NCBI GenBank assembly: GCA_021108275.1
Contig: JAIORD010000042.1
Location: 1 to 64,000, forward strand
DNA from: Methanococcoides sp.
Lineage (GTDB): Archaea > Halobacteriota > Methanosarcinia > Methanosarcinales > Methanosarcinaceae
Length of the DNA stretch: 64,000 bases
Direction of reading: 5' to 3'
The notes under the pieces were generated by a model that was given only the letters and a program-made list of their open reading frames with translations, did not search any database and was not told the origin of the DNA. Position numbers and translations under genes: made by a program. The stretch's first letter is position 1. Each line of letters opens with the position of its first letter. Below, piece after piece: positions 1-64,000 of this stretch.

Positions 1-32
1 GAGTCTTCGGGAAATCTGCATCGCTGCTATAC
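1..32 (+). rRNA. 5S rRNA, 3' end only (partial)
   Basis: The first about 30 bases match, base for base, the last 30 bases of the complete 5S gene at 421-540, then diverge. This is therefore the 3' end of another 5S copy whose body lies before the window, probably the 5S of a rRNA operon. The copy differs from the second gene just after the final stem (A instead of G at position 31). Confidence 0.85.
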
Positions 33-227
33 TCACTCTATCCAACTCTTTTCTTAACTGATCTTAAACTCAATAGTTATGACTCTGTTTCTTAACATTT
101 GCAACGAGATTGATTTCATTTCTGACAGATAATCATCTCTATCGTATCTCATTTCATAGTGCCAATAATTGTCGCAAGGTAAAAGTTTATATGCATGTTT
201 CACCTACTAGAGACTACATTCCCAATT

Positions 228-299
228 GCCAAGGTGGCGGAGCGGCTACGCAATCGCCTGCAGAGCGATACCATTCCGGTTCGAATCCGGACCTTGGCT
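228..299 (+). tRNA. tRNA-Cys (anticodon GCA)
   Basis: A full cloverleaf can be drawn: acceptor stem GCCAAGG/CCTTGGC, anticodon stem ATCGC/GCGAT closing the loop CTGCAGA (anticodon GCA), T arm CCGG-TTCGAAT-CCGG, and U as discriminator base, which is typical of tRNA-Cys. No CCA is encoded. It lies between two 5S genes. In methanogens that use the indirect route, tRNA-Cys is charged with phosphoserine by SepRS, whose gene is at 15017-16636 in this window. Confidence 0.95.
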
Positions 300-317
300 T
301 CATTTATTTACAAGAGT

Positions 318-399
318 AAGGTCCGACTTTAAATCCTGACCTCTTGAGCAAAGCTCAAAGGTCGCGCGCTCCAGAAGCGCTGATCTGGATTTGGACCTT
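318..399 (+). ncRNA. Foldable RNA segment between tRNA-Cys and 5S rRNA
   Basis: The segment folds into a closed three-way junction: outer stem AAGGTCC (318-324) with GGACCTT (393-399), second stem AAATCC (331-336) with GGATTT (387-392), and two internal hairpins, TTGAGC-AAA-GCTCAA (344-358, extended by GACC/GGTC 338-341/360-363) and GCGCT-CCAGA-AGCGC (366-380). It is flanked by near-identical tails (289-318 and 393-422), so it arose by or was trapped in a duplication of the tRNA-Cys downstream region. It has no tRNA T-loop, so I do not call it a tRNA. It could be a decayed tRNA, an rRNA processing element, or an independent RNA. Confidence 0.45.
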
Positions 400-420
400 G
401 GCTTCATTCATTAATAAGAG

Positions 421-540
421 TATGGCGGCCACAGCGGCAGGGCCACTCCTGTTCCCATCCGAACACAGAAGATAAGTCTGCCCACGTTGCTTACTGTACT
501 GAAGTACGAGAGTCTTCGGGAAATCTGCATCGCTGCTATG
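421..540 (+). rRNA. 5S rRNA (second copy, complete)
   Basis: The segment has the archaeal 5S pattern: the 5' strand TATGGCGGC pairs with the 3' strand GCTGCTATG to form helix I (extendable by two pairs on each side), with the conserved loop region CCCATCCGAACAC near 456-468. Length is about 120 bases. It is separate from the copy ending at base 32 and is preceded by the foldable segment and tRNA-Cys, so the order is 5S, tRNA-Cys, unknown RNA, 5S. Confidence 0.9.
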
Positions 541-731
541 CTCACTATTATTAATTTGCTTTTTTTATTGCTTTTCAATCCTTTTTGGAATATTTATTTT
601 TTTCCTAGATAAAAAGTTCTTGTTTTAAATGTAATTTTGTTAACAAATGGCATATATGTAATTCGATCTGATGGATTTCTGATCATTGCTCTTAGAATAA
701 AGTGAAAGATATCTTTGCACACAAGCAATTC

Positions 732-777
732 AAGAATACTTGAAATAGATACCTTTAAATAGTATTTCAACATTCTT
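732..777 (+). promoter_or_regulatory. TATA box inside a palindromic operator of the permease operon
   Basis: A TATA-like element (CTTTAAATA, about 753-761) lies about 27 bases before the ATG at 784, so the mRNA may be leaderless. The TATA box is flanked by a perfect inverted repeat TTGAAATA (740-747) / TATTTCAA (763-770), extended outward by AAGAAT (732-737) / ATTCTT (772-777). A dimeric repressor bound here would cover the TATA box. No regulator gene lies next to it. Confidence 0.6.
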
Positions 778-783
778 CGAAAT

Positions 784-1827
784 ATGTCCCCTGATTATTT
801 ACTATATCTTATGAATGCAGGTGTTCAATCAGTTCAGAACTACCTTGCATTGCATGTGCTTCTATGCTTGATACCTGCATTCTTCCTTGCAGGTGCGATA
901 GCTTCACTTTTCTCTAAAGAGTCAGTATTGAAGTTCTTCGGAGCAGATGCTAATGCATACGTCTCATATACTGTCGCAGCTGTATCTGGTTGTTTGCTAG
1001 CGGTCTGCAGTTGCACGGTCCTGCCTTTGTTTGCAGGCATTTACAAACGAGGTGCAGGTATCGGTCCCGCAAGCACTTTCCTGTTCTCAGCACCTGCTAT
1101 TAATGTCCTTGCAATCGTATATACCGCGAAGATACTTGGATATGATCTCGGTGCTGCACGTGCTGTAATTGCCATTCTCTTGTCTCTTGTAGTTGGTATC
1201 TCAATGGCATTTATATTTGAAAGAAAACAGCAAGAGGCCAAGAAAGGAATAAAGACGTTCGGTGACGATGAACACAAGAAAAGTGCTTATCTTTTCATCC
1301 TCCTACTGGCAATACTAATAACACCCGAAATCATCTCAAATGGTCGTTACCTTGGTGTTATCATGATCGTACTCATTTTGATAACTGCTCACTTCTCAAA
1401 CAAGTGGTTCACAAAAGAAGAACTTAAAGAATGGATGGGCGAAACATGGTTCCTTGTCAAGCAGATAACCCCTCTCCTGTTCATAGGTGTTTTCTTCGCA
1501 GGTATCATCGTAGAAATACTTCCAAAAGAATATGTTGTTGAATTCGTTGGTGGTAATGCCTTATCTTCCAATTTCATAGCAGCTATCTCTGCAGCACTTA
1601 TGTATTTCTCAACACTTACAGAAGTGCCTATAATAAGTGCACTGACTATATTGGGGATGGGAAAAGGGCCCTCACTTGCAATGCTTCTTGCAGGTCCGGC
1701 ACTCAGTCTTCCAAACATGATCGTCATAGGCAGGATAATTGGTGCTAAAAAAGCATCAGTATACATATCCCTTATCGTCATAATTTCCACGATCTCAGGA
1801 TTTGCTTATGGCATGTACATAATTTAA
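784..1827 (+). CDS. Predicted permease, YraQ/UPF0718 (DUF318) family
   Basis: The 347-residue protein is almost entirely hydrophobic segments (about 8-10 helices) in two similar halves joined by a charged loop near residues 138-165 (ERKQQEAKK... then FGDDEHKK). The signature CSCTVLPLFAG at about residues 76-86, followed by KRGAG and SAPAIN, marks the DUF318 permease family, some members of which sit in arsenic or metal resistance loci. Substrate unknown. It heads a three-gene operon with a thioredoxin-like protein and a DGC-domain protein, both cysteine rich, which suggests a thiol, metalloid or metal substrate (inference). There is no Shine-Dalgarno before the ATG, consistent with a leaderless transcript from the promoter at 732-777. 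Confidence 0.85.
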   Translation: MSPDYLLYLMNAGVQSVQNYLALHVLLCLIPAFFLAGAIASLFSKESVLKFFGADANAYVSYTVAAVSGCLLAVCSCTVLPLFAGIYKRGAGIGPASTFLFSAPAINVLAIVYTAKILGYDLGAARAVIAILLSLVVGISMAFIFERKQQEAKKGIKTFGDDEHKKSAYLFILLLAILITPEIISNGRYLGVIMIVLILITAHFSNKWFTKEELKEWMGETWFLVKQITPLLFIGVFFAGIIVEILPKEYVVEFVGGNALSSNFIAAISAALMYFSTLTEVPIISALTILGMGKGPSLAMLLAGPALSLPNMIVIGRIIGAKKASVYISLIVIISTISGFAYGMYII

Positions 1828-1866
1828 TATCAATTCATCTTAAACAAAAATAAACGAGGCAATAAT

Positions 1867-2100
1867 ATGAAAATCGAAATACTTGGCTCAGGTTGTGCAA
1901 AATGCAACAAATTAAAAGAACTGGTTGAAAAAGTAGCTAATGAAAATGGCATTAATGCCGAAATAACTAAAGTCGAAGATATAAACAAAATATTAGACTA
2001 TGGTGTAATGATAACTCCCGGACTTGTTGTTGATGGCGATGTTAAGATCGCAGGCAAGATCCCTTCAGAAGATAAAGTAAAGGAATGGCTCACTCAGTAA
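1867..2100 (+). CDS. Small thioredoxin-like redox protein (MTH895 type)
   Basis: The 77-residue protein has a glutaredoxin-size thioredoxin fold: beta strand KIEILGSG, the CAKC dithiol motif at residues 11-14, a helix, then the cis-proline region MITPGLVVDG. This is the small redox-active disulfide protein family often encoded directly downstream of DUF318 permeases. It probably reduces a thiol or disulfide handled by the permease or by the DGC protein (inference). It begins 39 bases after the permease, with GAGG (1856-1859) 8 bases before the ATG. Confidence 0.85.
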   Translation: MKIEILGSGCAKCNKLKELVEKVANENGINAEITKVEDINKILDYGVMITPGLVVDGDVKIAGKIPSEDKVKEWLTQ

Positions 2101-2118
2101 ATACAGGTGGTAGTAATA

Positions 2119-2499
2119 ATGGCTGAAGATATAAAATGTGCATGTTGCTCCGGTAATGTCGGAATATTCTCCTGCTCCGGTGCTTCCAATGTAGGTCAGC
2201 ATTCCAATCAGGTAGTTATCGAGCTAAATGACAGAGAAGTTGGGAAGATGATGTGTGCAGTGGGTATTGGTGGAAAAGTCTCTGGTCTTGTGAGATCTGC
2301 AGAAGGCTGTGACAGGATAATCGCAATAGACGGGTGCCCGCTGGAATGCACTAAAAAGGCCCTTGAACTTTCAAAAATAAACATTGACCGTCACATAATA
2401 CTAACAGATCTGGGTATAGCCAAGAACAATGATCTGAAAGTATCAGAATCCGATGTGGCAAAAGCATTTGAAAAAGTATCCGAGATAATTTCAAATTGA
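2119..2499 (+). CDS. DGC-domain, putative metal-binding protein
   Basis: The protein is cysteine rich in the pattern of the DGC family (pfam08859): CACC near the N terminus, FSCSGASNVGQ, a central MMCAVG, and the naming motif as IDGCPLEC. The family is thought to bind zinc or other metals through these cysteines. I chose the ATG at 2119 over the upstream GTG at 2107 because GGTGG at 2106-2110 is then a correctly spaced ribosome site. It starts 18 bases after the thioredoxin-like gene and ends the operon. Confidence 0.8.
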   Translation: MAEDIKCACCSGNVGIFSCSGASNVGQHSNQVVIELNDREVGKMMCAVGIGGKVSGLVRSAEGCDRIIAIDGCPLECTKKALELSKINIDRHIILTDLGIAKNNDLKVSESDVAKAFEKVSEIISN

Positions 2500-2599
2500 A
2501 ATAAATTGAACATAACGGGCTTAAATTGTATACTGGCAAATTTCATCTTAAAAGTGATGAAATACAAATATATAATATCAGCCAATATCTAATGCTCAA

Positions 2600-4051
2600 A
2601 TGTCATCGATATTCGAGATTACCCACAAAGATGCAGCAGGACGCATTGGAAAACTAAAAACGCCACATGGAACTGTGGAAACTCCCACCGTCATGCCTGT
2701 AATAAACCCGAACCTTCAGGTCATAAAACCTTCCGAAATGAGGGACTTCGGTGCCCAGATGTTAATAACTAACTCCTACATCATATCACGCAGGGATAAG
2801 CTTCGGGAAAAAGCCCTTAAGGACGGTCTGCATTCACTTCTTGATTTTGATGGACCTATAATGACCGATTCCGGTTCTTTCCAGCTTTCGGTATACGGGG
2901 ACATAGAGGTAACCAATGAACAGATCATCGAGTTCCAAAAAACGATTGGATCTGACATTGGTGTTCCTCTTGACATACCTACTCCCCCCGATGTCCCTCG
3001 ATCACGTGCGGAATCTGAACTGGAAACTACCATTGAACGCCTCATCGAAGCACGCAGCATGGTAGGTGACGAGATGCTTCTTGCAGGCCCTGTTCAGGGT
3101 TCCACATATACTGACCTGCGTGAAAAATGTGCAAGTACCATTAGTGAACACAAATTCGATGTATATCCCCTTGGGGCAGTCGTTCCTCTGATGGAATCCT
3201 ATCGCTATGCAGAACTTGTTGACGTTATCGTCTCATCGAAAAAAGGTCTTGACCCCACCGTGCCCGTTCATCTGTTTGGTGCCGGTCATCCAATGATGTT
3301 CGCTCTGGCAGTAGCACTTGGATGCGACCTTTTCGATTCTGCAGCTTATGCACTCTATGCAAAGGACAGGCGATACATTACTTCCAAAGGGACCTATCAT
3401 ATTGATAACCTGAGCTATCTTCCATGTTCCTGCCCAATATGCGTCTCACACACAGCAGAAGAGGTTAAAAAAGCCGACAATTGCAGTGATCTTCTGGCAA
3501 GGCACAACCTCTATGTGACATTTGAGGAAATTCGCCTTATAAAGCAATCCATAAAAGAAGGCAACCTGCTGGAACTTGTGGAACTGAGATGCCGCAGTCA
3601 TCCAAGAATGCTCGAAGCATTGAAAAGGATGTACTCATATTCTGACTGGATCGAAAAATACGACCCTGCATCCAAATCCACGTTCTTCTACTGTGGACCT
3701 GAATCATCACAAAGGCCGGAAGTCTTAAGGTTCTCCAAAAGGCTTGAGCGCTTCACTATAAAAGGCACTGCTGTGATCAGACCGTTCTCAATGAGGACCT
3801 ATCCTGAATCTGATAATGACATTATATTCAAAGCACCATTCGGTTCATTCCCTGCTGAACTTTCCGAGGTATATCCTTTCAATGCGGAAGTTATCGAAGA
3901 CACAGATATCGAATCGTTAGGTAAGGCCCTTGAAAATACTATAAGGCTCATCGAATTGAATCCCGATGCAGAGTTTACTTTCATAAAGGGAAAAGAGCTT
4001 GAACATCCTCTATTTGAAATACTGGAAAAGATCGCGGACGTCAAAGAGTAA
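2600..4051 (+). CDS. tgtA: tRNA-guanine(15) transglycosylase, archaeosine synthesis
   Basis: The 483-residue protein exchanges guanine 15 of the tRNA D loop for preQ0, the first tRNA-level step to archaeosine. Visible features: PTVMPVINP near the N terminus, TDSGSFQLS with the catalytic-site aspartate at about residue 91, the substrate loop around PLDIPTPPD, the HLFGAGHP segment, and the zinc ligands CSCPIC at about residues 277-282 with a later histidine. The C-terminal extension covers domain C1 only; a PUA domain is not apparent, so it may be encoded separately as in some Methanosarcinales. Confidence 0.92.
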   Translation: MSSIFEITHKDAAGRIGKLKTPHGTVETPTVMPVINPNLQVIKPSEMRDFGAQMLITNSYIISRRDKLREKALKDGLHSLLDFDGPIMTDSGSFQLSVYGDIEVTNEQIIEFQKTIGSDIGVPLDIPTPPDVPRSRAESELETTIERLIEARSMVGDEMLLAGPVQGSTYTDLREKCASTISEHKFDVYPLGAVVPLMESYRYAELVDVIVSSKKGLDPTVPVHLFGAGHPMMFALAVALGCDLFDSAAYALYAKDRRYITSKGTYHIDNLSYLPCSCPICVSHTAEEVKKADNCSDLLARHNLYVTFEEIRLIKQSIKEGNLLELVELRCRSHPRMLEALKRMYSYSDWIEKYDPASKSTFFYCGPESSQRPEVLRFSKRLERFTIKGTAVIRPFSMRTYPESDNDIIFKAPFGSFPAELSEVYPFNAEVIEDTDIESLGKALENTIRLIELNPDAEFTFIKGKELEHPLFEILEKIADVKE

Positions 4052-4105
4052 CTCATTGATGTTCATTAAAAACGATAATTAAAGATCTCATCATTGGTGA
4101 TTCAT

Positions 4106-5047
4106 TTGGTATCAACAACAGGATCAAAAACGCGCAACCCCTACTTAGAACTGCTAAGGCCGGAGATAGCGGATATGGACTTTGCCCTTCCGGCATCGAG
4201 TGCACTGCTGGCATCTTATCTTGCCACATCTGCACTTCCTCCGCTCATTCCCTTCATAATTGCTGTCATAGGCGGATATGCTGCCATCACAAGTTCCTAT
4301 GTGTATAATGATTGCTGTGATGTGGATATCGATAAGATAAATCTGCCTGACAGGCCGTTGGCATCTGAAACGCTATCTCGGAAAAATGGATTGACGTATT
4401 CACTCATCCTTTTCTTCGTAGCAGCAGTGGCAGCATTCTATCTGAATCCCGAATCTCTGTTCATACTTGTCATCGCAGTAGCGACCATCAGCATATATTC
4501 AATGTTCGCAAAGCGGATGACCTTCTTAAGCTTCATACCCGTGGGAATAGCTTATGGGCTTGTTCCGGTCGGCATCTGGCTTGCTTTCGACCCTGCGGGC
4601 ATACTCAGGGGAAATGATGGTGTAATATTGCCATTGCCGGCAATATTCTTCTTTATAATGATGTGTGTTGCTGATTGGGGCTTCACCCTTTCTGGAGTAT
4701 GCAGGGATGTTGAAGGTGACCGTGCAAAAGGTGCACCCACATTCCCGGTGACATTTGGGGTACCCCTTACATCCAAATTCATTCTTGCATGTTGGGTAAT
4801 TGGTATCCTCGCATCAATGGCCATTGGTATCACCGCAGAACTTGGTCCTGTCTTCTTTACAGGTGCCATACTTTCAGGTATATGGATGCTATCAAAGGCA
4901 CTTGATTTTGTGAAAAATCCTCTCCCTGAACGTGGAGGTAGGTTGTTCCTTCAGGGTTCCAGGTATAGGGGTGTGATGTTTGGTTCACTTATACTCGATG
5001 TGATCCTTTCCATTGGTGTTTCTTCCTATGCGGGAATTCTTTGGTGA
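4106..5047 (+). CDS. UbiA-family prenyltransferase
   Basis: An integral membrane protein of about 313 residues with eight or nine hydrophobic segments and both aspartate-rich UbiA motifs: NDCCDVDIDK (binding the prenyl diphosphate through Mg2+) and DVEGDRAKG. Nearest functional families are digeranylgeranylglyceryl phosphate synthase and quinone/methanophenazine-type prenyltransferases. It is followed after 15 bases by a geranylgeranyl reductase and a radical SAM gene, so the three probably build one isoprenoid product. The start is uncertain: no ATG is present; TTG at 4106 has GGTGAT 4 bases upstream, while TTG 4094 and GTG 4097 have no such site. Confidence 0.85.
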   Translation: MVSTTGSKTRNPYLELLRPEIADMDFALPASSALLASYLATSALPPLIPFIIAVIGGYAAITSSYVYNDCCDVDIDKINLPDRPLASETLSRKNGLTYSLILFFVAAVAAFYLNPESLFILVIAVATISIYSMFAKRMTFLSFIPVGIAYGLVPVGIWLAFDPAGILRGNDGVILPLPAIFFFIMMCVADWGFTLSGVCRDVEGDRAKGAPTFPVTFGVPLTSKFILACWVIGILASMAIGITAELGPVFFTGAILSGIWMLSKALDFVKNPLPERGGRLFLQGSRYRGVMFGSLILDVILSIGVSSYAGILW

Positions 5048-5062
5048 TCGGAGGTAATAGAA

Positions 5063-6220
5063 ATGGATGCTGATATTATTGTGATCGGTGCATCTCCTGC
5101 AGGACTTATGGCTGCACGTAATGCTTCTAGAAAAGGTGTGAAGGTTCTTCTTCTTGATAAAAAAGAGATTATCGGCCATCCCACACACCCTGCGAATACT
5201 TTCTTCAAAGGAATGTTCGACAGGGCAGGCGAAGCGGTGGACCAGAGCTATGTTCTTAAGAATATGAATGGAGCATATTTGGTAGCACCATCTGGTGGCA
5301 GGGTTGCCATAGAAGCTCCTGCTTATTTCCTTGATCGTCTTAAATTCGATGAGTTCTATGTCAAACAGACCCAAGATTCCGGTGTTGAGATGCGTATGGG
5401 TGTCGATGTACATAACATCTTAAGGAATAGCAATGGGATGTCGCTCAGTACGAACGATGGGGTGCTTACCTGTAAGATGGTCATCGTCTCAGATGGCATA
5501 AACTCAAAGCTTGCAGGTCTTCTCGGGCTTCAGCCTATGAAGTATTCTAACGATATCGCATGGGCAATGGAAGCGTTCGTAGAGGCCGATGGTATAGGCG
5601 AGCCGGATATGTTCGAATATTATGTTGGCAATCATTGCCCTGGCTGGAAATCAACATATTCTCCATGTGGCAAGGATCTTGCTACTCTCGGGGTCTATGT
5701 CAGAAGGAATGGAAAAGATGTAACTCCATTCTTTGATAGGTGGGTGGAGAAATTCAAGAAAATTAAAGGCATAGATGATCTTGTGATCCATGAAAGGGCA
5801 GTTGGTGGAGATCCCATCGTCACAATACCAAAACAGATGCATACTGATGGTGTTATGCTCGTGGGCGGAGCTGCAGGACAGTCCGGTATTGGCTATAGTA
5901 TGCATGCCGGTCAGATGTGTGGTGATGTTGCCGCTGATGCCATTGCTAAAGGCGATGTTTCAGCCAAGGTCCTTTCTGAATATCGGGGTAAATGGAACAC
6001 TGAATACAGGGCTGAATACGTTCTTGGCCGTATCGGTCTCGAAACCCTTCGCAAGATGGAGGATCGAGAGATCGATAGGTTAATGAAGACATTTGAAGAT
6101 GTGGACTTTTCATTCCTTTCAGGTAATTCTACTCACAAGTGTATGCAACTTGGACTTTTCATGTTGAAGAAAGACCCCCGTTCCTTCCTTTCTTATAAGG
6201 CACTTTTGAGGAGCAAGTGA
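5063..6220 (+). CDS. Geranylgeranyl reductase family flavoprotein
   Basis: The 385-residue FAD protein opens with a Rossmann motif (DADIIVIGASPAGLMAARNA), has the family loop HPTHPANTFFKG near residues 38-50, and the second FAD motif around residues 270-292 (VGGAAGQSGIGYSMHAG followed by GD). Members saturate the double bonds of isoprenoid chains, either archaeal membrane lipids or prenyl chains of electron carriers. Position between a UbiA prenyltransferase and a radical SAM gene, five bases from the latter, argues for a dedicated chain-saturation step. GGAGG at 5050-5054 precedes the ATG by 8 bases. Confidence 0.88.
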   Translation: MDADIIVIGASPAGLMAARNASRKGVKVLLLDKKEIIGHPTHPANTFFKGMFDRAGEAVDQSYVLKNMNGAYLVAPSGGRVAIEAPAYFLDRLKFDEFYVKQTQDSGVEMRMGVDVHNILRNSNGMSLSTNDGVLTCKMVIVSDGINSKLAGLLGLQPMKYSNDIAWAMEAFVEADGIGEPDMFEYYVGNHCPGWKSTYSPCGKDLATLGVYVRRNGKDVTPFFDRWVEKFKKIKGIDDLVIHERAVGGDPIVTIPKQMHTDGVMLVGGAAGQSGIGYSMHAGQMCGDVAADAIAKGDVSAKVLSEYRGKWNTEYRAEYVLGRIGLETLRKMEDREIDRLMKTFEDVDFSFLSGNSTHKCMQLGLFMLKKDPRSFLSYKALLRSK

Positions 6221-6224
6221 ACTT

Positions 6225-7370
6225 ATGAACTCTGATAAAAGGTATTATTTCTACAAGAACCCCTTCTTCAAGGTCTATGCAACAGTGGATGAAGGTCTTG
6301 TAAAAATGCACACCTCAGGAGTTGCATCAAGGGCTATAAAACCGCTCACTTCCGATATGATGGACCTATTCGATGGTAAGAAGCCTGCAGTTATAAAAGA
6401 GGATGAACTTATCTTTTCCACATGGATGCCTCCTATTCCAAGCAAAGCCTTTGATCGGCTTGTGTCAAGCCAGATGGGATATATAAGGGGGAAAATGCTT
6501 CCTGAGCAGGTGACCATTTCAATAACGGAGGAATGTCCCAATAAATGTCTCCATTGCGCTCTCCCTGATACGAAGAACAAAGCCACTTTACCTGTTGAAA
6601 CCGTAAAGAACGTCATTGATCAGGTTCTTGACCTAGGTTCAACCTTCATTGTCTTTGATGGTGGTGAACCGCTGACCTATGATGGTCTCGAAGAGCTAAT
6701 CGAATATGTGGACCGTGACAGGGCACTCACGGGTATGTTCACATCCGGTGTCGGGCTAACGCTTGAGAAAGCAATGTCCTTAAAGGAAGCCGGTCTTGAT
6801 ATGATCAGCGTCAGTCTTGACAGTGCAAATGAAGCCGGTCACGATTCAATGCGTGGCCGTTCAGGTGTTTTCAACTCTGCCATTTCAGGGATAAAGAATT
6901 CACTGGATTCCGGATTGCTTGTTAATATCTATGTCGTCATCTCTCCTAACAACATTGATGAACTGGATGATTTCTACACTCTGGCAACTGAGATGGGTGT
7001 ACATGAGATCTCGTTCTTCGAGATAGTCCCTACTGGAAGGTGGATGGACCGTTCGGATGGCCTGATGAGCTTAGAAGACCACAGGAAATTCGATTCTTTC
7101 GTAGAAATGACTGAAAAAATGGATGGTCCAAAACTGTTCCCGATCCCACATGTACTTAAAAAGATGGGTTGTTTTGCAGGCAGAAAATGGTTGCATATTA
7201 CGCCAGAGGGGGATATTTTCCCATGTGCATGTCTGCCTTTATCGTTTGGTAATATCGATCAGGACAAACTTGCTGATGTCTGGCGAAAGATCCGCAAGGA
7301 TTCTACTTATGACGGGGGTATCTGCTTGATGAGGGACCCTGAGTTTAGGAAATTGCATAATTTTGATTGA
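6225..7370 (+). CDS. Radical SAM protein with SPASM-like C terminus
   Basis: The 381-residue protein carries the radical SAM cluster motif CPNKCLHC at about residues 104-111, the GGEPL motif near 147-151, and a C-terminal cysteine set (CFAGRKW... then FPCACLP) like the SPASM auxiliary iron-sulfur region. This architecture modifies peptides or small molecules, as in heme, PQQ or peptide maturation. It starts five bases after the geranylgeranyl reductase stop and surely shares its mRNA. Its target is unknown; a role in making or tailoring the lipid/quinone-like product of the preceding two enzymes is inference. Confidence 0.85.
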   Translation: MNSDKRYYFYKNPFFKVYATVDEGLVKMHTSGVASRAIKPLTSDMMDLFDGKKPAVIKEDELIFSTWMPPIPSKAFDRLVSSQMGYIRGKMLPEQVTISITEECPNKCLHCALPDTKNKATLPVETVKNVIDQVLDLGSTFIVFDGGEPLTYDGLEELIEYVDRDRALTGMFTSGVGLTLEKAMSLKEAGLDMISVSLDSANEAGHDSMRGRSGVFNSAISGIKNSLDSGLLVNIYVVISPNNIDELDDFYTLATEMGVHEISFFEIVPTGRWMDRSDGLMSLEDHRKFDSFVEMTEKMDGPKLFPIPHVLKKMGCFAGRKWLHITPEGDIFPCACLPLSFGNIDQDKLADVWRKIRKDSTYDGGICLMRDPEFRKLHNFD

Positions 7371-7584
7371 TTATCCTGTAGACTTTCATTACCACAATCT
7401 TTCTATTTTTTTGTCGAGTTTTAGATAACAATTCTGGCTCAAGTATTTTATGGATCTATATGGGAGTCTTGCCTATGTTTATCTGTATATGGCTCAATAT
7501 TTGTTATTGATGATAGCTCAAGCTACTTGCTAATTAGATTGCAGTAAAGTGGTAATTATAAGTTAAAACAGTCAATAATAAAAT

Positions 7585-7605
7585 TGAGGGCAAAGCTTGC
7601 CCTCA
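7585..7605 (-). terminator. Hairpin downstream of the coiled-coil gene
   Basis: A perfect 9-bp stem TGAGGGCAA / TTGCCCTCA with a three-base loop lies 22 bases past the stop codon of the gene ending at 7628. On the minus strand it is followed by an AT-rich tail (ATTTTATTATT). It probably ends the serB/coiled-coil transcript or stabilises its 3' end. Confidence 0.6.
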
Positions 7606-7627
7606 TTAGTAAAATTACTTTTGTTGT

Positions 7628-8485
7628 TCAGAGCATGCCGGACTTCTGCAGTGTCATGAGGTTCTCTGTGGTGAGCTTCTCACCAGATTTGAACTTCTCA
7701 AATAGCTCTGCAGCATCTTTCCTGACATCTTCCATTGATGCGACCTTCTTTCCGTCGGTCTCTCCCTTGCGCATCTTGCGAACTTCTTTGTCAATGTCCC
7801 GGATCTCTTTCTGTGCTGAAATGAACAGTTTGTGCTGTTCGTCAGCTTTCTCCTGGAACTCGACAAATTGCTTGTGAGCAGCATCAGATTCTGCACGCAT
7901 CTTGTCAGCTTCTTTGAATGTGGAGATCATCTTGTCATGATACTCCTGAGCTTTCTGTGCGTACTCTGAAAGGACATTGTGGAATTCGGAAGCCTCATCA
8001 CGGATCGCTTGTGCTTCATCTAACAGGTTCTTAAGCTCGGTATTGCTCTCGAGCTGGTCCTTCTTGACAACATATTGTTTCTGAAGTTCTGTTATTTTGC
8101 TGACAAGATCCTTCTCCTTTGCAGGAGTGAGTACTTCTGTCTGCTGTGTGAATTCGAGACGGTCTATCTCCTTGCGGATATCCTTTATGGATGGACCTGT
8201 AAGATTACTTGCAGCACGCAGCGCATCGACTTTTGCGAATACTTCGTTAGCTTTTGCATTGATCTCATCACGTTTTGCTTTGTTCTCTTTTACCTGCTCA
8301 TTGTTCTCATCACGAAGCTTCTTGTATTCCTGGGCTTCATTGATAAGTTCTTTTGTGCTTTTATTGAGATCATTGCGCTTCGCTGCTAGAGTGCTTGCTT
8401 CTGCGTTCAATGCATTTCGTTTCTCTTTGTACTCTTCGGACGCAGACTTTAAATCTTGCTTCTTTGTGTTCAGTTCTTTCATCAT
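7628..8485 (-). CDS. Conserved coiled-coil protein (COG1340-like)
   Basis: The 285-residue protein is nearly one continuous charged coiled coil: heptad-rich Lys/Glu/Ala/Leu segments from residue 1 to about 250, with no membrane segment and no catalytic motif. The C terminus (KFKSGEKLTTENLMTLQKSGML) looks globular. Such coiled-coil proteins are conserved in methanogens next to serB; their role is unknown, perhaps structural or SMC-like. It follows serB on the same strand by 71 bases; the gap holds a small hairpin CCAGC-AAAAAA-GCTGG (8506-8521) that could attenuate transcription. GGGAGG precedes the ATG. Confidence 0.8.
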   Translation of the reverse strand: MMKELNTKKQDLKSASEEYKEKRNALNAEASTLAAKRNDLNKSTKELINEAQEYKKLRDENNEQVKENKAKRDEINAKANEVFAKVDALRAASNLTGPSIKDIRKEIDRLEFTQQTEVLTPAKEKDLVSKITELQKQYVVKKDQLESNTELKNLLDEAQAIRDEASEFHNVLSEYAQKAQEYHDKMISTFKEADKMRAESDAAHKQFVEFQEKADEQHKLFISAQKEIRDIDKEVRKMRKGETDGKKVASMEDVRKDAAELFEKFKSGEKLTTENLMTLQKSGML

Positions 8486-8556
8486 GCTTTATGAATCCTC
8501 CCGCTCCAGCAAAAAAGCTGGCATTTCATGCATTTCTAATGCACGATACGCAGGGC

Positions 8557-9231
8557 TTACTCCAAGTCAAGTGAATCTATTATTGGAATAATGTCCCTGA
8601 GGTGTTTTTGGGTAATGACCGCATTTGCGTATTGACGCAAAATTGGTTTTGGATTAAATGCAATTGCACATCCTGCTATCTTAAAGATGCATATGTCGTT
8701 AGCACCATCACCAACAACAATACAGTTTTCAGGTTTCAGACCATTTTCCTTTGTTATCTGTTCAAAAGCTTTTTCCTTTGAAAGATTTTCGGTCATTGGT
8801 CCGGAAACCCTGCCTGTAAGATACCCGTCTTCGATCTCCAGTATGTTGGAGAACACATAATCCACATCAAGTAGCTTTGCAATTCTTTCAGTGGAAAGTG
8901 TAAATCCACCTGATAGTATTGCGGTCTTGAATCCCAGGGATTTTACATGTTTGACGAGCTCTTCTGCTCCGGGCATGAGGGGCATGGAATTCATTGCTTC
9001 CATTGCTTTTTCAAGTTTCAATCCTTTTAAAAGTGCAACTCTTTCTTTAAGTGCTTGGTTGTAATCTATCTCTCCGTTCATTGCTTTTTCAGTTACAACG
9101 GATACCTTGTCCACAACGCCGGCAGCACGCGCAAGCTCATCTATGCTTTCCGCATCTATGAGGGTGCTGTCCATATCAAAAACAATTAGCTTTGAATAAG
9201 TTCTCTTAGAAATGTTGTTGCTGGAATTCAC
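8557..9231 (-). CDS. serB: Phosphoserine phosphatase
   Basis: The 224-residue HAD phosphatase removes phosphate from O-phosphoserine, the last step of serine synthesis. Motif I is FDMDSTLID at residues 18-26 (nucleophile and acid/base aspartates), motif II LSGG near 106-109, motif III the lysine of SKEKA, and motif IV VVGDGANDI near 172-180. The start is GTG at 9231 with AAGGTATGGT upstream. O-phosphoserine is also the amino acid that SepRS loads on tRNA-Cys, so this enzyme competes for the same pool. Confidence 0.93.
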   Translation of the reverse strand: MNSSNNISKRTYSKLIVFDMDSTLIDAESIDELARAAGVVDKVSVVTEKAMNGEIDYNQALKERVALLKGLKLEKAMEAMNSMPLMPGAEELVKHVKSLGFKTAILSGGFTLSTERIAKLLDVDYVFSNILEIEDGYLTGRVSGPMTENLSKEKAFEQITKENGLKPENCIVVGDGANDICIFKIAGCAIAFNPKPILRQYANAVITQKHLRDIIPIIDSLDLE

Positions 9232-9491
9232 TTGACCATACCTTATACTTTAAGACACTGATTACGAATCAGTAATAATGGAATGTACTGAGATTGGAGT
9301 ACAATTACTCACATTGCTTTTAACCTTTTCGGGTAGATATCAGTTTCTGAAAAAGATTGTAATGATCTTTCTCTCATATCGATCGGTTATGATCTGAAAG
9401 TTTCTATTATATTTTAGGGGATCGATCAATTATTTATAATATTTCTTAAAAGGAAATAGGAGATTCCATTTTAAGGAACCTTCCTACTGAT

Positions 9492-9824
9492 TCATTCTGC
9501 AATAGATTCTTCTGTCCTTATTGCGACTACCATTTCCACAGGGGAAACGAATATCTTGCCGTCTCCGATCTTTCCGGTACGTGCTGCCTGTGTAATTGTC
9601 TGTATCACAGCTTCAACCTCATCGTTCTTTACAACGATATCGATCTGTATCTTGGGTATCATGTCGATAACGTTCCGTTTACCCCTGAACTGGAGGCAGA
9701 TCCCTTTCTGTTCACCTCTGCCTTTAACGTTAAAGATGGTCATTGCGTTAAATCCTTTTTCAGCAAGGTCCTCTTTTACCGTTTCCAGTTTTTCCGGTCT
9801 TATAATGGCTGTTATTTTCTTCAT
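9492..9824 (-). CDS. glnK: Nitrogen regulatory protein PII
   Basis: The 110-residue protein matches the PII trimer family: N-terminal KKITAIIRPEKLETVKEDL, a T-loop region KGRGEQKGICLQFRGK, and the B-loop TGKIGDGKIFV that binds ATP/ADP. The conserved uridylylated tyrosine of bacterial T loops is not evident, as in other archaeal GlnK. It starts 9 bases after the amtB stop, so the pair is co-transcribed; GlnK would plug AmtB according to 2-oxoglutarate and ATP level. Confidence 0.93.
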   Translation of the reverse strand: MKKITAIIRPEKLETVKEDLAEKGFNAMTIFNVKGRGEQKGICLQFRGKRNVIDMIPKIQIDIVVKNDEVEAVIQTITQAARTGKIGDGKIFVSPVEMVVAIRTEESIAE

Positions 9825-9833
9825 GAGATCACC

Positions 9834-11030
9834 TTAAAGCTCCATTGATTCACCATGCTGGGCAACATCCAATCCGACATATTCCTCTTCTTCGGTAACT
9901 CTTAGACCGATGGTCTTGTCAATTATCTTTGCAAGTATATATGTCATCACGAATGAATAGCCAACCGCGACGAATGCATCAATTCCCTGTATGATGAACT
10001 GTCCTACATTTCCGTATATCAGGCCATCGACACCGCCAATAGCTGCGACAGCAAAGACCCCTGTGGCAAGTGCTCCGAAAAGCCCTCCTACGCCATGAAT
10101 TGCCCATGCATCAAGACTTTCATCAAACTTCTTGTGTATACGGAAAAGTAAAGTTCCGTAACATAATATCCCTGCTGAACCTCCAATTATTATGGACTCC
10201 AGAGGTCCTACAAATCCGCATGCCGGGGTAATAGCAACAAGTCCTGCAATAGCGCCACTGATCATTCCCAGTGAACTTGGCTTACCTTTTATCCATGAAG
10301 CTCCCATCCAGGTTAGCGCTCCTGATGCAGCAGAGATCATTGTGACCACGAAAGCGTTTGCTGCAAGACCATCCGCTGCAAGTGCACTTCCTGCATTGAA
10401 TGCGAACCATCCGAACCAGAGCAATGCTCCACCAAGCAAAGTGATGGTAATGTTCTCAGGTTCCATACTGTACTTACCGAATCCTATTCTCTTACCTATG
10501 ACTAATGATAATGCCAGTGCTCCAAATCCTGAACTGATGTGAACCACTGTTCCTCCTGCAAAGTCCAGTGCTCCCATGCTTTCAGCCCAGCCGCCTCCCC
10601 AGGCCCAGTGAGCAAGGGGGTCGTATACCAGGGTTGTCCAGAGGAGCCCGAATACGATGAATGAACTGAGCTTTATCCTTTCTGCCACACCTGAGGTCAG
10701 GATCGCCAGGGCTATGGCCGCGAATACAAGCTGGAACGCCATGAAGAGCATGTCCGGTATTCCATCTCCATCCATTCCCACTCCCTTCAGGCCAATGTAG
10801 TCCAACCCACCGATAAATCCTCCAATATCATGGCCGAAGGAGAGGGTATAGCCTATGGTTACCCACTGGATGGTAACGATTGCAAGTGAGATGAACGAGA
10901 GGGCTATCATGGAGATGATGTTCTTGTTTCTAACCATCCCTCCGTAGAAAAGTCCCAATGCCGGGGTCATGAGCATGACCATGGCGGTGCATATCAGAAC
11001 AAATGCAGTGTCTCCTGCTTCCAGAACCAT
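9834..11030 (-). CDS. amtB: Ammonium transporter
   Basis: A membrane protein of 398 residues with 11 predicted helices and Amt family sequence throughout: [16 protein letters not shown] near residues 21-36, the [11 protein letters not shown] segment, [13 protein letters not shown] (pore histidine region) and [10 protein letters not shown] (second pore histidine). A longer reading to 11078 exists, but ATG at 11030 has GGAGAGG ten bases upstream and gives the normal family N terminus ([10 protein letters not shown]). It is transcribed divergently from mtd and ahead of glnK. Confidence 0.93.
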
Positions 11031-11344
11031 TTTATTCCTCTCCTGATCCGATTTTAAACTGTACCAAGTTGTTTTCACAAGTTGTTACATGGTGTTCGAT
11101 CATCATTATTTTTGAATTCAATTCTATTACTCCTTTGATCCAATTGTGTGTATGTCGTTTTACACGGTACTAAGAAAGTGTTTACCTACTTACTATTATT
11201 TAAAATTAACGTTTTAAATTATTTAATAACTGTTGCTATAAACTATGGATGAAGCGTGGAGCTGTGGGGAAAATGACATTATCTGATCGATCAATAATCA
11301 AAAATATTATATGCTACCCCGTACTTGCAGTAATGTGATCTACT
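11031..11344. promoter_or_regulatory. Divergent promoter region of amtB-glnK and mtd
   Basis: The 314-base gap holds both promoters. For mtd, an AT-rich TATA-like element (AAATATTATATG, about 11301-11312) lies about 35 bases before the ATG, and GTGATC precedes the start. A palindrome TGATCGATCA is at 11284-11293, just before that element. For amtB, the sequence 11175-11220 is AT rich (TTATTATTTAAAATTAA). GGTA and TACC half sites (11167 and 11184) are spaced 13 bases apart, not the six expected for an NrpR operator, so I do not claim one. Confidence 0.5.
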
Positions 11345-12166
11345 ATGGCAAAAATAGGATTTATTAAGTTAGGCAACCTCGGCATGAGTCAGGTCATTGA
11401 CCTCGTACAGGATGAGATAGCAGCAAGAGAAGGTATCAGTGTTCGTGTATTCGGAACTGGTCCTAAGATGGGCAAAGACGAAGCTGCAGAAACAGCAGCA
11501 CTTAAAGAATGGGATGCTGATTTCTATGTAATGATCAGCCCTAACTCAAGTGCACCTGGTCCAACCGCAGCACGTGAGATCTACAAAGATGTTCCATGTA
11601 TTGTCATCTCTGATGGTCCAACCAAAAAGGACGACAGACAGGCACTCGAGGACGCAGGTTTCGGTTACATCATCATGACCGTGGACCCACTCATCGGCGC
11701 AAAGAGGGAATTCCTCGACTCTGTTGAAATGGCATCCTTCAACGCTGATGCAATGAAAGTACTCTCAACCTGTGGTGTTGTAAGACTTATTCAGGAAGAG
11801 CTTGATATCGTCACCGCACAGGTCGATGAAGGTAAGGAGATCGTCCTTCCACACATTCTCGCAAAGCCAGAGAAGTGTATCGAACGTGCAGGTTTCAGCA
11901 ACCCATACGCAAAAGCAAAAGCACTTGCAGCACTTCACATGGCTGACAAGGTAGCACAGATCAACTTCCCAGCATGCTTCATGATGAAGGAGATCGAGCA
12001 GGTAACACTCACAACCGCAACAGCTCACGAAATGATGCGCGCAGCAGCACAGCTCGCTATCGATGCACGTGAGATCGAGAAATCAAACGATACAGTCCTC
12101 AGGCAGCCACACGCAAAGAAAGGCAACATTTTGTCAAAGACTGCATTGTACGAAAAACAACAGTAA
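11345..12166 (+). CDS. mtd: F420-dependent methylene-tetrahydromethanopterin dehydrogenase
   Basis: The 273-residue enzyme interconverts methenyl- and methylene-H4MPT with coenzyme F420, a core step of methanogenesis and of methyl oxidation in methylotrophic growth. The N terminus AKIGFIKLGNLGMSQVIDL and the segments ISPNSSAPGPTAARE and VISDGPTKKDDRQALEDAG are typical Mtd sequence, and length equals that of the family. Codon choice is that of a highly expressed gene. It ends in a good terminator (12165-12193). Soluble cytosolic enzyme. Confidence 0.97.
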   Translation: MAKIGFIKLGNLGMSQVIDLVQDEIAAREGISVRVFGTGPKMGKDEAAETAALKEWDADFYVMISPNSSAPGPTAAREIYKDVPCIVISDGPTKKDDRQALEDAGFGYIIMTVDPLIGAKREFLDSVEMASFNADAMKVLSTCGVVRLIQEELDIVTAQVDEGKEIVLPHILAKPEKCIERAGFSNPYAKAKALAALHMADKVAQINFPACFMMKEIEQVTLTTATAHEMMRAAAQLAIDAREIEKSNDTVLRQPHAKKGNILSKTALYEKQQ

Positions 12167-12193
12167 GTGTCTTTTTGACACTTCTCTTTTTTT
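12165..12193 (+). terminator. Terminator of mtd
   Basis: The stem AAGTGTC / GACACTT (12165-12171 / 12177-12183) with a five-T loop overlaps the stop codon and is followed by CTCTTTTTTT. Confidence 0.8.
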
Positions 12194-12202
12194 AATATTT
12201 CC

Positions 12203-12439
12203 ATGGACGCACTTACAACAATTGCGATTGCAATTGCCGCATTTCTGGCCCTTATTGTACTCACTGCAATGGAGCTCAAGACTGCTTCATTTATGCACAC
12301 AGAGAAGAATAGTTCATCTCTACCAAGCAATAAAGGGAGGAATGGATGCAATTCTGATGAAAATGAGTTCAATATTGATGAAAATGAATGTAATGATAAT
12401 GGATCAGAAAGTGATGATGTAACTCAGGACGAAGTATAA
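12203..12439 (+). CDS. Small membrane protein with acidic tail
   Basis: A 78-residue reading frame with one clear transmembrane segment (residues 5-27, TTIAIAIAAFLALIVLTAMEL) and a hydrophilic tail rich in Asn, Glu and Asp. No family recognised. It lies between the mtd terminator and a convergent gene; no ribosome site or clear TATA box is visible, so if expressed it would be leaderless or by read-through from mtd. A real gene is plausible because the membrane segment is well formed, but not certain. Confidence 0.4.
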   Translation: MDALTTIAIAIAAFLALIVLTAMELKTASFMHTEKNSSSLPSNKGRNGCNSDENEFNIDENECNDNGSESDDVTQDEV

Positions 12440-12440
12440 T

Positions 12441-12466
12441 AAAAAAAGGCATCCCTGGGGGATACC
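12441..12466 (-). terminator. Terminator of the pyruvate-kinase-like gene
   Basis: On the minus strand the imperfect stem GGTATCC...GGATGCC is followed by seven T residues (seen as A at 12441-12447). It lies 9 bases past the stop of the gene at 12475-13068. Confidence 0.7.
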
Positions 12467-12474
12467 GTCCGAAT

Positions 12475-13068
12475 TTATTTTGGTTCTTCTTTTTCACGTG
12501 GCATTGCCAGTATCTCACGAACCTGCATGTTGAAGAAATTCTGTGAATGTGCTGGTCTTACAACAAGTGCTACATCTGCACCCTGACGTGTACCACCAAT
12601 GGCGATAACCTCTGTATCCTTTGATACAGGTATATGGCCTGAATCTGCAGCCATCATCACAACTTCAAGGGCTACCTTGAAACCTTTGCCAAAGACCGCA
12701 CGCAGTGTATCAGAAACCACATCTGCACGACTTGCGCCGCCCAGTCTATTTGAAATAGCCCGTTCTACTCCTGAGAACATATGTGACTGGGTTGTGACAA
12801 TTACTCCCATTTCCTGAAGTTTCTTTAAATTATCCTCATTCATCTCCCATTTTCCATCTTCTCGGAGTCCATACTGATGACTGATGGCGATCACTTTCAC
12901 ATTCTTTCCTTTTACTGCTTCTGCCATCTTCAATGCAGTATGGCCTTCAGTACTTGAAAGTACGATATATTCTATCCCTAGCTCTTCAGCCCTGGCAGCC
13001 GCTACTTTCACAACATCATCGGTATTCTTTTTACCAACATCATCAAAATATAGTATCGATCTTTCCAT
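12475..13068 (-). CDS. Pyruvate kinase alpha/beta-like domain protein
   Basis: The 197-residue protein resembles the isolated C-terminal (alpha/beta) domain of pyruvate kinase, which occurs alone in many archaea: IVLSSTEGHTALKMAEAVKG near residues 36-55, VKVIAISHQYG near 57-67, and VIAIGGTRQGADVALVVRPA near 154-173. The catalytic barrel of pyruvate kinase is absent, so it is not a pyruvate kinase; a regulatory or nucleotide-binding role is likely but unknown. A single-gene unit with its own terminator, facing mtd. Confidence 0.8.
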   Translation of the reverse strand: MERSILYFDDVGKKNTDDVVKVAAARAEELGIEYIVLSSTEGHTALKMAEAVKGKNVKVIAISHQYGLREDGKWEMNEDNLKKLQEMGVIVTTQSHMFSGVERAISNRLGGASRADVVSDTLRAVFGKGFKVALEVVMMAADSGHIPVSKDTEVIAIGGTRQGADVALVVRPAHSQNFFNMQVREILAMPREKEEPK

Positions 13069-13236
13069 AATATTCCTCCATTATTTGTATGCATCTTTGT
13101 TATTTGCATCTATTTTGTCATCATTTGGTTTAATTATGTCGTTTTCTTCTTTGTAATACGATGTACTTATCTATGAGTATCCTCTAATTATATAATAAGT
13201 GAATTAAGGGGTTTATATTCTAATTGGGTGATTCTT

Positions 13237-13983
13237 TTGTCAGAAACAGATTACGACGCTATCGATGTAGATATCATAACAAGGCCGATAAAATCAAAGG
13301 ATCCTATCCTGATAGAAGGTTTTCCGGGTATTGGTCTTGTGGGCAATATTGCCAGCCAGCAAATAATTGAAGAATTAAATATGGAATATATAGGTTCCAT
13401 TGAGTCTCGCTATTTCCCGCCAATAGCCGTTCTGTATGAAGGGCTGGTGAACATGCCTGTAAGGATCTATGAGAATGAGGAGCACAATACCATCATGGTG
13501 GTCTCGGATATTCCTATCAATCCTTCTGTTTCCTATGATGTGAGCAAGGCACTTGTCGGATGGGCAAAATCCATAGGCGTGAAAGAAATTGTCTCTATTG
13601 CGGGCATTGCTACTATGAGTGACGAATATAAAGTGTTCGGAGCTGCAACAACTGAAGACATGCTTGAGAGGATCAGGGAGCATGTGGAGATCTTCCAGAT
13701 GGGTACGATCTCAGGTATTTCTGGTAGTGTGATGGCAGAATGTTTCATGCAAAATATTCCGGCGATCAGTCTGCTGGGCGCTACAAAGACGCAGAATCCT
13801 GATCCAAGGGCTGCAGCAGTAGTTGTCGATGTTCTAAATTCCCTGTATGATTTTTCGATAGATACAGATGATCTTATAGAACAGGCAGAGAAGATCGAGA
13901 TCGAAATGCAGAAACTCGCTGAAGATGTGAGGTCAAGCGAACAGGCGACAACACCACGAAAGGAATATCCAATGTATGGGTGA
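13237..13983 (+). CDS. PAC2-family protein, proteasome assembly chaperone-like
   Basis: About 248 residues with the PAC2 pattern: DPILIEGFPGIGLVGNIASQQIIEEL near the N terminus, the middle segment IVSIAGIATMSDEYKVFG, and GISGSVMAECFMQNIPAISLLG. The C terminus is a short coiled coil (IEQAEKIEIEMQKLAEDV). PAC2 proteins assist 20S proteasome assembly in eukaryotes and are conserved in archaea with an uncertain role. The reading frame opens at GTG 13228, but TTG at 13237 is better placed behind GGGTGAT. A DUF473 gene follows after six bases. Confidence 0.85.
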   Translation: MSETDYDAIDVDIITRPIKSKDPILIEGFPGIGLVGNIASQQIIEELNMEYIGSIESRYFPPIAVLYEGLVNMPVRIYENEEHNTIMVVSDIPINPSVSYDVSKALVGWAKSIGVKEIVSIAGIATMSDEYKVFGAATTEDMLERIREHVEIFQMGTISGISGSVMAECFMQNIPAISLLGATKTQNPDPRAAAVVVDVLNSLYDFSIDTDDLIEQAEKIEIEMQKLAEDVRSSEQATTPRKEYPMYG

Positions 13984-13989
13984 TCTGGT

Positions 13990-14379
13990 ATGGAATACGT
14001 CGCACTTACGGGAATCTCAGATATTGTGCTGTCTGACTTGAAGGCTAATCTGTTACGCACTATCGAGATAAGAAGTCCCCAGAACTTTTTCACATCACTG
14101 GGTATCAATGTGGGTGATCATATCTTTGTGACCCATACGTCTGTACAGGATATGATGCGTGGAACTCCAGGTGTGGTGGCACAGGTTGTAAAACACCATG
14201 TATCAACGCACAGGACCGTCACAGGGAATGATACTTTTTATGAAGAACATGAGTCCATGATGATTCGCCTTCAACTGAAATCCATTGGAGTGGCTCGCAT
14301 AAATAACATACTTTCTAATGAGTTGGGAAAAGTCACACTTGTGGATGCTGAACAGACCTGTTTCTATGAAGCACGCTGA
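13990..14379 (+). CDS. DUF473 family protein
   Basis: The 129-residue soluble protein matches the methanogen-specific DUF473 family: start EYVALTGIS, the segment RTIEIRSPQNFFT, and the acidic/hydrophobic core GDHIFVTHTSVQDMMRGTPGVVA. Function unknown. Six bases after the PAC2 gene, so co-transcribed; it is convergent with the DUF169 gene, stop codons two bases apart. Confidence 0.75.
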   Translation: MEYVALTGISDIVLSDLKANLLRTIEIRSPQNFFTSLGINVGDHIFVTHTSVQDMMRGTPGVVAQVVKHHVSTHRTVTGNDTFYEEHESMMIRLQLKSIGVARINNILSNELGKVTLVDAEQTCFYEAR

Positions 14380-14380
14380 T

Positions 14381-14998
14381 TCAATGGCGTGTTTCGGGGA
14401 TATTCTTTAATCCCTTCTCTATTTTCTTTGCGTTCTCAAGATCGATGCCAATGGGTATCTCATTGTCATCATATTCGCTATGCTTGCGTGAACCTTTGCA
14501 ACCATAGGATAACCCGACACCTTTCTCAATAGCAAGGGCGGTACAATCTCCGCAAATGGATGCTGCACCGAAAGTGTCGATATTGACTCTTTCTCCATCA
14601 TTATATGCTAGTGCCTGAACGATCCTCATGGCCATTTCAGGCTTCAGGTAGAGAATGATCACATCGAGCTCCCCGTTGTTCTCTGACAGCGGTTCTATCC
14701 TTATATGATCATATTTCTTCTTTATCCTGGGAAGTGCAGATACTGCCTTTTGTGCAGTTTCTGCATCGATGTAGCGTTCTGATGCCAAATAGTATTTATC
14801 CGGCTTATCTTCGGATGTGCTCAGGACATATTTGCCAGGGGGGCAGCTTTGGGATGCAGCAAGGAAAATATCTCCCTTGCGTGCTTTTGTTATCATTTCA
14901 CAATAGAGGAGGTCATATTCCTCTCCGATGTCGCCTTCCTGAAAGGTAACGCAAACCGGTTCTCCGTCATCCATCAGTTTAGCTATCTCTGTGAACAT
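14381..14998 (-). CDS. DUF169 family protein
   Basis: The 205-residue protein has DUF169 features: PVCVTFQEGD near residues 14-23, a central FLAASQSCPPGKYVLS, and a C-terminal cysteine cluster (AASICGDCTALAIEKGVGLSYGCKGSRKH) that could bind metal or an iron-sulfur centre. Function unknown. It starts 18 bases after the sepS stop on the same strand, so it is probably co-transcribed with sepS. Confidence 0.78.
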   Translation of the reverse strand: MFTEIAKLMDDGEPVCVTFQEGDIGEEYDLLYCEMITKARKGDIFLAASQSCPPGKYVLSTSEDKPDKYYLASERYIDAETAQKAVSALPRIKKKYDHIRIEPLSENNGELDVIILYLKPEMAMRIVQALAYNDGERVNIDTFGAASICGDCTALAIEKGVGLSYGCKGSRKHSEYDDNEIPIGIDLENAKKIEKGLKNIPETRH

Positions 14999-15016
14999 GT
15001 TTCATCCCACATTGAT

Positions 15017-16636
15017 TTACTCTATCTCTGTTCTCACGGTGGTGAACACAGGTCCGCGAATATCGATCTTCTGCTTCTTGCCGGTGATGTATCTCTGGGC
15101 CAGGGGGTCGAGCTTGATGTTTATCTCGGAAGGTACCTTGACTATCCTTACTCTTGTTTCACATTCCTTCTCCCCGTTGTCCACGGCTTCCTCGATCTCT
15201 TTTGCTGCTTGTGCTGCAAAAGCTTCGATAAATCTCACACCGGTCCTTGCAGAATGGTTCTCAAAGGCCTTTTTCCACTTTTTGTTGTTGGGAAGGCCAA
15301 GAACATCGTTCTCGTAAACAAGTACCTCATTGTAAGCTGCCGGTCCGCAAAGCTTAGTTTCATCTTCAGGTTCTATCACGGAGACCTTCACTTTCTTACC
15401 CTTAAGTGTACCTTCCCAGGCAACGAACTCACAGGGACTTGGCTCTGATCCGTGCATGTCGCACTGTTCGACTATGCCTTCAAGGATCTCCTGTCCTTCA
15501 GGGGTTTCCGGAAGTTTGTCAACGAATATCATTTTTGCCAGTTCGCTGTCCTTTAGATCCCATTCAGCGTATTGTGGTATCTGTGGATATGTCATACCTC
15601 TAAGGTCGGTGGAATCGTGGAGTATCATGGCAAGCCTTTCAACACCAAGCCCGAGGTTCATGACTGGGCATGGAATGTTATACTCGGCAAGTGCTGTCGG
15701 CGAGTAGATTCCAAAGGTCGCGATTTCTATCCAGCCGTCAGAATATTTGGTATTGGAGCCAACAAGCTTTGGATGGTACGCAAAGACCTCGATCTGTGTA
15801 TCAGGTACGTAATATTTGCTCCTTTTCTCATCCGGGCGGAACATGAACTTCTCAAAACCGAACTGTGCTAATAATCCTTGAGCAACGGCTTTTCCGTGAT
15901 CTACAGTGACATCTTCATCCATTATGACACAGGAAGCTGAATAATATGTCATAAGACGTGAAGCATCTTCCTGCTGTTCTCTTCTGAACGAACGGTCGAT
16001 GGAGAATAAGTGGAATGGTGGTCTGGAACGTTCAAGAATGCCTGAGAGTGAAATGAACCATCCTGATGTCATATGGCTTCTGAGCGTCTTGGTGGTGGCT
16101 TGCGGGGTAAGTTCCTTGAATTCCGGGAACACCTGGTCTATCATCTCGACCACAAGCGCATCGGACACGTTTAGCTTAATTGCTATCTCGGGGACAAGGT
16201 CATCTCCTTCTACCTCGCCTTTCTTGTAAGAATGCAGCACTTTCCTTATTGTCTCGATACCTTCATCATCGATATCGCCAAGCATTTCTTTTATTTTTGC
16301 AATGCGTTGGTCGGAGATACCTACATTTGGTCTTGGTAGTCCGGCAAGGTAGTAACAGCGGTCAAGGACTGCCAGTGCTTCATGCCCGAATTGTTTGTGA
16401 ACCTCTTTCTCATCAACGATAAGCGGATTCATCATCTCATCGAAGCCCATGCGAAGATAGGCTTCTCTGAGCTTTGCTATCGTATCATAGACAGGATGTG
16501 CTTTTCCGAAGTTGAATGATGTGTGAGGGTACTGCTGGTTCAGGCCTGCTTTTTTTATAAGGTCTTTGCCATTTGTCCATGCAGAGTCAAAGTCTTCCTT
16601 AGCAGCTTTCTTTATGGATTCAGGATCGAATTTCAT
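15017..16636 (-). CDS. sepS: O-phosphoseryl-tRNA(Cys) synthetase
   Basis: The 539-residue class II synthetase charges tRNA-Cys with O-phosphoserine, which SepCysS then converts to Cys-tRNA. Class II motifs: motif 2 around FSIDRSFRREQQEDASRL (about residues 218-235) and motif 3 MNLGLGVERLAMILHD (about 325-340). TSGWF near residue 189 belongs to the phosphoserine pocket region. Length agrees with archaeal SepRS. A tRNA-Cys gene is in the same window at 228-299, and serB at 8557-9231. Confidence 0.95.
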   Translation of the reverse strand: MKFDPESIKKAAKEDFDSAWTNGKDLIKKAGLNQQYPHTSFNFGKAHPVYDTIAKLREAYLRMGFDEMMNPLIVDEKEVHKQFGHEALAVLDRCYYLAGLPRPNVGISDQRIAKIKEMLGDIDDEGIETIRKVLHSYKKGEVEGDDLVPEIAIKLNVSDALVVEMIDQVFPEFKELTPQATTKTLRSHMTSGWFISLSGILERSRPPFHLFSIDRSFRREQQEDASRLMTYYSASCVIMDEDVTVDHGKAVAQGLLAQFGFEKFMFRPDEKRSKYYVPDTQIEVFAYHPKLVGSNTKYSDGWIEIATFGIYSPTALAEYNIPCPVMNLGLGVERLAMILHDSTDLRGMTYPQIPQYAEWDLKDSELAKMIFVDKLPETPEGQEILEGIVEQCDMHGSEPSPCEFVAWEGTLKGKKVKVSVIEPEDETKLCGPAAYNEVLVYENDVLGLPNNKKWKKAFENHSARTGVRFIEAFAAQAAKEIEEAVDNGEKECETRVRIVKVPSEINIKLDPLAQRYITGKKQKIDIRGPVFTTVRTEIE

Positions 16637-16795
16637 GGTAAAATCTCGTTATTATTAATAGTGTGCTCGTAATCGTTAGCTCAGGTATAAAGATGTATCA
16701 ACACATTTTATAGTTACGTTCGATGAACAGCCTGTAAGGTCATTGAATGGGTGTTATCGATCAAAATATGCAGTCTAGTGAATATCTGCAAATAA

Positions 16796-16825
16796 AAAGA
16801 TAAGAAAAGATCTGATAGTCAGATC
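16796..16825 (-). terminator. Terminator of the UPF0147 gene
   Basis: The stem GATCTGA / TCAGATC with a three-base loop (16809-16825) is followed on the minus strand by TTTTCTTATCTTTTT. It lies 29 bases past the stop at 16854. Confidence 0.75.
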
Positions 16826-16853
16826 AGAATGTTCTTTGTTGTATCGTAAACGA

Positions 16854-17129
16854 TCACTCGTCAACAGGGATGGTCTCGAGCTGACTTGCGACATTCCATA
16901 TAAGTGTCCTTGTATGTAATGGAATGTTTGGGTCGTTGCTGATATCTTCCAATATGGAAATACTGGATGATGTTCTCAGGAAAAGGGGTTCTGCTTCGTT
17001 TTTCAAAGTTGCAAGGATGTCGTTTGCGGAACGTCTGATATTCCTTGGTACGGAATTGTCGTTCGCTATATGTTCTAACACCTGTGTGCATTGTTTAATA
17101 ACGTCTTCAGGTTTGCTGGCACCTAACAT
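16854..17129 (-). CDS. UPF0147 family protein
   Basis: A 91-residue all-helical protein with the UPF0147 pattern: [19 protein letters not shown] and [26 protein letters not shown], two similar helical halves. Conserved in archaea, function unknown. ATG at 17129 follows AAGGTGATCC with good spacing, better than GTG at 17138, which is inside that site. Confidence 0.8.
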
Positions 17130-17242
17130 TTGGATCACCTTAATAATGGTTTAATGATAAAATAAGAATTTATGTTGTATTACCCCTAACTATTATATTC
17201 TATAAAAAGACTTTCATTCATGCAGTGATCAAAGGTGAACAA

Positions 17243-17722
17243 ATGAGCGATAGTGACGATAAAATAAAACAGATATCAAGATTGCTGGAAATGGGCGGTA
17301 CTATGCTTGCACAACATTGTGCTACATGTGGTGCTCCAATGTTCAGGTACCAGGGAGAAGTACTTTGCCCAATATGTCAGGACAGCAATGCGAATTCCGG
17401 TCAGCAGCAAAATGCAGGACAACAGGTTGCATTGGCAAGAAATGAAATTAAAGAAGTTCCTCAGGCAGGTGGCATTGCCAGCTCTCCCGAAGCTCCTGTA
17501 CGACAACCGCTGGTTCGTTCTGAAGAACTTTCTCACGATGATATGCCAGGGCAAATTTCGACAGCAGTTCCTATCGAAGGTCTGAATTCAGTTGCAGAAA
17601 GCCTGAAATTGAAAATTGGGCACATTGCCGGTCTGATTCAGGTCGAGACCGACCCTCGCAGGATGGAGGAATATCTCGATATTATGGATAGATGTCTTGA
17701 CATCCTTGAAAGACTGAAATAA
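17243..17722 (+). CDS. Zinc-ribbon protein, Sjogren/scleroderma autoantigen 1 family
   Basis: The roughly 159-residue protein has an N-terminal zinc ribbon CATCGAPMFRYQGEVLCPIC (cysteine pairs near residues 26-29 and 42-45) after the family helix LLEMGGTMLAQH, a low-complexity Gln/Ala/Pro linker, and a C-terminal helical segment. The ATG at 17243 is preceded by GGTGA; the in-frame GTG at 17225 lacks a site. Function in archaea unknown, probably nucleic acid or protein binding. Confidence 0.8.
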   Translation: MSDSDDKIKQISRLLEMGGTMLAQHCATCGAPMFRYQGEVLCPICQDSNANSGQQQNAGQQVALARNEIKEVPQAGGIASSPEAPVRQPLVRSEELSHDDMPGQISTAVPIEGLNSVAESLKLKIGHIAGLIQVETDPRRMEEYLDIMDRCLDILERLK

Positions 17723-17790
17723 GCTTTTTAAAAACAGACTTTTCATAATTCAATGGTAGAAAACCGGTATTTCCGGTTGCTCTTTCTTTT

Positions 17791-20070
17791 TCAATTTTTA
17801 TATTTGCTGCTAAGTATTTCCCGCATCTTTCCTGCGGTCTTCGGTCCAATGTTCTTTACTTCCTTCAACTCCTCAAGCTCTGCTTTCATAACATCTTCCA
17901 CGGTTCCGAAGTGTTCAAGGAGATTCTTTGCAGCATTCGGTCCGATGTCACTGATGGATGATACTATGTATTCCTGTTGTTGTGATAACAGCATTGAAGA
18001 TTTTTTTCCGTGTATGCTGGTACTGCGTTTTTCATCGATCTGTTCTCTCTTTGCCAGTATGCCTATCAGGGATGCAGTGTCCTCTGCATCCCTTGTGTGA
18101 AGTATGGACACTCCAAAGTCCAGTGCTAATGAAGCAAGTGTTCCGTGGATAGCTTTGGGGTTGATCATCCTTGTGGTGAACAAACCTTCTCCTTCGATGA
18201 TAAGTATGGGCTTTTCATAAGCTCCTGCAAGGTCGGATATTTGCCTGAATATATTGCGGTCAAGCAGGGAATTGACAAGATCTTCGGCACTCTTGCGCTC
18301 GATCGCCACCCGGTCGCTTACAATATAATCTCCTACCTCAAGTGTTTTTACAACGATGTTAAGCCCAAGTTTCTCAAGACTGCGTGCAACGGTGCTTCTG
18401 ATTTCTCTCTGGTCGAGGACTACTGTCACTTCCTCGTCAGAGAAGTCTGAAAGCCCAGTCTGTTGTTCCTTCCCACCCCTGAACTCACTTGCAATGTCGG
18501 TCTTGTCATTTTCAGTGTTTACCCCATTCAACTCTGACATATTCTTCTGCCATTGCTGCATATTGCTCTGCATACGTTTTTCTTTATGTGCACAGCTCCA
18601 GTAGTATGTTTCGTCCCGGGTTCCTTTTGTAACAAGTACTACTACACGTCCTTCGTGTTTCCTTCCTGTCCTGCCTTTTCTCTGTATGCTTCTTATCTCG
18701 GAAGGGACCGGTTCATAGAACAGCACAAGATCGGTAGCTGGGATATCAAGTCCTTCTTCTGCAACGGATGTTGCCACAAGGACATTATATACTCCAGCCT
18801 TGAACTTCTCTATGATCTCGACCTGTTGTTTTTGGGTAAGCCCTTTGTCCTTGAACTTGGAACTTTGTCCCACAAATTTGACAGGCCTTATATCTTCTAT
18901 TTCGGAGAGGGCGTTCGTCACCATTTCAGAGGTATCGCGATAGTTCGTAAAGACGATCACACGGGAGTCTGGTTTTCCATTTAGTTCCTTTGAGACAATA
19001 TCTTTTACAACGGCAAGTTTCGGATGTTCTGTGGTGCATTCCTCGAGCCTTTTGTACAACTGTCTCATATAAAGGTCATCAGAAAGCCTTTTTGAAGCTT
19101 TACTTCCTGTTCTGGAAGTGGCCTCGTTCTCAAGTCTGGCTGCATATTTTTTGAGTGCTTCGATGCCCTGTGTTTCTACTATCTCCACAGCATGACTTAC
19201 CTTCATTACCTCTGCAAGTATCGATAGGGCGCTGTAGACTGCAGGTTCGGCCATTTCTCGGATCTGTCCCTGTAACTTTTTCTGAAGCCCGAGCAGGTCC
19301 ATCTTTGAAGCTTTCTTACCGTATGGGATGGAATATCCAAGTTCTGTTAGTTTTTGGAATCTGTCCTCAAGTACCTTTTCCAGAAGGGTTTTCAGCTCCT
19401 TCATCTCAGAAGGCAGTATCACATGATTCCATTCGACCTCTTTTTTATGTATATAGGGTGTTACGTCAGGGTCTGTTTCTGTTTTTATCGCAACTGAACT
19501 GATGTAGAGGTTCGTGCATACCTCACTTATCTTCTCATCAGTACCTCCCGGACTTGCAGTTATCGCAAGGCAGTGTGGGTTTTTGGCATCCTCGAAGTAT
19601 CTTTCGGCTATGTATGTATAAGCATAATTGCCAACAGCCCGATGTGCTTCATCAAATGTAATATGGGAAACATCCTCAAGGCTTATCCGCTTGGTAAGTA
19701 TGTCGTTCTCAATGACCTGCGGGGTGGAAATGATCACTTTTCCCTTCTTCCAGAGCTCTTCTCTCTTGTCAGGCGCTACTGCACCGGTAAAGGTCAGTAT
19801 TTCATCTTCCGGGATGTTCAGCGTAGATCTCAAAAAAGTGGCATGCTGTTCTACAAGGGGTTTTGTGGGGGATAGAATGAGTGCTTTTCCACCTGTCTTT
19901 TGCAGGCGTGAAGCTATGACAAGAAGGGCGACTATAGTTTTTCCAAGACCTGTTGGCAGCACTACCAGTGTTGATGATGATAGTGCCTTTCCGGCAAGGT
20001 CGAGCTGGTACAATCGTTGCTCGACTGTATCAGGCTTGACCATTGGGTGCTTAATGTGTTCGCTCATATT
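17791..20070 (-). CDS. hef: Hef helicase/nuclease (XPF/FANCM type)
   Basis: The protein of about 759 residues processes stalled replication forks. N-terminal SF2 helicase: Walker A PTGLGKT near residues 40-46, DEAH near 138-141, and the helicase motif VI stretch SIQRKGRTGR. C-terminal ERCC4 nuclease: VVLDQREIRS and the catalytic VAIERKSAEDLVNS, then a helix-hairpin-helix pair (SSISDIGPNAAKNLLEHFG...KNIGPKTAGKMREIL). The reading frame extends upstream to a TTG at 20100; ATG at 20070 is the more probable start. It follows glyS on the same strand. Confidence 0.93.
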   Translation of the reverse strand, partial: NMSEHIKHPMVKPDTVEQRLYQLDLAGKALSSSTLVVLPTGLGKTIVALLVIASRLQKTGGKALILSPTKPLVEQHATFLRSTLNIPEDEILTFTGAVAPDKREELWKKGKVIISTPQVIENDILTKRISLEDVSHITFDEAHRAVGNYAYTYIAERYFEDAKNPHCLAITASPGGTDEKISEVCTNLYISSVAIKTETDPDVTPYIHKKEVEWNHVILPSEMKELKTLLEKVLEDRFQKLTELGYSIPYGKKASKMDLLGLQKKLQGQIREMAEPAVYSALSILAEVMKVSHAVEIVETQGIEALKKYAARLENEATSRTGSKASKRLSDDLYMRQLYKRLEECTTEHPKLAVVKDIVSKELNGKPDSRVIVFTNYRDTSEMVTNALSEIEDIRPVKFVGQSSKFKDKGLTQKQQVEIIEKFKAGVYNVLVATSVAEEGLDIPATDLVLFYEPVPSEIRSIQRKGRTGRKHEGRVVVLVTKGTRDETYYWSCAHKEKRMQSNMQQWQKNMSELNGVNTENDKTDIASEFRGGKEQQTGLSDFSDEEVTVVLDQREIRSTVARSLEKLGLNIVVKTLEVGDYIVSDRVAIERKSAEDLVNSLLDRNIFRQISDLAGAYEKPILIIEGEGLFTTRMINPKAIHGTLASLALDFGVSILHTRDAEDTASLIGILAKREQIDEKRSTSIHGKKSSMLLSQQQEYIVSSISDIGPNAAKNLLEHFGTVEDVMKAELEELKEVKNIGPKTAGKMREILSSKYKN

Positions 20071-20146
20071 TACTATAGGTTCAAAATTTGCTTGAGGCAA
20101 TACTATTCTTAACCCTTTTAAATATGAGGCAAGCGGGGTGAAAGTA

Positions 20147-21892
20147 TTAGATGCTCACGCCCGCATTTTCAAGGTCCAGTTTTCCATAGACCAGGTCGTA
20201 GATCGAGTCCTCGATACCTTCGACAGATGCTCTGACCTGTTTCATTGTGTCGCGGTCTCTGATGGTGACTGAATTGCCTTCAAGGGTGTCGTAATCGATG
20301 GTAATGGAATATGGAGTTCCAATCTCATCGTTCCTGCGGTAGCGGCGACCAATTGCCCTTGAATCATCGTAGGCAACGAGTAAACCTCTTTCACGAAGTT
20401 TCTGTGCTATCGCCTTTGCAGGCTCGATAAGCTCATCCCTTGTAAGGAGGGGGAGGATGGCAACCTGTACAGGTGCAACTTCATTCCTGAACCTGAGAAC
20501 CATCCTTTCCTCTTCCTCCTCGTCGCCTTCAGCTTCGACCTTTTCTTCATCGAACGCATGTTCCATTGTACAGTACAGTATCCTGTCGATACCATATGAA
20601 GGCTCGATGACATGGGGTACTATCTTTTCACCGCTGACCTTTACGGTCTCTTGTGCATAGCTGATTATCTCGGAAGGTACTGTGAACTCTTCTCCATTGA
20701 CAATTACTTTGATCTCGTCCTTGCTAAGTTCATCTTCACTCAATTCCTTGAGTGCATCAGCAACAGCCTTTGCCTTTCCTTTGAACAATGGTCCGAGCTT
20801 ACCCATGTCAGGTTTCACAACGAATTGTTCGACCATCTTCGGCTCATCATATTCGATGTGTATCTCAAGTTCGGTACCGCTTGTCTTTGCATGTGCGTTC
20901 AGGTCGAAGTCTGTCCTGTCCGCAATGCCGACCACCTCTATCCAGCCGAACCTGTCGGTCAATATCTCGGCATCCCAGCAATCGATGGCGTAGTGTGCCA
21001 TCTCATCCTTCTGGTGCTGCCTGAACCTGAGCTTGTCGGCAGTAATGCCCACGCGTTGGAGGAAATGGTTCGTGAGTGCGATATGGTATGCGAGGAACTC
21101 ATGTGCAATTATGTTATTCTCAACAGCTTCCTTTACCGTCATCTGCTCGATGGCACCTTTCTCCTGTGCTTCATCGGAATAGAGGTTCAGGGTGATCTCT
21201 GCAAATCTTTCGAAGTTGGGGTGCCCTTTCTCTTTAGGGTGGGTGAATATCTCAGCCTCTGCCTGTGTGAATTCCCTTAGCCTGATGACTCCCTGCCTGG
21301 GGGATATCTCATTACGGTAGGATTTTCCTATCTGGGTCGCACCAAAGGGTAACTTGTCACGGTAATATCTGGAAAGTCTCTGGAAGTTAATGAACATTCC
21401 CTGTGCGGTTTCCGGACGCATGTAACCTTGTCTCCCAGTCCCGGGGCCGATATTCGTTTTGAACATGAGGTTGAACTCATATGCTTTTCCAAGCTTGCCG
21501 CCACATTCAGGACAGCCGATATCATTCTCCTCTATGAGCCTGTCAAGTTCTTCATTGCTCAATGCATCTGCGACCTCTACTATCTTGTCGACGAGGTGAT
21601 CTGCCCTGAAAGCTTCCTCACATTCCTGGCATTCGCAGAGTGGGTCTGAAAAGCCTCCTACGTGGCCGGATGCAACAAAGACATCCTCGATGCCAACGGT
21701 TGGGGTTTCGATCTCCATGAATCCTTCGTGGATCACATAGAGTTCACGCCAGATCTGCTCGATCCTTCTCTTTAAAGTGCATCCAAGGGGTCCGTAATCA
21801 TAGAATCCGGCAGCTCCGCCGTAGAGTTCAAAGGAATTCCATAAAAAGCCTCTTCTTTTTGCCAGTTCAATTACCTGTTCATACCTGTCCAT
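20147..21892 (-). CDS. glyS: Glycyl-tRNA synthetase (archaeal/eukaryotic type)
   Basis: The 581-residue class II enzyme charges tRNA-Gly. Visible: KRRGFLWNSFELYGGAAGFYDYGPLG at the N terminus, the MRPETAQGMFINF motif, motif 2 FGATQIGKSYRNEISPRQG, motif 3 near PSYGIDRILY, a zinc-binding pair of CxxC-type segments (CECQECEEAF and CPECGGK) and a C-terminal anticodon-binding domain (VAILPLLTRDELIEPA). Normal length. Confidence 0.96.
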   Translation of the reverse strand: MDRYEQVIELAKRRGFLWNSFELYGGAAGFYDYGPLGCTLKRRIEQIWRELYVIHEGFMEIETPTVGIEDVFVASGHVGGFSDPLCECQECEEAFRADHLVDKIVEVADALSNEELDRLIEENDIGCPECGGKLGKAYEFNLMFKTNIGPGTGRQGYMRPETAQGMFINFQRLSRYYRDKLPFGATQIGKSYRNEISPRQGVIRLREFTQAEAEIFTHPKEKGHPNFERFAEITLNLYSDEAQEKGAIEQMTVKEAVENNIIAHEFLAYHIALTNHFLQRVGITADKLRFRQHQKDEMAHYAIDCWDAEILTDRFGWIEVVGIADRTDFDLNAHAKTSGTELEIHIEYDEPKMVEQFVVKPDMGKLGPLFKGKAKAVADALKELSEDELSKDEIKVIVNGEEFTVPSEIISYAQETVKVSGEKIVPHVIEPSYGIDRILYCTMEHAFDEEKVEAEGDEEEEERMVLRFRNEVAPVQVAILPLLTRDELIEPAKAIAQKLRERGLLVAYDDSRAIGRRYRRNDEIGTPYSITIDYDTLEGNSVTIRDRDTMKQVRASVEGIEDSIYDLVYGKLDLENAGVSI

Positions 21893-22046
21893 GATAGATC
21901 CTCTTAAATTTAGTGATTATTTTGATGTGTGGAAGCTAAATATGATACATTCGATATTTACATTACATTTAATCTTATCGTGATATCTTTTGTGTAATAT
22001 CTGTATTCACCACAAAATCAATCATTATGATGATAATAATACTAGA

Positions 22047-22059
22047 AATCTTTATATAC
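22047..22059 (+). promoter_or_regulatory. TATA-box promoter of the candidate small RNA
   Basis: AAATCTTTATATA is a good archaeal TATA box. The predicted start about 25 bases downstream falls at about 22081, exactly where a long RNA hairpin begins. No open reading frame with a ribosome site follows. Confidence 0.6.
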
Positions 22060-22080
22060 AGGTTGTTACATTGTATAGAA

Positions 22081-22165
22081 TAAGCAAGGCCGATAAAAAT
22101 CATATCGTACCACCACCACCACAAACTGATTTTTTTTGGTCATTCCATCACGGTCTTGCTTCACT
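22081..22165 (+). ncRNA. Candidate small RNA with an ACC-repeat loop
   Basis: Outer stem AAGCAAGGCCG (22082-22092) pairs with CGGTCTTGCTT (22151-22161); an inner stem AAAAATCA (22095-22102) pairs with TGATTTTT (22127-22134). The inner loop (22103-22126) exposes ACCACCACCACCACA, which is complementary to GGTGG-type ribosome sites used by genes in this window. A TATA box sits at the right distance upstream, and a pyrimidine-rich tail (TCACTTCTTTTCATTCT) follows. The 487-base gap between glyS and the ADH synthase gene has no credible protein gene, so this RNA is its best explanation. Not matched to any known family. Confidence 0.5.
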
Positions 22166-22326
22166 TCTTTTCATTCTAAATACTTTGTATCTACTCTGAT
22201 CTTAATGACCTCTATATTCTACCATTGTTTTCCTGTTCTTCTATGATCACATCTCAGGAACTTTGGCTAGGACTGTGCATGAGGGTTCCTTAAAAAGAGC
22301 CGTAACTTCGATGTAATAAGTTATGC

Positions 22327-22356
22327 AAAAATAAAAATAGTGCCGGTCTACCCGGC
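22327..22356 (-). terminator. Terminator of the ADH synthase gene
   Basis: The stem GCCGG/CCGGC (22342-22356) lies 24 bases past the stop at 22380 and is followed on the minus strand by CACTATTTTTATTTTTGC. Confidence 0.7.
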
Positions 22357-22379
22357 CTTTATGTTTCAATTAACTTTGT

Positions 22380-23171
22380 TCAATCTTCCAAAGCTTCATC
22401 CGCGCTCATTCCGCCGTGGATGACCTTTGAGAGGAGATTGACGAGTCTGGTTGGATCATCAGCCTGGAACACATTCCTGCCCATTGCTACACCCTTGCAA
22501 CCTACACTTAGTGCATCGGTGACCATCTGAAGGATCTCTTTTTCCGTATCCATCTGAGGTCCGCCTGCAATAACGACAGGTACGGGACATCCGGCGATGA
22601 CTTCTTTGAATGAATCAGGGTCGCCGGTATAGCTGGTCTTGACGATATCTGCGCCAAGTTCTGCACCGATCCTTGCTGCGTGCTTTACATATTCCACATC
22701 ATGTTCTGAAGGCACTTTTGGACCCCTTGGGTACATCATGGCAAGAAGAGGCATTCCCCATTCATCACATTTCTTTGCGACAAAACCCAGGTCCTTCAAC
22801 ATTTCAGCTTCATCTTCCGCTCCAACGTTGATGTGTACGGAAACCGCATCCGCACCAACTTTGATAGCTTCTTCCATGGTAGTTACCAGGACCTTGTGGT
22901 TGGGGTCAGGTCCAAGTGATGTTGAACCGGAGAGGTGGATAATAAGTCCTACGTCTCTGCCATAGCCTCTGTGACCGTGCTTTGCAAGTCCCATGTGACC
23001 AAGTACTGCATTTGCACCACCTTCTGCTACCTTGTTGACAGTTGCAGGCATGTCTATAAGGCCCTTGATGGGTCCTGCACCTACGCCGTGGTCCATTGGG
23101 ATTATAATTGCATTACCAGTATTTCTGTCGAATATACGCTCCATCCTGACAGATTTGCCAATTTCGCTCAT
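22380..23171 (-). CDS. 2-amino-3,7-dideoxy-D-threo-hept-6-ulosonate synthase (ADH synthase), class I aldolase family
   Basis: The 263-residue enzyme belongs to the archaeal DeoC/FbaB aldolase family: [20 protein letters not shown] near residues 20-39, the Schiff-base lysine in [10 protein letters not shown] (about residue 180), and [15 protein letters not shown] near 203-217. Its length and sequence fit the ADH synthase branch, which makes the first precursor of aromatic amino acids in methanogens lacking classical DAHP synthase. A fructose-bisphosphate aldolase of the same family is the alternative. A single-gene unit with its own terminator. Confidence 0.85.
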
Positions 23172-23236
23172 GTTATGGGAGATGGTCTATGTATTACATA
23201 TCTTTTCTGGTAAATGCAATGTAAAACATCTGAAGT

Positions 23237-23749
23237 TCAGATGTTCTCATTCTGATAACGTCCGCTATAGCCTTCTTCCACTTCTGTGTGAAGATGATAG
23301 AAAAGAAGCTGCATTATCCGTGCATCCTTTTTAACATCGAACCCGTCTTTGTTGTGAACAACTAACATACATTCACTCCTTCCCGAGTATCCTGCATCCC
23401 ATACGGCAGTCTCAAGGGTTGCTCCACACCTTATCAGTGTGGATCTTGGTTTTGCTATTGCTGCAAGGTTCTTTGGTATGTTCACGATCTCGTTCAAAAG
23501 CACCTTGTATATCCCTGTCTCAAGGTGTATCCACTCATCCTCATTGAACTCGATCGTATCGCCCCCGGAAAGTCTCCTGCCTGAATTATCAAAATCAACC
23601 GCACCCGGACCTTCAATAGTTCTTATTTCCTTAAGTGTCATCTCAACACCGTTTGGCTGAAGCTGGGTATCCATTTCGATCATGTTCTCTACAAGTGGGG
23701 GATTCGCAAGTACAAGCTCTCTTAGTTCATTTTGGGATAAAAGGGTCAT
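23237..23749 (-). CDS. dCTP deaminase / dUTP diphosphatase family protein
   Basis: The 170-residue protein has the trimeric dUTPase fold motifs: DTQLQPNGVEMTLKEI near the N terminus, AIAKPRSTLIRCGATLETAVWDAGYSG (motif 3 region, residues about 96-122) and the C-terminal ARIMQLLFYHL. It controls dUTP or dCTP levels in nucleotide metabolism. Which of the two reactions it performs cannot be settled by eye; the archaeal dUTPase branch of the dCTP deaminase family fits best. Confidence 0.85.
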   Translation of the reverse strand: MTLLSQNELRELVLANPPLVENMIEMDTQLQPNGVEMTLKEIRTIEGPGAVDFDNSGRRLSGGDTIEFNEDEWIHLETGIYKVLLNEIVNIPKNLAAIAKPRSTLIRCGATLETAVWDAGYSGRSECMLVVHNKDGFDVKKDARIMQLLFYHLHTEVEEGYSGRYQNENI

Positions 23750-23959
23750 GGGATGTGGGATGGTGTGTATCGGTTATTAGAATTTCGGGAGACTAATAGT
23801 TAGGATCAGATCAAATAAATTAATTATATTATCATTTTTCGAAATAATGCGAAACAAAAGGTCGAAGATATGTTTATATATAATCTTCACAGTCACTCCA
23901 CTTGATATATGTAAAGTAAAGTTGTTTTGGATTCATAGTCCTTTTATCTCTCTTCATCT

Positions 23960-25747
23960 ATGAATTTATGCGATCGATATACGGCTGGTAATATCATGCA
24001 AGAATATTTCGGAAAAATGGATTTCTCTCTATCAGAAGTTCCACATGGTGGGCATATTACGCTTGTGTACAAAAATGATGATGATGTAATTGATTTTGTT
24101 TCATCTTTTTTAAATTCAGGTTCTAAATGCAATGACCTTTGTATCTGGATAACTCCTGAGATAAAAGAATGTGAATATTCAAACGCTTTTTTTGAGGAAA
24201 GGATGGCACTCATTAGCCAGAGATCATGTTCCTCTAATTTCGATCATGTCCTTGTAGATCCTGCATTACTTTCCAATGCTGATACATTTTGTAATACTAT
24301 ACTGGAACTTTTGGAAACGAAACAGAAATATGCTATTGCAAATGGATTCAATGGATTGCGGGTCAATATCGATCTTACTGCGGATAAAGGCCAAATGCTT
24401 CCTTTTCTCAGACATTGTAGGGAGTTGATAATCTCTTCAACTTTAGATATCGAGCTTACGATCCTGTTTACTTGCCCTCTGGAATCCTTTTCCTCTTCTG
24501 AGGTCTTCGATCTGATGGATGATAAGGGGAACACCATCCTGAAAAAGAATGGTATGTGGACATATCTGGTGGACCTGCTTAGCAAAAAGTACAGGAAACA
24601 CCTGCGTTCTTCTCCGGAATTGATGAAGAAAGAAAAAAAGCTGAAGGCTATCTACAGAGACAGTCCGGTGGTTGCATTCCTCAGAAATTCGGAAAATGGT
24701 TTTCCCATTGACTTCGTATCAGATAATATCTCTCAGTTTGGATACTCTGCAGAAGATCTAACATCTCATAAGTTCCTCTATGGGGATATAATTCATCCAT
24801 GGGACATTGATGATTATTTGATATCCCTTTCAGAATGCATCAAAAACAATAGTAATGAATTTAAAAAAGAATATAGGATACTGGATAGTGAACGTAACAT
24901 TCACTGGGTCAATGAAACGTCATTGATAGAGACCGATAATTCAGGGAATCCAACTCGCTTCCAGGGGATCATTGTCGATATCACTGATAGGAAAAAAGCA
25001 GAGGCTATGGTAATTCAAGCTAAACTAGTTGCTGAGGTTGCAAACAAGACAAAGAGTGAATTTCTGGCTAATATGAGCCATGAACTTCGAACTCCTCTGA
25101 ATGCGGTCATTGGTTTTTCAAATGCTCTTATTCATACTGATGTGGGACCTCTCAATGAAAAACAAACAAGATACATAAACAACATATCCAAAAGTGGTAA
25201 ACATTTGCTGTCTCTTATCAATGATATTCTGGACCTTTCAAAGATAGAGGCTGATAAAATGGAGCTTCATACTGAAAATATTTTATTTGTAGATGTGTTG
25301 AATGATGTGGAATCAATTGTTTCTCCTCTTGTACAAAATAAAAATTTATGCTTGAATATGAGTATAGAATCTGATGATATTCACATTCATGCTGACAAGC
25401 TGAAATTAAAACAGGTCCTTTTCAATCTGGTATCCAATGCTATAAAGTTCACACCTGAAGGTGGTTAGGTAATGGTCCGGGCAGAACATAATGCTGGCAA
25501 TTTAGTTGTCAAAGTTGAAGATAACGGTATCGGAATTCCAGAATCTGCCTTTTGTAATCTTTTTAAACCCTTTACACAGGTAGATTCAGCTTTAAACCGC
25601 CGTTTCGAAGGTACGGGTCTTGGTCTTGCACTCGTCAAGAAATTAATAAGAATGCATGGTGGTAATGTATGGGTCGAAAGTGAACTTGGTATTGGCAGTA
25701 GATTTAGTTTTAATGTTCCTCTTCCTTCTGAAGGGGTCCCATTTTAA
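23960..25747 (+). CDS. MEDS-PAS sensor histidine kinase with in-frame TAG (possible pyrrolysine)
   Basis: Read through the TAG at 25466-25468 (codon 503), this is one 595-residue kinase. Order: MEDS sensory domain (residues about 20-205, HGGHITLVYKNDDD start), PAS/PAC domain (about 230-345, ending in GIIVDITDRKKAE), HisKA with the phospho-accepting SHELRTPLN (about 373-381), and HATPase with N box NLVSNAIKFTPEGG just before the TAG and DNGIGIP, GTGLGLALVKKL after it. The reading frame is exact on both sides, with nothing lost. No other confident gene end I checked in this window uses TAG. Either UAG is decoded, as pyrrolysine or by read-through, or the kinase is a point-mutation pseudogene. 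No membrane segments, so it is cytosolic. Confidence 0.85.
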
Positions 25748-26242
25748 TGTTTCAATTGAGGATATTGCGAACAACGCTGACAAACATAATAATTCCCGTG
25801 ACGATCAATGAGAAATATGGGATCTTGAGCATATTTGTACTGATACTTGGCATGAGGCAAGTTACTGTGACTGCCAGACTATCAGATCACGCTTCTGGAG
25901 CGCGTGTCGAGGTGAAGAGCTACGCTCACCACTTCTATGATGATGAAAAAACGATAGTTTGCACGGGATGATTCTAACTTCTTTTCTCTGTCGTGCAAAG
26001 GAAATTTCTGTCGAAAATATATTGTGTGAATATGTTCGAATAATTCTAAGTTATATTCTTTATACTTGGTCTAATAATTGCTTTTAGTGCAGTATAATGT
26101 AATAATTTTTAGAAACATCTTATATATCAAAATAGTAATTTTTAAATCATAACTTATGATATTGCATTGATCTTAGTATTTTATTCAGTGTAGTTCAACC
26201 AATAAATTTGAATGAAATAGTAAAAAGGAGTTTCAGTAATTC
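25748..26242. other. Gap after the kinase, doubtful short frame only
   Basis: A 74-residue frame (25747-25971) begins at the ATG overlapping the kinase stop (TAATG). It has no recognisable domain, odd composition and no ribosome site of its own. The rest is AT rich, with a likely promoter for the TPR gene. I see no firm gene. Confidence 0.4.
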
Positions 26243-27076
26243 ATGTCAAATTTAGAACAAGAAACAATAGATCCTATCTCTTTAGACAAAAACATTGGGC
26301 TTAGAGGTTCAGAGGGATCACTGGAGCTAGGCCCAGACGATGCTGGCTTCTGGCTCAACAAAGGTAAGGCTCTTGGTAATTCAGGCAGGCATGAAGCTGC
26401 TTTAGAAGCCTTTAATATCTCGATAGAAATAGATCCTGATAATGCTGGTTCCTGGCTTAACAAAGGTAGGGCTCTTGATAATTTAGGTCGTCATGAGGAA
26501 GCTTTAGAAGCCTTAAATAAATCAATAGAATTGGAACCAAATAATGCTGCTTTATTGTCTAAAAAAGGTGTTATCCTTGGTAATTTAGGTCATGATGAGG
26601 ATGCCCTGGAAGCCTTTAACAGATCAATAGAAATAGAGTCTGATAATGCTGCTTTATGGTTTAACAAAGGTAAAGCTCTTGATAACTTAGATCGTCATGA
26701 GGAGGCTTTAGAAGCCTTTAATGAATCAATAGAACTAGACCCAATTGATGCTACTTTCTGGTTTTACAAAGGCGCCATCCTTGGCAATTTGGGTCGTTAT
26801 GAGGATGCTTTAGAAGCCTTTGACCGATCAATAGAGATAGAGCCAAATGATGCTGCTTTATGGTTCGATAAAGGGAATGCTCTTGATGATCTGGGTCGTC
26901 ATGAAGAGGCCTTAGAAGCTTTTGATAGAGCAATAGAACTGGATCCAAATAATGCAGATATATGGCTTAGCAAAGGTAACGCTCTTGATAAATTGGGCCG
27001 TCATGAGGAGGCTTTAGAAGCTTTTGCAAAATCTGAGAATATGCTCAATAATTCGGTTGTATTTGATCTAGCTTGA
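26243..27076 (+). CDS. Tetratricopeptide repeat protein
   Basis: The 277-residue protein is made almost wholly of about seven 34-residue TPR units, each of the form AxxWxNKGxALxxLGRHEEALEAFxxSIELxPxN. The 102-base DNA repeats are highly alike, so the array has been recently amplified or homogenised. TPR superhelices bind partner proteins; the partner here is unknown. AAGGAG at 26225-26230 serves as ribosome site for the ATG at 26243. No signal peptide. Confidence 0.9.
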   Translation: MSNLEQETIDPISLDKNIGLRGSEGSLELGPDDAGFWLNKGKALGNSGRHEAALEAFNISIEIDPDNAGSWLNKGRALDNLGRHEEALEALNKSIELEPNNAALLSKKGVILGNLGHDEDALEAFNRSIEIESDNAALWFNKGKALDNLDRHEEALEAFNESIELDPIDATFWFYKGAILGNLGRYEDALEAFDRSIEIEPNDAALWFDKGNALDDLGRHEEALEAFDRAIELDPNNADIWLSKGNALDKLGRHEEALEAFAKSENMLNNSVVFDLA

Positions 27077-27286
27077 ATTTTCAGGTTAGATCAGTACTTC
27101 TAATAAAAGTATGTAAAATATGTAGTGTTGGCTATGGTAAATTCTCCCAACATCTCAACCTTAAGTTTATTTATTTTTCAATTTCCCATCTTATGCTCCA
27201 ACTTGAAATTGGTGAATCTAGTAAATAAATGAGAAGGGCGAGAATGTGGGAAGATGTCGCCCTCTTAAAGTCAATTCAAATGAGAC

Positions 27287-27526
27287 TCAATCTAAAGTTG
27301 ATTCTATTTCGTGGACCCATTCTACCTCAACTCCTGCCTTTGTATGGTGTTTCCTGACGGCTTCTTTATCCGGTGCATCAACAACGCACCAGACCTTATC
27401 ATCTTCCTTATTAAAAAATATTTCATGATGCAATACTCCGTCTTCATCCCTTGGCTCATTCTGCATTTTGCGAAGCATCTCTGGTGTTATAGACCCCATT
27501 TTATGTTGGTCGATATATCTTGTCAT
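27287..27526 (-). CDS. DUF4242 / nickel-binding-like small protein
   Basis: The 79-residue protein fits the DUF4242 ferredoxin-like fold: opening TRYIDQHKMG, then VLHHEIFFNKEDDKVWCVVDAPDKEAVRKHHTKAG near residues 32-66 and VEWVHEIES. Some members bind nickel through histidines. Single gene; function here unknown. Confidence 0.75.
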   Translation of the reverse strand: MTRYIDQHKMGSITPEMLRKMQNEPRDEDGVLHHEIFFNKEDDKVWCVVDAPDKEAVRKHHTKAGVEVEWVHEIESTLD

Positions 27527-27806
27527 TCCATTTCACCCCCCGTTCATGAAGTGAGCATATTCTACCCCTATAATTAATTTCCATTGTATTGACATATAGT
27601 AGTTTCGCCCCCACATTATATTTTTTAAAAAGATACTAAAGAGACTCTGAAAGTGTTTGGGAAATCAAAAATCATAAATGAGTATTGCAACTACTGTTGA
27701 ATGTGTTAACTATATAAATAAAAACAAGTAGATAATAATGAATGTCAGAGGCACTTAAAATGTTCGTGTTGCAATAATTTAACAGTACTTAAATTATTAA
27801 AAAAGA

Positions 27807-27855
27807 GGCTCTGTAGAAATCCTCAAATCAAATGCAAAGTAGGTTTTCTACAGAG
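27807..27855 (-). terminator. Long hairpin downstream of the DUF4013 gene
   Basis: CTCTGTAGAAA (27809-27819) and TTTCTACAGAG (27845-27855) form a perfect 11-bp stem with a 25-base loop. On the minus strand it is followed by CCTCTTTTTTAAT, so it can end transcription of the gene at 27878-28420. The arm GGCTCTGTAGAAAT recurs exactly at 36001-36014, again just past a minus-strand gene. Confidence 0.65.
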
Positions 27856-27877
27856 TAGATATGCTATTTACTTTAAC

Positions 27878-28420
27878 TTATTCTCCGGAAAGCTCGAATG
27901 TTGCGTTTGCCAAGAATACTGTACTGATAGGTACTGTCACAAGCAAGCCAATTCCCAAAAGGAGTGCACCGATCATGTTGAGAACAAGCATGATCACATA
28001 AACGATTATACTTTCAACAGGAACTGTCTTTATAATTTCTATGCTTTTTGTTATTCCTTCAATGCCACTATATCCCTTAATGACAAGCAATGGCATTGTA
28101 AACATAAAGAGTATTCCTACTATTGTGCTTAGTATGGATGCTATCTGCCCGAGTATTGCAGCGATCACAATATAGATCAGCATGAATGTCCAGCTTCTGA
28201 TAAAATCGTCCTTGTTGAAACCTACAAAGACATCAGAGATCTCTATTTGTTCTCCCCTTGCTCCTTTTACTGCCATGGAAGTAAATCCATAGGCAAGAGG
28301 TGCAATGGTAACTATCAATATTGAGCCTACAGCGGCTATCAATAAACCAACTATAAATGTTACGAGGTTATCTTTAACAACATTCCAGGAGTTCTTTAAA
28401 CCTATTTCATAGTCCAACAT
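27878..28420 (-). CDS. DUF4013 family membrane protein
   Basis: The 180-residue protein has about five hydrophobic segments and the DUF4013 start MLDYEIGLKNSWNVVKDN, followed by LAYGFTSMAVKGARGE. Function unknown, cytoplasmic membrane. Single gene ending in the hairpin at 27807-27855. Confidence 0.75.
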   Translation of the reverse strand: MLDYEIGLKNSWNVVKDNLVTFIVGLLIAAVGSILIVTIAPLAYGFTSMAVKGARGEQIEISDVFVGFNKDDFIRSWTFMLIYIVIAAILGQIASILSTIVGILFMFTMPLLVIKGYSGIEGITKSIEIIKTVPVESIIVYVIMLVLNMIGALLLGIGLLVTVPISTVFLANATFELSGE

Positions 28421-28549
28421 ACCACTTCCTATATATAATTATTAACAATAAATAATCTGTTTGGAAAGCATATATAACTATCTAACATTCAATACTGGTA
28501 CCTTGAAGAATCCGCACAATAATATACGTCCTTGCACAGCCTATTATTG

Positions 28550-29860
28550 TCAATTGATTATAGTATGAGCTTGACTTTCAATATCTCGTAATCTTTTTAT
28601 TTTTTGATTTTCCCAAATAAGCAAAGCAGTCATAGAAATCATAAATCCTGATATTATAAACATTAGGGCAATTCCTCTGCCTTCTCCTACTCCAACAATA
28701 TGTCCGATGCTTTCAGCTAGCAACTCATTCGTTCTTAAAAGTGGGCTAAATATATTGTCTGCCAAATAGCCTGCTACTGAAAAGGCTATGATAGAACCAA
28801 GGTAGGTGATCATTGATATTATTGACCACACTCTTCCTTGTTTATTGTTGTCAATGTTATTACGGATAAGAACTTCGATGGATGTATTGATAAAAGGCAA
28901 AGTTGCAAAGAACATAGCTCCTGCTAAGGTGATGAATACTATATTTGTTGAAAGTCCTAAATTTGCAAAGAATATGCCAGAGAGGAAGAGTGCTATCGAT
29001 AATATTGTTACGTTGGAATGCTTGGTGGCAAACAATCCTATGAACAGACTTCCAACAAGTATTCCTGATGCACAGAGTGATTGCGTGATTCCTACTGTTT
29101 TCACTGTCGCTAGGTTCATCATCATTGGAATAAAAAGTGATTGAAGTAATCCGACAAAGAACAGTACGATCGTGGTGGTGAGAACTAATGTAACTACACC
29201 TTTGTTTCTTGAAAATTCCTGAATGCCTTCTTTAAGGTCGGCAACAAGGTTATGGTCTGGTTTATTCTGTGCTGCTTTTCCCAATTTATTCCTTACCCAG
29301 ATGACAATGGAACTGGCAATTATGAGTGTGGAAATATCGATGAGAAATACAAATTCGATGTCAATTAGTGATAATAATATTCCGGCTAAGAATGGAGATA
29401 TTAGGTATTGAGCTGAACTTGCAAGTTGCATTAACCCACTTGCTTTGGCATATTGGTGTTCGGGTACTAGGTCTGTTATTAATGCTTTGTATGCCGGTTC
29501 CTGAAATGCTGAGAACGCAGAGCTTATTGCAATTCCAATGTATATGTGCCAAAGTTCGATATTGCCGGTTATCATCATATAGAATATGAAGAGAAGTCCA
29601 ATTGTTGCTCCCATGTCGCCGAGGACCATCATTAAACGTCTGTCTTGACGATCTGCTAATATGCCTCCATAGGGTTTTAGTAAGGTTGGTGGCAAAAATG
29701 CACACATGAGTATGAATACGAAGCTTGAGGCTGTGTTGGTTTGTTGATATACGTAAATACCTAAGCTAAATATGGTAAGACCAGTCCCGATAATTGATAT
29801 GAATTGTCCGAACCATATCAAAAGAAATTTTGAATAGAGGTCACTGGCTTTTTTCGTCAT
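28550..29860 (-). CDS. MFS transporter, macrolide-efflux-like
   Basis: The 436-residue protein has about 12 hydrophobic segments with the MFS loop KPYGGILADRQDRRLMMVLGD near residues 65-85 (motif A). This sequence type is the bacterial drug-export MFS-3 group. A longer frame starts at 29935, but ATG at 29860 gives the normal N terminus (TKKASDLYSKFLLIWFGQFIS) and overlaps the end of the CPBP gene by 20 bases, indicating translational coupling. Substrate unknown. Confidence 0.85.
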   Translation of the reverse strand: MTKKASDLYSKFLLIWFGQFISIIGTGLTIFSLGIYVYQQTNTASSFVFILMCAFLPPTLLKPYGGILADRQDRRLMMVLGDMGATIGLLFIFYMMITGNIELWHIYIGIAISSAFSAFQEPAYKALITDLVPEHQYAKASGLMQLASSAQYLISPFLAGILLSLIDIEFVFLIDISTLIIASSIVIWVRNKLGKAAQNKPDHNLVADLKEGIQEFSRNKGVVTLVLTTTIVLFFVGLLQSLFIPMMMNLATVKTVGITQSLCASGILVGSLFIGLFATKHSNVTILSIALFLSGIFFANLGLSTNIVFITLAGAMFFATLPFINTSIEVLIRNNIDNNKQGRVWSIISMITYLGSIIAFSVAGYLADNIFSPLLRTNELLAESIGHIVGVGEGRGIALMFIISGFMISMTALLIWENQKIKRLRDIESQAHTIIN

Positions 29861-30692
29861 TAGTTGATCTCTGATGTAAGTTCTTTTTTGAGAAGAACAG
29901 TTCTTTGTCGTATGTGATAATGATTGCTGCGACAATTATGAGAACTACAGTCTCAATACATTTTGTTGTCTGGGATATATTCAGTATCTCCTGCGAGATA
30001 TTGACAAGAAAATGGAAGACAATTGCAGCAGGAATACTTCTTCTATTTTTTATGCAGATCCAGCTGATGATCATGCCCATGGGGATGATGCTGACAAAAA
30101 AATTCACACCATACCAGATATTTTGGTGAATTATCTCATACTGGTAGGAGTTATTGACAAATATAAGTGGAAAGTGCCAGAAGGACCAGAGTATACTGAA
30201 GATGATCGATGCTTTAAAGTATGTATGCTGGCTCTGCAAACTGTCAAAGGCATACCCCCTCCATCCAAGTTCTTCAAAGCCTGCTGCAAGAAGAAGAAGA
30301 AGCAACACAGGGACAAATCCAGTTGAAAAAGAGAAACCTTCGGCAAATTGGAATTGCGAAATAGATCCTCCTAATGGAAGAGAAATGATAATGGATGCTA
30401 AAACAGAGAGAGGCATTATAAGTAAAAATACCGGTAACATTTTTGGCTGTATTAATCTGAGATTGGTGAGCCTGTTGATAAAATCTGTTTTTAGATCTGA
30501 ATTTTTAGACCCATAGATCATAACAAGGGATATAAGAAAAGGTGCCATCAGTCCAGGAAGCATAAGTAACATATACAGTCCGTTTTTACCATCCTGAAAA
30601 CTCAAATATGCGCCTGCAAACCAGAGAGCATAGGTTGTGACAAATGTTGCAACAAAATAATTCTTAGTTTTATAATTGTAGTTCGAGATCAT
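29841..30692 (-). CDS. CPBP-family intramembrane metalloprotease
   Basis: The protein of about 283 residues has about eight membrane segments and the CPBP (Abi, Rce1-like) motifs: EELGWRGYAF (EExxxR), WSFWHFPLIF and FHFLVN. These are the glutamate and histidine metal ligands of the family. ATG at 30692 is preceded by GGTGAAATCG; an ATG at 30704 also fits the frame. It is translationally coupled to the MFS exporter, a pairing seen in resistance and self-immunity loci (inference). Confidence 0.85.
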   Translation of the reverse strand: MISNYNYKTKNYFVATFVTTYALWFAGAYLSFQDGKNGLYMLLMLPGLMAPFLISLVMIYGSKNSDLKTDFINRLTNLRLIQPKMLPVFLLIMPLSVLASIIISLPLGGSISQFQFAEGFSFSTGFVPVLLLLLLAAGFEELGWRGYAFDSLQSQHTYFKASIIFSILWSFWHFPLIFVNNSYQYEIIHQNIWYGVNFFVSIIPMGMIISWICIKNRRSIPAAIVFHFLVNISQEILNISQTTKCIETVVLIIVAAIIITYDKELFFSKKNLHQRSTNDEKSQ

Positions 30693-30935
30693 CGATTTCA
30701 CCATTTTTTGGTCATTTTATTCTTATTTTTTGTTTAACTCAATTAGTAAATCATTGTAATTTAATTACTTCTGATATTTTAGATATGATGATACCTTCAA
30801 ATTTATTATAAGTGAATCTTTTTGAGTATGAGTTATTAATTCATAAGCCTTCCGATTAATCGGCAAGTCTGCATAAATTAGACTGATTTATTAGTTTTAT
30901 TCTATTAAAAAACATAGTTACAATTAGAAAACTAA

Positions 30936-30988
30936 AAAAACCAGATGGGCCCGGGGAGATTCGAACACCCGACCTCTGCCGTGTGAAG
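30936..30988 (+). repeat. Left attachment repeat (attL), copy of the tRNA-Val 3' part
   Basis: These 53 bases are identical to 53066-53118, offset exactly 22,130. They contain 43 bases of tRNA-Val from the anticodon loop to the discriminator, on the minus strand. The rest of the tRNA is missing here, so this copy was made by integration. The integrase C-terminal frame runs through it. Confidence 0.95.
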
Positions 30989-31870
30989 CTGCTTGATGCC
31001 GAAAATGCAACAATTTCTTCTCTTAATATGCCAAGTCAAACATTAGAGATTAATGCTGAAGTGGTACAGGATATATGCCTTAATGATTTCTGGAAAACTT
31101 CTAAGGACGCATTTGATGAATGGTTAAATTTCAAAGATATATCTAAGAAAACTAAGCAAGGTTATCGGAGTGGCCTGATTAATTTCTTTGAAAACAATAT
31201 GGTGCATAAACCAAAAGACTTTCGAAAATTGAAGTTGAAAGACAAGGAATCACGTGGATTACGTAATTTATTTAATTTTTGTGAAGATGAAGAAATCGAA
31301 GATGTAGTAGGCTATAACATCGACAGGTGGAGGCGGTTCATAAAAATCAGGAAATCTGGAGTTGTGGAGGTCTATGTCACTGATGAAGAAATCAAAGAAG
31401 CTTACAATGCTTGTCCTGAAGTGCTGAAACCAGTATTTAGTCTGCTTGCTTATTCAGGAAACAGGGCTACACATATTCATAAGATGTTAGATAATTTCGA
31501 TGAACGCAACATTATCATAGATGGTGATGTTGCACATTATCCGACTTCATCATTATCTGAAGGTACGAAGAAAACATTCCAAGTATATTTCCCAACTTCA
31601 TTTATTCCAGAGCTAAAATCGATTGGTAAGCCAAGATGTTATTACAACATTACTGAAAAGATACGTAATGGTCGTGTTTCTGCGAAGACCATACGCAAGT
31701 GGCATCTCAACTTAATGATTAAAGAAGGAGTTACTGAAAGTATAGCTGACTTTATTCAAGGAAGGGCAGCAGTGACGGTTGGAAGTGCACATTATCTCAA
31801 CAAAGTTCAGAGGGGTAAAGAAGAATACCATAAGGTTATGAATTATTTGCAGGTACATGCAGAGGTATAA
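30983..31870 (+). CDS. SSV-type integrase, C-terminal part (split by integration)
   Basis: The catalytic half of a tyrosine recombinase: SGNR with the first arginine (residue 161 counting from GTG 30983), the beta-hairpin lysine in EGTKKTFQVYFP (196-197), RKWH (238-241), QGR (260-261 region) and the nucleophile in SAHYLNK (Tyr 271). FIQGRAAVTVGSAHY is the archaeal plasmid/virus integrase signature. GTG 30983 lies in the att repeat and is unlikely to be a true start: the frame runs upstream through the repeat exactly as in the N-terminal fragment at 52783-53118. In the integrated state this half has no promoter of its own that I can see, so it should be silent until excision. Confidence 0.92.
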   Translation: MKLLDAENATISSLNMPSQTLEINAEVVQDICLNDFWKTSKDAFDEWLNFKDISKKTKQGYRSGLINFFENNMVHKPKDFRKLKLKDKESRGLRNLFNFCEDEEIEDVVGYNIDRWRRFIKIRKSGVVEVYVTDEEIKEAYNACPEVLKPVFSLLAYSGNRATHIHKMLDNFDERNIIIDGDVAHYPTSSLSEGTKKTFQVYFPTSFIPELKSIGKPRCYYNITEKIRNGRVSAKTIRKWHLNLMIKEGVTESIADFIQGRAAVTVGSAHYLNKVQRGKEEYHKVMNYLQVHAEV

Positions 31871-32269
31871 GCTTACACATGTACCAAAATTACTATCTCT
31901 GGACGTGCCGCATTAAATATTGGATTCAAGAGGGAAATCCAGAAAAGATTACAAATTGAAGGGTTTACATATTAAAAAAGTAGTTGATAGATATTTGATG
32001 AATTCGTTTATTGACGAATTCAAAATTGAATGATTTACTTGTGTTTTGCCCAAAATATGTGCTTGAAACTTACGATTTGTTCAAAAAGTTTGAAAAAATA
32101 AACTTTTTTTGATAAAATTATTTTTTTACAGTAATGTTCTATAAATCGATTTTATTCGACAATTGTCGAAAGGGCGTTCGGTACATATATAAGCAATTAT
32201 GAAATTATTATGTAATGCAATTATGAAAATAATTGTGGAATTATAGAATGATTTAAAAGGTGGATTCAA
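31871..32269. other. AT-rich non-coding stretch with palindrome and direct repeats
   Basis: TTCGACAATTGTCGAA at 32155-32170 is a perfect 16-bp palindrome. GCAATTATGAAA occurs twice (about 32193 and 32217), 24 bases apart. These sit just before the first small gene of the replication-like module and could be an operator, iterons or part of an origin. The minus-strand frame covering 32126-32557 is a shadow of the small plus-strand gene. Confidence 0.5.
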
Positions 32270-32437
32270 ATGAATAAAAAAATGCATGAAAAAATTATAA
32301 AAATATTCTACGCAAATTTTGAACCTATTGTATGCCAAGATGGCTATGAAACAATTGTGGATGAAGATTCGTATGAAATAATTTATGAAGCAGTAATTGA
32401 AGAAATGATTGAAGGAATCTACGAAGATATGTATTGA
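32270..32437 (+). CDS. Small acidic protein, paralogue of 32925-33074
   Basis: A 55-residue protein not found in any family I know. It shares with the product at 32925 the pattern EKxxKxFYAxxxxxxC followed by DED and EIxYExxxE, so the two are duplicates. GGTGG lies 5 bases before the ATG. No membrane segment. Confidence 0.6.
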   Translation: MNKKMHEKIIKIFYANFEPIVCQDGYETIVDEDSYEIIYEAVIEEMIEGIYEDMY

Positions 32438-32590
32438 AAAGTTATTAAAATAAATGGAATAAACTGAACGCCAATTAAATAGGATTTTTTGAAATGTTTT
32501 GATAAATATTACCCAAAGAGAGGAATCGCTATAAAAATTTAGCGAGGTGGAAATCATGTGAAATAAATCGCAAATGAGATGTCTAGGTAC

Positions 32591-32650
32591 TTGGATAACA
32601 AAGCGTTATTGGACTTATACTATAAGTTTAAACTGACTCTTGTTATCCAA
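32591..32650. repeat. Nested inverted repeats in the replication-like module
   Basis: TTGGATAACAA (32591-32601) and TTGTTATCCAA (32640-32650) form a perfect 11-bp inverted repeat. Between them ACTTATA-C-TATAAGT (32613-32627) is a second perfect palindrome. The non-coding stretch 32438-32772 has no gene and leads, through an AT-rich run (32700-32755), into the ribbon-helix-helix gene. Candidate origin or operator. Confidence 0.6.
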
Positions 32651-32772
32651 TTTCATTGAGTAGCATTTTCAATATGTGTCGCCATACTCGCATGCGAATG
32701 TTTATATATAAGTTAATATATTTATTAAATATATTATTTAAGTAATAATATTATATGTTGAAAGGTGAAATT

Positions 32773-32922
32773 ATGAAAAAAATAAAAATAATATCAATAA
32801 GTGTCGATAAAAAAAACTTAAAAAAATTTGATGGTCTGTTAGATGAAAAAATGATAACAAGAAGCCGTATATTTGAAAAATTAATGTGTGAACAAATCGA
32901 AAAATGGGAAAAAGGTGATTAA
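32773..32922 (+). CDS. Ribbon-helix-helix (CopG-like) DNA-binding protein
   Basis: A 49-residue protein with the ribbon-helix-helix layout: a beta strand (IKIISISVD), helix A (KKNLKKFDGLLDEKM), then helix B (TRSRIFEKLMCEQIEKWEK). Such proteins repress plasmid copy-control and partition genes. AAAGGTGAAATT precedes the ATG. The next small gene starts two bases after its stop, so both are on one mRNA. Likely binds the inverted repeats upstream (inference). Confidence 0.7.
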   Translation: MKKIKIISISVDKKNLKKFDGLLDEKMITRSRIFEKLMCEQIEKWEKGD

Positions 32923-32924
32923 AA

Positions 32925-33074
32925 ATGGATAGCAGATTTAATGAAAAAGTCTTAAAAGTTTTCTACGCAAAGTATGTAGATTTTCTATGCCGAAATGGAA
33001 CTCTCGATGAAGATGCAGCTGCTGAAATTTATGAATCAATAGCAGAAGACATTGGAGATAGTTTCTTTGATTGA
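32925..33074 (+). CDS. Small acidic protein, paralogue of 32270-32437
   Basis: A 49-residue protein with the same core as the product at 32270 (EKVLKVFYAKY, one Cys, DEDAAAEIYESIAED). It follows the ribbon-helix-helix gene by two bases; the GGTGAT at the end of that gene is its ribosome site. A 12-codon frame with its own GGTGC-type site follows at 33095. Function unknown. Confidence 0.6.
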   Translation: MDSRFNEKVLKVFYAKYVDFLCRNGTLDEDAAAEIYESIAEDIGDSFFD

Positions 33075-33137
33075 TTTATTGAAAGGTGCTTGGAAATGAC
33101 AGAAATTGAAAATTGGAAAAACACGAGGTATTAAGAT

Positions 33138-33404
33138 ATGAATCAAGAATTTAAGGGAACATTACAGCCACACTGTTACAAAGAATATGAAGCATACGTT
33201 TGCAAAGCTATGGAAGATAATTCTGATGAAATGACACAAGAATTAATGGATAAATATTTCAGCGGAGAAATAAAAGCGTATGAAACAATCGATTTAAAAA
33301 TTGGTGATAAATACGTGTATAAAGTTTGGTTTGATGAATACGAAATCATAAAAGATGATTTATTCGAATTTGATACGAGGAACAATGATTCATTAACTGC
33401 GTAA
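33138..33404 (+). CDS. Hypothetical acidic protein
   Basis: An 88-residue soluble protein, no recognised family. Acidic throughout; the second half predicts beta strands (IGDKYVYKVWFDEYEI). It lies in line with the small genes upstream and the helicase-like gene downstream (44-base gap), so it probably belongs to the same replication-like operon. Confidence 0.6.
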   Translation: MNQEFKGTLQPHCYKEYEAYVCKAMEDNSDEMTQELMDKYFSGEIKAYETIDLKIGDKYVYKVWFDEYEIIKDDLFEFDTRNNDSLTA

Positions 33405-33447
33405 ATTATTGCGGGTTTATAAATGAAAAATAAATGAGAGTGTATAA

Positions 33448-35496
33448 ATGAAAAATGATGAAAAAGATGTGACACCTACCACAATGTCACAAAATGAAAA
33501 CGATAACAATAGTGGGACCGATAACAAAGTATATAACACTTTCTATTCAGACGAAGTAAATCAAATTGTAAAGATAAGGAATTTGAAGGAGTATATTATT
33601 CTTATTGGTCAGGCAGGTTCAGGAAAGAGTTGGGAATTGAAACAACGTTCTCTTGAAGCAAGTAAACAGGATAGATATAATTTAACTATTGTTCCACAAC
33701 ATAATTTGGCAGATGAATATATTGAGTTCTATAATAAGAATGATATTGAATCCGTTAAGTTGATGGGTCACAAGAGGGGGTGTATGATTCATCAGATGCA
33801 ATCTTTAGCTAAGAAGGGTAAAAGGGTTGCTGGAATGAAAGAGTTGCTTATGCTCGATAATGCACCAACCTATGTGAAGTGTATGGAGATGGTTGCAGGT
33901 GGGTTCTGTGATGGTGAATCATGCGACTATAAGCCTATCTGGAAGCAGTTGAGGAATAGACAAGGTGAAATCAAAAGTTCATGTGTAATACCAGCCGCAA
34001 TGCAGGGTGTAGTTGATATTGACGAATTTAATGGTGAAATCATTATTGATGAGAACTGTGGCGAGATTGGCGTTATAGATTTGAAGTTTGATGTTAAGGA
34101 CATAATGACCAAGTTGAATCTTGTTGCTATGGAAGAACAGATAACAAAGAAGAAGGTTCTCGATTATGTACGTGCAGTCAAAAATCTTGATGTTATGTAT
34201 CTCATTAAAGAAGAATATGAAATGGAAGGTGCAGTATCAAGTTATAATAATTTGGTACTTGAAAAATACTGTCATGTGTCCTTCAAGAATCGGTCAAGTA
34301 AATATTTGAAGATTAACTTTAAAGAAATTAGAATGATTTGCGAATTTACATTGCATCAAAGAAGATTTGATGAGAAGGATATTAAATTTCAATTTGATAA
34401 TAAGGTTGAGAAAACGTTGTCAGATGTTGTTGCAATAAAGAATAAGATTACTGACTTGAAGAAACAGATTGAAACGTATATTGGATTGGAAGATGAAGAT
34501 AATAAAGAAGACGTGAAGGAAGCAGTTGAAGATAATAATGATGATATTGGTAAACTTCTTCAATATCGTGTTGAAGTTATCGAAGATTTGTTGGAGTTCA
34601 TGAAAGAATATGGATATGATATTAACAAGATGGGTCTTAGTTCATTCTTCATCAATGAGATTGAAGATGATGAGCTTATTAGAATGTTATCAGTCATGTG
34701 TAATGTTTATTCACATCAACAAATTAAGTCCAATGATTACCATAGTGTATTTCTGTTTAATGAGATACTTATGTGGCAACACTATCATTGTATTGGTGAT
34801 AAGAAGATTCATTGTGCAGATACAACATTTGAGAGCAAGCAGGAATATTGGATACATGACTTGTTGGAGTTCAAGAAATTGTTTACTGATTATAATGTTA
34901 AATGCACAACTGTTGAGATGAAATGTAAAGAGTTTAAACCAACATTGATGATGCCAAAGATTTCTGAAATGTTCGGCAAAACTAATATTGACAAATCTAT
35001 GTACAACAATAGAAGTCATTTCAAAAATTTGATTAAGAACAATAAGAGTAGGAATAATGCGAAGGCAATGGTCTGTACTCATGCTGATGCGTTGAGGAAT
35101 GTCAAGAAAGAGATTAAACCTTCCATATTTGGCTGTGATGCAATCTATATGGGAAGTAGTGCTGGTGTTAATAAGTACGAAGAAAATGACCTGATGGTTA
35201 ATATTGGAACGTACATGCCACCTGTCGATTGGTATAAAGATGAGTGCAAAAAGAAATATCCAGAATATGCCAAGACATTTCCGTGGAATAACATGGAATT
35301 TGTGAAAGATAATGAGAATAGAACTATGTTGCCAACAGATGATATATTGAGAGAATTGTATTTGAATATTTGGCAGATGGATGTTTACAATCTTATATGC
35401 AGATGCAGACCTTTCAATAAACAGACAACAATTATTTGGTATGGGTGGAATTGTCCACAAAGGTTGATTGATGAGAGCAACCAAGTTTTCAGTTAA
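33448..35496 (+). CDS. Helicase-like ATPase with cysteine cluster, putative replication protein
   Basis: The 682-residue protein has Walker A GQAGSGKS at residues 54-61, a Walker B/DExx-like IIIDENCGE at about 198-206, and four cysteines between them (112, 145, 154, 159), placed as in XPD/Rad3-type iron-sulfur helicases. The C-terminal third has an archaeal-plasmid-helicase feel: GSSAGVNKYEENDLMVNIGTYMPP near 570-595 and an arginine-rich NLICRCRPFNKQ near 652-663, resembling helicase motifs V and VI. A coiled-coil segment lies near 330-375. I infer an SF2 replicative or unwinding helicase of the element. The largest gene of the left half. Confidence 0.6.
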   Translation: MKNDEKDVTPTTMSQNENDNNSGTDNKVYNTFYSDEVNQIVKIRNLKEYIILIGQAGSGKSWELKQRSLEASKQDRYNLTIVPQHNLADEYIEFYNKNDIESVKLMGHKRGCMIHQMQSLAKKGKRVAGMKELLMLDNAPTYVKCMEMVAGGFCDGESCDYKPIWKQLRNRQGEIKSSCVIPAAMQGVVDIDEFNGEIIIDENCGEIGVIDLKFDVKDIMTKLNLVAMEEQITKKKVLDYVRAVKNLDVMYLIKEEYEMEGAVSSYNNLVLEKYCHVSFKNRSSKYLKINFKEIRMICEFTLHQRRFDEKDIKFQFDNKVEKTLSDVVAIKNKITDLKKQIETYIGLEDEDNKEDVKEAVEDNNDDIGKLLQYRVEVIEDLLEFMKEYGYDINKMGLSSFFINEIEDDELIRMLSVMCNVYSHQQIKSNDYHSVFLFNEILMWQHYHCIGDKKIHCADTTFESKQEYWIHDLLEFKKLFTDYNVKCTTVEMKCKEFKPTLMMPKISEMFGKTNIDKSMYNNRSHFKNLIKNNKSRNNAKAMVCTHADALRNVKKEIKPSIFGCDAIYMGSSAGVNKYEENDLMVNIGTYMPPVDWYKDECKKKYPEYAKTFPWNNMEFVKDNENRTMLPTDDILRELYLNIWQMDVYNLICRCRPFNKQTTIIWYGWNCPQRLIDESNQVFS

Positions 35497-36022
35497 TTCT
35501 TTTTTTTTGGATTTTTTCTGAACTTCTTTTTTATCTCTCAAAATGACCTTTACTATATAGTATATATTATATGCAACGCACCAAGCCGACTGATGCTGCT
35601 TTTTTCGTAAAAAAATAGTGAAAAACTCGGCTTTTTCGATAGCAGTAGGCGTGACCCCTTTTTAAAAAATAAAATGGTCAGCTCGCACGATGGCGATAAT
35701 GACTGTTTTTTGGCTCACTCTGTAAACAAATGACGCATGTTGGATTGTTTTAACAGTGCCAACTGATACGGTTTAAATCATTGTAAAAAACATTAGGAAC
35801 TCAAACTTTTCGGAAAACTTTGAGTACGCTATCGGGCGGCATGATTTTGATGTATTTTTGGCTGTTTTTCTACTTTTTGACCCATTTTTGACCCAAAATT
35901 ATTGTTTTTGAGTTTTTTAGGTTGGGCTACATTTTCACCTATTTTTATACAGAAAACTATAATATTTTAAATATAAAATAAATTATTTACTTCATATTTT
36001 GGCTCTGTAGAAATTCTAAGCG
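35497..36022. other. Non-coding stretch with strong hairpins
   Basis: No gene is seen. AAGCCGA (35584-35590) and TCGGCTT (about 35629-35635) enclose TTTTTT-CGT-AAAAAA and are followed by TTTTT, a terminator-like fold about 90 bases after the helicase gene. ACTCAAA (35799-35805) / TTTGAGT (35819-35825) with inner TTTT/AAAA forms a second tight hairpin. GGCTCTGTAGAAAT at 36001-36014 repeats the arm at 27807-27820. Possible origin or terminator region. Confidence 0.45.
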
Positions 36023-36511
36023 TTATTCGCTAAGGTTATAATACCTCTCATCAGCATTTCGAATATCCAAACATATATTAACAGCTTTATCTTTGGCATC
36101 TGCACCTTTTAGAATATATTCATGCTTTTCGCTATCTTTAGTTGTAATGAATAATTTAGATTTCCTTGATAATAGGTATCCTACAAGGGAAAATAGAGCA
36201 ACAACAGCAAAAGCAGCCATTGAAATGTTGAGGATTTCTTCATTAGCAATAGCAAAAATATTTTGACGAGAAAAAATAGCAGCACCGACTGTTATTAAGA
36301 AAATATATAGGTAGCTTTTATCGGACTCATATTCTAAACCAACAGAAACGATACTCCCAAACTTTATATCATAAAAATTGGTTTCCCCACCATCAACTAC
36401 AATCAACCGTTTGTTTGTAATCGCAAGATGAATTTTATTGTCACATACTGTGTGAACGTTAGCTACTTTTTCTCCATTAATCAAATATTTCTCATAGATG
36501 GATTCTGTCAC
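36023..36511 (-). CDS. Membrane protein with bacterial-PH-like domain
   Basis: The 162-residue protein has an N-terminal segment of beta strands (NKIHLAITNKRLIVVDGGETNFYDIKFGSIVSVGLEY), as in small PH-like domains, then two membrane helices (about residues 68-83 and 94-112), then a cytosolic tail. Homologues are usually uncharacterised. It starts 3 bases after the gene at 36515, so the two are coupled. Confidence 0.6.
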   Translation of the reverse strand: MTESIYEKYLINGEKVANVHTVCDNKIHLAITNKRLIVVDGGETNFYDIKFGSIVSVGLEYESDKSYLYIFLITVGAAIFSRQNIFAIANEEILNISMAAFAVVALFSLVGYLLSRKSKLFITTKDSEKHEYILKGADAKDKAVNICLDIRNADERYYNLSE

Positions 36512-36514
36512 AAT

Positions 36515-36703
36515 TTACTCTCCTACGTTATATTTATTATCATCATCTAGTTTATAGATGGAATAACCCTCATCGATAGTCGTTACCTTAACGAGAGGTT
36601 CAGAGCTATAGTAGACCAAACAAGATTCAAATTTTTCTGCGTCTACATACTCAGGTTCTATGTCATAATTCTCAGAATCTGTTTTTATCCATACTGATGT
36701 CAT
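36515..36703 (-). CDS. Hypothetical small protein
   Basis: A 62-residue acidic protein without recognised domain; predicted beta-rich (SCLVYYSSEPLVKVTTIDEGYSIYKL). It is coupled to the PH-like membrane protein gene downstream and lies 60 bases after the zinc-ribbon gene. Function unknown. Confidence 0.55.
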   Translation of the reverse strand: MTSVWIKTDSENYDIEPEYVDAEKFESCLVYYSSEPLVKVTTIDEGYSIYKLDDDNKYNVGE

Positions 36704-36763
36704 AATTTCACCTAAAATGGAACGTTATTCTTTGCATTTTCTGAAGTGTAGAATCCTGATTGC

Positions 36764-37072
36764 TCAAACAACTGTTCCCTGAGAGTCACCAACTTTCCGA
36801 ACAACAGCTAAACATATTGGACATGCAAAAACAGTTATATAATTACCATGTAAGCAATCGAAATCTAAATCTGATAATTTACTTTCTTCAAACCTTTTTA
36901 TAAAACTGTTCAATTGAACTTTATATTCCCTTAATCTGAACTCCTTCACAACAATAGATTCATTGATATCAGTGAACTCTTTAAATGCTCGTCGCATTTC
37001 CTTTTCGATTTCGTCAGTTCGTCCACAAAAATAGCATTTTCTTTCAGTATTCAAATATATTTCTTTGCCCAT
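36764..37072 (-). CDS. Zinc-ribbon-like hypothetical protein
   Basis: A 102-residue protein with two cysteine pairs, CYFC (residues 13-16) and CPIC near 84-87, separated by a helical stretch; this spacing suits a zinc-stabilised fold like those of HNH or ribbon proteins, but no HNH histidines are evident. It heads the three-gene minus-strand group 36023-37072. Function unknown. Confidence 0.55.
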   Translation of the reverse strand: MGKEIYLNTERKCYFCGRTDEIEKEMRRAFKEFTDINESIVVKEFRLREYKVQLNSFIKRFEESKLSDLDFDCLHGNYITVFACPICLAVVRKVGDSQGTVV

Positions 37073-37136
37073 TTATTTTAATATATTTGAAAATGCCTTA
37101 AGTTTTATGGTCAGTTTGCAAGATAATAGATTGATT

Positions 37137-37307
37137 TTATCTCTTTGATGCAAATTGAATGACTATTATTACTCCTACATGTTTCTGGGAATGAAGGTAT
37201 TTCATTGCTGATATACCTTTAAGAAAGATAGCATCCGCTATTGGAGTTTTAATCATCTGTAGAGGTTGATTCTTATCTTTATGCCTAGCCTTTTCAATAT
37301 ATCTCAT
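37137..37307 (-). CDS. Possible small basic protein or gene remnant
   Basis: A 56-residue frame starting at ATG 37307 with GAGG 8 bases upstream. The product begins MRYIEKARHKDKNQP and ends IIVIQFASKR; basic, no recognised family. The frame is open for about 15 codons upstream of the ATG, so it may be the remnant of a longer gene. Confidence 0.35.
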   Translation of the reverse strand: MRYIEKARHKDKNQPLQMIKTPIADAIFLKGISAMKYLHSQKHVGVIIVIQFASKR

Positions 37308-37783
37308 GATAGCCTCATTTTCTTTTCTGAAGGCTTTATGGCAAATAATTGTTGGTCAGATTAAATTCAACTCAATATAAAAAATTTACACTCAACCAGA
37401 ATCATTTATATAATGTTAAATCAGATTATATCTTGCCATTTTTTTCTCCTTTTTTTTCTAAATCCATTTTTCAATTTAAAAATCAATTAATGCCACAACA
37501 CTTCGATTAAACCCGTTTTTAAGCGTTTATGAGCAATCTTATTCCTAATCCACGTCAATGCCTGACTCCCTATCATTTATTGCCAAGACATTGATGATTG
37601 TGGCTCTCAGATGATTCTGACCGATGACCAGTAGGGATTTAGCACAAAGCAAAATCCATCTGTCGTTATAATGAATCTAGCAATATCAATCCATAGCTTA
37701 TGCTATCCATTTTCACAAATTTCAGTGATTTAAATTCATAAATTATAGCCATTATAATTTCCAATTTTACAGCGTATCAATCA
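37308..37783. other. Gap without a gene
   Basis: About 475 AT-rich bases, stops in all frames. Nothing recognised apart from the promoter just downstream. Confidence 0.5.
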
Positions 37784-37804
37784 TTTTTATATAGTTGTTA
37801 ACAA
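37784..37804 (+). promoter_or_regulatory. TATA box with adjoining palindrome
   Basis: TTTTTATATA (37784-37793) is followed at once by the perfect palindrome TTGTTAACAA (37795-37804), about 65 bases before the ATG at 37870. A repressor bound at the palindrome would block transcription initiation. The downstream product has a winged-helix-like N terminus and may autoregulate. Confidence 0.5.
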
Positions 37805-37869
37805 TTATATGTTATCATATGAATAAAAATAAAGTTCAACCGTAAAAATCAAGGAGAAAATTAAAAATT

Positions 37870-38934
37870 ATGATAGGATACAACAGTAACAACGTAAATA
37901 AAACAACAAGGATAGTCACCAATGCCGAACCAACTGCAAAAGGTAAGGATTGTCTTGTCAAAGCAACAATCCTTCGAGGATTATTAGATAAACCACCAAT
38001 GAAAAGTAGAGAGCTTTTCGATTCCATCCCATATGATAATTACAATTCCTTCCGTGTACTCCTTAGCAGGTATTGCAGTTCGAAATACCGATATATTGAG
38101 AGAATTGAAAATAAGATACGATTGACCGACACTGGTCGTATTCATGCACAAAATCCATTTCATTTCCGTGAAAAGTATAGAAACAGACAAGCTAAGGACA
38201 GGGAGATGTTTCTTTTCGAAATACTCAATGACCCTGAAAAATTAAATCATTATTTCGGCAATATGGACGGTGTTCAGGTTAAAACTGTATTTAATACAGT
38301 CAAGGAATACATAGATTTAAATTCAAATTTACAAGATATTGGTGACGAAAGCGATAACGACCAATCTACAGAAGAAGAAGATGATATTGATTATGAAGAT
38401 AAGTATTTTGAATTGCAGGATAAACTGAAACAACTTGAAACCGATAATTTTAATCTGCAACTTCGGATGAGTCAACGAGCACCACAAGTCCAACAACCGC
38501 CTGAGAATAAAATGGCATCCGCATCAAAAAACAAAAGATACAATTTCCTTTGCAGCTGTGAAGGTAAAATGCTCACATCAAGCTTCTTTGAAAATGAACT
38601 TATTCCATATGATGTACTGGTAAGAACTGCTAACAAGGATAAATTTGGTTCATTGAAGGAGAAGCTAAATATTGATTCTAAAGAAAAGATTGGAATTTTT
38701 GCAAGGAATATATCTTCAACTTTACTGAAAGAAGGTCTTTACAGGAAAGCCACAGCTGAGGAAATTAAAGAAGCTCACTTCTATCTAAAGAAAAATCGTG
38801 GAATCCGAATTATTTCAAAGAAATATGCATCAATCAACAAAGTCGTGCTGAAGCAATCTGATATTCCAAACACCACAGCATCTCTCAGGAATACACCCAA
38901 AATCAAGATTGTAGTTGACAATGCCCATAAGTAA
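37870..38934 (+). CDS. Putative DNA-binding protein, winged-helix-like with coiled coil
   Basis: The 354-residue protein has an N-terminal helix-turn-helix-like stretch (residues about 28-85: KATILRGLLDKPPMKSRELFDSIPYDNYNSFRVLLSRY, then IERIENKIRLTDTGR as a wing). A coiled coil follows near 170-205 (DKYFELQDKLKQLETDNFNLQ). The C-terminal 130 residues have no known domain. Possibly a regulator or partition/replication initiator of the element. A lone gene between two non-coding gaps; AGGAGA at 37851-37856 lies 13 bases before the ATG. Confidence 0.6.
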   Translation: MIGYNSNNVNKTTRIVTNAEPTAKGKDCLVKATILRGLLDKPPMKSRELFDSIPYDNYNSFRVLLSRYCSSKYRYIERIENKIRLTDTGRIHAQNPFHFREKYRNRQAKDREMFLFEILNDPEKLNHYFGNMDGVQVKTVFNTVKEYIDLNSNLQDIGDESDNDQSTEEEDDIDYEDKYFELQDKLKQLETDNFNLQLRMSQRAPQVQQPPENKMASASKNKRYNFLCSCEGKMLTSSFFENELIPYDVLVRTANKDKFGSLKEKLNIDSKEKIGIFARNISSTLLKEGLYRKATAEEIKEAHFYLKKNRGIRIISKKYASINKVVLKQSDIPNTTASLRNTPKIKIVVDNAHK

Positions 38935-39314
38935 TATTTTAGTCGCTAAGAAGATTACAATACATTCATGGATGGAACAACTTTAATCATCCGTCCCATC
39001 CAATTACACTGATTTTCCAAGTGAAAGCGAGGTCTTTTTCAGAGCTTAGTGAAAATGAAAGTGCTATCACCATTCGAGATGTGATTATTTAGATATTTCA
39101 GTAGCATATATCTTTTTAAATTCTATTATTGACCTTTTTTTGGTAACAAGCCCTTAATGAATCAAAATTGCACCTCTATATGAAGCGATTGAAGTTCCTG
39201 TTAGATTACCTTACAACCACTCACCGACGTATCATGAAACATCACTGATTATAATTAATACATATATGAATCATTAACTAATACTCAGTACATTAATCAA
39301 AAATATGACTATTA
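38935..39314. other. Gap without a gene
   Basis: 380 bases between convergent genes. Stops in all frames; no tRNA, hairpin or repeat stands out. Confidence 0.5.
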
Positions 39315-40313
39315 TCATTCAATGTCATAATCTTGTAAAGAAACACCCCAATAAGTACATAGTTTAGATAAATCCTCAAGACAAAGTGAATTTTCCCATG
39401 TTTCTTTCAAAGCATACATCTCATTTTCAATCAAAAAAAATATCAAAAATATTTCAGGTTGACTGAGGTAAGGTATTTCAGCAGATTCATTTTTTCTTTC
39501 AGTTAGAATATAATCAATCTTGTCCATATTACTGGATAAGAAATCGGTCATTTTTGCAATAAAATCTTCTGTTGAATGAATATTAGCCGATTCAAGTACA
39601 GGTAACAACACTTGAATATTTTGATAGGAAAAATCATAGTCATAATTTGCATTTATTTTTTGAATAAATGGTTTCTTTAAGTCATTTAGTATGAATTCTT
39701 CATTTAAAATTCCAAGCTCCATTATTTTTTCATTTAAAGTTGAAAAACAATTATCGGCAACTTCTAAAAGTCCTGCAAGACAGTAAAATTCCCTCTTTAT
39801 TTCAGAACTCATGTCTGAGGTCGCTTTATATCCAATGTCGTGATAGATTTCTGCCCAAGTATCTTCACAGTTTGTTCTAACTTGAATTTCAGCAACATGA
39901 TTTTCTAATAATTTGTAGACTTCGGGTTTAACTGAATTGGCTTTTAATACCACATCAAAATGTATGGATTTGTAACCTTGTTCTTTAAAATCCAAATGAT
40001 GGATTTTATTGTCTTCATTGATTACTTCAAATACTTCCATTATTATTTCTTGAATCATTTGCAAATCTTGTTTAAACTTGCAGATAACTCTTGCAGCAGA
40101 TTTATCGGTCAGTGAAGGGTAGCAATCAAAGCCTTTTTTATATAATTTTTTCATTAAGCTAGCATCATCCTTTGTTCTAGAAAGTATTCTTGCATTCAAT
40201 CCTTTCTTGCGAACGTTGGATTCTAATATCTCACTAATCATCTTAGTCAGCATTTGATGATTATTTTTATCATGTTTCCAATGTAAGATGACGTCTTCTT
40301 TACTTAATGACAT
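39315..40313 (-). CDS. RelA/SpoT-domain nucleotide pyrophosphokinase-like protein
   Basis: The 332-residue protein keeps the full synthetase signature: SRTKDDASLMKKLYKKG (RxKxxxSxxxK, about residues 44-60), the metal-site aspartate in LTDKSAARVI (about 68-77), GYKSIHFD (about 115-122, the G loop YxSxH) and EIQVRTNCEDTWAEIYHDIGYK (about 142-163, catalytic Glu). No HD hydrolase, TGS or ACT domain is present. The C-terminal 130 residues are unassigned. It could make (p)ppGpp or related alarmones, or pyrophosphorylate tRNA like toxic small alarmone synthetases. It follows the NA37-like gene by 12 bases on one mRNA. Confidence 0.85.
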   Translation of the reverse strand: MSLSKEDVILHWKHDKNNHQMLTKMISEILESNVRKKGLNARILSRTKDDASLMKKLYKKGFDCYPSLTDKSAARVICKFKQDLQMIQEIIMEVFEVINEDNKIHHLDFKEQGYKSIHFDVVLKANSVKPEVYKLLENHVAEIQVRTNCEDTWAEIYHDIGYKATSDMSSEIKREFYCLAGLLEVADNCFSTLNEKIMELGILNEEFILNDLKKPFIQKINANYDYDFSYQNIQVLLPVLESANIHSTEDFIAKMTDFLSSNMDKIDYILTERKNESAEIPYLSQPEIFLIFFLIENEMYALKETWENSLCLEDLSKLCTYWGVSLQDYDIE

Positions 40314-40325
40314 GAAATACTATCC

Positions 40326-41330
40326 TTATATGTTTTCTAGACGAGATTCTACAGTTGCTCTAGTATCTCCATTCTCAAGAGGCTCTAATTTAACATTTTC
40401 TTCAAAGTCATTATTTGTGCCAATAATTCGAATACCATTTTCAAATTCATATAAATGCTTTTTGATGTCCGCTTCAATATAACTTACATCTTTCAAAATT
40501 TGAATTGGAACATCCTTTTCATGTAAGTATTTTTCATAGCTATTTCTATCGCTAATATTCAAATACATTGCTGCAAATGTCCTTGTATTAAGAGTTCCTG
40601 ATTGACTTGAAACATATGATTGTAAGTGAAGTTTGTATTGATTTTGAATTAATGGGTCTTCAATATTATTTTTGAAAAAATCAATCGAATATTTAAAAAA
40701 ATTCTTTGTTTCGATTGCGTAATCAGCATTTAATTTACATCCCAAAAATCCTCTCAAGAAAAAGTGAGCAACATCACCTTTCTTAGTAAGTTGGTTATCA
40801 CAAATAGTTCCACTATATGAATCATCAGATTCCTTATAAAACACACCAATTTTGAACAATCTTGTATTTTTAGAAAGAATGAGGTCTTTTATATTTGTTA
40901 TTTCAAATGTATTTTTTCCATCTCTTTGAGATTGTTTTAGTTGTGCTCCTTCTTCCTTTTCAAGTTTCAAAATTCCGATAACTTTTTTATTTTCATTAAA
41001 ACCATGAAGTATTAGAATAAATCCTGCTGAATTGATTCCACTTTGTGTTTTGTTCAATTGTTCTGATATTTGTTTAGATAGTGCTATAAACCCGTCAGTA
41101 TCAAAATCTTCATTTAGTAATGTTTTTATAATTTCTGGAACTGGTGAATCAGAGCCATCATCAAATGAAATTTCATGAGCATTTTTTGAACCAATGGATT
41201 TTATTAACTTACTTTTAAGGAATTTTTTTGAATCATTGTTTAAACTACTCTCAATTTCACTATATATGGGTGGTTCTTTGTCCTCTCTCATTTTTTGTTT
41301 TAATATTTCATGGATGATGACATTTTTCAC
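40326..41330 (-). CDS. NA37/YejK-like nucleoid-associated protein
   Basis: The 334-residue protein resembles the 37-kDa nucleoid-associated family: an N-terminal part, a beta core (SAGFILILHGFNENKKVIGILKLE, about 117-140), then KKGDVAHFFLRGFLGCKLNADYAIETKNFFKYSIDFF near 190-230, the family's most conserved block, and a C-terminal beta region. Identification is by pattern and is moderate; other defence-associated DNA-binding families share this shape. It is the first gene of a two-gene unit with the RelA/SpoT-domain gene and could be its DNA/phage sensor or antitoxin (inference). Confidence 0.6.
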   Translation of the reverse strand: MKNVIIHEILKQKMREDKEPPIYSEIESSLNNDSKKFLKSKLIKSIGSKNAHEISFDDGSDSPVPEIIKTLLNEDFDTDGFIALSKQISEQLNKTQSGINSAGFILILHGFNENKKVIGILKLEKEEGAQLKQSQRDGKNTFEITNIKDLILSKNTRLFKIGVFYKESDDSYSGTICDNQLTKKGDVAHFFLRGFLGCKLNADYAIETKNFFKYSIDFFKNNIEDPLIQNQYKLHLQSYVSSQSGTLNTRTFAAMYLNISDRNSYEKYLHEKDVPIQILKDVSYIEADIKKHLYEFENGIRIIGTNNDFEENVKLEPLENGDTRATVESRLENI

Positions 41331-41851
41331 ATCTAAAGTTGAATAATCTTGAATAATAGCACCTCAAGTCAGATTTATTACATTGACATAAACTTTCATT
41401 GTTTATAAATGATTTTGATATAATCCAATTACAAAGTGGAAAAGACTATGATTAAAATATGAATAAGAAACCCAAACAAACAAAGCAACAAGTGATGAAA
41501 TTTACTGTATCTAAACGATATGACTAATTTGAAAGAGAGTTTGTGATAATTTAGATATAAATCATTTATCTAATTTTATGCACTGTAATGGAGATATTAA
41601 CCATTGATAATATGTTTCAGCTATTAAAACATTAAACTAAATCAACATACGTATTAAAAAAGTAATATATTGTTATAAATATTGACAAAACCTATTCTTT
41701 TTTCAATTAAGGTAATTAATATTAAATATTTTTAAAAGAGGTGATGAAACGGCCCACATTAATAAATTGATTAATGCATTTACCATTTATTCTTCCAGCT
41801 TGGTAAAGCCTGCACAACCCTTGAGGGAGAACAATCGGGGACCGTAGCTGT
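41331..41851. other. Gap without a clear gene
   Basis: AT-rich stretch upstream of the NA37-like gene; its promoter should lie within 41340-41420. A 22-codon frame (41461) is the longest plausible plus-strand start and is not claimed. Nothing else recognised. Confidence 0.45.
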
Positions 41852-41959
41852 TTAAGAAACTGAGTCATCACTCCCATCATTAACATGAGCAGAGACAGTT
41901 GCACATGGAACTATCAACATTACTCCTATTATTAATATGAGTGGTAGAAACATTTTCAT
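41852..41959 (-). CDS. Short exported peptide, possibly truncated
   Basis: A 35-residue frame: MK, a hydrophobic core (FLPLILIIGVMLIVP), and a signal-peptidase-like CATVSA, then a short acidic tail (HVNDGSDDSVS). GAGGTGG precedes the ATG. After the stop the same frame is open again for 23 codons, so this may be the stub of a longer secreted protein. Confidence 0.4.
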   Translation of the reverse strand: MKMFLPLILIIGVMLIVPCATVSAHVNDGSDDSVS

Positions 41960-42330
41960 ATTTTCCACCTCAATCATAATTATATGCATTCCTATATATA
42001 TTTTAGCTCATTTTGTATTCTATAACTTTTCTATGATATTTAAGAATTGAACCCGTTTGTAATGCATCTATAATATAAAAAAAATAAAAAAATAGATTGA
42101 GATTATTCAACAGGTTCAATGACTTCAGTAATTATTAGAGCTACAACTTTACCTTGGTATTACTTCTTTTAGTATTGTAATTAGATTGTTGTTTACAAAA
42201 TTAACTAGAATGTAAACATTAAGAGCCTAATGCATCTGTTTTCATGTTCATAATCACCACACAACTTAACACAAATGTATATATAGTTTACATTATTATT
42301 CTTTGTATACAATAAAAATAGGTGATTATT
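41960..42330. other. Gap, promoter region of the recombinase gene
   Basis: AT-rich DNA with stops in all frames. TATATAGTTTACATTATTA (42278-42296) may hold the promoter of the downstream recombinase. No gene seen. Confidence 0.4.
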
Positions 42331-42987
42331 ATGAATTATATTGTTCCATATGAAAAAGGCGATTTATTACTAAAAGAAGAAACTGACTATCTGACTTTAC
42401 ATGAGTTCAGACAGCTGCTTGATGCACTTGAAACGAGATATGATAATTTGCAAAGGAAATCTATCAGAAACTTGTTCATCAAGGAGAGAAACAAGTTACT
42501 GTTTGAAATGATGTGGATAACAGCTGGACGCATTTCAGATGTGTTGAGTATTAGAGCTGAAGACATTGATTTTGATACTAGGACAATTAAGTTCTACGTA
42601 CAGAAACGGAAGAAATGGCATCGATTGAGTATCGATTCTGACATTGCATTGAGAATCTCGAATTATCTTCGTACATACCGAGTTACAGGATTTATTTTCA
42701 AAGGATTTGGGAAAGATAAAAACAAAGTGATTACCCGACAGTACGTTCACATAATGTTAAAGGATTTGTCGAAAATTGCAGGAATACGACCTGTTCATTG
42801 TCATTTGTACAGACATGGCCTAGCGACATATTTGCTATCAAGGGGAGTTCCGATGGAAGTAATATCATATCGTCTGGCTCACAGTAGTACAAAAGTAACG
42901 GCAGACTATTATGCAAGAATAACACCCGATATAGAAAGGGATTTGATTAAAACATATGTTCCGAACTTGTTGGGAGATGGGATGTGA
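42331..42987 (+). CDS. Tyrosine recombinase, XerA/phage integrase family
   Basis: The protein of about 218 residues consists mainly of the catalytic domain: AGRISDVLSIRAEDIDFDTR with the first arginine (about residue 71), the lysine hairpin YVQKRKKWHRLSID, HLYRHGLATYLLSRGV (HxxR, about 155-158), the second histidine in LAHSSTKVTADYYAR and the Tyr nucleophile in the same block. It is distinct from the SSV-type integrase of the element. It may resolve element dimers or mobilise a cassette within it. ATG at 42331 follows GGTGAT; the frame opens 9 bases earlier. Confidence 0.85.
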   Translation: MNYIVPYEKGDLLLKEETDYLTLHEFRQLLDALETRYDNLQRKSIRNLFIKERNKLLFEMMWITAGRISDVLSIRAEDIDFDTRTIKFYVQKRKKWHRLSIDSDIALRISNYLRTYRVTGFIFKGFGKDKNKVITRQYVHIMLKDLSKIAGIRPVHCHLYRHGLATYLLSRGVPMEVISYRLAHSSTKVTADYYARITPDIERDLIKTYVPNLLGDGM

Positions 42988-43284
42988 TTTGAACTGAATT
43001 AAACCAATGCCTTTTATATTTTTTATAAAATTAAAAGATATTATTTGCTAAAATTGATGATAAATCTTGATGTTGACAATTTTGTACTTTTTGGTGTAAC
43101 TGCTTCGATTCTAACTCATCGTTTGTTTAGTATCATTTTGTGTATTAATATGGGATGAGTCAATAAATGATTGTACTAAGTAATATTACACTAATGGCAA
43201 ATGGTAAGGTTTTTGGTGTATAAGTGGTAAATCTGAATTTTATGAGTAGAAAGGAATTATTATATGAATAGTTGACTGTACTTT

Positions 43285-44478
43285 TTACGGAGTGTAGAAT
43301 AATTCTCCTTCAACACTAATCTTATTATATTCATGAGCCCATAAAAAATTCTTTTGTTGCGAAAATATGTCTGAAATAACATCTGGATGAGGATGCCCAT
43401 ATCTACCAGAGATACCTGCTGACGCAATATGCTGATTACATTCCTTTAAATCAAATAGAATTTGTTTGTTCCAATTACTTGAAGAACCATGATGGGGTAT
43501 TTGAAATAAAGATATTCTGTCAAGTTCATTATTGAAGTATTTCTTGAATTTAGCATACTTAGTTTTTGTTTTAATATCAATATCTCCAGTTAATAAACAA
43601 CCAATACTCTTTTCAGTACTTTGTTGCGGGATGGGAAATAGCCCAGATAATGTTTGATTGGAATGTGAAATTGAGTATTTTTTTCTTGTGTAAGAACCTA
43701 TAGGTCCATGATACATAGCTAAAGATGTAAAATTTAAGTCATTGTTGATAAAATCCCTGTAGCATTCTTTAATACTTTCACGAGAATAAGCATTTTTGAC
43801 ATATTCTTGGAGTTCTTTTCCACTACTAAAACTAATATTCTTAGTATCAAAGCAATCTTCTAATTTCTTTAATTTTGTGGGCGATATCTGATGATAAAAA
43901 AATTTAAAATTCCAATAATCAAAAAAGTGGTTTCCTTTATTTTTGTAGGCATCTTTTAATACCTGATTAATATCCTCTTTTTCATTTTTGATTATCAACT
44001 TATTAGCAGTATTTTCTTCAAGGTTCAATAATTTCTTATTGTTGATATCCAAACTAATGTCAGGTGGGTATCTATCTTCACTTCCTTTGATTAGTATCAC
44101 TTTGTTGATACCCTTACTAAGCAAATAACTGACAGGATTTAATAAAAAATTAAAATATGATTCTGGATAACTTCTCTTAACAAAAGCAAGCATTAACATT
44201 TCACTAGGAGAATAATAAGGAATAATTGCATATTCGACTTTAACACCAGATAAGAGTTTATCCAACCCATTTACATGGTCTTTATCAAAATGAGATATTA
44301 TTAAAATATCAATTGGCTCTATTTTTAAATCTTCATTTTTATAGTATTTTACTGCTTCAACTACATTATCTTTCTTCATTGAACCGCAATCATAAACGAA
44401 ATTAAAATCACCAATTTTTCCAGTATGAAATAAACCTTGACCAACGTTATGAAAATCAAATTTGAATTGAAGATTCAT
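43285..44478 (-). CDS. Metallo-beta-lactamase-fold hydrolase (ComEC/Rec2-like)
   Basis: The protein of about 397 residues has the metal-binding motif SHFDKDHVNG near residues 59-68, an N-terminal FHNVGQGLFH as in ComEC-type domains, a late PHHGSSSNW near 329-337 and GHPHPD near 358-363. A 140-residue insertion separates the halves. No membrane segments, so it is a soluble nuclease or phosphodiesterase-type enzyme. Such proteins occur in prokaryotic defence islands, usually with a partner; here a 40-residue zinc-ribbon gene lies 66 bases upstream. TTG at 44490 is an alternative start. Confidence 0.8.
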   Translation of the reverse strand: MNLQFKFDFHNVGQGLFHTGKIGDFNFVYDCGSMKKDNVVEAVKYYKNEDLKIEPIDILIISHFDKDHVNGLDKLLSGVKVEYAIIPYYSPSEMLMLAFVKRSYPESYFNFLLNPVSYLLSKGINKVILIKGSEDRYPPDISLDINNKKLLNLEENTANKLIIKNEKEDINQVLKDAYKNKGNHFFDYWNFKFFYHQISPTKLKKLEDCFDTKNISFSSGKELQEYVKNAYSRESIKECYRDFINNDLNFTSLAMYHGPIGSYTRKKYSISHSNQTLSGLFPIPQQSTEKSIGCLLTGDIDIKTKTKYAKFKKYFNNELDRISLFQIPHHGSSSNWNKQILFDLKECNQHIASAGISGRYGHPHPDVISDIFSQQKNFLWAHEYNKISVEGELFYTP

Positions 44479-44544
44479 GACTACACACAACCGATACTAA
44501 GAATCTAAACATAATATATAATCTTTTTGAAATTAATTTTTAAG

Positions 44545-44667
44545 TTAATGATGAGGTTTTAGTAATTCATCTTCATTTTTTACTTTAATAACGTTTGTAT
44601 AAGTCATGCAATCGCTGCAAAATCTATTTTGTCCAACGGGTTTCCCACAACTTCTACAAACTAACAT
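44545..44667 (-). CDS. Small zinc-ribbon protein
   Basis: A 40-residue frame: MLVCRSCGKPV (CxxC) then NRFCSDCM (CxxC), a minimal zinc ribbon, with a short charged tail. No ribosome site is evident, so expression may be leaderless. It lies directly upstream of the metallo-beta-lactamase gene on the same strand. Confidence 0.55.
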   Translation of the reverse strand: MLVCRSCGKPVGQNRFCSDCMTYTNVIKVKNEDELLKPHH

Positions 44668-44868
44668 AAGAAGTACAATTGTTAATATTTCATATATAAA
44701 TTTTTAATTAATGTTTTAGTGATAGTAAATATGTAATTGGAGAATGCATTCGATATAACTTCAATTTTGGATTCCAAGTATACCTATGTCACCCAAAATA
44801 GAAACCGTTAATACATTTTAGCAACACTGCAATAGAAACAACTCACTTTTTCATCCCAAGGTGCAAAA

Positions 44869-46383
44869 ATGGTACTCACACTCAATGAACTCAACACCCA
44901 TTTATTCAAAGCAGCCGACATCCTGCGAGGCTCTATTGACAGTTCCGAATACAAGCAGTACATATTCGGTCTTCTTTTCCTGAAACGTCTATCTGACCAA
45001 TTTGATGAGAATGTAAAGAAAGTAACAACGGAACTCATCAATGACGGCATGAGTGAAGAACAGGCAATGGAGATTGCCACAACCGACCCTGATGAACATC
45101 CTGAGAGCTTCTTTGTACCTGAAAGAGCACGATGGAGCGAACTGCAAAAGAAGTCATCCGATATCGGAGAGGCAATCAATACAGCATTTGAGGCACTTGA
45201 AAATGAAAATTCATCTCTTGAAGGTGTTCTTGTTGCCATCGATTTCAACGACAAGGGTAGGTTGAGTGATGCTGTTCTGCAAAAACTGATAAACCATTTC
45301 AGTGAACACAATCTTGCGAATCACAGCCTTGAAAATAAGGACATGCTCGGCAGAGCTTATGAATACCTCATTAAACATTTCGCTGATGATGCTGGAAAGA
45401 AGGGCGGTGAATTCTACACGCCTGAAGGTGTTGTTCATTTGCTTGGTAAATTGCTCAAACCAAATGAGGGAATGCGAATCTGCGACCCAACGTGCGGTTC
45501 TGGTGGCATGCTGATAGAGTGTATCCATTATCTTATCGACCATGGCAAGAATCCAAGTGAGATATCTCTCTACGGTCAGGAGAAGAACCTGAACACATGG
45601 GCTATATGCAAAATGAACATGCTTCTTCATGGTATCCTGAATGCAAGAATTGAAAGAGGCGATACCATGTCAGAGCCTAAGCTTCTGGACAATGGGGAGC
45701 TGATGGTATTTGACAGGGTGATTGCTAATCCTATGTGGAACCAGAAAGAATGGTCACGTGAATGGCTCGAAAAGGGCGACCCATTCGGAAGGGTAAAGTA
45801 TGCATTGCCACCGAAATCATCGGCTGATTGGATGTGGATTCAACACATGACTTCTACATTGAATTCCACTGGTATGCTTGGTATAGTACTTGATAATGGT
45901 GTGCTATTCCGAGGTGGGAAAGAGGGGGCAAGTAGACAGGGCTATGTCGATGCTGACATGATTGAACTTATAATTTCTCTCCCGTCAAACCTGTTCTACA
46001 ATACAAGCAGCTCAGGAACGATTCTGATATTTAATAAGAACAAAAGTGCTGACCGTAAGGGCAAGATAATGTTCATTGATGCATCCAATGAATATGAAGA
46101 AGGGAAGGCACAGAACTTCCTGCGTGAGTCCAATGTCGATAAAATTGTTGAGACATTCGACAATTATGAAGATGTTGAAAGATTCTGTTCTGTGGTGAAT
46201 GTTGAAAATATCATTGAGAATGAATACAACCTCAACGTTTCAATGTATGTTGATACATCCGAACAAGAACCTGAAATTGATGTTGCAAAGGTCAATGCTG
46301 AATTGAAGGACTTGCTACACCAGAGGGATGAATCCTATAGGAAAATGCAGTTATGCTTGCAGGAGTTGGGGTATGGCAATTGA
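44869..46383 (+). CDS. hsdM: Type I restriction-modification methyltransferase subunit
   Basis: The 504-residue N6-adenine methyltransferase subunit has the N-terminal HsdM helical domain ([32 protein letters not shown]), SAM motif [11 protein letters not shown] (about 205-214) and catalytic motif IV NPMW (about 287-290, in place of NPPF/Y, a known HsdM variant). AAGGTG precedes the ATG. First gene of the hsdM-hsdS-hsdR-metallopeptidase operon, and overlaps hsdS by 11 bases. Base composition is closer to the chromosome than the left half of the element. Confidence 0.95.
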
Positions 46384-47584
46384 AGTTAAAGTTCCTGACG
46401 GATACAAGGCTACAGTAATTGGTATTATACCTAATGATTGGCAAATTAAGAGTATTAGTGACCTATTTGATGTCAAAAATGGTGCAACTCCATCGACCAA
46501 AGAAGCAAAATACTGGTCTAATGAGCAAATTAATTGGATTACACCTACGGATTTAAACAAACTGACAGGAAAATCACTGATTTCTAGAAGTTCTAGAATG
46601 ATTAGTGAAATTGCATTAAGTGAATGTAATTTAACCCTCATGCCAACGAATTCATTGATAATGTCAACACGTGCACCAGTTGGTTATGTTACACTTGTTA
46701 AGGAAAAAGCTACATTTAATCAGGGTTGTAAAGGGTTAATCCCAATAAATAAAAGTGTGTTTCCCCATTTTTACATGTATTTTTTGCTCAAATCTAAAGA
46801 AAAACTCAAAAGTATCAGTGGTGGTAGCACTTTTCAAGAATTGTCTAAAAAATCTCTTAATAATTTTCAAGTCCCATTACCACATCTTCCTGAACAACAA
46901 AAAATCGCATCCATCCTCTCCAAAGTCGATGAACATATATCCCAAACGAAAGCCATCATCGAGAAGACTGAGGAATTAAAGAATGGACTGATGCAGCAGT
47001 TATTTACAAAAGGTATCGGACATACGGAGTTTAAGGAGACGGAATTGGGAGAGATTCCCGATGAATGGGAAGTTTGCAAGTTAGGAGATATACTCACTTT
47101 GCAGAGGGGACATGATTTACCTTTAAGTGATAGAATAAAAGGCAACATTCCAGTTATTGGTTCAAATGGTATTGTTGGTTATCACAATGAAGCAAAATAT
47201 AAAGGTACGTGTGTTTCAATGGGTAGAAGTGGAACAATTGGCAAAATCCACTATTATGAAGGAGACTATTGGCCTTTAAATACATCATTATTTGTCAAAA
47301 ACTTTAACGACAATGCTCCAATATTTTTGTACTATTTATTGCAAGGTATTAATTACGAAAAATTTAATTCAGGAACCAGTGTCCCTACACTAAACAGAAA
47401 TTTATTACATCCACATAAGGTTCCCTTTACTTTTGATATAAATGAACAAAAAAAGATTGCTTCCATACTATCAAAAGTTGATTCACAAATAAAGCAAAAC
47501 AAAAATTATTTATCTAATCTGGAAGAACTTAAGAAAGGTCTTATGCAAGACCTATTAACAGGCAAAGTCAGAGTGAATGTCTAA
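46373..47584 (+). CDS. hsdS: Type I restriction-modification specificity subunit
   Basis: About 403 residues with two target-recognition domains, each followed by a conserved helical spacer: [43 protein letters not shown] near 175-220 and [20 protein letters not shown]... [16 protein letters not shown] at the end. It sets the DNA target of the complex. I use ATG 46373 (AGGAG 7 bases upstream) instead of 46328, which would overlap hsdM much more. The two recognition domains are AT richer than the spacers, the usual sign of domain exchange. Confidence 0.93.
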
Positions 47585-50500
47585 TGTCCGACCAATCCAA
47601 AATCCAGATGGATGAATATACCCTTGTAGAAGTGCCTGCAATCAATCTATTCAAGGAATTGGGATACAACTACATCGATGGTCATCACATCGATAAAGAA
47701 CTCCATCATTTCTTCCTTTTTGATATACTGAGAAACAAGCTCAAAGAGTTGAACCCTTGGATTGATGACATAAATCTCAATAAGGTCATCAGGGACATCA
47801 CAATCGTTCAGGCTACATCCCAACTTGAAGCAAACGAAATGCTGTATTACAAGTTGGTCAATTACATCAGTGCCAAGCAGGATGTAGGTTATGGAAAAAA
47901 GTCGCAGACAGTCAGAATAATCGATTTTGACAATCCTGAAAACAACGAGTTCACTGTTGTTAATCAGTTTTACATCAAGGGCAGTGACTTCAATATTATA
48001 CCTGACCTTGTTGTATTCATCAATGGAATTCCAATCGCTGTCATTGAATGTAAAAGCCCAAACATCGAATCACCGATTGATGAAGCCATCAACCAGCTAT
48101 TCGGATACAAAGAAAAGAACGAACAGTTCTTTTATCCAAACCAGATACTTGTTGCATTGGCAAGGTATCAAGCTCGGTATGCTTCCACATTTGCACCTGC
48201 AAAGTATTTCTTTGACTGGAAAATTCCCTATCCACTAACTGAAAATGAACTTAAGAACAGGTTGAACAAGGAACAGCTCACCAATCAGGATATTTTGCTT
48301 TATTCACTGTTCAATAAAGAGAATCTGCTGGATATCATCAGGAGCTACATTGTTTTTGAAAATGAAGACAATGAAATCCATAAGAAGCTATGCAGGTACA
48401 ATCAGTATATTGCCAGCAGGAAAATATTTGACAGAATTACTGAAGGCAAGGGCGGTATCATATGGCATACACAGGGTAGTGGTAAATCCCTCACAATGAC
48501 CTATACTGCAATGAAATTACGCAGGATGGAAAAGATACCACAGACTAATATTGAAAATCCCTGTATTCTTATTGTTACTGATAGAACAGACCTTGATGAC
48601 CAGATATCTAGTACATTCAGGAATTGCAAGTTCCCTAATCCCTCACAGGTAGGGAGTGTAAAGCAATTACAGGAAGAATTACAGAATCCACAGGGTAAGA
48701 CTCTGTTCACCACCCTACAGAAGTTCTTTACCAAAAAAGGCGAAGTCTATCCTGAGCTTTCAAAGTCCTCTAATATAGTTGTATTCGTTGATGAGGCTCA
48801 CAGGTCTCAATACAAAGACCTTTCATTAAACATGCGTACAGCGATTCCTAATGCCCTTTTCGTGGGCTTCACAGGTACACCCATAGATAAGAAGGACAAG
48901 TCTACTCCAAAGGTATTTGGAACCTATATCGATAAGTACCTGCCAAAACAGTCAATTGCAGATGGAGCTACTGTCCAGATAAAATATCAGGCTCGTCTTC
49001 CAAACGTTCATATCATAAGCAGTGAGCTTGATGTCGAATTCGATAAAGAATTTTCGGATTATAACGAAGAAGAACAGGAAGCAATAAAGCAGAGAAGTGG
49101 AACTTTCAAGACCATATCTGAAGATAAAGACCGCATCCATGACATCTGTGCAGACCTGCTAGAACACTATAATACGGCTATCAGGCCTGAAGGGTTCAAG
49201 GCACAGATTGTCACATATTCAAGAGATGCTGCTGCTATTTACAAACAAACACTGGATGAAATGGGTGCACCTGAATCCGAGGTCATAATTTCCAGTAATA
49301 CAACCAAAGATGACCCGAAAAGTGAACTTCGCAAGTACTACAAATCCAAAGCTGAACAGCGTAATATCATCAAGAAGTTCAGGAAGCCATTTGCTGATGA
49401 CAACAAGCTTGCATTCCTCATCGTCTGTGACATGCTTTTGACTGGTTTCGATGCTCCAATCGAACAGGTCATGTATCTTGATAAGCCACTGAGAGAACAC
49501 AATCTGATGCAAGCGGTCGCAAGGGTCAACCGACCATTCACTGAAAATAAAAATCATGGTCTTATCATTGATTACTGTGGAATATCCAGAAGATTAAAGG
49601 AAGCACTTGATATATTCAATGACGGAGACGTTGCAGGTTACATGGAAGCCTTGCTGGACGATGTGGCAAGGGCTGAACAGTCCTTGAACAAGGTTAAAAG
49701 GTTCTTCAAGGACGTTCCTACAACATATGATTCTGTAGAATATGTCGATAGTTGTGTCCTTGGTGTTCTCAATGCTCTTGATACAAGGATACGGTTCGAA
49801 AAGGCATTTAAGGAATTTTCGGTATACGTCAACAATATTATACCAAATCCCGAAGCTAATCAATTCAAACGTGACCTTTACTTCTACGGCAAAATCTACA
49901 ACGATATGAGATTCAATTATGATAGTGAAAAGGTCAGTATCCTTGATGCAGCTCCAAAGGCTAAAAAACTCATCCATGACTACCTTGTGAGTAATGGCAT
50001 TAAGGTAATGCATGACCCAATTTCAATCTATTCCACTGAATTTTATGACATGGTGAACCAGAAGACCTCAGATAAGGCAAAAGCAAGCCTTATGGGTCAT
50101 AAAATAAGAACTACAATCAATAATCTGCTCCCTACAAATCCTATTTATTACACATCCTTGAGAGAACGGCTTGACAAAGTAATAAAATCCCATGAAGAAG
50201 AAATGGAATCTTCCACAACGCTACTTGATGACCTTAATGAAATAAAGGACAATCTTGATGTCGATAAGGTTGCACAGCAGCACAATATGAAAGCGGAAGA
50301 TTTTGCTATTTATCAGATGATAAGGGCAGGATATGTGCAATTGAAGGGACGTGAAGGGACAACAGGGATGATACTATCACAGGCTGATGACGATAAGATA
50401 TCAGAAGTATCAAAGGCTATTTTTGAAACATTGGATGAGCTTGCAGTCATTGACTGGAAACAGAAGCAAGACCAGCAGAAAAAGATGCTGCAAAAGGTCA

Positions 50501-50589
50501 AGAGGGTATTGTATAAATTAGGGTATGACGTAAATACTGCTGACAAAGAGAGCAAAAATGTCCTTCATCTTGTCAGGAACATCCTATAA
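47584..50589 (+). CDS. hsdR: Type I restriction enzyme, restriction/translocase subunit
   Basis: The 1001-residue subunit has the PD-(D/E)XK nuclease (PDLVVFINGIPIAVIECKS, about residues 141-159), then an SF2 translocase: Walker A HTQGSGKSLTM (about 295-305), DEAH box (about 401-404) and motif VI region VMYLDKPLREHNLMQAVARVNR (about 626-647). The C-terminal helical domain binds HsdM. TAATG overlaps couple it to hsdS upstream and to the metallopeptidase gene downstream. Intact by all visible motifs. Confidence 0.95.
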   Translation: MSDQSKIQMDEYTLVEVPAINLFKELGYNYIDGHHIDKELHHFFLFDILRNKLKELNPWIDDINLNKVIRDITIVQATSQLEANEMLYYKLVNYISAKQDVGYGKKSQTVRIIDFDNPENNEFTVVNQFYIKGSDFNIIPDLVVFINGIPIAVIECKSPNIESPIDEAINQLFGYKEKNEQFFYPNQILVALARYQARYASTFAPAKYFFDWKIPYPLTENELKNRLNKEQLTNQDILLYSLFNKENLLDIIRSYIVFENEDNEIHKKLCRYNQYIASRKIFDRITEGKGGIIWHTQGSGKSLTMTYTAMKLRRMEKIPQTNIENPCILIVTDRTDLDDQISSTFRNCKFPNPSQVGSVKQLQEELQNPQGKTLFTTLQKFFTKKGEVYPELSKSSNIVVFVDEAHRSQYKDLSLNMRTAIPNALFVGFTGTPIDKKDKSTPKVFGTYIDKYLPKQSIADGATVQIKYQARLPNVHIISSELDVEFDKEFSDYNEEEQEAIKQRSGTFKTISEDKDRIHDICADLLEHYNTAIRPEGFKAQIVTYSRDAAAIYKQTLDEMGAPESEVIISSNTTKDDPKSELRKYYKSKAEQRNIIKKFRKPFADDNKLAFLIVCDMLLTGFDAPIEQVMYLDKPLREHNLMQAVARVNRPFTENKNHGLIIDYCGISRRLKEALDIFNDGDVAGYMEALLDDVARAEQSLNKVKRFFKDVPTTYDSVEYVDSCVLGVLNALDTRIRFEKAFKEFSVYVNNIIPNPEANQFKRDLYFYGKIYNDMRFNYDSEKVSILDAAPKAKKLIHDYLVSNGIKVMHDPISIYSTEFYDMVNQKTSDKAKASLMGHKIRTTINNLLPTNPIYYTSLRERLDKVIKSHEEEMESSTTLLDDLNEIKDNLDVDKVAQQHNMKAEDFAIYQMIRAGYVQLKGREGTTGMILSQADDDKISEVSKAIFETLDELAVIDWKQKQDQQKKMLQKVKRVLYKLGYDVNTADKESKNVLHLVRNIL

Positions 50590-51308
50590 TGCATTCTATA
50601 CAGATTGGAAACACAACTGTACCCTACGATTTAATTTTTACAGGACGGAAGAAGACCATTGAATTGACAATCGGTCACAATAACCGAATGACTGTAAAAG
50701 CTCCAGAAGGCATGACAGAAGATGCTCTGACGACAAATCTTTTCAGAAGGGCAAAATGGATTATCAACAACCTTGACAAAATGGATGAAGTAATCGAATA
50801 TGAGTCCAATAAAGAGTTTATCAGTGGTGAAAAATACCTGTTAAGGGGCAGAAGGTACAGGCTCAAGGTCAATAAGGGTGATGAACCTTCATTAAAGTTT
50901 TTGAAAGGGAAATTTCATGCCACTATTCCAATTGATGTTCCTGAATCTGAATACAAAAGCTATCTGCAACCATTATTTCTTGAATATTATCACCATAAAG
51001 CCGAACAGGTAATTGATGAAAGGGTCAAGAAGTACATAAAATACTTTGATGATGAACCTTCTTTAATTAAAATACAGGATTTGAAGGAGAAATGGGGTAG
51101 CTGTTCCAAGAAGAACCAATTGCGATTCAATTGGAAGATTGTTATGGCGAAGACATCCATTATTGATTACGTGGTGGTGCATGAGATGTGCCATTTGAGA
51201 TTTAAAGACCATTCAAAGCAGTACTGGGATTCCATTAAAACCATTATGCCTGATTATGAACAGAGAAAAGAATGGCTCAGAGTCAATGGTAAGCTGCTGA
51301 CTGTTTGA
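50589..51308 (+). CDS. YgjP-like metallopeptidase (DUF45, SprT/WLM-like)
   Basis: The 239-residue protein carries the zinc-protease helix VVHEMCHLRFKDHS (HExxH near residues 197-201) preceded by KEKWGSCSKKNQLRFNW, the YgjP/DUF45 signature. It is fused by a TAATG overlap to hsdR. Such genes often lie at the end of type I restriction operons; their role there is not settled, perhaps processing or turnover of the HsdR complex (inference). Confidence 0.88.
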   Translation: MHSIQIGNTTVPYDLIFTGRKKTIELTIGHNNRMTVKAPEGMTEDALTTNLFRRAKWIINNLDKMDEVIEYESNKEFISGEKYLLRGRRYRLKVNKGDEPSLKFLKGKFHATIPIDVPESEYKSYLQPLFLEYYHHKAEQVIDERVKKYIKYFDDEPSLIKIQDLKEKWGSCSKKNQLRFNWKIVMAKTSIIDYVVVHEMCHLRFKDHSKQYWDSIKTIMPDYEQRKEWLRVNGKLLTV

Positions 51309-51446
51309 TGGCTGTGTTCTTGGAAATTTACATCAAGCTTTATATCTTTAAAATAATTTAGATGTTTTGCTTTATCTTAATATGGAATAATTATAGTATA
51401 TTCAAGTCCACATTTATCTCACAGAGTATAATGGTATGGTACTAAT

Positions 51447-52370
51447 ATGGGTGACACTCGAATTTTCAAAATGGATGGAGAACAGGCTCAGGAATTAAAA
51501 GGTTCATCAGTAGCATTAGAGAAATCTTTGCAAACCTATATGGAAAGGAATCTTGAAGCATTGCTGAGTATCAAATTTCTGGAAAGTGAATATTCTACTG
51601 GCAAAACCCACAGAGGACGTATTGATACGCTTGGAATTGATGAAAATGGTTGCCCTGTTATCATCGAGTATAAGAGAACCTTGAATGAAAATGTAATCAA
51701 TCAAGGTTTGTTCTATCTGGATTGGCTACTTGACCATAAAGCGGAGTTTGAGCTAAATGTAATGAAGAAACTGGGGGTGGAAGCTGCTGAAAATATTGAA
51801 TGGAACAGCCCACGTTTACTCTGCATTGCAGGAGATTTCACAAAGTATGATGTCCATGCGGTGCAGCAGATTAACCGAAATATCGAACTCATTCGCTATC
51901 AGAAATATGAAGGCAATCTTCTTCTTTTAGAACTTGTGAATGCAACCGAAGCCCAATACGTCGAAACGGTAAGAACAAATAATGGTATGGGTGAAACAAA
52001 AAGAACAACATCATCCAAAACTTTTACTGAATACTTGAATCAGTGTGATGCAGATATGAAAAATCAGTATGACGATTTGAAGGTGTTCATTGAATCTTTG
52101 GGTGATGATGTTCAAATTAAAGTCCTCAAACATTATATCGCTTTCAAAAGACTGAAAAACTTCGCATGTGTAGAAGTGCATCCACAAACAAAAAGTATCC
52201 TTGCATATATAAAATTTAATCCTGATGACATTGCTATTGAATCAGGATTTACAAGAGATGTAAGGAATATAGGACATTATGGTACGGGAGATTTGGAGAT
52301 ACGAATTAAATCCGATGAAGATTTGAAAAAAGCGGAAGGGTTGATACGTCAGAGTTATGAAGATAATTGA
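51447..52370 (+). CDS. Predicted PD-(D/E)XK nuclease-like protein with DUF5655 domain
   Basis: The 307-residue protein has an N-terminal nuclease-like core HRGRIDTLGIDENGCPVIIEYKR near residues 53-75 (D...ExK arrangement) and a C-terminal DUF5655 segment near 185-305 (VFIESLGDDVQIKVLKHYIAFKRLKNFACVEVHPQ). Found near restriction systems in other genomes; may act on DNA or sense it. Its own upstream gap (138 bases) suggests a separate promoter. Last intact gene before the integrase fragment. Confidence 0.7.
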   Translation: MGDTRIFKMDGEQAQELKGSSVALEKSLQTYMERNLEALLSIKFLESEYSTGKTHRGRIDTLGIDENGCPVIIEYKRTLNENVINQGLFYLDWLLDHKAEFELNVMKKLGVEAAENIEWNSPRLLCIAGDFTKYDVHAVQQINRNIELIRYQKYEGNLLLLELVNATEAQYVETVRTNNGMGETKRTTSSKTFTEYLNQCDADMKNQYDDLKVFIESLGDDVQIKVLKHYIAFKRLKNFACVEVHPQTKSILAYIKFNPDDIAIESGFTRDVRNIGHYGTGDLEIRIKSDEDLKKAEGLIRQSYEDN

Positions 52371-52782
52371 TATTCTCACATGCTATCTGAACCTATAAAT
52401 TGACTATAATTAGATGTGTTTAATGGAAATGCTGAATTCAATCAATACAATAAGTGTGGATTTGTAGAAGAACAAGTCATAGTGATTCAATCGGATGTGA
52501 AAGAGAAGGAGCTATTAATTTCGCAATTGAGTGGATGATGCATAATCATTATGGTCTTTGGGGATGGAAGATTTAAAATGATTTTAATAAGAATCAAAGA
52601 CCATATAGTTAAAGGCTTTCTTTATTATATGGATGAGGACAAATCATAAATGAAGTGTCTGATGGAGAGATGAAAGCTCGAATGAGGAAGGATAGGGTGA
52701 ACTAAATCCATTACCATCACTATGGCAATCAGGAAGTTATATAACTATTGTATAACTAGTTCGTATTAAGAAGGTAGCAGTA
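52371..52782. other. Gap with a possible gene remnant
   Basis: No intact gene. One frame near 52420-52530 reads NAEFNQYNKCGFVEE, which resembles the end of a GNAT acetyltransferase, and another frame reads INFAIEWMMHNHYGLWGW then stop (to about 52576). Frames change, so if this is a gene it is decayed. Confidence 0.3.
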
Positions 52783-53130
52783 ATGAAATCAATAGGAAAA
52801 TCAAAAATCACAAGGCTTCGACCTAAGAAAAACATAGAATATCCTCTAATTCGTTTGCCACAGTCACACGCACATCTCGCAGGGGAAACCGCCCATATCT
52901 TTGAAATCGACAACAATGGCAAATCTTTATTTTTGATATCTTTAGACGAAGACTTCGATGGCAACGTAGTTGTACAACCCAACACCAATTCATACCTCGA
53001 AACCCGACTATCTGCACTAGAGCAAAGGATCATTGAACTAGAAAAACCGCCATGCAGCGAATCAGAAAAACCAGATGGGCCCGGGGAGATTCGAACACCC
53101 GACCTCTGCCGTGTGAAGGCAACGTCATAA
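52783..53130 (+). CDS. SSV-type integrase, N-terminal part (split by integration)
   Basis: 112 residues belong to the integrase, ending in the att repeat (EIRTPDLCRVK); three more codons (ATS) are tRNA-Val sequence and a chance stop. The N terminus IRLPQSHAHLAGETAHIFE and SLDEDFDGNVVVQP followed by a coiled coil (SYLETRLSALEQRIIELEK) is typical of methanogen SSV-type integrases. The frame at 53113-53118 (GTG AAG) equals that at 30983-30988, so excision joins the two to a 405-residue protein. ATG at 52783 has AAGGTAG upstream. Confidence 0.92.
   Translation: MKSIGKSKITRLRPKKNIEYPLIRLPQSHAHLAGETAHIFEIDNNGKSLFLISLDEDFDGNVVVQPNTNSYLETRLSALEQRIIELEKPPCSESEKPDGPGEIRTPDLCRVKATS
53066..53118 (+). 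repeat. Right attachment repeat (attR), within intact tRNA-Val
   Basis: Identical to 30936-30988. Here the repeat continues into the rest of tRNA-Val, so this end keeps the functional tRNA. Confidence 0.95.
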
Positions 53131-53149
53131 CCAGCTAGACCACGAGCCC
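53076..53149 (-). tRNA. tRNA-Val (anticodon CAC), integration target
   Basis: On the minus strand: acceptor GGGCTCG / CGGGCCC, anticodon stem TTGCC/GGCAG closing TTCACAC (anticodon CAC), T loop TTCGAAT, discriminator A. One T-T mismatch in the T stem. The gene is intact because the element supplies the identical 3' part. Confidence 0.93.
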
Positions 53150-53335
53150 ATATTGAATTATAATAGTACCTGAGAAACTGTAACTCGATTATCAGGTGCT
53201 ACAGAGCCTAATTGTAGTTGATGGGCTATAAGTTTAACGGGGGTTTCGGGAGTTTTATGTGGGTGGAGATATTATTCAAAAACTATATAAAAGAACCTGT
53301 CCATTTATGGAAATGTTTAAGTATTATTCATGTAT

Positions 53336-53524
53336 TTAGAGAACTGTACATCGGACGAGAACTTTGGGCAGTTTCTTGAAAAACGGATAAGTTACTACCC
53401 CTTGAACCACACACAATCCACCATACTCCCCTTCCAGCTCAAAGTTCTTGAATGGTGTACATTTAACTCCTCCTTCGTGTATCGGGGTAGGGTGAGAACC
53501 CTGCCTTGAACTCCTCTTTTTCAA
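53336..53524 (-). CDS. Doubtful small frame
   Basis: A 62-residue frame with GSHPTPIHEGG and GEYGGLCVVQG segments, unlike any protein family I know. A hairpin (GGGT/ACCC within GGCAGGGTTCTCACCCTACC) overlaps its start, so the region may instead hold an RNA. The rest of 53151-53707 shows only an inverted repeat AGTACCTGA / TCAGGTGCT (53165-53200) near the tRNA promoter. Confidence 0.25.
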   Translation of the reverse strand: MKKRSSRQGSHPTPIHEGGVKCTPFKNFELEGEYGGLCVVQGVVTYPFFKKLPKVLVRCTVL

Positions 53525-53707
53525 TTTGATACTGATGCTTAATTATCAGTCTAATCTTTCGAGAGATATTGAAGATTGGCTTTAAGATCTGAGCAAGATA
53601 AGAGTGTGGAATTTAAAAAAATAGTATGATATTAAATGCTACAATATGAAATTATATCAAATGAAATTAAAGGACCGGAACAGTATGAAAGAATAAAGTG
53701 AGGGACT

Positions 53708-54181
53708 TTATCTTTCAAGGGCCAGTCTCTTTCGCATCTTTGGAGAATCGATCCACATGCCTTTGAGCTCTCTTTCTCCGTCCTTCTCTATGAATATCAA
53801 TCGGAAAATAGCACCTTCCGGTTCTTTTTCAAATACTACATTATAGACAACGGCTGAATGCCTGTCAGTAACAGTTATCTCGGCAAGTTCCTTTGAAGTA
53901 TAGTTACCAACCTCATCATGAACAATGTCCGTAAGTTCCAGGAACAGGTCTTCAGGAATGGCCTTTTTCATCGTTGGGTTGAAATTAGCAGAGAACTTGG
54001 TATAGTTCTTCTCATTAAGACCCTGAAGGGTATTTTCTGCTATCGGTTCAGCATATTCTTCAATGTCTCCATCCTCCACGGTCACTCCTTCAAGTTCAAT
54101 GGAGGTGCATCCGCTGCAAATGATCGCCACTAAAACAACAAAGGCCATCAATAATGCTGTTCTTACTTTCATGTTCTTCAC
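53708..54181 (-). CDS. DUF3887-like lipoprotein
   Basis: The 157-residue protein has a signal peptide ending in a lipobox (ICSGC, Cys at about residue 25), then a DUF3887 fold (LQGLNEKNYTKFSANFNPTMKKAIPEDLF). Anchored outside the membrane. It starts immediately after the histidine kinase stop (GTG 54181, with GGGAG upstream), so it may modulate that kinase's extracellular sensor (inference). Confidence 0.75.
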   Translation of the reverse strand: MKNMKVRTALLMAFVVLVAIICSGCTSIELEGVTVEDGDIEEYAEPIAENTLQGLNEKNYTKFSANFNPTMKKAIPEDLFLELTDIVHDEVGNYTSKELAEITVTDRHSAVVYNVVFEKEPEGAIFRLIFIEKDGERELKGMWIDSPKMRKRLALER

Positions 54182-55960
54182 TTAAGCTCCCTCTATCTCG
54201 GTGAAATCGTCCTCTTTCAGCTCTTTTGGTAATCTGAAAGTGAATGTGCTGCCCTTGCCTGTCTCGCTCTCAAGGTAAATGTTCCCGCCCTGTCCATCGA
54301 TGATGCCTTTAATGATCGCAAGCCCAAGCCCTGTGCCACCTGCCTTTCTTGTGGCAGTGCTGTCCACCTGATAGAACTTGTCGAATATCTTATCGCGCTT
54401 TTCCCTGGAAATACCTATGCCATTATCCTTTATACTTGTCTGCAAATGATTCTCATGATCTTCCACGATGATCGTCACTTCTCCCTCTTCGGGGGTGAAC
54501 TTGATCGCATTTGTCAGCAGGTTCACAAAGACCCTTATGAGCTTGTCCTTATCCGTCCTAATCACTGCCACATCTTCGGGACAGTTCACCATGATATTTA
54601 TGCTCTTATCCTTAGCATGTTTTTGTACATTATGAAGGGCGATCTCGATTATCTCTTTTATGTTCACATCTTCCGGTATGAACTTCATCTTTCCTGATTC
54701 TATGCGGGAAATATCCAGCAGGTCATCGACCATTCTTGCCTGTCTGTCAATGTTCCTTATAATAAGGTCCAGCATCTCTTCTTTGATGTCCCTGTTGCAT
54801 TCGCTTTCCCTCAAGAACTCGCTGGAGGTCTTCATGGCTGTCAGTGGGGTTTTTAGCTCATGGGAGACCATTGAAACGAAATCGTTCTTCAGGCGGTCAA
54901 GTTCCTTTAATTTCTTGTTAGCGTTCTGGAGATAATCGTTCGACCTTTCCAGTTCCGAGGTCTTGCTTTTCACCTCATCCTCAAGGGTCTTGTTCCAGGA
55001 GAACAGGATCAGGGCGATAAATGCACTGATGAAGAGAATGAATGTGATGGAGATCATCGCAAAAAGTCCCTGCTTTACATAGACCGACTGGATAAGCGAT
55101 CCAACATACCACAAGGGAGTAACAACACCCACGGACCATTGCTGGTTATACCAATTAACAGGCACATAAGAGATTATCTTCTCTTCCAGGAATCCGTTCT
55201 TGTTCCTTTCGGAGAACTGTCCGCTACCTGAAAGTCCTTCTGTCTGCATACCGATGATATCAAGACGCCTGTGGTCAGGCTCGTTTATTATATTGAAATA
55301 ATTCTTTCCTACAAGGTGATCATCGGAACTGTCGTAGAGCAGTTTTGCATTGTCATCTATGAGATAAACATATCCTGATTCATATTCCGTTTTTATGGTC
55401 TGTTTCGTTATCTCATCTATCTCTATTATGGCAACTATGGCCCCTCCAAAACTGCCATCATCAAGATAAAGGGGTATCCAAACATAGATCGCAAGTTCAC
55501 CCTCTAAAGTAGTGATTGGATTGGTGATGTAGGTCTCACTTGTGTCTTTTATTTTTTCAAAGGCAGCAGCCTTATCATTTTCGTAAAGATCGTATCCGAA
55601 AGGCACATTCTCTTCAGGATATCCCGAGACTATTATGCCTGTACTGTTTATGTATTCGATGGCATGGAAGCCTTCAGACTCATTATAAACTATGGAAAAA
55701 ATGGTATTGAAATTATCATCGGGGATGCTATTATGGTTCCTTGAGATGATCTCAAGCATTGTGACCTTTTCGTTCAGGAACGTAGTAATGCCGGTCGATA
55801 TCTGCTGTGCCTGGCTGGTCTGTTCCCTTGTGAACATCTCAACAAAAAGATCTTCTACCTCTGTATTTGCCCTGATTCCCAGAAAAAGGATGGAAGAAAT
55901 GAAAAGCATCGTTATCATTACAACGATAATGACGTTCCATCTGCTTTTTGTGGCGAACAT
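54182..55960 (-). CDS. Membrane sensor histidine kinase with dCache domain
   Basis: The 592-residue kinase: membrane helix near 10-30, extracellular double Cache sensor (about 35-285), second helix (about 300-323), coiled coil, HisKA with SHELKTPLTAMK (about 371-382), and HATPase with N box NLLTNAIKFTPEEG, DNGIGI and GTGLGLAIIKGI. It follows a response-regulator gene by 32 bases and precedes the lipoprotein, making a three-gene signalling operon. Confidence 0.9.
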   Translation of the reverse strand: MFATKSRWNVIIVVMITMLFISSILFLGIRANTEVEDLFVEMFTREQTSQAQQISTGITTFLNEKVTMLEIISRNHNSIPDDNFNTIFSIVYNESEGFHAIEYINSTGIIVSGYPEENVPFGYDLYENDKAAAFEKIKDTSETYITNPITTLEGELAIYVWIPLYLDDGSFGGAIVAIIEIDEITKQTIKTEYESGYVYLIDDNAKLLYDSSDDHLVGKNYFNIINEPDHRRLDIIGMQTEGLSGSGQFSERNKNGFLEEKIISYVPVNWYNQQWSVGVVTPLWYVGSLIQSVYVKQGLFAMISITFILFISAFIALILFSWNKTLEDEVKSKTSELERSNDYLQNANKKLKELDRLKNDFVSMVSHELKTPLTAMKTSSEFLRESECNRDIKEEMLDLIIRNIDRQARMVDDLLDISRIESGKMKFIPEDVNIKEIIEIALHNVQKHAKDKSINIMVNCPEDVAVIRTDKDKLIRVFVNLLTNAIKFTPEEGEVTIIVEDHENHLQTSIKDNGIGISREKRDKIFDKFYQVDSTATRKAGGTGLGLAIIKGIIDGQGGNIYLESETGKGSTFTFRLPKELKEDDFTEIEGA

Positions 55961-55992
55961 ATGAGGTCAGCACGAAAAGTGCGTTAAAAAAG

Positions 55993-56505
55993 TTAGTCCT
56001 GTGTTCTTCTCAACACAGTCTTTATCCTTGCTTTCAGTTCTTTCAGATTGAACGGCTTGGTCATGTAGTCATCAGCGCCAATATCCAGACCCTCTACCTT
56101 GTCATTGATCTCTCCCTTTGCTGTGAGCATGATCACAGGTATGTTCTCATAGAGAGGTTCTTCTTTCAATCTCCTGCATACTTCAAAGCCGTCCATATCA
56201 GGCATCATAACATCAAGAAGGATCACATCGGGTATATTGGACTTAAGCACATCAAAGGCCATGGCTCCGTTGTTCGCTTCAATGACATTGTATCCGTCTG
56301 CTTCGAGGGCTCTCTTGGTAGCAATAACAGCATCTGGTTCATCATCTACAATAAGGACCTTATGTCTTGTATCCGACAGGCTCTCAATGGTCTTGGTCAC
56401 TATGTCCTCAGAAACCGAAAGTTGATCTGCTATCTCCTTTGCACTGATCTCAGGCTGCTGTTCGAGAAGTCTCAGTATGTCTTTTTCAAGCGTTTCTCTT
56501 TCCAT
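55993..56505 (-). CDS. Response regulator with N-terminal helix-turn-helix
   Basis: About 170 residues. Residues 1-45 form a small winged-helix-like segment (ISAKEIADQLSVSEDIVTKTIESL), unusual at the N-terminal side; then a receiver domain with the acidic pair in IVDDEPD, the phospho-acceptor in VILLDVMMPDMDG (about residue 92) and the lysine in DDYMTKPF. No further output domain. ATG 56505 has GTGGT upstream. Partner of the downstream kinase. Confidence 0.88.
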   Translation of the reverse strand: MERETLEKDILRLLEQQPEISAKEIADQLSVSEDIVTKTIESLSDTRHKVLIVDDEPDAVIATKRALEADGYNVIEANNGAMAFDVLKSNIPDVILLDVMMPDMDGFEVCRRLKEEPLYENIPVIMLTAKGEINDKVEGLDIGADDYMTKPFNLKELKARIKTVLRRTQD

Positions 56506-56655
56506 ATATACCACAACTTTCAAATGTATCTAAACATAAATGGATGATATTATTAAAGCCTTTCTAAATATGATAAGGTCTATTCATATATTGTATCAAT
56601 AGCCAATTATGAGAAAGCCTTATAAATTATTATCGTATATTTAAGGGTGATGTCA

Positions 56656-56937
56656 ATGGACGCTCTTGAGAAAATATTTGGAAAGACTGCACAGATAACG
56701 GTTCTGAAGAACCTAATTCAGCATAAAGGAGAATCTACTTATCTCTCTGGTATTGCGGAAGAGACTGGTCTGTCCCACTCAAGCGTTGCCAGGGTGATCG
56801 AACCCCTTCTCAAATGCAACATCGTCATTGAAAAGCGTCTTGGGAAGCAGATCCGCACCTTCAGTCTGAATCTTGACAGTGAACTTACCAATCATATCCT
56901 TGATTTCTACGGACGGCTCGAAAAGATGAAACTCTGA
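56656..56937 (+). CDS. Winged-helix transcriptional regulator
   Basis: The 93-residue protein is a single winged helix: KTAQITVLKNLIQHKGESTYLSGIAEETGLSHSSVARVIEPLLKCNIV, then a wing EKRLGKQIRTFSLN and a C-terminal helix. Start by GGTGAT at 56645-56650. It is divergent from the response regulator and convergent with the ABC operon, whose regulator it may be (inference). Confidence 0.82.
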   Translation: MDALEKIFGKTAQITVLKNLIQHKGESTYLSGIAEETGLSHSSVARVIEPLLKCNIVIEKRLGKQIRTFSLNLDSELTNHILDFYGRLEKMKL

Positions 56938-56970
56938 TCATTTCTTCTCTATTTTTCAACTCAACTTTCA

Positions 56971-57750
56971 TTATTCCCGTTGAATACCGTTGTCGTATTC
57001 TTCGATATACTCTGCACCCTTGGGTGCGACCTTCTCGATGGTTCCTGTAGTTTCTTCTTCATCCAGTTCGATATCATCAAAACTGGTGTAATCGCTTTCA
57101 TTGGTCATATATGAATTTGCATTCCCAAGCAGGTTCTTTGCAAGAATTCCTGAAAGTTTTGCCATCCAGTTCATAAAATGCAGTGAAATTATCCCAAATA
57201 TCATCCCAAAGAACATCATCATCAAAGCACTAGCAAAAGAATCGATGACGAACGTGCTGGTCCCAATACTGTAACCGATATCGGTAAGTTTGTAAGCAAA
57301 GGGTGTTGCAATAAAAGCAAGAGTGATGCCTATCAATGTGAAGGAAACTATCAATGTAAATATGCCCAATGGGAACTTAATGAAAAGGAACACAAGTCCT
57401 TTCCATGTCACAGGATTTAGGATATAGCCCTTTATCTTCTCCAAGCTCTTCTGTTTTCCTACACAACGATTCTCCATGGGTGGTATGTCCACTCCCAGAA
57501 GCCAGATCGCAAGCTGCCTTTCAAAAGCGGCAAGTTCCCACCATGCAACGAGCATCAAAAGCAGGATTGGAAGTCCGATAAGGGTTATAGAAAGACCTAA
57601 TCCCATGGAAAGTCCGGTCACAAGGAATATGAAATAGGCTGTTCCAAGGGGGAATGTGAACAAAAGGTACGTCAGATTCAGATAGGTCTGTTTTTTAGTG
57701 ACCACTCCGAAAAGATCACGTATCCATTTTGTTATATCATTTAGACCCAT
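56971..57750 (-). CDS. Putative sensor-domain membrane protein
   Basis: The 259-residue protein has four or more membrane helices in two similar halves (TYLNLTYLLFTFPLGTAYF and TWKGLVFLFIKFPLGIFTLI), the pattern of the bacterial/archaeal 'putative sensor' domain (pfam13796). The C terminus is acidic. Last gene of the leftward ABC operon. AAGGAG precedes the ATG at 57750. Confidence 0.75.
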   Translation of the reverse strand: MGLNDITKWIRDLFGVVTKKQTYLNLTYLLFTFPLGTAYFIFLVTGLSMGLGLSITLIGLPILLLMLVAWWELAAFERQLAIWLLGVDIPPMENRCVGKQKSLEKIKGYILNPVTWKGLVFLFIKFPLGIFTLIVSFTLIGITLAFIATPFAYKLTDIGYSIGTSTFVIDSFASALMMMFFGMIFGIISLHFMNWMAKLSGILAKNLLGNANSYMTNESDYTSFDDIELDEEETTGTIEKVAPKGAEYIEEYDNGIQRE

Positions 57751-57801
57751 GTGGAACATTCTCCTTTATACCGATAATATTCGTATCATACATCAGCTGC
57801 A

Positions 57802-58032
57802 TCAGAAACCGCATTGCGTTTTTTTCTTCTGAATGTGAAATATCAGTGCACCTAATAATTGTGCAAATACTATAATAATGACCCATATAAGTTTATCATT
57901 TCCATGCGATGGCTCGTTCATAACACGATCGATAAGCATCCATATCCAGAAAATGGTACTTCCTATCGCAATCCCTGCAAATAGCAGAAACAGCAAAAAA
58001 TGTACCGGGAAGAATATCCAGCTATCGATCAT
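57802..58032 (-). CDS. PLDc_N-like small membrane protein
   Basis: A 76-residue protein with two membrane helices separated by a polar loop (WMLIDRVMNEPSHGNDKLIWVIIIVFAQLLGALIFHIQ); the second half is the N-terminal domain of cardiolipin synthase-type proteins, which also occurs alone. In line with the ABC operon genes. Confidence 0.75.
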   Translation of the reverse strand: MIDSWIFFPVHFLLFLLFAGIAIGSTIFWIWMLIDRVMNEPSHGNDKLIWVIIIVFAQLLGALIFHIQKKKTQCGF

Positions 58033-58068
58033 ATTATCTTCACCTTAGCACTTTATAGTTTCGTTCTT

Positions 58069-59283
58069 TCAATCATGTCTCAATGCATCGACAGGTTTCA
58101 TCTTAGCGGCTTTGTTCGCAGGATATGCTCCGGCTATCAGGCCTACGAATATGGATACAACAAAACCTGCGAATATCTTTGATGCAGGAAGCACTACTGG
58201 CAGGTTCATGAATGCTGCAGCTCCATAAGCTCCAGCACAACCAAGTATCACGCCAAGTACACCACCTATAGTTCCTACGACCGCTGATTCGACGATGAAC
58301 ATCGTAAGGACATCGAAATTGGAATACCCTATGGCCTTCATTAAACCTATCTCCGATGTACGTTCGGTAACTGTGACCAGCATAATGTTCATGATCCCGA
58401 TGGAACCTACAACAAGTGAAATGAATGCAACTGCTGTCAGAAGTCCGGAAAGAGCACTTGAAAGGGCGCCTGCATTCTCAAGCAACTCCTGCTGGTCCAC
58501 GATGAAATAAGGCTTGATATCATCTTCCTCCATATCCCTTGATGAGATTCCCAGATATCTTCCGAGTCTCTTATCTATCTCCTCGGATGTTTCGGTAACC
58601 GTCTCGATCGATTCCCCTTCAGCGAAGATGGTGGAATAATCACTGACCGAGAGGATCTCGTTCATGGTCGATATTGGAATGAATATCCTTTTGTCGGGAA
58701 CCATTCCTCCTGATATGAAGCTTGGTTCAGATTCTTGGACAATACCTTTGACCTGGAACGTCTGTGTTATCTCTCCTCCATCACGTGTTCGGAATGTAAT
58801 ATCTATCGAATTCTTATTCGATAACTTCCGGTCAAAAGTACCATCAGATACCTCATAACCTATCACAGCCACATACTGATCATTGTCTTTGATAAAGTTC
58901 CCTTCACTAAGTCCAATGTTGGCGACCTCATCATAGTCGCCTGTGACCCCCGTAATTGACACTCTCCGCGAATCTGACATATAAGTGACTTCCGCAACCT
59001 GCTCATTGATAGGTGAAGCCCTCAGCACTCCCGGGGTTTTCCTGACAACCTCCAGTTCGTTATCAAAGAAAGTGTTTGGTTCATTTGCACCCACATAGAT
59101 GAAATTAGAACCGATAGTTCCTATCTCTTCATCAAAATATTGATTAAAGCTCGCACCTAAGGAAACATTGGCGATGACAGCAGCCACTCCTATCACGATC
59201 CCCAGAGTTGTAAGCGTGGAACGAAGCTTGGAGCTAAAAATGCTTCCCAATGCGATTTCAAGTGACTGCTTCAGATCGACCAT
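58069..59283 (-). CDS. ABC transporter permease, MacB type
   Basis: The 404-residue protein has the MacB/FtsX layout: an N-terminal membrane helix (LTTLGIVIGVAAVIANVSLG), a large extracellular domain (about 45-270), and three C-terminal helices starting at AFISLVVGSIGIMNIMLVTVTERTSEIGLMKAIG, the family's most conserved segment. These transporters drive extracellular work or export of peptides and lipoproteins. Partner ATPase at 60565-61299. Confidence 0.88.
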   Translation of the reverse strand: MVDLKQSLEIALGSIFSSKLRSTLTTLGIVIGVAAVIANVSLGASFNQYFDEEIGTIGSNFIYVGANEPNTFFDNELEVVRKTPGVLRASPINEQVAEVTYMSDSRRVSITGVTGDYDEVANIGLSEGNFIKDNDQYVAVIGYEVSDGTFDRKLSNKNSIDITFRTRDGGEITQTFQVKGIVQESEPSFISGGMVPDKRIFIPISTMNEILSVSDYSTIFAEGESIETVTETSEEIDKRLGRYLGISSRDMEEDDIKPYFIVDQQELLENAGALSSALSGLLTAVAFISLVVGSIGIMNIMLVTVTERTSEIGLMKAIGYSNFDVLTMFIVESAVVGTIGGVLGVILGCAGAYGAAAFMNLPVVLPASKIFAGFVVSIFVGLIAGAYPANKAAKMKPVDALRHD

Positions 59284-59319
59284 TGTATTATCTCCTTTTG
59301 ATAGTGCACCTGACTTCGT

Positions 59320-60555
59320 TTAATCCTGTTTCCTTTTCTTGTAAATGAAAATCCCTGCTGCTGCCACTATCAAAATTACGAAAGCAATAGTTGTACTGCC
59401 AGTGCTGGTATCTGCCTTTTCTTCAACTATCTCAAGTTCGCCTACATTGGCAGATGTTGTGTGATCGTTAAACCCATTCCTGTATTCTGCTTCAAGGGTG
59501 AGTGGAGCTAGTTCTATTTCTTCATCTGCAACAGCGTTAAATTCAATTGTAAAAAGTTCATCCGGTTTCATCGAGCCGATAAAATACTCTGCAGGGGAGA
59601 ATTTGATTCCTTCAGCTATTGGTCTGACACTCACTGAAGATATCGTGTTCTGATGAAGATTCGCAACATCGAATTGTATCTTCCCTTCACTGTTAGTTAA
59701 TATCATGGACTTTGATGGTATCATCTTGAGGGATGAACTGTCAATGGTGACAGGTACTCTCCAGATGTTGTTATAAGAATATGAATTACCAATGATCGCA
59801 AGGTCAAGATAGTATGTCCCTTCCTGGACATCTTCTGGAACCTCTACATTGAATGTAAGGGTGACCGAGTTACCTGGTCCGACTATCCCGGCTTCTTGAA
59901 TTCCGCTGGTGACCTTGATACTGTCAGTACCTGTAAGACTTGCTGACTGGATACGTGCATTAGTGTCGTAATCCTCCCCCTCGAAATTGATGGTATTCTC
60001 TGATGCTGTATTTGTCAATTTGAAACTTATAGTACCTTTGTCTCCGGGACTGAACATATCTGGGGTGGATGTGGTCTCAGTAAGTTCAAGACTACCTTTA
60101 CTATCAAATGTGGTGGATCCTACCTTTATTTTAAAAGTGTCCTTTATCCAGGAACTGGTGTCCGTGCCTCTGTAATACACATCAAAAGAAGCGGTCCCGG
60201 GTTTTGCATTCTCATCTACATACAGGCGGAACTCCTGCACAGATGCACTGTCTGGTGAAAGTATGCCGATATTATTCTCAGCATTTTTTTCAGAATCAAG
60301 GGACAAAGGATATTCAGGAACAAGTTTTATTGTCACGTCATCGGACTGTCCTGACCTAAAGTTCTCCACCTTCACCCACACATCCACATATTGTCCTATC
60401 TCTGCCGGAAATGGCTCGTATTTCTGAACGCTGATATCCAGGCTTGTTACACTGCTCTCCTGTGCAGATGCGGAAGGCATTACCATTATCAAAAGGACCA
60501 TCATAACTGCAAAGACCGTTATTTCCTTCGTTATTCTCGAATTATCATTTCCCAT
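59320..60555 (-). CDS. Exported COG1361-like protein of the ABC operon
   Basis: The 411-residue protein has a signal peptide (residues about 10-31, ending SASA), three or so immunoglobulin-like beta domains with NEW3-type sequence (VDVWVKVENFRSGQSDDVTIKL; PGNSVTLTFNVEVPEDVQEGTYYLDLAI), and a C-terminal membrane anchor (TIAFVILIVAAAGIFIY) before KKRKQD. An extracellular surface protein placed between ATPase and permease genes, so probably the transporter's outside partner. Confidence 0.8.
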   Translation of the reverse strand: MGNDNSRITKEITVFAVMMVLLIMVMPSASAQESSVTSLDISVQKYEPFPAEIGQYVDVWVKVENFRSGQSDDVTIKLVPEYPLSLDSEKNAENNIGILSPDSASVQEFRLYVDENAKPGTASFDVYYRGTDTSSWIKDTFKIKVGSTTFDSKGSLELTETTSTPDMFSPGDKGTISFKLTNTASENTINFEGEDYDTNARIQSASLTGTDSIKVTSGIQEAGIVGPGNSVTLTFNVEVPEDVQEGTYYLDLAIIGNSYSYNNIWRVPVTIDSSSLKMIPSKSMILTNSEGKIQFDVANLHQNTISSVSVRPIAEGIKFSPAEYFIGSMKPDELFTIEFNAVADEEIELAPLTLEAEYRNGFNDHTTSANVGELEIVEEKADTSTGSTTIAFVILIVAAAGIFIYKKRKQD

Positions 60556-60564
60556 GTCATCACC

Positions 60565-61299
60565 TTAATTATTCTCTATATAGCCGTCTTTCACATGGAT
60601 GGTCCTGTCAGCATATGCTGATGTCTCAGGATTGTGTGTTATCATTATTATCGTGCTTCCATTCCTGTGAAGCTCGGAAAAGAGTTCCATTATCTCGACA
60701 CTTGTCTTCGAGTCGAGGTTCCCCGTAGGTTCATCTGCCAGAATGATGGCAGGCTCGTTGATGAGGGCTCTTGCGATAGCGACCCTCTGTGATTGTCCAC
60801 CTGAAAGCTCAGTAGGTCTGTGTTCCATGCGGTCATCCAGTCCTACCAGTTCCAGAAGATGTTTCGCACGTTGGTTCACGTTGACATCAATTCTGCGATT
60901 AGCGTGTGTTGGTAGAAGGACATTCTGTAAAGCTGTAAGTCTTGAAACAAGGTTGAAGTTCTGAAAAACAAAACCGATCTCTAATCCCCGAAGCTTTGCA
61001 AGTTCACTCTCGGAGATACTGTTTATGTCCTTGCCCATGACAAGGACCTGTCCTTCACTTGGTCTGTCAAGACATCCAAGCAGGTTCATAAGAGTGCTTT
61101 TGCCAGAACCCGATGGTCCCATGATCGCAATGAACTCTCCTTTTTTCACAGTGATGTTGATATCATGAAGGATAGGTACTTCCATGTCGGACAGATAATA
61201 GCTTTTTTTCAGGCCAATGGTCTCCATGACCATATCGGGTATGCCTTTCATTTTTTGTTCGGTCTGGTTGTTCAATACCTGTTCTTCCATGTGATGCAC
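60565..61299 (-). CDS. ABC transporter ATP-binding protein, MacB/LolD type
   Basis: The 244-residue ATPase has Walker A GPSGSGKST (about 56-64), Q loop FQNFN, signature LSGGQSQRVAIARAL (about 156-170) and Walker B IILADEPTGNLDS (about 176-188). First gene of the five-gene leftward operon; 9 bases from the next gene. Confidence 0.93.
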   Translation of the reverse strand: MHHMEEQVLNNQTEQKMKGIPDMVMETIGLKKSYYLSDMEVPILHDINITVKKGEFIAIMGPSGSGKSTLMNLLGCLDRPSEGQVLVMGKDINSISESELAKLRGLEIGFVFQNFNLVSRLTALQNVLLPTHANRRIDVNVNQRAKHLLELVGLDDRMEHRPTELSGGQSQRVAIARALINEPAIILADEPTGNLDSKTSVEIMELFSELHRNGSTIIMITHNPETSAYADRTIHVKDGYIENN

Positions 61300-61463
61300 A
61301 ATCCTGTCTATTTATCGACAAGATTTTCTATGCACATGTTTCTATATATAGTTTCCGACATTTTGCGCTTTGCCCGAAAATTGCCTTGAAATTTCCCGAT
61401 ACATTTTAATGCAGATTACAAGAGCGTCACAAATTTTTTATACATGCACTTCTACTAAAGATT

Positions 61464-62714
61464 ATGACCAAAACGAAAACTTTGTGGGTAGTTACATTGT
61501 GCATAATTACATCACTTTTTCTAGGTGGGTGTATTGAAGATCCGACTGTAAACACAAAGACTACAATCAATACAGATTCAGTTGAAGCGTATGATATTGC
61601 AACAGCAAACAATGCTTTTGCTTTTGACATGTATTCAGTGGTTAAAAATGAAAATGAAAATATCTTCTTCTCACCATACAGTATATTCACTGCAATGGCT
61701 ATTTGTTATGATGGTGCAGAAGGTTCTACAAAAAAGCAGATCTCAAATGTTTTTTACTATCCTCTAAGTAAACTTGTTCTTGAAGAGAGTTCAAAAGAGA
61801 TAACAGATACGATCAATTCTGACAACGATGCATACGATCTGAAAACTGCGAATGCACTATGGATCCTTGAAGAATATCCATTGAATGAACAGTATGTGTT
61901 CAATGCGGTAAACTATTATGGTGGAATGATAACACCACTTGATTTTGCAGGGCAACCAGAAGAGTCCAGACTTGTTATCAATAGTTGGGTTGAGAATAAA
62001 ACTAATGATAAAATAAAAGATCTGCTGGCTGAAGGAAGCATTGACGGAAATACAAGGCTGATAATTACCAATGCAGTTTATTTCAATGGCACGTGGTTAC
62101 AGGAGTTTGAAGAAATAGGCACTCGAAAAAGAGTATTCTATCTTTCCGACGGGAAGGGGAAGAAAGTTGACACAATGTATGTCATAGGTACATACAATTA
62201 TGGAGAAGATAAGAATGCCCAAATCTTAGAATTACCATATAAGGGTGATGACATCAGTATGTATATTATTCTTCCGTCCGACAACAACATTGAAGAATTT
62301 GAAAATGATCTTACGCTCGGTTATTACAATGAGCTAAAGGATAACCTTAATTCCGACGAAGTAAAAATCCTGTTGCCAAAGTTCACGTTTGAGACAAAGG
62401 CTAAATTAAATGAACCGTTGCAGGACATGGGAATTGTTGATGCTTTTGATTCTGGTATGGCTGATTTTTCAGGCATCAGTACCAGTGGTGGTCTATCCAT
62501 ATCTGAAGTAATTCATCAAGCATACATCGGTGTAAATGAAAAAGGAACTGAAGCTGCAGCAGCAACAGGAATCGAAATGAATAAAGGACTACCTTACTAC
62601 AAGTATGAGTTTACGGCAGACCATCCTTTCATGTTCTTCATCGAAGATAAGAGAACAGGTTCCATACTTTTCATGGGAAAAGTTGAAAGTCCTGAATATG
62701 AGGAAATGTCATAA
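61464..62714 (+). CDS. Serpin-family protease inhibitor lipoprotein
   Basis: The 416-residue protein starts with a lipoprotein signal peptide (ITSLFLGGC, Cys about residue 22), then a full serpin domain: NIFFSPYSIFTAMAICYDGA, the NAVYFNGTW motif, and the C-terminal hinge GVNEKGTEAAAATGIEM followed by DHPFMFFIEDKRTGSILFMGKV. The hinge alanines indicate an inhibitory serpin; the reactive bond would be near LPYYKY. Membrane-anchored on the cell surface. No ribosome site, so probably leaderless. Confidence 0.92.
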   Translation: MTKTKTLWVVTLCIITSLFLGGCIEDPTVNTKTTINTDSVEAYDIATANNAFAFDMYSVVKNENENIFFSPYSIFTAMAICYDGAEGSTKKQISNVFYYPLSKLVLEESSKEITDTINSDNDAYDLKTANALWILEEYPLNEQYVFNAVNYYGGMITPLDFAGQPEESRLVINSWVENKTNDKIKDLLAEGSIDGNTRLIITNAVYFNGTWLQEFEEIGTRKRVFYLSDGKGKKVDTMYVIGTYNYGEDKNAQILELPYKGDDISMYIILPSDNNIEEFENDLTLGYYNELKDNLNSDEVKILLPKFTFETKAKLNEPLQDMGIVDAFDSGMADFSGISTSGGLSISEVIHQAYIGVNEKGTEAAAATGIEMNKGLPYYKYEFTADHPFMFFIEDKRTGSILFMGKVESPEYEEMS

Positions 62715-62938
62715 CGACATTTTCTCCAATATCTTTCTCACTTCCTCCGTATTCAGTTCAAAATCTCATTCTTTCATTCGTTGACCAATAATTTTTACCG
62801 TTGACCGAAAAATACCCTCTTTATTGATCAAAGCGTACATTTTTACAAATGGATCATATAAAATTAGCAATCTATTAAAAAAAGAAAAGTATAAAGAACT
62901 TAATTATCCGTAGTTAAAAAGAAAGAGCTTCAGAATGA

Positions 62939-64000
62939 TCAATTGTCTTTCTGTCTGCTCTCTTCAAGTGCACTTTTGACTATCTTCATGGCACAGAGTT
63001 CACCGCACATGGAACACGCATCAGTACCGGTATTTCGGCTTTCCCTGATCTTGCGTGCCTTTTCACTGTCAATGGCAACTTCGTATTGGGTCTCCCAATC
63101 GAGTTCAGCACGTGCATGTGCCATCCTGTCATCTAGCTCACGTGCCTTTTCTTTCTGTCCCTCGCGGGTAAGATCGGCTGCATGTGCAGCGATATTTGTG
63201 ACAATAGCACCTTCGCGTATGTCATCTATGGTTGGCAATGCAAGATGTTCTGCCGGTGTTGTCATACAAAGGAAATCCGCTCCGTACATTCCTGCCAGTG
63301 TGCCACCAATAGCTCCGGTTATATGGTCATATCCTGGTGCAATATCGGTCACAAGAGGACCAAGCAAATAGAGTGGTGCACCGTGGCATAGTTCTTTCAT
63401 GGCTTTTACGCTAAGCTCTACTTCGTTCAAAGGTACATGTCCCGGACCTTCCACAAAGGTCTGCACATCCGATTCTCTTGCTTTGCTGACAAGTTCTCCG
63501 AGGGTGATGAACTCCATGAACTTTGGTGCATCGGATGCATCATGGATACAACCCGGTCTCATGCCATCGCCAAGACTTATCGTCAGATCGTATTCCTTGG
63601 CGATCTCCACAAGGTAGTCATATTCGGAATAGAACGGATTTTCCTGTTCATTGTGTATCATCCAAGCAATGGTGAAAGAACCGCCACGACTGACAACATT
63701 TGTGATCCTGTCGCCCTTTTTGAGCCTTTCCAATGCATTGTAGTTGACACCTGAATGTATAGTGACAAAATCGACTCCATCCTCAGCATGTTTGCGAACA
63801 GCATTGAACATGTCATCAGATGTCATATCGACCACAGTCTTATGGGATGCTGCTGCCTGGTATATTGGCACGGTTCCAATAGGCACATCCACTGCATCCA
63901 TTATCCTTGAACGTATCAGGTCGAGGTCGCCTCCGGTGGACAGGTCCATGATGGTATCTGCTCCGTATTCAACCGCTGTTTTTGCTTTATCGACCTCTTC
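62939..64000 (-). CDS. thiC: Phosphomethylpyrimidine synthase (partial, N terminus outside window)
   Basis: The 3' 353 codons of thiC, open to the window edge. ThiC is a radical SAM enzyme converting aminoimidazole ribotide to the pyrimidine of thiamine. Seen: [53 protein letters not shown] and the C-terminal cluster motif CSMCGELC. About 80 N-terminal residues are missing. Confidence 0.95.

Follow-up and report, generated by a model that had tools for sequence, protein, structure and literature searches.

The window analysed here, a stretch of 64,000 nucleotides from Methanococcoides sp., carries on its minus strand two neighbouring genes, the first encoding a NA37/YejK-like protein (40326-41330, 334 aa, GTG start in the ORF call) and the second a RelA-like protein (39315-40313, 332 aa, ATG start). 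Both ORFs were confirmed in the arrangement given by the initial annotation, namely two genes 12 bases apart on a common strand. The GC content of the pair is 0.28-0.30 vs ~0.40-0.45 across much of the flanking sequence. Since homologues start with M-[IL]-E-D-F and the reading frame continues open upstream, the real start of the NA37 gene is, judging from the sequence, probably an ATT codon at 41357 or 41354, 8-9 codons upstream of the GTG, which is then likely internal; the hexamer GAGGTG precedes this putative start (41327-41363, minus strand). No membrane gene adjoins the pair. A 2TM bPH-like protein (36023-36511) was considered as a possible third member of the unit and rejected, as it lies 2.8 kb off with an opposite-strand gene between.

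The pair resides in a 22.2-kb element integrated at a tRNA-Val gene and bounded by att repeats and an SSV-type archaeal integrase (30983-31870, plus strand; PF16795, 132 bits). The repeats are exact direct repeats of 53 bp, the left one at 30936-30988 and the right one at 53066-53118, inside the tRNA-Val gene (53074-53150). In a genome of the same genus, the left-flank gene and a copy of the tRNA-derived sequence are separated by ~4 kb vs ~22 kb here. The mobile element with recombinase and restriction genes that had been proposed from the sequence was thus recovered with its integrase and att repeats; it also encodes a tyrosine recombinase (42322-42987) and, on the plus strand at 44869-50589, a type I restriction-modification system made up of hsdM, an ORF of specificity type and hsdR (PADLOC MTase_I and REase_I). 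The latter are a defence context of the same element and lie outside the pair. An MBL-fold protein (43285-44490, minus strand) weakly matches LmuA, PDC-M48B and RTasMBL of PADLOC and could be a further defence component of the element.

The RelA-like protein matches PF04607 RelA_SpoT with 66.6 bits (Pfam cut-off 27), and the Pfam scan reveals no HD hydrolase domain. Its synthetase domain (residues ~1-200) holds the motifs R46-x-K48-xxx-S52, D70, Y114-x-S116-x-H118 and E142-x-Q144-x-R146-T147, and is followed by a helical C-terminal domain (~200-332). All 19 aligned paired homologues share R46, K48, S52, D70, Y114, H118, E142 and Q144, and 18 of them also keep R146. The initial reading of a product with all synthetase motifs and no hydrolase domain is hence borne out, and this full set of kept motifs rules out a broken enzyme. 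The AlphaFold2 model (pLDDT 88.7) matches in the PDB the small alarmone synthetase 1 (SAS1; 5dec, Foldseek E 4e-9) and CapRel (7ztb, E 4e-6), and D70 and E142 align with those of solved synthetases, which excludes a misaligned catalytic Asp or Glu. A fused antitoxin of the CapRel type was not seen, the Foldseek matches to CapRel (TM ~0.43, rmsd 11-15) giving no convincing fit beyond the synthetase part. The sequence of the RelA-like protein does not separate tRNA, GTP and ATP as acceptors. Furthermore, the 2.67-Mb genome from which the window comes contains neither an HD_4 hydrolase nor another RelA_SpoT match, and therefore no ordinary stringent-response circuit is visible in it.

The assignment of the first product as NA37-like is likewise upheld, by a PF04245 NA37 score of 55.8 bits (Pfam cut-off 24.6) and by the predicted fold. 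Indeed, the single significant PDB match of the AlphaFold2 model (pLDDT 83.9) is E. coli YejK (9be2, Foldseek E 6.9e-9); a PDB sequence search with the NA37 profile gave no match, and the link to YejK comes instead from the fold search. YejK itself has been reported to bind DNA and to act with topoisomerase IV (as cited in PMC10561277).

A neighbourhood search found the pair in archaea and several bacterial phyla, so that the two genes cannot be said to co-occur rarely elsewhere. Counting near-identical records once, 25 paired loci were seen, spanning Halobacteriota, Chloroflexota, Actinomycetota and α-, β- and γ-Proteobacteria. The order NA37 then RelA holds in all 25, and the distance between the genes, where measured, goes from a short overlap (tens of bases, with an uncertain choice of start codon) to ~43 bases. 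A RelA search of 393 Halobacteriota genomes returned a full-length relative of 40% identity with NA37 directly upstream (genome G374), and separate NA37 and RelA searches reach the same two neighbouring genes on a plasmid of Streptomyces sp. NBC_01334. Scanning of genome collections with a NA37 alignment showed RelA immediately downstream in 14/14 loci; because this alignment was built on patterns from paired members, censuses of the whole NA37 family were added. These gave five NA37 genes in 393 Halobacteriota genomes (two with RelA), four in 344 Kitasatosporales genomes (all four with RelA) and two in 197 genomes of a Chloroflexota class (both with RelA). The reverse search of the 344 Kitasatosporales with a RelA alignment yielded four full-length matches (E < 1e-100) in exactly the four genomes with NA37 and, after a gap, partial matches at 7e-44 or weaker. 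If the genes were independent, the chance of this coincidence would be ~1.5e-7 with the centre genome left out, a value that is optimistic given shared descent.

The Klebsiella NA37 retrieved five records from a plasmid collection, RelA adjoining in 5/5. Two of these are from Neisseria gonorrhoeae and have a RelA frame split in two; in the one read (L075, NZ_CP119142.1, 4001-6047), NA37 is followed by a RelA-type gene split over two frames. At the sensitivity used, the E. coli operon occurs in 4 of 5426 E. coli genomes; megablast with the Klebsiella operon gave no close match in E. coli, where relatives came up by distant blastn only. Viral contigs scanned with the first three-sequence alignments and phages searched with the E. 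coli NA37 gave no match.

Phylogenetic analysis indicates that the paired enzymes belong together. A maximum-likelihood tree built from 37 RelA-type proteins puts the 19 from pairs on one side of a single branch (95/91), with solo RelA, NACHT-linked RelA, CapRel and a Listeria SAS outside; several branches are long, and the relations beyond the paired clade are unresolved. The NA37 tree agrees in outline, as four unpaired NA37 form their own group (99/99) and a fifth (L050) sits on a very long branch with no firm place. NA37 and RelA distances are correlated over the 19 pairs (r=0.96) and over 12 divergent pairs (r=0.89, with 0/5000 permutations as high), and this co-divergence, together with the reciprocal census, rules out chance neighbours. 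The window proteins share only low identity with the other paired members (20-38% for RelA and 22-28% for NA37), and the partnership therefore appears to be old.

The helical C-terminal domain follows the same division. The E. coli RelA-type protein aligns over its full length, C-terminal domain included, with the paired profile (hhalign E 4e-21), and the domain of solo relatives gives no clear match to that of the paired clade (E 0.04), so that homology between the two was judged weak or absent. In the paired clade, we infer this domain to be the contact point with NA37. In Conexibacter, a stand-alone copy of the domain follows RelA in an open frame (L022, 9971-10456, E 2e-9), and a stray fragment of it lies near another paired operon (L024, 11298-11587, minus strand).

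The carriers of the pair comprise an archaeal integrative element, plasmids and enterobacterial islands, those of E. coli bearing integrases and lying at tRNA-Thr. Among the copies, one has a type III restriction-modification system just upstream (L028), another a NACHT protein after the pair (L082), and in the commensal E. coli SCU-102 (L078, 7759-13936) the operon, at 871361-873935 of NZ_CP051753.1, adjoins PsyrTA (PsyrA 563 bits, PsyrT 1045 bits). Each partner is also met without the other. On a plasmid of Pantoea sp. S18 (L085, 1801-4837), a NACHT protein with a NA-iREase2 domain has a RelA-type gene 1 bp downstream, in the product of which the YxSxH motif does not align. Solo RelA-type proteins of 300-360 aa, resembling PDC-S33, form a broad family (L051, L052, L053, L067, L070, L071 and others) that occurs in archaea, on plasmids and in phages, among them a filamentous phage of Vibrio and a prophage of Mycobacterium abscessus. 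Some NA37 genes are found by themselves in phage-like elements, and the neighbours of three unpaired Halobacteriota NA37 (L048, L049 and L050) are a restriction enzyme of type IIG, a protein of 574 aa together with one of the STAND/TPR kind, and a protein of 582 aa. As RelA occurs also with NACHT and NA37 also beside other large proteins, the data fit NA37 being an exchangeable sensor or regulator and RelA the effector.

Several known systems resemble the pair in part. ToxSAS and CapRel share with it a synthetase-only RelA-type enzyme with intact motifs, a strict partner or regulatory region and a location on mobile elements. However, the partner here is a NA37/YejK protein of 330-390 aa instead of a small antitoxin or a fused pseudo-zinc-finger, the C-terminal domain is different, a membrane gene is added in many bacterial copies, and CapRel branches outside the paired clade. 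PDC-S33, a single-gene RelA-type phage-defence candidate of PADLOC, is matched by all 14 paired RelA proteins scanned, but mainly over the synthetase part, while the paired clade goes together with NA37 and bears a C-terminal domain of its own. YejK/NdpA of γ-proteobacteria belongs to the same Pfam family and has the same fold, whereas the NA37 proteins of the pair are accessory, operon-bound to RelA and distant in sequence. Neither of the two NA37 proteins scanned had a match in PADLOC, NCBIfam gives no specific name to the NA37-like or the RelA-like protein, and no name for the pair came up in PADLOC, NCBIfam or the literature searched. The nearest case is an E. coli unit with a YejK nucleoid-associated domain, found by DefensePredictor and validated as anti-phage in 2026 (PMC13092281); the main text of that report names no partner, and the unit may be SLATT-NA37-RelA or a different one. 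Within these sources, the pair matches no already named system, and we class it as a new form of the RelA-type (toxSAS-like) systems without counting it as a proven toxSAS member.

The genes, folds, motifs and genomic context are direct observations, as are the strict pairing, the single RelA clade and the co-divergence. Because the pairing is strict across domains, the RelA proteins form one clade, the partners co-diverge, the context is mobile and defence-related, and the pair has no name in the sources searched, there is good support for NA37-RelA being a real, conserved unit of defence type that has so far not been described. The proposal of an undescribed defence or toxin system made at the outset is accordingly supported in part, while the role suggested there for the NA37-like protein, sensing foreign DNA or neutralising the synthetase, is kept as a candidate one.

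Where tested, RelA-type enzymes that lack a hydrolase domain and are encoded next to a strict partner on a mobile element prove to be growth-arresting effectors (toxSAS; PMC11559606, PMC11782079). We give about even chances to the pair being a two-component, element-borne module of the abortive-infection type, which arrests growth when triggered by infection. In such a module, the NA37/YejK-like protein would be the sensor or regulator, and may hold the RelA-type enzyme inactive, or switch it on, through the C-terminal domain of the paired clade. A cue from DNA or nucleoid state, such as a replicating invader or phage takeover, would render the synthetase active, and the enzyme would then, as in toxSAS/CapRel, use ATP to pyrophosphorylate a vital acceptor, either tRNA 3'-CCA ends or purine nucleotides, and so stop growth before any virus is produced. 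The module has gained a membrane protein in Enterobacteriaceae and Streptomyces. The toxicity of RelA, its substrate, its trigger and the direction of NA37 control are what we infer here. In favour of growth arrest, beside the pairing, the single RelA clade, the co-divergence, the kept catalytic residues, the SAS1/CapRel-like fold, the modularity of both partners and the defence neighbours, the organism's own genome shows no ordinary stringent-response circuit, and a unit with a YejK domain defended E. coli against phage (PMC13092281). Against it, simple toxin release leaves the membrane gene of most bacterial copies unexplained, NA37 exceeds the usual size of antitoxins, and NA37 genes occur in part alone in phage-like elements.

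The 14 Streptomyces/Streptomonospora loci all encode a conserved membrane protein, the start of which coincides with the RelA stop or comes just after it; it has ~4 TM segments, three of them above a simple hydropathy threshold in the one copy tested, and on one plasmid (L018) a frame change interrupts its gene. The copies of Klebsiella (L066) and E. coli (L076-L078) instead have a DUF4231/SLATT gene upstream of NA37, and the product of that of E. coli SCU-102 matches the PADLOC 2TM effectors. As no relation is detectable between the SLATT/DUF4231 and the Streptomyces proteins, their homology is not supported, and two unrelated membrane families are recruited to NA37-RelA operons. The enterobacterial form, a nucleotide-transferring enzyme with a SLATT/2TM protein, recalls CBASS with 2TM/SLATT effectors, and SLATT is predicted to be a nucleotide-responsive pore (PMC7159879). 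These features speak for alarmone signalling in the manner of CBASS, in which NA37 would sense infection and the RelA-type enzyme would make a soluble pyrophosphorylated nucleotide as the messenger that opens the membrane protein, depolarising the cell, the archaeal form acting on an unlinked or host target. The enzyme is, however, RelA-type (PF04607) and not a CD-NTase, and no membrane gene adjoins the archaeal (including that of the window), Chloroflexota, Conexibacter and Ochrobactrum copies examined (for L082, from the ORF table). Since these copies do without it, the enzyme must act there without a membrane protein and the minimal unit is NA37 plus RelA; such signalling is a rather unlikely alternative. 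A related reading, an alarmone-messenger immunity in which a YejK-type nucleoid sensor would switch on the RelA-type enzyme and its soluble product would open a dedicated membrane protein (SLATT in Enterobacteriaceae, the unrelated protein in Streptomyces), with the two genes of the archaea as a reduced version, we hold to be unlikely.

Plain toxin-antitoxin addiction, with NA37 as antitoxin, RelA as toxin, stabilisation of the element and an incidental antiviral effect, would agree with the regulator-first, toxin-second order, the 12 bp spacing or overlap, the strict co-occurrence and co-divergence, and the plasmid and island locations. It is nevertheless doubtful, as NA37 equals the enzyme in length and belongs to a DNA-binding-type family and not to an antitoxin family, a membrane partner is unexpected in a simple toxin-antitoxin pair, and defence neighbours recur. 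Regulation of the element, in which the pair would play no part in immunity and would tune replication, supercoiling or maintenance by means of NA37 and an alarmone, would suit an element-borne pair and the reported activities of YejK on DNA and with topoisomerase IV (as cited in PMC10561277), but is quite improbable, the pair being found on unrelated kinds of carriers and not on one element type. Growth arrest is favoured over a messenger, addiction and element regulation on account of the toxSAS precedent and the exchangeable NA37 and RelA partners.

To our knowledge, the known partners of RelA-type antiphage effectors are small antitoxins or fused domains, and we know of no mechanism in immunity for the YejK/NA37 domain. 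The strict partner here is a nucleoid-type YejK/NA37 protein, in an association common to archaea and bacteria. If the messenger reading were true, nucleotides of the (p)ppGpp/(p)ppApp type would be immune second messengers replacing cyclic oligonucleotides. Should the pair act in defence, its mechanism could be tested directly in the commensal E. coli copy, where SLATT-NA37-RelA lies beside PsyrTA. If NA37-RelA is a defence system, it would represent a new sensing module and a case of RelA-type immunity in an archaeon without a visible stringent-response circuit.
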